The translations under genes were made by a program, and so were the position numbers. Of a stretch of 20,287 nucleotides of DNA, positions 1 through 20,287 are shown piece after piece. This DNA comes from a virus. The DNA lies in IMG/VR virus record IMGVR_UViG_3300042879_002817, positions 1 to 20,287 of that record. One strand, given 5' to 3'. The notes beneath the pieces are model-generated. The model was not told the origin of the DNA and did not search any database. It saw only the letters and a program-made list of their open reading frames with translations. Position 1 is the first letter of the stretch, and every line of letters begins with the position of its first letter.

Positions 1-858
1 ATGAGTGTTCCTTTTATGTGGGTTGATGGTAATTTGACGCTGATCCTTAACAATAAGGCTCATCAAGTTCTTCCAGATCATATTAATTATCGATTGATTC
101 TGGAGGTTCTTCCAACTGCTACCAATGATGAGTTGGCAGAGTTGGTTGACATTGAAAAGGCTGTCGCTAATTTTAGTGATGGTCTGGTGGAAGTAAAGAA
201 CGGAAAGGTTTTCTATCAGGGCGAAGAAGTTCATGGTAGTATTAGTAAGCGTATTCTGGAGTTTATGAGCAAAGGTCTGCCTTTTCAGCCCCTTGTTAAT
301 TTTCTGAATAATCTCATGGAAAATCCCAGTATGCAGAGTCAAAAGGAACTGTATGATTTCTTGGAGCATGAACTACTGCCGATTACTGAGGATGGTCATT
401 TCTTGGCCTATAAGGCAGTTCGTAGTGATTTTATGGACAAGTATCGTGGCACTTTTGATAATCACGTTGGCAAGGTTTGTGAAATGCAACGAGCAAAGGT
501 TGATGATAATCGATCTGTTGGTTGTTCGCAGGGGCTTCATGCTGGTGCATTAAACTACGTTGCTAATTATGGCAGCGTTGATTCTGGGGATAAGATTGTG
601 ATTGTTAAGATTAATCCGAAAGATGTAGTCAGTGTTCCTAGTGATTGTAATTGTGAGAAACTTCGTACCTGCCGATATGAAGTAGTCGGTGAGTATCAGG
701 GCGAACTTCTCAAGCCTCTTTATAAGAGCGACTTTAGTGAAGATGAATACTATGATGAGGATGAGGATCTTCACGACGAGTATGATGATACTTATTGGGA
801 TCAGTTTGATGAGGACGATGAGGATGAAGAAGATTATGATCCTGACCAGGATTATTGA
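1..858 (+). CDS. rIIB: rIIB-like protein with acidic C-terminal tail
   Basis: A 285-residue protein whose middle part (about residues 105-235) reads like the C-terminal domain of T4 rIIB: DFLEHELLPITEDGHFLAYK, then YRGTFDNHVGKVCEM, QGLHAGALNY and VVSVPSDCNCEKLRTCRYEV. This domain is widespread in large phages. In T4, rIIA and rIIB are membrane-associated and affect exclusion and lysis timing, but the biochemical role is unclear. The first 100 residues are less conserved. From about residue 243 to the end the chain is almost entirely Asp, Glu and Tyr, an unusual appendage. The ATG is the first base of the window, so upstream signals and any rIIA neighbour cannot be seen. Length is close to T4 rIIB (about 310 residues). 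The family call is fairly sure; the function of the tail is unknown. Confidence 0.82.
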   Translation: MSVPFMWVDGNLTLILNNKAHQVLPDHINYRLILEVLPTATNDELAELVDIEKAVANFSDGLVEVKNGKVFYQGEEVHGSISKRILEFMSKGLPFQPLVNFLNNLMENPSMQSQKELYDFLEHELLPITEDGHFLAYKAVRSDFMDKYRGTFDNHVGKVCEMQRAKVDDNRSVGCSQGLHAGALNYVANYGSVDSGDKIVIVKINPKDVVSVPSDCNCEKLRTCRYEVVGEYQGELLKPLYKSDFSEDEYYDEDEDLHDEYDDTYWDQFDEDDEDEEDYDPDQDY

Positions 859-1045
859 TCTATAATGCATTTTGGTCGCCGTAAAAAGCGACCGGAAGAA
901 GATGGGCCGCTGGGCGGATACTAGTTAAAGAGTGGTTCGATTCCACTACCATCTTTTTAAATAGGATGTTGATACTGATAAGTTATGTGATTTATCCCGG
1001 CATTTCTATACGTTTGTAGGTAGAGGCACAGGAAAAGGAAGTATT
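859..1045 (+). other. 187-base intergenic region with structured RNA
   Basis: This is the largest gap between genes in the window. It starts with a hairpin at 871-896 (GGTCGC/GCGACC, extended by T-A and T-G pairs, loop rich in A). The tRNA-like element at 896-958 follows. The remaining part, 960-1045, has no clear hairpin or promoter; it ends in a purine-rich stretch with AAGGAAG just before the primase ATG, which serves as ribosome binding site. No open reading frame of note is present. Confidence 0.6.
896..958 (+). ncRNA. tRNA-like element without a full anticodon arm
   Basis: Bases 931-947 form a canonical T-arm: stem AGTGG/CCACT with loop TTCGATT, which fits the TTCRANY consensus of tRNAs. 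Directly after it, CCATCTTTTT (949-958) pairs with AAGAAGATGG (896-905), giving an acceptor-like helix of up to 10 pairs with one G-T pair. Between these helices only about 25 bases remain, enough for a short hairpin CCGC-TGG-GCGG (907-917) but not for normal D and anticodon arms. It is therefore not an ordinary tRNA. It could be a decayed tRNA gene, a tRNA mimic, or a multibranched 3' end structure of the upstream transcript. No encoded CCA is seen. Confidence 0.45.
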
Positions 1046-2185
1046 ATGTTTAGCGATAAGTTGGCTTTTAATCCGTTTGATAAGAACAATAATGTTCATG
1101 CTGGTGGAAATGCACAGAATCGTCACAGATTTTTGAGTTCATTTAATCAGAGTCATATCTTTGTTTACAATGGTAATCCACGCAAGAAAATTAGCACTAT
1201 GAGTCATGCTTCTGGTGATGATGGTCTTGTAGAGGCGATTGCTGCAAACATAAAGAACCATTCAGATGTTTACTTCTACGTTAATGGAGGGCGTAAACTT
1301 TATGCTATCAAGCAGTTTACTTGCTGTTTCTGTGATATGGATGCTGGTCGTGATAATGACGGCAAGTATTTTAAGCCTAGCATTGTGATGACAAAGAAGA
1401 AGGCTTTCCTTAAAAAGATCAACGAATTTCCTGTTAAGCCTAGCTGGGTAGTAGATACTCGTAATGGCTATCAGTGCTACTGGATTTTTGATGATGCTTC
1501 TCGTAAGATTGTGGGCCATAACAAGACTTTTTGGAATGGTCTTCAGAAAAAGCTTGTAAATTACTTTGATGGTGATCCAAGAGCGATCAAACCTAACCAG
1601 ATTTATCGTGTTCCTTATACTTGGTGGCGTAAGGAGTGGGAAAAGAAGGCTCCATACTTTACCAGTTTGCTTCCCGGTTCAACTGGTCTGCCAATTAATG
1701 TTGCTGACTTAAAGACTGCTCTAACGGGCCAGCCTGCTACCCTTCAGATTATTCCTGAGAAGTGTAGTGATGAATGGTATAAGGGATATGCACAGGCTTA
1801 TAAGAAGTCTGACGTTACAGGAGTACCAGTATCAGTAAATGTTGCTACTGATATTCTAAACCAGATGAGAAATGAGGAATCATATAGTACAAAAACAATT
1901 TATGGGTATGAACGTGCCTATGGAGATGCTATGCTTGCCGTACCTAGTTATGGAGATTTGGACGGGGACGTTGATGGTGATGATACAGACACCCTTGAAC
2001 CGCTCTCTTTGGGTGTGGCTGGCAAGGATTTAGAACTGGATGGTCCCCAGACCAAGCTTTTAAAGACGGTCGTTGAGTTCCTTAATCAAGTATCGACTCC
2101 GCTTTACTTTAGCAATAATCGATTTCTTAGTAGTGCAGCAAAGGACTTGGCTAATCAACTTAGTGATAAATTTTGTATCGGATAA
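1046..2185 (+). CDS. RepB/AEP-type primase
   Basis: A 379-residue protein resembling the RepB_primase group of archaeo-eukaryotic primases, which make primers for DNA replication. The metal-binding motif I appears as FCDMDAG (Asp97, Asp99). Motif II is PSWVVDTRNGYQCYW (132-146), close to the family pattern of a threonine/serine, glycine and aromatic run before a Tyr-Trp. The last motif region is GDPRAIKPNQIYRVPYT (176-192) followed by a basic WWRK. From about residue 285 the chain turns acidic and Asp/Gly-rich and I recognise no helicase or other domain, so it looks like a stand-alone primase. Start is supported by AAGGAAG four bases before the ATG. A following gene begins after a 51-base gap with its own strong ribosome site. 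The call is by motif reading only. Confidence 0.68.
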   Translation: MFSDKLAFNPFDKNNNVHAGGNAQNRHRFLSSFNQSHIFVYNGNPRKKISTMSHASGDDGLVEAIAANIKNHSDVYFYVNGGRKLYAIKQFTCCFCDMDAGRDNDGKYFKPSIVMTKKKAFLKKINEFPVKPSWVVDTRNGYQCYWIFDDASRKIVGHNKTFWNGLQKKLVNYFDGDPRAIKPNQIYRVPYTWWRKEWEKKAPYFTSLLPGSTGLPINVADLKTALTGQPATLQIIPEKCSDEWYKGYAQAYKKSDVTGVPVSVNVATDILNQMRNEESYSTKTIYGYERAYGDAMLAVPSYGDLDGDVDGDDTDTLEPLSLGVAGKDLELDGPQTKLLKTVVEFLNQVSTPLYFSNNRFLSSAAKDLANQLSDKFCIG

Positions 2186-2236
2186 TCTGTATTAGAGGTG
2201 TAGAATATTCTTGCCTTTCTAACAGGAGGAAACACA
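2186..2236 (+). promoter_or_regulatory. Possible phage promoter and strong RBS
   Basis: The gap contains GGTGTAGAATATTC (2197-2210), one of several GGTGTA-plus-AT-rich stretches lying upstream of genes in this window, and then AGGAGG at an ideal distance before the ATG at 2237. Whether GGTGTA is a promoter element is inference from its repeated intergenic placement. Confidence 0.35.
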
Positions 2237-2656
2237 ATGCATCAAGAAGATGATAGTTTTGAAGATGACTATAACTATGACTATGATGATAGTCAAAATA
2301 ATCTTGATAGTCAGTATAAACACTACTTCAAATTTGATCCAGACGCATGGGACGCTTGGGGTAAAATGTTATACGATGCATTAAATGATATAGTAGAGGT
2401 GTCTCCTCAAACTTGGTATGTTTATGGTTTTCCTGCAAAGTCGTTTCCTGTGAATAGTTCTTCTCCCAGCACTGGTAAGGGTAAAAAACCCCTCCAGTGT
2501 TTGGGGGTTAACTATCAAAATCAACCGATATGGAAAAGTAAGTATTTTATTAATGATCCACTATCTATCAAATACTTGAATCATATTAAAAGCCATGCCG
2601 TACATTTTGTACTACAACCACATTACTACAAGGGTATGTTCGATATACTGAACTAA
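2237..2656 (+). CDS. Unrecognised acidic protein
   Basis: A 139-residue protein I do not recognise. Its first 27 residues are dominated by Asp, Tyr, Glu and Asn, echoing the acidic tail of the rIIB-like protein upstream. The middle carries a Ser/Pro/Gly/Lys stretch (SSSPSTGKGKKP, about 75-86) and the end is rich in aromatic and His residues. A consensus AGGAGG eight bases before the ATG suggests strong translation. No membrane segment or Cys cluster is visible. The DNA between 2468 and 2509 can form competing hairpins, reported separately. The gene probably belongs with the replication block on either side, but no function can be assigned. Confidence 0.75.
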   Translation: MHQEDDSFEDDYNYDYDDSQNNLDSQYKHYFKFDPDAWDAWGKMLYDALNDIVEVSPQTWYVYGFPAKSFPVNSSSPSTGKGKKPLQCLGVNYQNQPIWKSKYFINDPLSIKYLNHIKSHAVHFVLQPHYYKGMFDILN

Positions 2657-2664
2657 ATATTATT

Positions 2665-3093
2665 ATGAAAAAAGAATGGTATGATATAACTAATGTAGAT
2701 TTATTTGTTGAAGCTAGCAGAGTTTTGGTTTATGATGCTTTTGGAGAAAAAGATCAAAAAGAAGATATAAAAGATATCAAAATGAGCTTAGATGAATTAG
2801 ACGATGATGAAAAAGAAGAAATTAATAGGTGCTTACCTCAACAAGAATGTTTAGCAATAGCCGAGCAACATCTTAAGAAATATAAAAACAAAAAGAACCA
2901 AATTCTATATCGTATTTCAGATAAGGCATATATGGCATTTATAGAATCATTAAACTCAAGATTAGTTAGTAATATGCTTCATAAATTATCTATGGAGGGA
3001 TTCTTGGAAAGCGCTTTTGATAGTAATTTAAATGACTTTGTATTTTGGGTTAAAGAAGATGAAGAAAACGAAAACACTGATAAAAAATCTTAA
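2665..3093 (+). CDS. Unrecognised phage protein
   Basis: A 142-residue, charged, largely helical-looking protein without a family I recognise. Residues 34-60 are a run of Lys/Glu/Asp. The last part ends in FVFWVKEDEENENTDKKS, an acidic tail. No Cys, metal motif or membrane segment stands out. It lies eight bases after the previous gene and overlaps the next gene (start at 3059) by 35 bases, which supports co-transcription and translational coupling. No clear Shine-Dalgarno precedes its ATG, which sits in an AT-rich run like several other starts in this genome. It is placed directly upstream of the putative RuvA-like and RuvB genes and could work with them, but this is only positional. Confidence 0.72.
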   Translation: MKKEWYDITNVDLFVEASRVLVYDAFGEKDQKEDIKDIKMSLDELDDDEKEEINRCLPQQECLAIAEQHLKKYKNKKNQILYRISDKAYMAFIESLNSRLVSNMLHKLSMEGFLESAFDSNLNDFVFWVKEDEENENTDKKS

Positions 3094-3460
3094 ACCAGAT
3101 GATTATGATATTAGCTTTAAATATTCTTGTCCAGAATGTCGTAACGATCATTGGATATTCTTAAGAGAAGCTAAAGTTAAAAACTTTAAGATCGTATGTG
3201 AATGCGGTAGTATTATTGTTCCAAAAAGGATACGTACTATCAATATAGAATTCTTATCGGAAGAATCAAAACCAGTAGTCAAGGAAAACTCCGTGCCACT
3301 TGACATACTAGACGAGTGTGTTAAAATACTCTCTGGGTACGGGTATACATCTGAGGAAAGTAGTCAAATGATTAAAGAGTCATTTGAATTAACTAATTCA
3401 ACAGATATTAAAAATCTTATTGCTTGCTCACTTACACATTTTGGAGATAAATATGTCTAA
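3059..3460 (+). CDS. Zinc-ribbon protein with RuvA domain III-like C-terminus
   Basis: A 133-residue protein with two parts. The N-terminal half has a four-Cys zinc ribbon: CPEC (Cys24, Cys27) and CECG (Cys47, Cys49). The C-terminal part, about 80-126, reads like domain III of RuvA, the small helical module that binds RuvB: LDILDECVKILSGYGY, then EESSQMI and IKNLIACSL, with the Gly-Tyr, the EAS-like turn and the final Leu-Ile helix in the expected order. RuvA domains I and II, which hold the Holliday junction, are missing. The next gene is a complete RuvB and overlaps this one by eight bases. I infer a RuvB adaptor that uses the zinc ribbon for DNA or protein contact. An in-frame upstream ATG (3032) would lengthen the overlap with the previous gene; 3059 is preferred. 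Confidence 0.62.
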   Translation: MKKTKTLIKNLKPDDYDISFKYSCPECRNDHWIFLREAKVKNFKIVCECGSIIVPKRIRTINIEFLSEESKPVVKENSVPLDILDECVKILSGYGYTSEESSQMIKESFELTNSTDIKNLIACSLTHFGDKYV

Positions 3461-4352
3461 CGGTATGAGACCATCTTGTTTTAATGATATTATTGGACAG
3501 GAATCGGTTGTTAATCGTTTGAAAATCATGGTTGAGGGCTGTAAAAGCTCTGGTCAGGTTATGCCCCATACTTTAATAGACGGACCTCCGGGTCTTGGTA
3601 AAACAACTATTGCTACATCAATAGCAAATGAAATGGGTGTTAATATTTACACTGTCAATGCTGCAACTGTTCGCAGTCCAAAAAATATTATTCCTTATCT
3701 AATGGGTATTGATCCTAGATCAGTTCTATTTATTGATGAAATCCATCGTCTACCAAAGCTTGTTGAAGAATTTTTATATCCTGTTATGGAAGACTATAGG
3801 CTTGACATTTTGATTGAGAACAAACCGGAGTCGATTGATCTTCCAGTATTCACACTTATTGGTGCGACAACGAGCGGAGGTAGTCTTAGTCAGCCATTCT
3901 ATGATCGATTTACAATCAAGGAGCATTTGACTTTTTATAGTCCAGATGAACTAGCTAAACTTGCAGGATCGAATGCTGATAAGCTAAGTTTAAATCTTTC
4001 GGATGAAGATATGATAGAGATTGCTAAGAGAAGCAAGGGAACTCCTAGGATTCTTAATGCTAGATTGCAGTGGTATAAGCACTATGTTGCTTTCCATAAG
4101 GATACAAATATTCCTATTAATGAAATTTTTAAGAGTCAGGGGATAGATGAAAATGGATTTGATTGTAATGATCTTAGTTATATTAATGTTCTTAAGAAGA
4201 ATATCGGAAACCCTCTAGGGTTAAAAAGTATATCTAGTATGACCGGTATTGCTATGGAGACAATTGAAAATAGCATCGAACCATATATGATCAGAATGGG
4301 ATATGTTGCAAGAACACAGAAGGGCAGAGTGTTAGGCCGCATCAAAACATGA
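3453..4352 (+). CDS. ruvB: RuvB-like Holliday junction branch migration ATPase
   Basis: A 299-residue AAA+ protein with all RuvB landmarks. There is Walker A GPPGLGKTT (44-52), Walker B LFIDEIHR (92-99), sensor 1 GATT (137-140), the arginine-finger region FYDRF (Arg152) and sensor 2 GTPRILNARL (196-205). The C-terminal winged helix (about 233-299) matches RuvB with GNPLGLKSISS, TIENSIEPYMIRMGYV and RTQKGRVLG. It is slightly shorter than bacterial RuvB (about 330-350), mainly at the N-terminus. The ATG at 3453 has GGAG six bases upstream; a longer reading frame exists but lies inside the previous gene. RuvB drives branch migration of Holliday junctions together with RuvA; here the neighbouring zinc-ribbon protein may supply the RuvA contact. 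The gene's last 21 bases overlap the convergent minus-strand gene. Confidence 0.92.
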   Translation: MSNGMRPSCFNDIIGQESVVNRLKIMVEGCKSSGQVMPHTLIDGPPGLGKTTIATSIANEMGVNIYTVNAATVRSPKNIIPYLMGIDPRSVLFIDEIHRLPKLVEEFLYPVMEDYRLDILIENKPESIDLPVFTLIGATTSGGSLSQPFYDRFTIKEHLTFYSPDELAKLAGSNADKLSLNLSDEDMIEIAKRSKGTPRILNARLQWYKHYVAFHKDTNIPINEIFKSQGIDENGFDCNDLSYINVLKKNIGNPLGLKSISSMTGIAMETIENSIEPYMIRMGYVARTQKGRVLGRIKT

Positions 4353-5003
4353 TATAGATCTACATAGTTTATTTTGTATATGAGATAATAAATAGGCTTT
4401 CTCAAAAGAGGCGTCATGATATATTGGATCTATAACAGAATTATATCCGACTAAAGTTATAATTGACTTAGGATAAAGTCCTCTCAAATATAAATAGATC
4501 CAAAAACCAGTACTAGGTGTTTTAGTTTTATCATACAGTTCTTTAACCCTAGAGAGTTCTGTTGGATCAAATAATGTTAAGTGGCCTATTTTTGATGTAT
4601 CAATGTTTTTAGAAATTAAATAGTCAATAGTCGGTATAAAAAAATTTTTCGATCTATATTTTGGATCAAAAAAATCCGGTATAAAAAAATATCTATCAAA
4701 ATAAAAACGTTCTAATAATTCTAAGTCTCTAAAGAACGTTCCGTACTTTTCATTTTTAGCTAAACACCTATAAAATATCCATTTTAATGGATGATCAGCT
4801 ATAAACTTAGATTGAATAATAGGTTGGGCGGTATTGAAAAATACGCTTATACTATTACTATTAAGAAATATCTCATCTTCTTTGAGCTTGTCATCAAAAA
4901 CACTATTTTTTCTATTAGCAAATAAGAAAAAGTTCTTATTGTTTTCTTTTTGTGTTTTAAAGATTTTTGTAAAGTTACTGCAAATATTGTGTATTTTAAT
5001 CAT
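4332..5003 (-). CDS. Sialyltransferase-like glycosyltransferase
   Basis: The only minus-strand gene, 223 residues. The C-terminal half has a signature of the sialyltransferase-like glycosyltransferases (GT29/GT42 and related viral proteins): TPSTGFWIYLYL, then the beta-strand SIITLVGYNS and a downstream YHDASFEKAYLL with the His and Glu typical of the sugar-nucleotide site. The N-terminal half has FFNTAQPII, which fits the strand and turn near the CMP-binding loop. No signal peptide or membrane anchor is clear, so the enzyme would be cytoplasmic. Its start faces the plus-strand gene at 5034 across about 30 bases, and its end overlaps the RuvB gene, so it probably entered as a separate moron-like unit. 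Target could be host surface sugar or a virion glycan; this is not shown. Confidence 0.55.
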   Translation of the reverse strand: MIKIHNICSNFTKIFKTQKENNKNFFLFANRKNSVFDDKLKEDEIFLNSNSISVFFNTAQPIIQSKFIADHPLKWIFYRCLAKNEKYGTFFRDLELLERFYFDRYFFIPDFFDPKYRSKNFFIPTIDYLISKNIDTSKIGHLTLFDPTELSRVKELYDKTKTPSTGFWIYLYLRGLYPKSIITLVGYNSVIDPIYHDASFEKAYLLSHIQNKLCRSISCFDAA

Positions 5004-5033
5004 ATTGTAGTCAAACTTACGGTGTATTATATT
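5004..5033 (+). promoter_or_regulatory. Divergent intergenic spacer with GGTGTA motif
   Basis: This 30-base spacer is the only divergent junction in the window, so the rightward gene needs a promoter here or inside the minus-strand gene. It holds GGTGTATTATATT (5021-5033), matching the GGTGTA motif found upstream of other genes. GGTG nine bases before the ATG could instead act as a weak ribosome site. Confidence 0.3.
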
Positions 5034-5348
5034 ATGAGCTATTCTGATTGGTTTGCCATATCAATTATTTTATCTTTACAAACTATTGGATCATTATTAT
5101 CAGTACTAATAGGAATATATTTAGTAAAATATCATAATAATCTTGGTACACCATCAAATATAAAATTAAACAATACAAATCATAATAGCAATAATCAAAC
5201 TAAAAAATTAGATATTGATGAAACAAAAGTGGTATTGAATATTGATACTACAAAACTAGAAAAAAAATTTACTAATTTAGCAGAACAAAAAATAGTGGAC
5301 ACGGACATATCAGAATCCGTAAATAGACTGAAACAAATGAAAGGATAG
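5034..5348 (+). CDS. Single-pass membrane protein next to actin-like ATPase
   Basis: A 104-residue protein with one hydrophobic segment near the N-terminus (about 5-32, with AISIILSLQTIGSLLSVLIG), then a short Asn-rich linker (about 45-62) and a soluble tail rich in Lys, Asp and Glu that includes LDIDETKVVLNIDTTKLEKK. It most likely sits in the inner membrane with the tail in the cytoplasm. It lies eight bases before the actin-like ATPase gene, so the two are probably translated from one message. I infer that it could anchor or regulate the filament protein, as membrane partners do for MreB, but I see no MreC/MreD or ParR homology. An in-frame longer version would start inside the opposite-strand gene and is not favoured. 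Confidence 0.65.
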   Translation: MSYSDWFAISIILSLQTIGSLLSVLIGIYLVKYHNNLGTPSNIKLNNTNHNSNNQTKKLDIDETKVVLNIDTTKLEKKFTNLAEQKIVDTDISESVNRLKQMKG

Positions 5349-5356
5349 GTTATTAT

Positions 5357-6361
5357 ATGGCAAAAGGATTAGATGTAGGCACATCGTTTATTGTATTATC
5401 TCAGCAATCAGGAAAAAGTATTACATATACTGATTTTAGAGATGCGTTTTATATTATTAAACCATCCACTCCTGTAGCTAATAAGATGATAGAAAAAGGA
5501 TTAAAAGGCAAAGTTTTTATTAAAGATAGTGACGGATCTTTTGTTCTTCTAGGTAAAGATGCTATAGAAAAAGCCATAGAAAGAAATGAGACTGCTCGTA
5601 GGCCAATGTATAGAGGCGTAGTGTCTGTTAAAGAAAAAGACGCGAAAAGAATATTGGCATATATTTTAAAAGAAGTTGCCGGTCAAGCATCTGAACCAAA
5701 TGAAAAACTGATTTTTTGTATACCAGCACAACCAGTTGATCAAGAAGATGATGATTTTGATGTTGGATATCATGAAGATGTAGTAAAGACTATACTAGCA
5801 GAATGTGGATATGTGGCTAAATCAATTAATGAAGCTGAAGCATTATGTTATGCTGAACTAGAAAAAGATGATTACACAGGTATCGGGGTAAGTTGCGGTG
5901 CTGGTATGACAAACGTGTGCGTTATGTTAAATGGTGAACCAACAGTAGTCTTTAGCACAACCAAGTCAGGCGACTGGGTTGATCGTATGGCTTCTGTAGC
6001 GACCGGAGAGCCGGATAGTGTAATTCAGGTAGAGAAGGAAGCCGGTGGTTTTAAAGTAGGTGAACCAAACGAAAATCCTGTTTTGGCTGCTGTGTCAGCA
6101 TATTATGAGCGACTTATAGACTATACAGCAAAACAATTATCTTTTGCTTTATCTGATCATAAAGCTCTGCCAAAGTTTAAGCATCCTATTAAAATAGTTG
6201 TAGCTGGTGGAACATCTAAAGCAGAAGGTTATGTGGATCATTTAAAATTAAAACTAGTAGAGCATAATTTTCCATTAGAAATTTCGGAAGTAGTACATGC
6301 GTCAGACCCTCTGCATTCTGTAGCAAAAGGTTGCCTTATAGCAGCATCTATACTGGATTAA
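5357..6361 (+). CDS. Actin/Hsp70-fold ATPase (ParM/MreB-like)
   Basis: A 334-residue protein of the actin-like ATPase superfamily. The first phosphate loop is GLDVGTS (4-10). The second is GVSCGAGMTNV (177-187), where the usual Asp of the D-x-G-G-G pattern is replaced by Ser. The adenosine loop is VVAGGTSKAEG (281-291). Between them, INEAEALCYAE (157-167) resembles the helix that precedes phosphate loop 2 in MreB, ParM and Hsp70. Length fits MreB/ParM rather than Hsp70, and no substrate-binding domain follows. Likely roles are filament formation for phage DNA or particle positioning, but a non-polymerising chaperone-like role is possible. The membrane protein gene is directly upstream and an HNH nuclease gene starts one base after the stop, so all may form one operon. 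Confidence 0.8.
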   Translation: MAKGLDVGTSFIVLSQQSGKSITYTDFRDAFYIIKPSTPVANKMIEKGLKGKVFIKDSDGSFVLLGKDAIEKAIERNETARRPMYRGVVSVKEKDAKRILAYILKEVAGQASEPNEKLIFCIPAQPVDQEDDDFDVGYHEDVVKTILAECGYVAKSINEAEALCYAELEKDDYTGIGVSCGAGMTNVCVMLNGEPTVVFSTTKSGDWVDRMASVATGEPDSVIQVEKEAGGFKVGEPNENPVLAAVSAYYERLIDYTAKQLSFALSDHKALPKFKHPIKIVVAGGTSKAEGYVDHLKLKLVEHNFPLEISEVVHASDPLHSVAKGCLIAASILD

Positions 6362-6362
6362 T

Positions 6363-6692
6363 ATGTGGATTTTATCAATATTTAAATTTAATATTCTTAA
6401 AACTACAAACAGATCTCCAAAATGGAGACAATTAAGAAAAACTCATCTTATCAAACAGCCAAATTGTATGGTGTGTGGATCTTCTTATCGTCCTGAAGTG
6501 CATCATATTATTCCTGTACATCTTGATCCGTCAAAGGAATTAGATCCAAATAATTTAATTACTTTGTGTGATAAATACTGTCATTTTATATTTGGACACT
6601 TAATGAACTGGTGGTCTCATAATCCAGATATAATTGAAGACGCTAATATTTTTAGTTCTAAAATTTTAAAAGCAAAAGGTCAAATAAAATGA
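6363..6692 (+). CDS. HNH endonuclease
   Basis: A 109-residue protein with a compact HNH nuclease module: CMVCGS (Cys35, Cys38), EVHHIIPVHLDP (His47, His48), NNLITLCDKYCH (Asn64, Cys69, Cys73, His74). The His-His and the central Asn form the metal and catalytic site; the Cys pairs would bind a structural zinc. The family covers restriction, homing and phage packaging or recombination nucleases. The small size with little added sequence fits a free-standing phage HNH protein. It is packed between the actin-like gene and the protease gene with a 1-base gap and an ATGA overlap, unlike a recently inserted homing gene. The target is unknown; nicking at replication or packaging is one possibility. 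Confidence 0.85.
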   Translation: MWILSIFKFNILKTTNRSPKWRQLRKTHLIKQPNCMVCGSSYRPEVHHIIPVHLDPSKELDPNNLITLCDKYCHFIFGHLMNWWSHNPDIIEDANIFSSKILKAKGQIK

Positions 6693-7609
6693 GAAGAAGA
6701 GAGTGTAAACTATTACCACATATTAAACAACCAATATATGGATTTGACCCTAGGTCTGCCCAAATTCTACCATGGGCGATTAATGATTTTCATGTTCAAA
6801 AAATATGGCATAAGTCAAATGGAGATAATGTAATAGTCGCTGTTATCGATACTGGTTGCGATAGTAATCATATTGATATTAAAGAAAATATTATTAATGG
6901 ATATAATGTAATATCGCAATCTAATAATTTTTCGGATGGTAATGGTCATGGAACTCATGTTGCTGGAACCATAGCTGCTATAAATAATAATTTAGGAGTT
7001 GTTGGAATTGCGCCAAAAACAAAAATTATGCCAATAAAAGCATTGTCTGATAATGGATCAGGATCAAATAATGATGTAGCATCAGCAATAGATTATGCAG
7101 TAGAAAATGGGGCTGATATTATTACAATGTCATTAGGTTCTGATTTTCCTTCGGTTAGAATAGAAAAATCACTAATAAAAGCTCATGAAAAACTAGTAGC
7201 AGTTTTTTGTGCTGCTGGTAATAGTGGATTAAAACATGAAATTAATTTTCCAGCAAGGTATGAGCAAACAATATGTATAGGAGCAATAAATAGAGAATTA
7301 ATGCTATGCGAATTTAGTTGCTCAGGAGAATCTCTAGATTTTTTAGCTCCGGGTTCAGATATAATGAGTTGTGTACCAGGAAATAATTATGCAACCATGA
7401 GCGGGACTAGCATGGCTACACCATTTGCTGTAGGGTGCATGTCTCTATATCTTTCTTATCTTAGAAGAAATAATAATGATAATAAACTAAGAATCAACCA
7501 GAAGGATATTATAGAGCATTTTAAACAACATACTAGAAAATTAAATGATCAAGAATACACTGGAGTTAGAAGATACGAGGGATATGGAATAATAACACCA
7601 GAGATATAA
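6689..7609 (+). CDS. Intracellular-subtilisin-like serine protease (S8)
   Basis: A 306-residue subtilase with a complete triad: VIDTGCD (Asp54), GNGHGTHVAGT (His87), GTSMATPF (Ser241), and the oxyanion Asn in AAGNSG (Asn178). There is no signal peptide. The N-terminus begins RRRECKLLPHIK, close to the LIPY/F-type N-terminal extension of Bacillus intracellular subtilisins, which blocks the active site until it is trimmed. Overall length also matches that family. It therefore probably acts inside the infected cell or is packaged, rather than being secreted. Its start overlaps the HNH gene stop (ATGA), placing it at the end of the 5034-7609 operon; a weak terminator candidate follows. Possible roles are protein maturation or degradation of host or defence proteins; neither is shown by the sequence. 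Confidence 0.9.
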   Translation: MRRRECKLLPHIKQPIYGFDPRSAQILPWAINDFHVQKIWHKSNGDNVIVAVIDTGCDSNHIDIKENIINGYNVISQSNNFSDGNGHGTHVAGTIAAINNNLGVVGIAPKTKIMPIKALSDNGSGSNNDVASAIDYAVENGADIITMSLGSDFPSVRIEKSLIKAHEKLVAVFCAAGNSGLKHEINFPARYEQTICIGAINRELMLCEFSCSGESLDFLAPGSDIMSCVPGNNYATMSGTSMATPFAVGCMSLYLSYLRRNNNDNKLRINQKDIIEHFKQHTRKLNDQEYTGVRRYEGYGIITPEI

Positions 7610-7621
7610 CTTCACCCCGCT

Positions 7622-7643
7622 GCATAATATATATGCTGTTTTT
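7622..7643 (+). terminator. Weak candidate terminator
   Basis: GCATA (7622-7626) and TATGC (7632-7636) can form a five-pair hairpin with an AT loop, followed closely by TGTTTTT. The stem is short and AT-rich, so termination would be weak. Its place after the protease gene and just before a good promoter supports an operon boundary here. Confidence 0.35.
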
Positions 7644-7671
7644 ACAAAAAGTCAAGTTCCAAATTTTACGC

Positions 7672-7699
7672 TTGACATCTCGTAACTGTATGGTATCAT
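7672..7699 (+). promoter_or_regulatory. Sigma-70-type promoter
   Basis: A perfect -35 TTGACA (7672-7677), a 16-base spacer and TATCAT (7694-7699) as -10, followed by AGGAG (7706-7710) and the ATG at 7718. This is the best host-type promoter in the window and would drive the block of small genes and auxiliary enzymes that follows. Confidence 0.7.
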
Positions 7700-7717
7700 A
7701 CTCACAGGAGACAAAAA

Positions 7718-7915
7718 ATGTCTTTTACACAAGACAATTCAGACGATAGAAAAAAATACGGAAGAAACAAAATAAAATACAAGTTCCTAGATAAAAATAG
7801 GGGCCAAGACTCAGAGTCTAGAGACAAAAGCAGAATTAAAAAACAAATTAGATCAAAATTGGAAGAAATTCGTCAAGAAGAAATATGGGAGGATTGGGAG
7901 GATGAAGTATCTTGA
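7718..7915 (+). CDS. Small highly charged protein
   Basis: A 65-residue protein made mostly of Lys, Arg, Glu, Asp and Gln with no family I recognise. The first half is basic (RKKYGRNKIKYKFLDKNRG), the second helical and amphipathic, ending in IWEDWEDEVS. It is the first gene after the 7672 promoter and has a good AGGAG ribosome site eight bases upstream, so it may be an early host-takeover protein, a class that is often small and charged. It overlaps the next start by 14 bases. Function is unknown. Confidence 0.7.
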   Translation: MSFTQDNSDDRKKYGRNKIKYKFLDKNRGQDSESRDKSRIKKQIRSKLEEIRQEEIWEDWEDEVS

Positions 7916-8165
7916 AGAGATATCGCCAGGATCCTTATTCTCATGTTTTAATGATAAATTTATTTTAACATCAGATTATAGAATAAAAAAAGATTTAAAA
8001 CAGTATAGTTGTATATCTGTAACTAATGGATCAAGTAGATGGATTGAAGAAAATACTGTTGTTAACTTATTGCAGATGTATTATCAAGATGATGAGAAAA
8101 ATTTAGTTCTAGTTAAGGAATATGAACACAATGACGACTTTGACAAAAATAAAAACATTCTTTAA
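7902..8165 (+). CDS. Unrecognised small protein
   Basis: An 87-residue protein without a recognised family. It reads as a small beta-rich fold (SPGSLFSCFNDKFILTSDYR, then YSCISVTNGSSRWIEENTVVNLL) with an acidic end. No metal motif or membrane helix is seen. GGGAGG lies within the end of the preceding gene at a workable distance, so translation is coupled to it. Its last 35 bases overlap the likely start of the Cys-rich gene that follows. Co-transcribed with the 7718 gene. Confidence 0.65.
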   Translation: MKYLEEISPGSLFSCFNDKFILTSDYRIKKDLKQYSCISVTNGSSRWIEENTVVNLLQMYYQDDEKNLVLVKEYEHNDDFDKNKNIL

Positions 8166-8385
8166 GTCTTTATGGTTTCATATTTGGCTTGGATTCCCAA
8201 AATGCACATTAGAACAAATCCAGAAAAGATTCAAGATTTGCTCCGAATCGTGCGATATGTATAATACAAAGGACTCCACATGTATGATGTGTGGATGCAA
8301 TTTGAGTACAAAAAAAATTTTTTTGAATAAACTTGCTTGGGCTGATCAAGAATGCCCATTGGGTAAATGGAGGAAAGAAATATGA
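8131..8385 (+). CDS. Small Cys-rich, probably zinc-binding protein
   Basis: An 84-residue protein. The N-terminal 25 residues include a partly hydrophobic segment (FKSLWFHIWLGF). The rest holds a dense Cys array: ICSESCDMY, then STCMMCGCNL and finally ECPLGKW. The pattern of C-x3-C, C-x2-C-G-C and a terminal CPLGKW recurs in small phage proteins that are expected to bind zinc or iron in a rubredoxin-like knuckle, though I cannot name the family with certainty. An alternative ATG lies three codons upstream (8122), but AAGGAA at 8115-8120 is better spaced for 8131. The stop overlaps the macro-domain start. Function unknown; a role in nucleic acid or protein contact is plausible. Confidence 0.7.
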   Translation: MTTLTKIKTFFKSLWFHIWLGFPKCTLEQIQKRFKICSESCDMYNTKDSTCMMCGCNLSTKKIFLNKLAWADQECPLGKWRKEI

Positions 8386-8951
8386 CAACTAAATATTCTA
8401 ATACTAACAAGTCACTCAATAATATCAATATTATTAGAAATGGACAAGATATTTTTACTCAAGCATTTGCTTGCATTGAGGGCCAACATAACGGAAACAG
8501 TGTTATTATCCCGCATGTGTGCAATAATACAAATCTTTTCTCAGCAGGATTTGCCGCACAAATAGCAGAAAGATTCCCGTCCGTGAAAGAGAATTTTCAT
8601 CTTCTGGGCAAGAAAGCAAGTTTAGGAAATGTACAACATATCTTAGTAGCGCATAATAAAGCCTACGGTCATAAGTTATACATATCCAATATGATAGCCC
8701 AAAACGGTATTAGATCACCAAAAAATCTTAGACCTATTAATTATGGTTCTTTATCTCGTTGTATGGAAGATGTTAAAAACTTTGCATCACAGTTAGTAAA
8801 ACAGGACGATATTACCAAAGTGCAAATCCATGCACCTAAATTTGGGAGCGGATTAGCTGGTGGCGACTGGAATTTTATTGAAAATTTGATTGAAGATATT
8901 TGGACACCTATGGAAGTTTATATTTATTTACCAAACCATAATCAAAAATAA
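8382..8951 (+). CDS. Macro domain protein (ADP-ribose binding/processing)
   Basis: A 189-residue single macro domain. Key parts are IIPHVCNNTNLFSAGFAAQI (about 42-61), where the Asn-Asn and Gly-containing loop contact ADP-ribose, and PKFGSGLAGGDWNFIENLIE (about 152-171), the second phosphate-binding loop, in a form common in Appr-1''-p phosphatases and ADP-ribosyl hydrolases. Macro domains bind or hydrolyse ADP-ribose derivatives, including marks on proteins and DNA. In a phage this could reverse ADP-ribosylation by host defence toxins or handle ADP-ribose 1''-phosphate from RNA repair; neither is proven. GGAGG eight bases upstream fixes the start, which overlaps the previous stop in ATGA. 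A longer in-frame version is rejected for that reason. Confidence 0.85.
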   Translation: MTTKYSNTNKSLNNINIIRNGQDIFTQAFACIEGQHNGNSVIIPHVCNNTNLFSAGFAAQIAERFPSVKENFHLLGKKASLGNVQHILVAHNKAYGHKLYISNMIAQNGIRSPKNLRPINYGSLSRCMEDVKNFASQLVKQDDITKVQIHAPKFGSGLAGGDWNFIENLIEDIWTPMEVYIYLPNHNQK

Positions 8952-8952
8952 T

Positions 8953-9078
8953 ATGTTAGAATTACTATTTTCGCTGGCTATAATCTGTGGTCTGATAGAC
9001 GGATTAAGCCAATTGCATAACCCATCAAAAAAACAATACAGAGAATCTAAGAATTTATTAGACTGTTTATTTAGATAA
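8953..9078 (+). CDS. Tiny putative membrane protein
   Basis: A 41-residue reading frame starting one base after the macro-domain stop and ending one base before the next gene. The first half, MLELLFSLAIICGLIDGLS, is hydrophobic enough for one membrane helix; the second half is polar and basic. It fills the gap exactly, which argues that it is real, but no ribosome site is obvious. It does not resemble a family I know. Confidence 0.5.
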   Translation: MLELLFSLAIICGLIDGLSQLHNPSKKQYRESKNLLDCLFR

Positions 9079-9079
9079 A

Positions 9080-9628
9080 ATGACTACCTGTAGATTAAAG
9101 CATCAAAGATGTTATTTAGCTGGAGCTATTGATAGAGTTCCAGACAGAGGCACACAATGGAGAGACTATATTACTCCATTTTTAGAAAGTTTAGGGGTCG
9201 AGGTATTTAATCCTCTTAAAAAACCAACTAATTTAGGTGCTGAAGACGAATCAATAGCGTCGTATAAAAAAAGACTGAAAGAAAAAAAAGACTACGACAC
9301 TCTATCAGAATTAATGAAAACAATTAGATCCGTAGACCTAAGAATGGTAGACGTTAGTGATTTTTTAATTGTAAATCTAGATATAGACACCCATCCATGC
9401 GGAACTCTGGAAGAAATTTTTTGGGCAAACAGACAAAAGAAACCAATATTAATTCATATGGTACAGGGAAAAATATCAGCACCCGATTGGCTATTCGGAA
9501 CTATACCGCATCAACTAATATTTAATGACTGGAAAGAAATGATGTCATATCTTTTAGATATCAATAATAATTACAATACTCAGAACATAACCAATAATAG
9601 ATGGGTGTTTTTTAACCATAAAGGATAA
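9080..9628 (+). CDS. Nucleoside 2-deoxyribosyltransferase-like protein
   Basis: A 182-residue protein with the Rossmann-like layout of nucleoside 2-deoxyribosyltransferases. CYLAGAIDRVPDRGTQWRD (11-29) forms the first nucleotide loop, MVDVSDFLIVNLD (89-101) the second strand with its Asp, and HPCGTLEEIFWANRQKKPIL (105-124) the active-site helix with a Glu (111 or 112) in the position of the catalytic nucleophile. Known members move deoxyribose between bases or hydrolyse the N-glycosidic bond. In phages, related proteins occur in nucleotide salvage; some TIR- and MazG-linked defence systems also use relatives. The 50-residue Lys/Glu segment after the first motif is an insertion. Neighbours (macro domain, GMP reductase) fit nucleotide or NAD-related metabolism. 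Substrate unknown. Confidence 0.72.
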   Translation: MTTCRLKHQRCYLAGAIDRVPDRGTQWRDYITPFLESLGVEVFNPLKKPTNLGAEDESIASYKKRLKEKKDYDTLSELMKTIRSVDLRMVDVSDFLIVNLDIDTHPCGTLEEIFWANRQKKPILIHMVQGKISAPDWLFGTIPHQLIFNDWKEMMSYLLDINNNYNTQNITNNRWVFFNHKG

Positions 9629-9632
9629 TATA

Positions 9633-10103
9633 ATGTCAGAACATCAAAAGTTTACCCCATCTGTAACATCAGTTAGTCAAGCAGAAAAAAAAGATATTCT
9701 TTTTTCTTCAAAAAATTTATCGGTTAGGCCATCTCAGATTCATGGAATAGGTGTTTTTGCAGACAAGGATTTTTATCCAGAAGAAACTGTTGAAGTTTTT
9801 CCTATAATACCATTATCTTTTCGTACGCATTACCAAGGAGACGCCAGGGTATTAGATTACTCTGCTGTAAAATATTGTGAGTGTGAAGAATGCAAGAAAC
9901 ATGGCTATGTTATATTTATGAGATTCGGATATGGTGGAATATATAATCATCAAGATAAACCAAATGCTAAATTATTTATCGATTACGGTGATTATTATGG
10001 AAAGTGCATAGCTGATAGTCATATTAAAGCTGGTGATGAGATTTTTATAGACTATGGGCCTAACTATATATTTAGAGAAGGAAAGAATTCCATTAGAGAA
10101 TAA
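9633..10103 (+). CDS. SET domain protein (putative protein-lysine methyltransferase)
   Basis: A 156-residue protein that is almost only a SET domain. It begins with a typical strand SQIHGIGVFADKDF (34-47), then has GGIYNHQDKPNA (101-112), where Asn105-His106 contacts S-adenosylmethionine, and ends with IKAGDEIFIDYGPNY (131-145), where Tyr141 completes the active site. A Cys pair cluster YCECEEC (81-87) lies in the insert and might bind metal. SET enzymes methylate lysines; bacterial and viral versions act on ribosomal, chromatin-like or other proteins. The target here is not evident. AAGGA seven bases upstream supports the start. It sits between the deoxyribosyltransferase-like gene and GMP reductase with gaps of four and five bases. 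Confidence 0.85.
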   Translation: MSEHQKFTPSVTSVSQAEKKDILFSSKNLSVRPSQIHGIGVFADKDFYPEETVEVFPIIPLSFRTHYQGDARVLDYSAVKYCECEECKKHGYVIFMRFGYGGIYNHQDKPNAKLFIDYGDYYGKCIADSHIKAGDEIFIDYGPNYIFREGKNSIRE

Positions 10104-10108
10104 GAATT

Positions 10109-11245
10109 ATGCAAAAAATTATTAATGGCACAAAATTAAATTTTGATGATGTTCTTATCAGGCCTAAAAGATCCAGGCTAGGAAGCAGAGCAGAAGTTTC
10201 TTTAACCAGAACATTTAAGTTTTTACACTCTAATAGGTCATTATCTTGCGTTCCTTTATTCGCAGCGAATATGGACACAACCGGCACATTTGCTATGGCA
10301 AACGAGTTAAATAAATACGAATGTTTAACCTGTTTACATAAGCACTATACAGTAGAAAATTTTGTAGAGTTTTATAATGCATTACAATATACAAATCATA
10401 TTTTTTATTCTACGGGTATCAATAAAAATGACATAGACAAACTTAATCAAGTATGTTTTGGGCTACAAAATCTGGGATCTAGATTCCCGAATATATGTAT
10501 TGATGTTGCTAACGGATACAGTGAAAAATTTGTTAAAGCAGTTAGACACATTAGAGATTTGTATCCAGAAGTAATTATTATGGCAGGAAATGTTGTCACA
10601 CCAGAAATGGTTGAAGAATTATTGCTTCATGGTGGTGTGGATATAGTCAAAGTTGGTATAGGATCAGGCAGTGTTTGCACCACGAGATTAAAAACCGGGA
10701 TAGGATACCCTCAACTAAGTGCTGTAATGGAATGCGCCGATGCTGCACATGGATTAGGGGGTCATATTTGTAGCGACGGGGGATGTAAAATTGTTGCAGA
10801 TATCTGCAAAGCTTTTGGCGGAAATAGTGACTTTGTTATGCTTGGTGGAATGTTGGCCGGAACAGATTGCTGCGAAGGAGAATGGGAATATGAATATCGT
10901 AGAGCCATAGTTGATAACAGCGGTAAAGTTCTACAAGAACAATGGGGACTTGCTGATCATGGATACAATACATCAACAGATAAAAGAAAAAGATCACTCA
11001 AGTTTTACGGCATGAGTAGTAAGGAAGCCATGAATAAACATAATGGCGGAGTTGCTGAATATAGAACTAGTGAAGGCAAATGTGTGTCAATCCCCTACAA
11101 AGGAACAACAGAGGATACAATAAAAGATATTTTAGGAGGACTAAGAAGTTCTTGCACATATATAGGAGCAGAAAATATAAAAGATTTTGGTAAAAAAACA
11201 ACTTTTATAATAGTTAATGATACTCATAATAGGATTTTCATATAA
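10109..11245 (+). CDS. guaC: GMP reductase
   Basis: A 378-residue enzyme of the IMPDH/GMP reductase family. The N-terminus KLNFDDVLIRPKRS and the loop VGIGSGSVCTTRLKTGIGYP with catalytic Cys190 are diagnostic. The region ICSDGGCKIVADICKAFGG binds phosphate. The C-terminal part, with SLKFYGMSSKEAMNKHNGG and ILGGLRSSCTYIGA, matches GMP reductase; the TGVGYPQ-type sequence after the Cys loop favours it over IMPDH, and no CBS domains are present. GuaC converts GMP to IMP with NADPH, releasing ammonia, so it would route guanine nucleotides toward IMP and adenine nucleotides during infection. Length is that of typical GuaC (about 345) plus a few insertions. The next gene overlaps its stop by one base (TAATG). 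Confidence 0.93.
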   Translation: MQKIINGTKLNFDDVLIRPKRSRLGSRAEVSLTRTFKFLHSNRSLSCVPLFAANMDTTGTFAMANELNKYECLTCLHKHYTVENFVEFYNALQYTNHIFYSTGINKNDIDKLNQVCFGLQNLGSRFPNICIDVANGYSEKFVKAVRHIRDLYPEVIIMAGNVVTPEMVEELLLHGGVDIVKVGIGSGSVCTTRLKTGIGYPQLSAVMECADAAHGLGGHICSDGGCKIVADICKAFGGNSDFVMLGGMLAGTDCCEGEWEYEYRRAIVDNSGKVLQEQWGLADHGYNTSTDKRKRSLKFYGMSSKEAMNKHNGGVAEYRTSEGKCVSIPYKGTTEDTIKDILGGLRSSCTYIGAENIKDFGKKTTFIIVNDTHNRIFI

Positions 11246-12315
11246 TGTTACAAATATTTGCTCCAATAGGTTATACTGGTTACGGATATGCTAGTATCAA
11301 TATACTAAAGTCCTTTCTGAAAAAGGCCACCTCAGATAAACAAATATCTCTGTTGCCTATAGGTCAACCACATATAGATAATCAATTAGACGTAGATCTA
11401 ATAAAATTATGTTTAGCTAATCAAGTATCTATGCCATATAATACTCCAGTATTAAAAATTTGGCATCAGTTCCAACTATTAGAAAGAATAGGCAGTGGTA
11501 AATATACTGCTTTTCCATTTTTTGAACTTGATAAATTTTCTACAAATGATATTTATCATCTTAATTTTCCTGATCATCTTATTGTTTCTTGTGAGTGGGC
11601 AAAGAATGTATTACTAAATAATCAAATTAAAAAACCAATATCCGTTGCGCCTCTTGGTGTTGATACTACCATCTTTCATCCAGTAGATGCGAAACAGACA
11701 AACAATTATGTTTTTTGCACGATTGGAAAATGGGAAAAGAGAAAAGCCCATGATACAATTATTGATTGTTTTAATAAAGCTTTTAGTCCTAATGATAACG
11801 TAGAACTATGGCTATTAACTCATAATGGATTTTTAAACCAACAAGAAGAACAAGTATGGCTGAATCTTGTACAACAATCAAAACTAAGCAATAAAATTAA
11901 AGTATTCCCTAGGCTTCCATCTCATAAAGATGTCGCAGAGATTATATCTTACTCTAATTGCGGTATTTATATTTCTCGTGGAGAGGGATGGAATATGGAA
12001 TTATTGGAAACTATGGCTATGAATAAACCAGTGATAGTCTCAAATTATTCTGCTCACACAGAATATTGTACTAATGACAATAGTTATTTAATAGACATTG
12101 AAGAAACAGAACTAGCAATAGATAACAAATGGTTCTTTGGAAACAATGATGCCCATTGGGCAAAACTTGAAAAAAAACAAATAGATCAAACAATAGACTA
12201 CATGAGATACGTCTATTCTAATGAAATTAATAATAATCTAAATGGGGTAAAAACCGCTGAAAAATACTCCTGGGATAATACTGTTGATCAAATTTCTAAA
12301 GTTGTCCTAGAATAG
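11245..12315 (+). CDS. GT4-family glycosyltransferase
   Basis: A 356-residue GT-B fold glycosyltransferase. The N-terminal domain opens with LQIFAPIGYTGYGYASIN, including the Gly-rich acceptor loop. The C-terminal Rossmann domain has FCTIGKWEKRKAHDTIID (about 155-172) and the donor-binding motif GEGWNMELLETMAMNKPVIV, where Glu246 and Glu254 make the E-x7-E of GT4 enzymes. No membrane segment is present, so it acts in the cytoplasm. Such phage enzymes modify DNA bases, proteins or envelope sugars; which applies here is not shown. It overlaps the GMP reductase stop by one base and is the last gene before a promoter-like gap, so it ends an operon. Confidence 0.87.
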   Translation: MLQIFAPIGYTGYGYASINILKSFLKKATSDKQISLLPIGQPHIDNQLDVDLIKLCLANQVSMPYNTPVLKIWHQFQLLERIGSGKYTAFPFFELDKFSTNDIYHLNFPDHLIVSCEWAKNVLLNNQIKKPISVAPLGVDTTIFHPVDAKQTNNYVFCTIGKWEKRKAHDTIIDCFNKAFSPNDNVELWLLTHNGFLNQQEEQVWLNLVQQSKLSNKIKVFPRLPSHKDVAEIISYSNCGIYISRGEGWNMELLETMAMNKPVIVSNYSAHTEYCTNDNSYLIDIEETELAIDNKWFFGNNDAHWAKLEKKQIDQTIDYMRYVYSNEINNNLNGVKTAEKYSWDNTVDQISKVVLE

Positions 12316-12384
12316 TAGCAACATCTCTGAAATAGGGCTAATTTTTTGGTGTAAAAATAGTATAATCTTATTAAGGAGAAATAT
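12316..12384 (+). promoter_or_regulatory. Promoter-like gap before head-associated gene
   Basis: The gap contains GGTGTAAAAATAG (12348-12360) directly joined to a consensus -10 TATAAT (12361-12366). No good -35 lies 17 bases upstream (CTAATT). AAGGAG then precedes the ATG at 12385 by about eight bases. This could be a phage-specific promoter that uses GGTGTA, or a weak host promoter. Confidence 0.5.
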
Positions 12385-12900
12385 ATGCCCATACCATCCC
12401 CAGAAACAAATGAAGATAGTCAGAAATTTATTGCTCGCTGTATGGGCAATGAAACTATGAAGAAAGACTATCCAAGTACACAACAAAGAGTGGCTATATG
12501 TATTAGTCAAACTAAGAAAAAGGGTCAAAATTGTCTTATCCAAGATGTTCATAATCAATTATTAGCAAATAATTGTGAATGGGATGATGAATGGGATGAG
12601 TTTACATGGGAAGTAGAGTGCGGAACAATATATGACGAAGACAATAATGTTATAGCTTCGGAATATCAAGGTAAAAAAGTTACACTAAACAAACCATTTA
12701 GAACTCCAGATGGTCCTAAAAAATTTAGCGTATACGTAAAAAATGAAAAAGGAAATGTTGTTAAAGTAAATTTTGGCGATCCGAATATGAAAATTAAAAA
12801 GAATATTCCAGAGCGTCGAAGAAGTTTTAGAGCAAGGCACAACTGTGATAATCCTGGCCCAAAATGGAAAGCAAGATATTGGTCTTGCAAGGCATGGTGA
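12385..12900 (+). CDS. Putative head/scaffold-associated phage protein
   Basis: A 171-residue protein built from two modules often seen in phage head and prohead proteins. The N-terminal module (MPIPSPETNEDSQKFIARCM to RVAICISQ, about 1-52) recurs at the start of phage prohead protease or scaffold proteins. The C-terminal module (about 125-171) has VVKVNFGDPNMKIKKNIPER and FRARHNCDNPG to WSCKAW, a compact Cys/aromatic motif also recurrent in phage capsid-region polyproteins. The acidic DEWDEFTWEVE region lies between them. I recognise the modules but not a biochemical function, so the head assignment is inference. Its own promoter-like gap and strong AAGGAG ribosome site suggest regulated, efficient expression. 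The following gene begins 47 bases later. Confidence 0.68.
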   Translation: MPIPSPETNEDSQKFIARCMGNETMKKDYPSTQQRVAICISQTKKKGQNCLIQDVHNQLLANNCEWDDEWDEFTWEVECGTIYDEDNNVIASEYQGKKVTLNKPFRTPDGPKKFSVYVKNEKGNVVKVNFGDPNMKIKKNIPERRRSFRARHNCDNPGPKWKARYWSCKAW

Positions 12901-12946
12901 TACTATGGATATAGAGAATCTACTGAATAAATACGAGGTTTCTAAA

Positions 12947-13447
12947 ATGAACGACAAATCAATTTCACAAGAAGTTACTGGGTATTCTAGTGACACCGTT
13001 ATAGAATTATTAAAACAATCCCTAAATATTCACTGGCAGCAGACCACATCATTAACAGCACAAGCTGTACATCTAGAACGCTGGGGATATAAAAAACTAG
13101 CAGCAGTTTTGTTGGCCGATGCCATAGAAGAACAACAACACGCTGCTGTTAATCTTAAAAGACTTGAGTTTTTTGATATTGATTATCAACCTCTATCTGT
13201 AAATCCTCCATCATGGACTCGCCATGATATGGTAGCTATGATTAGATATAATCTTAATTCAGTTAGACAAGCCGCTGCTACTGAAAGAGAAACTATTACA
13301 GCTGCTCGTGCAGTAGGAGATGAATTAACAGCCAATACTATGATTCCATTACTACAAGGTAGCGAGAAAGGTATTGAATTATACGAAAGCTATTTGAAGC
13401 TCATTGAACAACTGGGATTAGAAAATTTCTTAACTCTACAGGTATAA
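12947..13447 (+). CDS. Ferritin-like (bacterioferritin-fold) protein
   Basis: A 166-residue, all-helical protein. The end of the first helix (AVHLERWGYKKLA), the second (IEEQQHAAVNLKRLEFF, with Glu62 and His65) and the last part (MIPLLQGSEKGIELYESYLK to IEQLG) align by eye with bacterioferritin. The second helix keeps the Glu and His of the diiron site, but the Glu of helix 1 appears as His, the haem Met as Gln, and the ligands of the last helices as Ser and Gly. It may thus keep the cage fold and lack normal ferroxidase activity. Two in-frame ATGs lie upstream (12845, 12905); GAGG about nine bases before 12947 favours this one, although the start remains uncertain. It might store or bind metal or have been reused as a structural protein. 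Confidence 0.66.
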   Translation: MNDKSISQEVTGYSSDTVIELLKQSLNIHWQQTTSLTAQAVHLERWGYKKLAAVLLADAIEEQQHAAVNLKRLEFFDIDYQPLSVNPPSWTRHDMVAMIRYNLNSVRQAAATERETITAARAVGDELTANTMIPLLQGSEKGIELYESYLKLIEQLGLENFLTLQV

Positions 13448-13449
13448 CT

Positions 13450-14133
13450 GTGTTTCATATAATTTCAATTATTCAAGATATACTATTATCCAACAAAAAA
13501 AAGAAATTACACGATCTTACATATAAAGATCTCAGATACCATGATAGACCAACACAATTAGAAGAAAAAATTCCTTTTGACTATTTTGTTATTGATACTC
13601 CACCAGCAAACGATAGTCTTTCTACAAAAAAGGAACTTGATCAAGTAATAGAAACCGCAAGCGCCCGCAACAATGAAACAGATAAAACTATCTTAGCTAT
13701 AGATAAAGACCCGTTAGTTTTATATAAGGCATTTTTACAAAATAAGAATTTAGAATTTCCACAAAAAGAATTCGATATTATGTATCATATATTATATGAT
13801 ATAATACTAGATCTTAAATTCTATCATAATAGACCAAGACCAAATCAAATAGCAGAACTCTATAATAAAGATATTAACATATTGAATACCGGAACACATT
13901 CAACGCCATCATACCCTTCCGGTCATGTGGCTTATGCTAAATTAGCAGAACTTTTGATAAAAGATATCTATCCTAATTTGGATGGTGAATTAGAAAAATT
14001 AACCGAAAAAGTTGGTTATGCTAGAATAAAACAAGGGGTTCATTTTCCCAGCGACAATGCCGCATCTTACTTATTAGTATCTTCTATCTACAAAGAATTA
14101 AAAAATTATTATGAAAGGGAATCAAATGTTTAA
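13450..14133 (+). CDS. PAP2-family phosphatase
   Basis: A 227-residue protein with the three PAP2/acid phosphatase motifs: K-x6-RP as KFYHNRPRP (Lys123, Arg130-Pro131), PSGH (156-159) and a variant of SR-x5-H-x3-D as ARIKQGVHFPSD (Arg192, His198, Asp202), where Ser is replaced by Ala. The two His residues are the nucleophile and the acid of this family. No signal peptide or membrane helices are seen, so unlike lipid phosphatases it looks soluble and cytoplasmic, fitting a nucleotide or sugar phosphate substrate. The start is GTG, with AGG seven bases upstream, two bases after the previous stop. It overlaps the next gene by eight bases. Possible role: dephosphorylation of nucleotides in the phage's metabolic set. 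Confidence 0.85.
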   Translation: MFHIISIIQDILLSNKKKKLHDLTYKDLRYHDRPTQLEEKIPFDYFVIDTPPANDSLSTKKELDQVIETASARNNETDKTILAIDKDPLVLYKAFLQNKNLEFPQKEFDIMYHILYDIILDLKFYHNRPRPNQIAELYNKDINILNTGTHSTPSYPSGHVAYAKLAELLIKDIYPNLDGELEKLTEKVGYARIKQGVHFPSDNAASYLLVSSIYKELKNYYERESNV

Positions 14134-14698
14134 TCGTAAAAACGAAATTTTATCAGAACTTAACGCTGCATACCAAAAAAAAGGCGAGTTAAAAGATAAA
14201 CAAAAACTAAATATCAAGAAATCGAAAGCAGAAGAAGAAATGGATTTTACAGAAATAGAAGATATGGAAGATGAAAGTCCAGAAATGGAAATGATGGAGT
14301 ATAAAAAAGACTTTTATGAAATGAGTCTTGGTTCTTTGAGAGCCATAGCTACTCACGCCAACGAAATTTTAAACTCCCTTGAGATGCCCCATGTAAAAGA
14401 AAACTTGACAGAAAGCTGGCTACAGGGTAAAATTGCAATCACAGAGGACTACATGAGAACAATCCATGATTTCATCATGTATGTCAGCGAGGCTGCCGAT
14501 AATGTATCAGCAGCGGATCGTCCTGGTTTATGGGAAAATATTCGACGAAAAAGACAAAGAGAAGGAGATGATTATAGACCAGCAAAACCGGGAGATAAAG
14601 ACAGGCCAAACAAAGAGCAATGGAAAAAATTAACTAACACAGTATGTGCAAAATGCGGAAATGTTTCAACTGCATGTTCTTGCGGTCGAACTCACTAA
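14126..14698 (+). CDS. Putative phage structural/head-region protein with Cys tail
   Basis: A 190-residue protein. The first part is Lys/Glu-rich and looks like a coiled helix (residues 1-55). The central part, with LGSLRAIATHANEIL and ESWLQGKIAITEDYMRTIHD, resembles a segment repeatedly found in phage portal-region and scaffold-like proteins. GLWENIRRKRQREG and AKPGDKDRPN follow, also a recurrent phage motif. The end carries CAKCGNVSTACSCGRTH, with four Cys residues that could bind zinc. The function is not established; a role in head assembly or as an internal protein is inferred from the motifs. AAGGGA about six bases before the ATG at 14126 is the basis for this start, rather than an ATG at 14111. 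Confidence 0.6.
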   Translation: MFNRKNEILSELNAAYQKKGELKDKQKLNIKKSKAEEEMDFTEIEDMEDESPEMEMMEYKKDFYEMSLGSLRAIATHANEILNSLEMPHVKENLTESWLQGKIAITEDYMRTIHDFIMYVSEAADNVSAADRPGLWENIRRKRQREGDDYRPAKPGDKDRPNKEQWKKLTNTVCAKCGNVSTACSCGRTH

Positions 14699-14722
14699 TT
14701 TTATTTTAAGGAAGGATAATTT

Positions 14723-15301
14723 ATGGACTTATATTATGAAACTTTGGATACATATACGCTTTTAGCTAAGAAAGTTATTTCGAAATTTTCTTCATCTTTT
14801 TATAGTGGATTGCGTAATGAACTACTAAATAATGAGGAAGCAATATCAGAAATAGCAGAAGCATTAATGATAGCGGACTGGAGATGGGATGCCGACCGTA
14901 AGGGGCATAACGGTCAGTCAAAAACAAGATATTCTTATCGTAATCAATGTGGATTATGGGCCATGAAAACATATGTGAGTAAAAAATATAAAAAGAAAAA
15001 TAGGCAAATTTCTATTGATCATGCCGCTGGCGAAGATAAGAGTTATTTACACAATGTGCCGGATTATAATTCTGATCCTTCAGAAATAGTCTCAGAAAAA
15101 GAAGAAAAAGATTTACTACAAAAAAATATTTATGATTTATTAAATTCAGATATTTTAACCAGTAAACAAAAAGATCAAATACATCAATATTATTTTGAAG
15201 ATAAAACATTATTAGAAATTGGCAAACAATATGGTGTGACAAGAGAAGCTATTAGACAAAATATTCAAAAGGGTCTTACGAGTATTAGAAATTACGCATA
15301 A
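14723..15301 (+). CDS. Phage sigma factor of the sigma-70 family
   Basis: A 192-residue protein with a clear sigma region 4 helix-turn-helix near the end: LLEIGKQYGVTREAIRQNIQ (about 164-183). The middle part, with WRWDADRKGHNGQSKTRYSY and GLWAMKTYV, is the equivalent of region 2, with aromatic and basic residues that could melt and hold the -10. Region 1 and a full region 3 are absent. The size is close to T4 gp55 and other small phage sigma factors, which direct late transcription. AAGGA-type sequence supports the start. Its location among the head and structural genes fits a late-gene regulator; the promoters it recognises may be the GGTGTA-containing sites, but that is inference. Confidence 0.8.
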   Translation: MDLYYETLDTYTLLAKKVISKFSSSFYSGLRNELLNNEEAISEIAEALMIADWRWDADRKGHNGQSKTRYSYRNQCGLWAMKTYVSKKYKKKNRQISIDHAAGEDKSYLHNVPDYNSDPSEIVSEKEEKDLLQKNIYDLLNSDILTSKQKDQIHQYYFEDKTLLEIGKQYGVTREAIRQNIQKGLTSIRNYA

Positions 15302-15314
15302 TATAATAAATAAA

Positions 15315-15731
15315 ATGCTTAATCTCATAAAACAATTACTTGATCAAAAAAATTTTTTATATAAAAAAAATCAACATAAAGAAACACCTACAACAAAAGA
15401 ATCTCCTTGTTCCCTCGAAATTCAAATGAATCTTGATGGAACAGTAAATATTATTTGTAGTTGGCCAGAATTTAATGATGATAATAAAAAAATTATGAGC
15501 CATTTGGCCAATCACTATGCTATGATGATAGACGCTTTGAACTCAGGTTTTCTTTCTAAAGACATTATTGACACATTGAAAAATCACGAGACAGAGAACC
15601 CTATGGATACGCTTTTTGCTCAAAATGTATTCTATAAAATTGCTGAAATTAATTTTCTTAAAAATCATCAAAATCATGATAATCATGATGCTTTAGTTAA
15701 GCCCTCTCAGGTATTCCATAAACCCTCTTGA
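15315..15731 (+). CDS. Unrecognised protein
   Basis: A 138-residue protein I do not recognise. It has a Lys/Asn-rich N-terminus, a possible beta-rich centre (CSLEIQMNLDGTVNIICSWP, 32-51), a helical part with HLANHYAMMIDALNSGF, and a His/Asn-rich end (NHQNHDNHDAL). No catalytic motif or membrane segment is apparent. It follows the sigma factor gene by 13 bases with no clear Shine-Dalgarno; the ATG sits in an AT-rich run like several others. Probably co-transcribed with the sigma factor. Confidence 0.7.
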   Translation: MLNLIKQLLDQKNFLYKKNQHKETPTTKESPCSLEIQMNLDGTVNIICSWPEFNDDNKKIMSHLANHYAMMIDALNSGFLSKDIIDTLKNHETENPMDTLFAQNVFYKIAEINFLKNHQNHDNHDALVKPSQVFHKPS

Positions 15732-15755
15732 GATGACGGGTGTTTTGCCTATCAT
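15728..15755 (+). promoter_or_regulatory. Sigma-70-type promoter candidate
   Basis: TTGAGA (15728-15733), a 16-base spacer and TATCAT (15750-15755). The geometry and -10 are the same as in the promoter at 7672-7699. Transcription would start within a few bases of the ATG at 15761. Confidence 0.45.
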
Positions 15756-15760
15756 ATAGT

Positions 15761-16231
15761 ATGACATATTTAAGCAAACCATCTGTGGTATGGCAAAAAT
15801 GGAAGGATCCTTTTATGGGATCCGATGACAATGATTTGCACGAAACCTTGGAAGATCTTTTGGAGGAACCCAGTTTTGTTGATGATATTAATGATGATAA
15901 AAATGAATCTAACTCAGAAGACAGCGACTTAGATGATAATGAACAAATTATTCATAAACAACAAGTTAAAGCTATTATTACTCCTATGGGTATAGTACCA
16001 TACGATGAATATAATTCTGCTAGTAAAATTTTTAATTTTTGGATAGGTCATACCAACTTTAATATTTCTAAACAAGTTTCTCAAATTATTGAAAACATAG
16101 AAGGAGTAGAAACTTTAGATGTTTTTACTCGATATCGTTTTCGTATTGGTATCGCTAAATTATTTAAGCCCTCAGAAGTTATGTCTTCTATTACCAATAA
16201 CATATATGGATATCTAGATGAGCATGGTTAA
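15761..16231 (+). CDS. Unrecognised acidic protein
   Basis: A 156-residue protein. The first half is acidic and flexible (DDNDLHETLEDLLEEPSFVD, then ED/SD-rich to about residue 65), and the second half is folded-looking, with VPYDEYNSASKIFNFWIGHT and ETLDVFTRYRFRIGIAKLF. The second half, about 90 residues, resembles small phage proteins of unknown role, but I assign no family. The start is unsure: a GTG at 15740 would add seven residues; ATG at 15761 gives a more natural N-terminus but has no ribosome site. The gene overlaps the next one by 14 bases, suggesting coupling to the ClpP-like protease. Confidence 0.68.
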   Translation: MTYLSKPSVVWQKWKDPFMGSDDNDLHETLEDLLEEPSFVDDINDDKNESNSEDSDLDDNEQIIHKQQVKAIITPMGIVPYDEYNSASKIFNFWIGHTNFNISKQVSQIIENIEGVETLDVFTRYRFRIGIAKLFKPSEVMSSITNNIYGYLDEHG

Positions 16232-16886
16232 TACATTAGAATCTGAATTATATAATATCCATACGTATCAAATAGATACTCGTAATAGAGAAATTTACTT
16301 ACATTCATCTTTTGATTATGATGAAGAAGGCGGTGTTGAATATAAATGTGCTGTAAATTTTGCTAAGAATGTTAGATATCTTAATTCTGTATCCTCAGAT
16401 CCTATTCTAGTACATATGCATTTGCCGGGAGGAGTTTGGGAGGACGGTTTAGGAATTTATGATACTATCGAATATTCTAAATCCAAAATCATTATCCTAG
16501 CCTATGCAAAAGTAGAATCTGCTAGCAGCTTAATTTTCCAAGCTGCTTTTAAAAGAATATTAATGCCAAATACCCATGTGCTTATACATTATGGCTCTTT
16601 AATGATTGATAATGAACATAAAGCAGCAATGAGTAGTTTGCAATGGAGTGAAAAAGAATCTACTAAAATGATAGATATTTTCACAGAGAGATGTTGTACA
16701 AGTCCAATAGCTAAAGAAAAAAATTGGAATAAATTTATTATTAAAAAACATATCGTGTCTCAGTTGGCCAATAAAAGCGATTGGATACTAAACGCAGAGG
16801 AAGCTGTTCATTATGGATTTGCTGATGGTGTATTAGGGAGTAGAAAATTTCCTAATATCGATAGTATAAAAGCAAAAATCAAATGA
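16218..16886 (+). CDS. ClpP-like serine protease
   Basis: A 222-residue protein of the ClpP/crotonase-fold protease group. MHLPGGVWEDGLGIYDTIEY (67-86) fits the turn and helix before the active site. The nucleophile region is KVESASSLIFQAA with Ser101, the His is in THVLIHYGS (His124), and the Asp in KSDWILNAEEAVHYG (Asp188), the same order as the ClpP triad. The N-terminal 30 residues are unlike ClpP axial loops. Phage ClpP-like enzymes often act as prohead or scaffold proteases; the surrounding genes fit that, but ATPase-assisted proteolysis is also possible. It overlaps the previous gene by 14 bases and the DeoC-like gene in ATGA. Confidence 0.82.
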   Translation: MSMVNTLESELYNIHTYQIDTRNREIYLHSSFDYDEEGGVEYKCAVNFAKNVRYLNSVSSDPILVHMHLPGGVWEDGLGIYDTIEYSKSKIIILAYAKVESASSLIFQAAFKRILMPNTHVLIHYGSLMIDNEHKAAMSSLQWSEKESTKMIDIFTERCCTSPIAKEKNWNKFIIKKHIVSQLANKSDWILNAEEAVHYGFADGVLGSRKFPNIDSIKAKIK

Positions 16887-17545
16887 AAATTCTAGAATAC
16901 GGATACTATGATCTTGCCACTAACGAAACTGAAACCAAAGAGCTTATAAAAAAAGCTTTAAGTTTCCAGCCTCATTCTGTTTCTGTACTGCCTTATTATG
17001 TTCGAACTATTAGACCAATTGTTTTTGGTAGAACTGAACTAAGTTGTGTTATTGATTATCCTTTTGGTTTGACAGAAAGTGCTTCAAGAATATTATCAAT
17101 AGAACAAGCTATAAAAGACGGTGCTGATATAATCGAACTAGTTATGGCTAGTCCTTTATTGTGTAATCGTAAATATGATAAATTACGCAAAGAACTTGAA
17201 ATTTATGTGGGTTTATGCACACAAAATAATGTTAGAGCTAGGTGTGTTCTAGAATATAAAATATTTGCTCCTGAATTGCTTTATAAAGCAGCATCAATAT
17301 TAAATGAGTTCGATATTAGTGTAATATATCCATCAGCTAATTTTTTAATTGACAATATTAGCGACAATATCTTAGCTGGTATGCTTGTTCATCAAAAAAA
17401 TCCTAAAACTAATATTATTTTTAGTGGTAGTGCTTGGACAGATGAGCAGATCGATATGGTATTAAATAATCAACAAATATATGGGTATAAAACTACTAAT
17501 ATTTATACTCTTGAAAAGATATATCAAAAAATCAACAAAATATAG
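16883..17545 (+). CDS. DeoC-like protein lacking the usual catalytic lysines
   Basis: A 220-residue TIM-barrel protein related to deoxyribose-phosphate aldolase. VIDYPFGLTESASRILSIEQ and AIKDGADIIELVMASP (57-91) match DeoC strands 2 and 3. In DeoC the Schiff-base Lys lies in a KTSTG motif, but the aligned place here reads ISVIYPSANF (145-154), and the second Lys before GGIRT is replaced by IIFSGSAWT. The Asp of strand 3 is Glu. If this alignment is right, classic aldolase chemistry is unlikely; it may have another activity or bind sugar phosphates. Its ATG overlaps the ClpP-like gene stop (ATGA). A 56-base leader to the next gene follows. Confidence 0.68.
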   Translation: MKILEYGYYDLATNETETKELIKKALSFQPHSVSVLPYYVRTIRPIVFGRTELSCVIDYPFGLTESASRILSIEQAIKDGADIIELVMASPLLCNRKYDKLRKELEIYVGLCTQNNVRARCVLEYKIFAPELLYKAASILNEFDISVIYPSANFLIDNISDNILAGMLVHQKNPKTNIIFSGSAWTDEQIDMVLNNQQIYGYKTTNIYTLEKIYQKINKI

Positions 17546-17601
17546 ACTTTTGGGGTAAAATATACCGTATATACAAATCACCCCATAATACGGAGACTAA
17601 A
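17546..17601 (+). promoter_or_regulatory. Leader with nested inverted repeats
   Basis: The sequence has TGGGGT (17551-17556) pairing with ACCCCA (17580-17585) and, inside it, ATATAC-C-GTATAT (17560-17572), a perfect inverted repeat around one base. GGAG (17592-17595) precedes the ATG. The arrangement could be an operator or a structured 5' leader that controls the next gene. GGGGTAAAATATA also resembles the GGTGTA-type sites. Confidence 0.5.
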
Positions 17602-18177
17602 ATGGCAACAGTACAAACAGACGGTTCAACAGCCGTAACAAGAACCAGCACCGTTAATAATGGCGGAACGGCTATTAACGTTGGCTCGTCCTCCACAGTA
17701 TTAGATAACAGATCATTAGGCAGAGACAACCAGGGTGTGTTCGGTTCTACTGTCGTTTCAAATGCCAGCAAAGATTACGCTGATCTTGCTCTCGCTAGTG
17801 GCACTTTCGCATATAATAATGCTGAACCAATCGGTGTTAAATTAACAGATACACTAGCTGGTTCTGTAAGTAATACATTCTTACGTAGTGGCGGTTCCGA
17901 CCTAGGTTCTCGCAGAAGTATTCATCGTCAAGAAAAGGTCAGAACAACCAGAACAACAACAGCAATTAGAGCTGGTTACTGGAATATCTATAGTGGCACA
18001 TGGAACACAACTCCAACAACAGCTGTTGATAATTTCTGGGATATTGCTAATGACACTACATCAGCAACATCAACAGACGAAGCCGCAACACCAACCAGAG
18101 GAACCCCCGGTGAACTTACCTACAAATTAGGTCAGGAAACACCAGTTTCTGTAGATTATTCTGCGAAAAATACCTAA
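17602..18177 (+). CDS. Putative abundant structural protein
   Basis: A 191-residue protein rich in Thr, Ser, Gly, Ala and Asn with almost no Lys and few Cys, the composition of many virion surface or capsid decoration proteins. I recognise no family. The N-terminal part has GGTAINVGSSSTVLDNR, the centre FLRSGGSDLGSRRSIHRQEK, and the end a Thr/Ala-rich repeat-poor stretch. Base and codon use are more GC-rich than in adjacent genes. It is flanked by a structured leader with a good GGAG ribosome site and by the strongest terminator in the window, so it is probably transcribed alone and at high level. Structural role is inference from composition and signals. Confidence 0.7.
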   Translation: MATVQTDGSTAVTRTSTVNNGGTAINVGSSSTVLDNRSLGRDNQGVFGSTVVSNASKDYADLALASGTFAYNNAEPIGVKLTDTLAGSVSNTFLRSGGSDLGSRRSIHRQEKVRTTRTTTAIRAGYWNIYSGTWNTTPTTAVDNFWDIANDTTSATSTDEAATPTRGTPGELTYKLGQETPVSVDYSAKNT

Positions 18178-18208
18178 TCTTATTTTAGGTGTATAATTAA
18201 ATACGAGA

Positions 18209-18246
18209 AGCCAGGGATGTGCAGGCATCTCTGGCTTTTTTATTTT
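18209..18246 (+). terminator. Intrinsic terminator
   Basis: AGCCAGGGATG (18209-18219) pairs with CATCTCTGGCT (18226-18236) through eleven pairs with one G-T, around a six-base loop, followed by a T-rich run to 18246. This is the clearest Rho-independent terminator in the window and closes the 17602 gene. Confidence 0.9.
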
Positions 18247-18265
18247 GACAAAGAAAGGTAGATCT

Positions 18266-18589
18266 ATGTCTGATCCTAATACTGTCGGATCTTTCTTCGA
18301 AAATCTTACTACTTCCATGGTTAGCATAATCATAGCATTAATTGGTTTTTGGACAACCTTCATACGTAATTTAGCAACTAAAAAAGAAGTAGAAGAAATG
18401 ATTATGAATCAAAGTCAATATGTTAAAGATCGTCAATACATTATGGAACGATTAAATGATAGTAAAGAAGCTAATACAACAATTTTTAGAGCACTAGAAA
18501 AAAATACCGAAGTTATGAATGAACTCAAAATTCAAATTGCTACTCTTGGTAAAACTTTAGAAGCACTAGAAGACAGAATAGAAAGGTAA
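18266..18589 (+). CDS. Membrane protein with coiled-coil tail
   Basis: A 107-residue protein with one hydrophobic segment (about 17-35: MVSIIIALIGFWTTFI) and a long Glu/Lys/Asn helical tail (about 38-107) that looks like a coiled coil. AAAGG seven bases upstream supports this ATG; an in-frame TTG at 18245 lies inside the terminator tail and is rejected. Such layouts occur in phage lysis regulators, spanin-like proteins and tail chaperones, but no family is recognised. It is the first gene after the terminator, so a promoter must lie nearby: none is clear, unless GGTGTATAATT at 18188 or read-through supplies it. Start of the small-membrane-protein cluster. Confidence 0.72.
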   Translation: MSDPNTVGSFFENLTTSMVSIIIALIGFWTTFIRNLATKKEVEEMIMNQSQYVKDRQYIMERLNDSKEANTTIFRALEKNTEVMNELKIQIATLGKTLEALEDRIER

Positions 18590-18598
18590 TAATTAATT

Positions 18599-18793
18599 AT
18601 GGCTAATGATATACAAGCAGCAATTAGTGGAATAGCTGTTAAAAACGGAACATCAGTAGTTCTTGTTTCTCCAACAGGAATTCAGACTATTGATACTTAT
18701 GTTAAAAACTATCCCACAATAAGTAGTATTGAAAATAAATATGATACTAGGCTTGATGATCCTAGATACTATACTGGAGATACTGCTAACTAA
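18599..18793 (+). CDS. Unrecognised small protein
   Basis: A 64-residue protein with a short beta-rich look (AAISGIAVKNGTSVVLVSPT) and a polar end with YDTRLDDPRYYTGD. No membrane segment or family is recognised. AAAGG lies about eleven bases upstream of the ATG within the end of the previous gene. It is ten bases after that gene and probably shares its message. Confidence 0.65.
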   Translation: MANDIQAAISGIAVKNGTSVVLVSPTGIQTIDTYVKNYPTISSIENKYDTRLDDPRYYTGDTAN

Positions 18794-18832
18794 TTTAATT
18801 TGGTAATACCCTATAAAATGGAGAATTGAAAT

Positions 18833-19282
18833 ATGAGAAAACCGGGATATAGAACTACTGAATTTTGGTTTACTTTTGTTAGTTTTATATTTAGTGGTTT
18901 ATATTTGATGGGAATATTGAATGATCATAGTCAAAAAGAAGAATTAATATCTAATGTTAGTCATGCTGTAGAAAGTTGTATTCTTATTGGTGGACAATTT
19001 GCTATATTATATAAATATATTACTAGCAGAAAACAAACTAAAATAGAATATGAAAAAACTAAACAATTAGAAGAGGAAAATAAAAAAAGTAATGACCCTA
19101 GCCCACGAGAAGGAGAAGATGATGAACAGCAAAGAACTGATAACCAACGAAGTAGAAAAACTAATAATAAGAGCAAAAGAAAGCCTACTAAACGTAAAAC
19201 GACTAGCGGTAAGCGAAGCGTGGAAAATTCTACAAGTAGCAACAGCAAGCGTAATACAAATAATAGAAAAGCTGGGAACTGA
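18833..19282 (+). CDS. Holin-like membrane protein with long charged tail
   Basis: A 149-residue protein. Two hydrophobic stretches, about residues 11-27 (FWFTFVSFIFSGLYLMG) and 49-62 (ESCILIGGQFAILY), suggest a holin-like hairpin in the membrane. From about residue 66 the chain is highly charged and then very rich in Lys, Arg, Ser, Thr and Asn (KSKRKPTKRKTTSGKRSVEN). Its last 161 bases are also read in another frame by the next gene. GGAG nine bases upstream of the ATG supports the start. Holins form pores at lysis; no endolysin is visible next to it, so the call rests on topology alone. The tail composition might be a by-product of the overlap. Confidence 0.62.
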   Translation: MRKPGYRTTEFWFTFVSFIFSGLYLMGILNDHSQKEELISNVSHAVESCILIGGQFAILYKYITSRKQTKIEYEKTKQLEEENKKSNDPSPREGEDDEQQRTDNQRSRKTNNKSKRKPTKRKTTSGKRSVENSTSSNSKRNTNNRKAGN

Positions 19283-19553
19283 TCTAAAAAGTCCAGAGAA
19301 AAAAGAATTGGCCATGACTCTACTATCTAGTTTTTATGATAAAATATTCCTAGTAGTAGATATTCCTGTTGTACCAAATCTTTTAGAGCCTATTATACAT
19401 AAGTATGTCAAGGCATTCTTAATGATTTTGGTTAGTGCTAGCATAGATGCTTTGGTAACTACATTTAGGCAAACAGGGGTGTTTTTACAGAAAAAAGTTT
19501 TGGATAGTCCAACAGATCAAGCCTTAAATGCGTTAAACATTAATCATCTATAA
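19122..19553 (+). CDS. Unrecognised helical protein overlapping the holin-like gene
   Basis: A 143-residue, mostly helical protein starting inside the previous gene in a different frame. AGGAG (19111-19115) is six bases before this ATG, a very good ribosome site. The first 70 residues are amphipathic helices (NEVEKLIIRAKESLL, EAWKILQVATASVIQIIEK). A hydrophobic part (about 73-115: TLLSSFYDKIFLVVDIPVV and FLMILVSASIDALV) suggests membrane association. The overlap with the holin-like gene is 161 bases. No family is recognised; an accessory membrane protein of a lysis or envelope cassette is plausible. Confidence 0.66.
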   Translation: MNSKELITNEVEKLIIRAKESLLNVKRLAVSEAWKILQVATASVIQIIEKLGTDLKSPEKKELAMTLLSSFYDKIFLVVDIPVVPNLLEPIIHKYVKAFLMILVSASIDALVTTFRQTGVFLQKKVLDSPTDQALNALNINHL

Positions 19554-19568
19554 GCAAGAGAGGATAAT

Positions 19569-19946
19569 ATGAACTTTACAGAATCATTTAGTGAATTTAG
19601 CAACAAACTTCGCCCACAGGATCTTGCATTATATGCTGGAGTAGGCATTGTTCTTTGGGTGTTATTTAAAGATAAACTAAGTCCAGTACAAAAATTGGTG
19701 AGTGAATTTATAAATAAATTTGTAAACAATAAAAACAGTTCTGTTGTGACCAAGCCTGTAGAAGTAGAAGCTGTTAACTCTACAACAAACAAAGATTTGT
19801 TTTTTGATCTAGTTGTATCATGGAAACAGACAAGAGATCTTGCAGCAAAAAGCAATTGCACAAAAGCTGTTGAAGTAGCTGATCAAATGTTCCCATACTT
19901 GAGCCCTATGGTTTGTATTGATCCAACTAAAGAAGAAAAGAAATAG
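19569..19946 (+). CDS. Single-pass membrane protein
   Basis: A 125-residue protein with one short hydrophobic segment (about 19-34: LALYAGVGIVLWVLF) followed by a basic stretch, which suggests an N-out or N-in inner membrane anchor, then a soluble part with DLFFDLVVSWKQTRDLAAKS and paired Cys residues (about 96 and 116). GAGG about six bases upstream of the ATG. It follows the previous gene by 15 bases and is followed by another membrane-anchored gene four bases later. No family recognised. The soluble part resembles that of the next, incomplete protein in size and in having a Cys-containing helix, so the two may be related, but I cannot confirm it. Confidence 0.7.
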   Translation: MNFTESFSEFSNKLRPQDLALYAGVGIVLWVLFKDKLSPVQKLVSEFINKFVNNKNSSVVTKPVEVEAVNSTTNKDLFFDLVVSWKQTRDLAAKSNCTKAVEVADQMFPYLSPMVCIDPTKEEKK

Positions 19947-19950
19947 CATC

Positions 19951-20287
19951 ATGCAAAATAAATATTTATTTTTTATTGCTATCGTTTTAATAGGTATTGG
20001 TTTGTTACAACCAAGTCTTATAAGTAATATTAATATGTCGAATACAAATGCGACTATTAGTACGCCAGTTACAGATGCTCCTACTGATACAGAATTGTTT
20101 GCAAAAACCAAAACAATTGTAGATATATTACAAAGTTCTAATGCTGAAAATAAAAAAGGAGATTTTTTTAGATTATCTTGTTTATATGCGGACATGTCTA
20201 CTCTGATAGCAGTAAACGATGATACTATTATCAAAGACACTGTTTCTATAAGAGAAGCTAATATTCTTTGTGGAAAAATGCTAAAAT
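19951..20287 (+). CDS. Membrane-anchored protein, cut by window end
   Basis: An open frame of 112 full codons that runs off the window without a stop. It begins MQNKYLFFIAIVLIGIGLL, a signal peptide or membrane anchor with a Lys near the start, then a Ser/Thr/Asn linker (about 27-48), and a helical part with TKTIVDILQSSNAE and LCGKML. Cys residues are at about 78 and 108, spaced like those of the preceding protein. No lipobox Cys directly follows the hydrophobic part. Preceded by a four-base gap and no good ribosome site, so it is probably coupled to the previous gene. Family unknown. Confidence 0.7.
   Translation, partial: MQNKYLFFIAIVLIGIGLLQPSLISNINMSNTNATISTPVTDAPTDTELFAKTKTIVDILQSSNAENKKGDFFRLSCLYADMSTLIAVNDDTIIKDTVSIREANILCGKMLK

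What the first reader, a model, noticed from the sequence alone, without database searches (positions are those of the whole stretch)
3059..4352. RuvB paired with a zinc-ribbon protein carrying only a RuvA domain III-like module
A complete RuvB motor gene (3453-4352) overlaps an upstream gene of 133 residues. That protein has a CPEC/CECG zinc ribbon and then a 45-residue C-terminus that follows RuvA domain III, the part that contacts RuvB. The junction-holding domains I and II of RuvA are gone. Established knowledge: in bacteria RuvB needs RuvA to load on Holliday junctions. Inference: the phage uses a minimal adaptor that brings RuvB to another DNA structure or protein, for instance replication forks, packaging or late-transcription DNA. 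This would be a rewired branch-migration system.
Basis: partly seen in the sequence, partly recalled or inferred. Interest (0 to 1): 0.78.

Follow-up and report, generated by a model that had tools for sequence, protein, structure and literature searches.

The report
Phage RuvB motor with minimal RuvA adaptor
A group of large uncultivated phages carries its own version of the bacterial DNA-junction motor RuvB, and most replace the usual RuvA partner with a small zinc-binding protein that keeps only RuvA's motor-docking tip, which suggests a rebuilt way of steering this motor to DNA.

Summary
Window 3059-3457 encodes a 133-residue protein: a CxxC...CxC zinc ribbon, a flexible linker, and a C-terminal three-helix bundle. 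That bundle matches RuvA domain III by three routes: profile search of the whole PDB (best hit RuvA domain III, E=3.5e-4), profile-profile alignment (91%, E=1e-6; controls 0.2% or less), and predicted structure (the 13 best PDB entries are all RuvA, Z 6.1-7.7). It overlaps a complete RuvB gene (3453-4349).

The pair is tightly linked. All 55 loci found by searching with the adaptor alone have ruvB directly downstream, and 70 of 80 relatives of the RuvB have the adaptor. In sixteen large contigs, three of them complete circular genomes of 229-238 kb, I found no RuvA_N, RuvC, beta clamp or other clamp-loader-like ATPase; thirteen encode endonuclease VII. Searches of papers, PHROGs and phage records turned up no description of the pair.

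Most likely it is a phage branch-migration or fork-remodelling motor whose basic zinc ribbon stands in for RuvA's DNA-binding core. The zinc ribbon's target is not shown. The adaptor is missing in three separate RuvB lineages, so it is not strictly required. I rate it a new variant of a known kind.

The parts
3059..3457 (+). Adaptor gene (133 aa): basic N-terminus and zinc ribbon (C24, C27, C47, C49), flexible linker about residues 62-79, RuvA domain III-like three-helix bundle residues 80-131
3287..3451 (+). RuvA domain III-like module (residues 77-131); L91 and Y94 occupy the places of RuvA L167 and L170, G95 invariant
   Evidence: RuvA L167A/L170A phenotype from PMC2628435
3128..3205 (+). 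Zinc-ribbon cysteines C24-x2-C27 ... C47-x-C49, invariant in 48 sequences
3453..4349 (+). RuvB (299 aa): AAA+ large and small domains and winged helix; Walker A/B, MED, DRF arginine finger and RTxxGR pore motif kept; presensor-1 beta-hairpin four residues shorter than in P. aeruginosa RuvB
2665..3090 (+). Upstream partner gene (142 aa), present in 80 of 80 relatives upstream of ruvB (of the adaptor where there is one); fold predicted (pLDDT 85) but no known relative
1046..2182 (+). Primase-like protein (weak match to phage primase families) in the same gene cluster

Best explanation
This is a phage-encoded RuvB-type branch-migration or fork-remodelling motor with a stripped-down RuvA substitute. 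[quoted passage not shown] The basic zinc ribbon, joined by a flexible linker of 14-63 residues, takes the place of RuvA domains I/II and brings the motor to DNA or to a DNA-bound partner. Branched recombination/replication intermediates made by the phage RecA and replisome would then be moved by RuvB and cut by the phage endonuclease VII. Shown: gene linkage, domain identities, conservation of motor and contact residues, no detectable RuvA domain I or RuvC. Inferred: physical docking, DNA binding by the zinc ribbon, branched DNA as substrate, cooperation with endonuclease VII.
For: Domain III identity by profile, profile-profile and structure. In all 55 of 55 loci found with the adaptor alone, ruvB starts -8 to +16 nt from the adaptor's end. 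Positions of RuvA L167 and L170, whose loss abolishes RuvB activity in vivo (PMC2628435), are held as L91 (L 44, M 4) and Y94 (Y 39, L 7, F 2), with G95 48 of 48. RuvB keeps Walker A/B, arginine finger and pore arginines (R314 and R319 of P. aeruginosa kept, R317 K or R; PMC10071043). RuvA domain III is known both as anchor and as ATPase-activating element (PMC9477746). Zinc-ribbon module mean net charge +4.9 against -2.2 for domain III. The genomes carry RecA, SSB, Pol III alpha, DnaB-like helicase and endonuclease VII in 13 of 16, but no RuvA_N, RuvC or beta clamp was found.
Against: The adaptor is missing in three lineages that keep RuvB, so RuvB can do something without it. The RuvB hairpin that should receive domain III is four residues shorter than in P. 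aeruginosa RuvB, and looks the same in adaptor-less phages. No complex was modelled. The zinc ribbon has no identifiable close relative, so its DNA binding rests on charge and type of fold only. Net charge was not compared with a background set.
Confidence: 0.6

Rival explanations
1. The phage RuvB works chiefly with the host's RuvA, which supplies the junction-binding core; the small adaptor is an optional activator or substrate selector that competes with or supplements host RuvA domain III.
For: Adaptor missing in three branches while RuvB stays; RuvA and RuvB of different bacteria can work together (PMC9477746); host RuvA is widespread in bacteria, for example in 41 of 41 sampled genomes of the phylum of the MAG that holds one copy.
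Against: Phage RuvB is only about 40% identical to bacterial RuvB and its RuvA-binding hairpin is four residues shorter; the host is unknown.
Confidence: 0.2
2. The adaptor is a decoy: a free domain III that occupies the hairpin of the host RuvB and blocks or diverts the host RuvABC system.
For: A lone domain III would be expected to compete with RuvA for RuvB (inference from PMC9477746).
Against: It is fused to the zinc ribbon in all 48 family members and next to the phage's own ruvB in 55 of 55 loci, which fits a partner of phage RuvB better than a free inhibitor.
Confidence: 0.07
3. RuvB has been recruited to a non-recombination role: clamp loading, DNA packaging or late transcription.
For: In all 16 contigs RuvB is the only match to the phage clamp-loader family phrog_168; a sigma-region-4 protein lies in the window.
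Against: No T4-type or bacterial sliding clamp found; the winged helix and pore arginines of a dsDNA translocase are kept, and it scores far better as RuvB (2.3e-49) than as clamp loader (9e-19).
Confidence: 0.1
4. The C-terminal bundle only resembles RuvA domain III (UBA-like three-helix folds are common), and its place beside ruvB is unrelated to docking.
For: UBA-like domains follow at Z 4-5 in the same structure list; sequence identity to RuvA is only 12-26%.
Against: RuvA comes first in sequence-profile and structure searches of the PDB and in a profile-profile test against controls, and the gene sits next to ruvB in every locus found with it.
Confidence: 0.03

Closest known systems
Bacterial RuvAB branch-migration complex (RuvA domains I-III with RuvB)
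   Same: RuvB with all three domains and catalytic motifs; a domain III-like bundle on a flexible linker, encoded directly next to ruvB
   Different: Domains I/II (tetrameric junction holder) replaced by a small zinc ribbon; RuvB hairpin four residues shorter; no RuvC found; only about 40% identity to bacterial RuvB
Jumbo phage Holliday-junction systems (RuvC-like, RusA-like or endonuclease VII resolvases; PMC7824862)
   Same: Large phage genomes with a resolvase; most members here carry an endonuclease VII-like gene
   Different: [quoted passage not shown] here a RuvB is present, mostly with an adaptor
T4 gp44/62 clamp loader
   Same: AAA+ ATPase family, weaker profile match
   Different: Domain set, winged helix and partner are those of RuvB; no T4-type clamp found

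Membership tests
RuvB | RuvB P-loop, RuvB lid and RuvB winged-helix domains in one protein | tested here: met
   PF05496 2.3e-49, PF17864 3.3e-9, PF05491 1.2e-17, all above cut-off; best PDB hits all RuvB
RuvB | Walker A/B, arginine finger, pore arginines | tested here: met
   GPPGLGKTT, DEIHR, DRF, RTxxGR conserved in the alignment
RuvB | Presensor-1 beta-hairpin that receives RuvA domain III | tested here: inconclusive
   Present but 14 instead of 18 residues between the aligned leucines (extent L135-L152 from PMC2628435)
RuvB | ATP-driven branch migration | not testable with these tools
   needs biochemistry
RuvA (full protein) | N-terminal OB-fold domain I (PF01330) | tested here: not met
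   absent from the protein and not found in 16 of 16 large contigs, control positive in 10 bacterial genomes
RuvA (full protein) | HhH domain II | tested here: not met
   the profile aligns only with RuvA 151-198, none of domain II, and the rest of the 133 residues is zinc ribbon and linker
RuvA (full protein) | tetramer that holds a Holliday junction | not testable with these tools
   oligomeric state and DNA binding need experiments
RuvA domain III | three-helix bundle with RuvA_C sequence signature | tested here: met
   E-values of single sequences against RuvA_C are weak (best 0.0016)
RuvA domain III | binds RuvB and stimulates its ATPase | not testable with these tools
   contact positions L167/L170 are held as L/M and Y/L/F

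The most novel reading that the evidence does not exclude
A minimal two-part junction motor: a RuvB ring tethered through a lone RuvA domain III to a zinc ribbon that recognises a DNA structure or replisome protein other than a Holliday junction held by RuvA, so that RuvB works without any RuvA tetramer and is aimed at phage replication forks.
Probability: 0.35. Interest if true: 0.8.

Novelty: new variant of a known kind. Interest (0 to 1): 0.62.

Why it matters
RuvB is described as depending on the RuvA tetramer to load on junctions. A natural system that keeps only the docking module and swaps the DNA-recognition part would show that targeting and driving are separable, and would give a small test of what domain III alone does to the motor. 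It also gives a large group of uncultivated phages a RuvB motor of a kind that a survey of 224 jumbo phages did not report.

Tried and rejected
Single-sequence Pfam and PHROGs searches of the adaptor found nothing, and no PHROG matches the family convincingly. tblastn of the adaptor and of the upstream gene against 50,697 phage records found no match; the RuvB hits there are at most about 41% identical. The two I looked at with annotation (L215, L216) sit beside a full ruvA in bacterial-type operons and are probably host DNA or prophage edges. Searching with the full adaptor alignment failed for lack of conserved stretches; a closer subset worked. Clamp-loader idea: no sliding clamp found. A domain III-like hit in the 595-kb phage LR756511 (E 0.003) lies in a 279-residue protein away from any RuvB and is taken as chance. 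Hidden domain III elsewhere in adaptor-less genomes: none convincing, best E 0.17. Upstream gene: model pLDDT 85 but best PDB Z 4.1 and no sequence relative; left unassigned. Foldseek on its own gave no E below 0.001 for the adaptor, though RuvA fills its top four places; the viral library gave no informative match. I did not try to fold an artificial adaptor-RuvB fusion.

Full report
The window and its relatives. The window is a 20,287-base virus record. A search of the viral collection with RuvB kept the best 80 of 321 relatives at 69-100% identity. The longest contigs are 229-238 kb; three of those fetched whole (G006, G013, G008) begin and end with the same 81-123 bases and are therefore taken as complete circular maps. 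G013, read in most detail, encodes a C-family DNA polymerase (Pol III alpha: PHP, polymerase and finger domains, split over two reading frames), a DnaB-like helicase, RecA, SSB, a ribonucleotide reductase and structural genes; most of the proteins scanned have relatives in at least two of G006, G008 and G010. rIIB lies upstream of the cluster in the window and relatives.

Is the RuvA domain III match real? A single sequence gives nothing, so I built a family of 48 proteins from the gene directly upstream of ruvB. The profile, run against all PDB sequences, returned RuvA domain III of T. thermophilus first (1ixs_A, E 3.5e-4; 1ixr_A 1.9e-3), with further RuvA chains below at E 0.1-0.2. RuvA_C is the Pfam family hit by most members, 13 of 48. 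Profile-profile alignment with a set of 16 bacterial RuvA sequences gives 91.1% and E 1.1e-6 over residues 80-129, against 0.2% or less for column-shuffled and unrelated controls. The AlphaFold2 model (pLDDT 89) has three helices at 81-93, 98-112 and 117-131; Foldseek ranks M. tuberculosis RuvA in its first four places with probability 0.99 but E 0.26-0.51, and the 13 best VIA-aligned entries are all RuvA, Z 6.1-7.7. Z values of this size can be met by unrelated helical folds, so the structure alone would not be proof; it is the agreement of the routes plus the gene's position beside ruvB that convinces.

Anatomy. The first 62 residues hold invariant C24, C27, C47 and C49 (48 of 48), W32 (47 of 48) and a mean net charge of +4.9; the linker is 14-63 residues; the bundle is acidic (-2.2). 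In E. coli RuvA the alanine changes L167A and L170A in the first helix of domain III abolish RuvB activity in vivo without affecting junction binding (PMC2628435). The aligned adaptor positions, by my mapping, are L91 (L or M in 48 of 48) and Y94 (Y, L or F in 48 of 48), followed by an invariant glycine. On the RuvB side the catalytic and pore motifs are kept, but the presensor-1 hairpin that receives domain III has 14 rather than 18 residues between the aligned leucines.

Linkage. Of 80 RuvB loci, 70 have the adaptor directly upstream and 10 do not (L007, L008, L011, L018, L022, L023, L045, L054, L055, L074). Four of these lie on larger contigs (G002, G008, G010, G015), and no adaptor was found elsewhere there; a domain-III-only profile found none in G008 and G010 either. 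On a RuvB tree the ten fall in three places, so the adaptor was probably lost three times, or a replacement is missed (FastTree, nine bacterial outgroup sequences only). The reverse search, with the adaptor and not RuvB, found 54 viral loci and one contig of a Chitinophagia MAG; all 55 have ruvB at -8 to +16 nt and the upstream gene before it. Many of these 54 overlap the first set, so the two counts are not independent samples. The MAG also has its own RuvB on another contig, so that contig is most likely phage DNA binned with a possible host. The upstream gene is in 80 of 80 RuvB loci, which makes it the more constant partner of RuvB; its fold is unassigned.

What the genomes lack and have. 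Across 16 contigs: RuvA_N none, RuvC none, beta clamp none, T4 clamp none above cut-off, and RuvB the only match to the clamp-loader family. Most of these contigs are of unknown completeness, so absence is firmer for the three circular ones. Endonuclease VII-like genes occur in 13 of 16. A gene with weak but repeated matches to phage primases lies upstream in the same cluster. This company points to recombination and replication.

Mechanism. In the bacterial complex domain III anchors RuvB to RuvA and acts as an ATPase-activating wedge (PMC9477746), and is thought to detach and reattach as the ring turns (PMC10272136). I infer that the adaptor does the same for the phage ring and that the zinc ribbon replaces the junction-holding core. 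What the ribbon binds is open. The strongest objection is the repeated absence of the adaptor with the hairpin unchanged, which allows host RuvA, or the constant upstream gene, to be the partner in some phages.

Novelty. [quoted passage not shown] No PHROG matches the adaptor convincingly, and tblastn of the window's adaptor and upstream gene found no phage record. RuvB itself is a member of a known family and domain III is a known module; the combination and the missing RuvA core are new as far as these sources show. I therefore call it a new variant of a known kind.

Noticed in passing
window 5357-6358: Actin-like protein of the Volactin family (PF25216, E 5.3e-64), downstream of ruvB; among phage records only two huge uncultivated phages (485 and 595 kb) have a relative, 33-35% identical. 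Volactin is known from haloarchaea (own knowledge).
   Followed up: partly
window 2665-3090: Gene directly upstream, present in 80 of 80 RuvB relatives with nine invariant residues, predicted fold without a convincing PDB match; a more constant RuvB neighbour than the adaptor.
   Followed up: partly
window 1046-2182: Protein conserved at 53-80% identity with weak matches to phage primase families; motifs FCDMDAG and DTRNGYQCYW recall archaeo-eukaryotic-type primases (recollection, not tested).
   Followed up: partly
L136:1507-3369 and L136:4294-5910 (G013): Pol III alpha split over two reading frames with another ORF (3602-4288) between them, possibly a mobile insertion in the polymerase gene.
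   Followed up: no
window 1-855: RIIB-like protein (phrog_609, E 1.6e-71).
   Followed up: no
window 14723-15298: Sigma-70 region 4 protein (E 7.4e-11).
   Followed up: no
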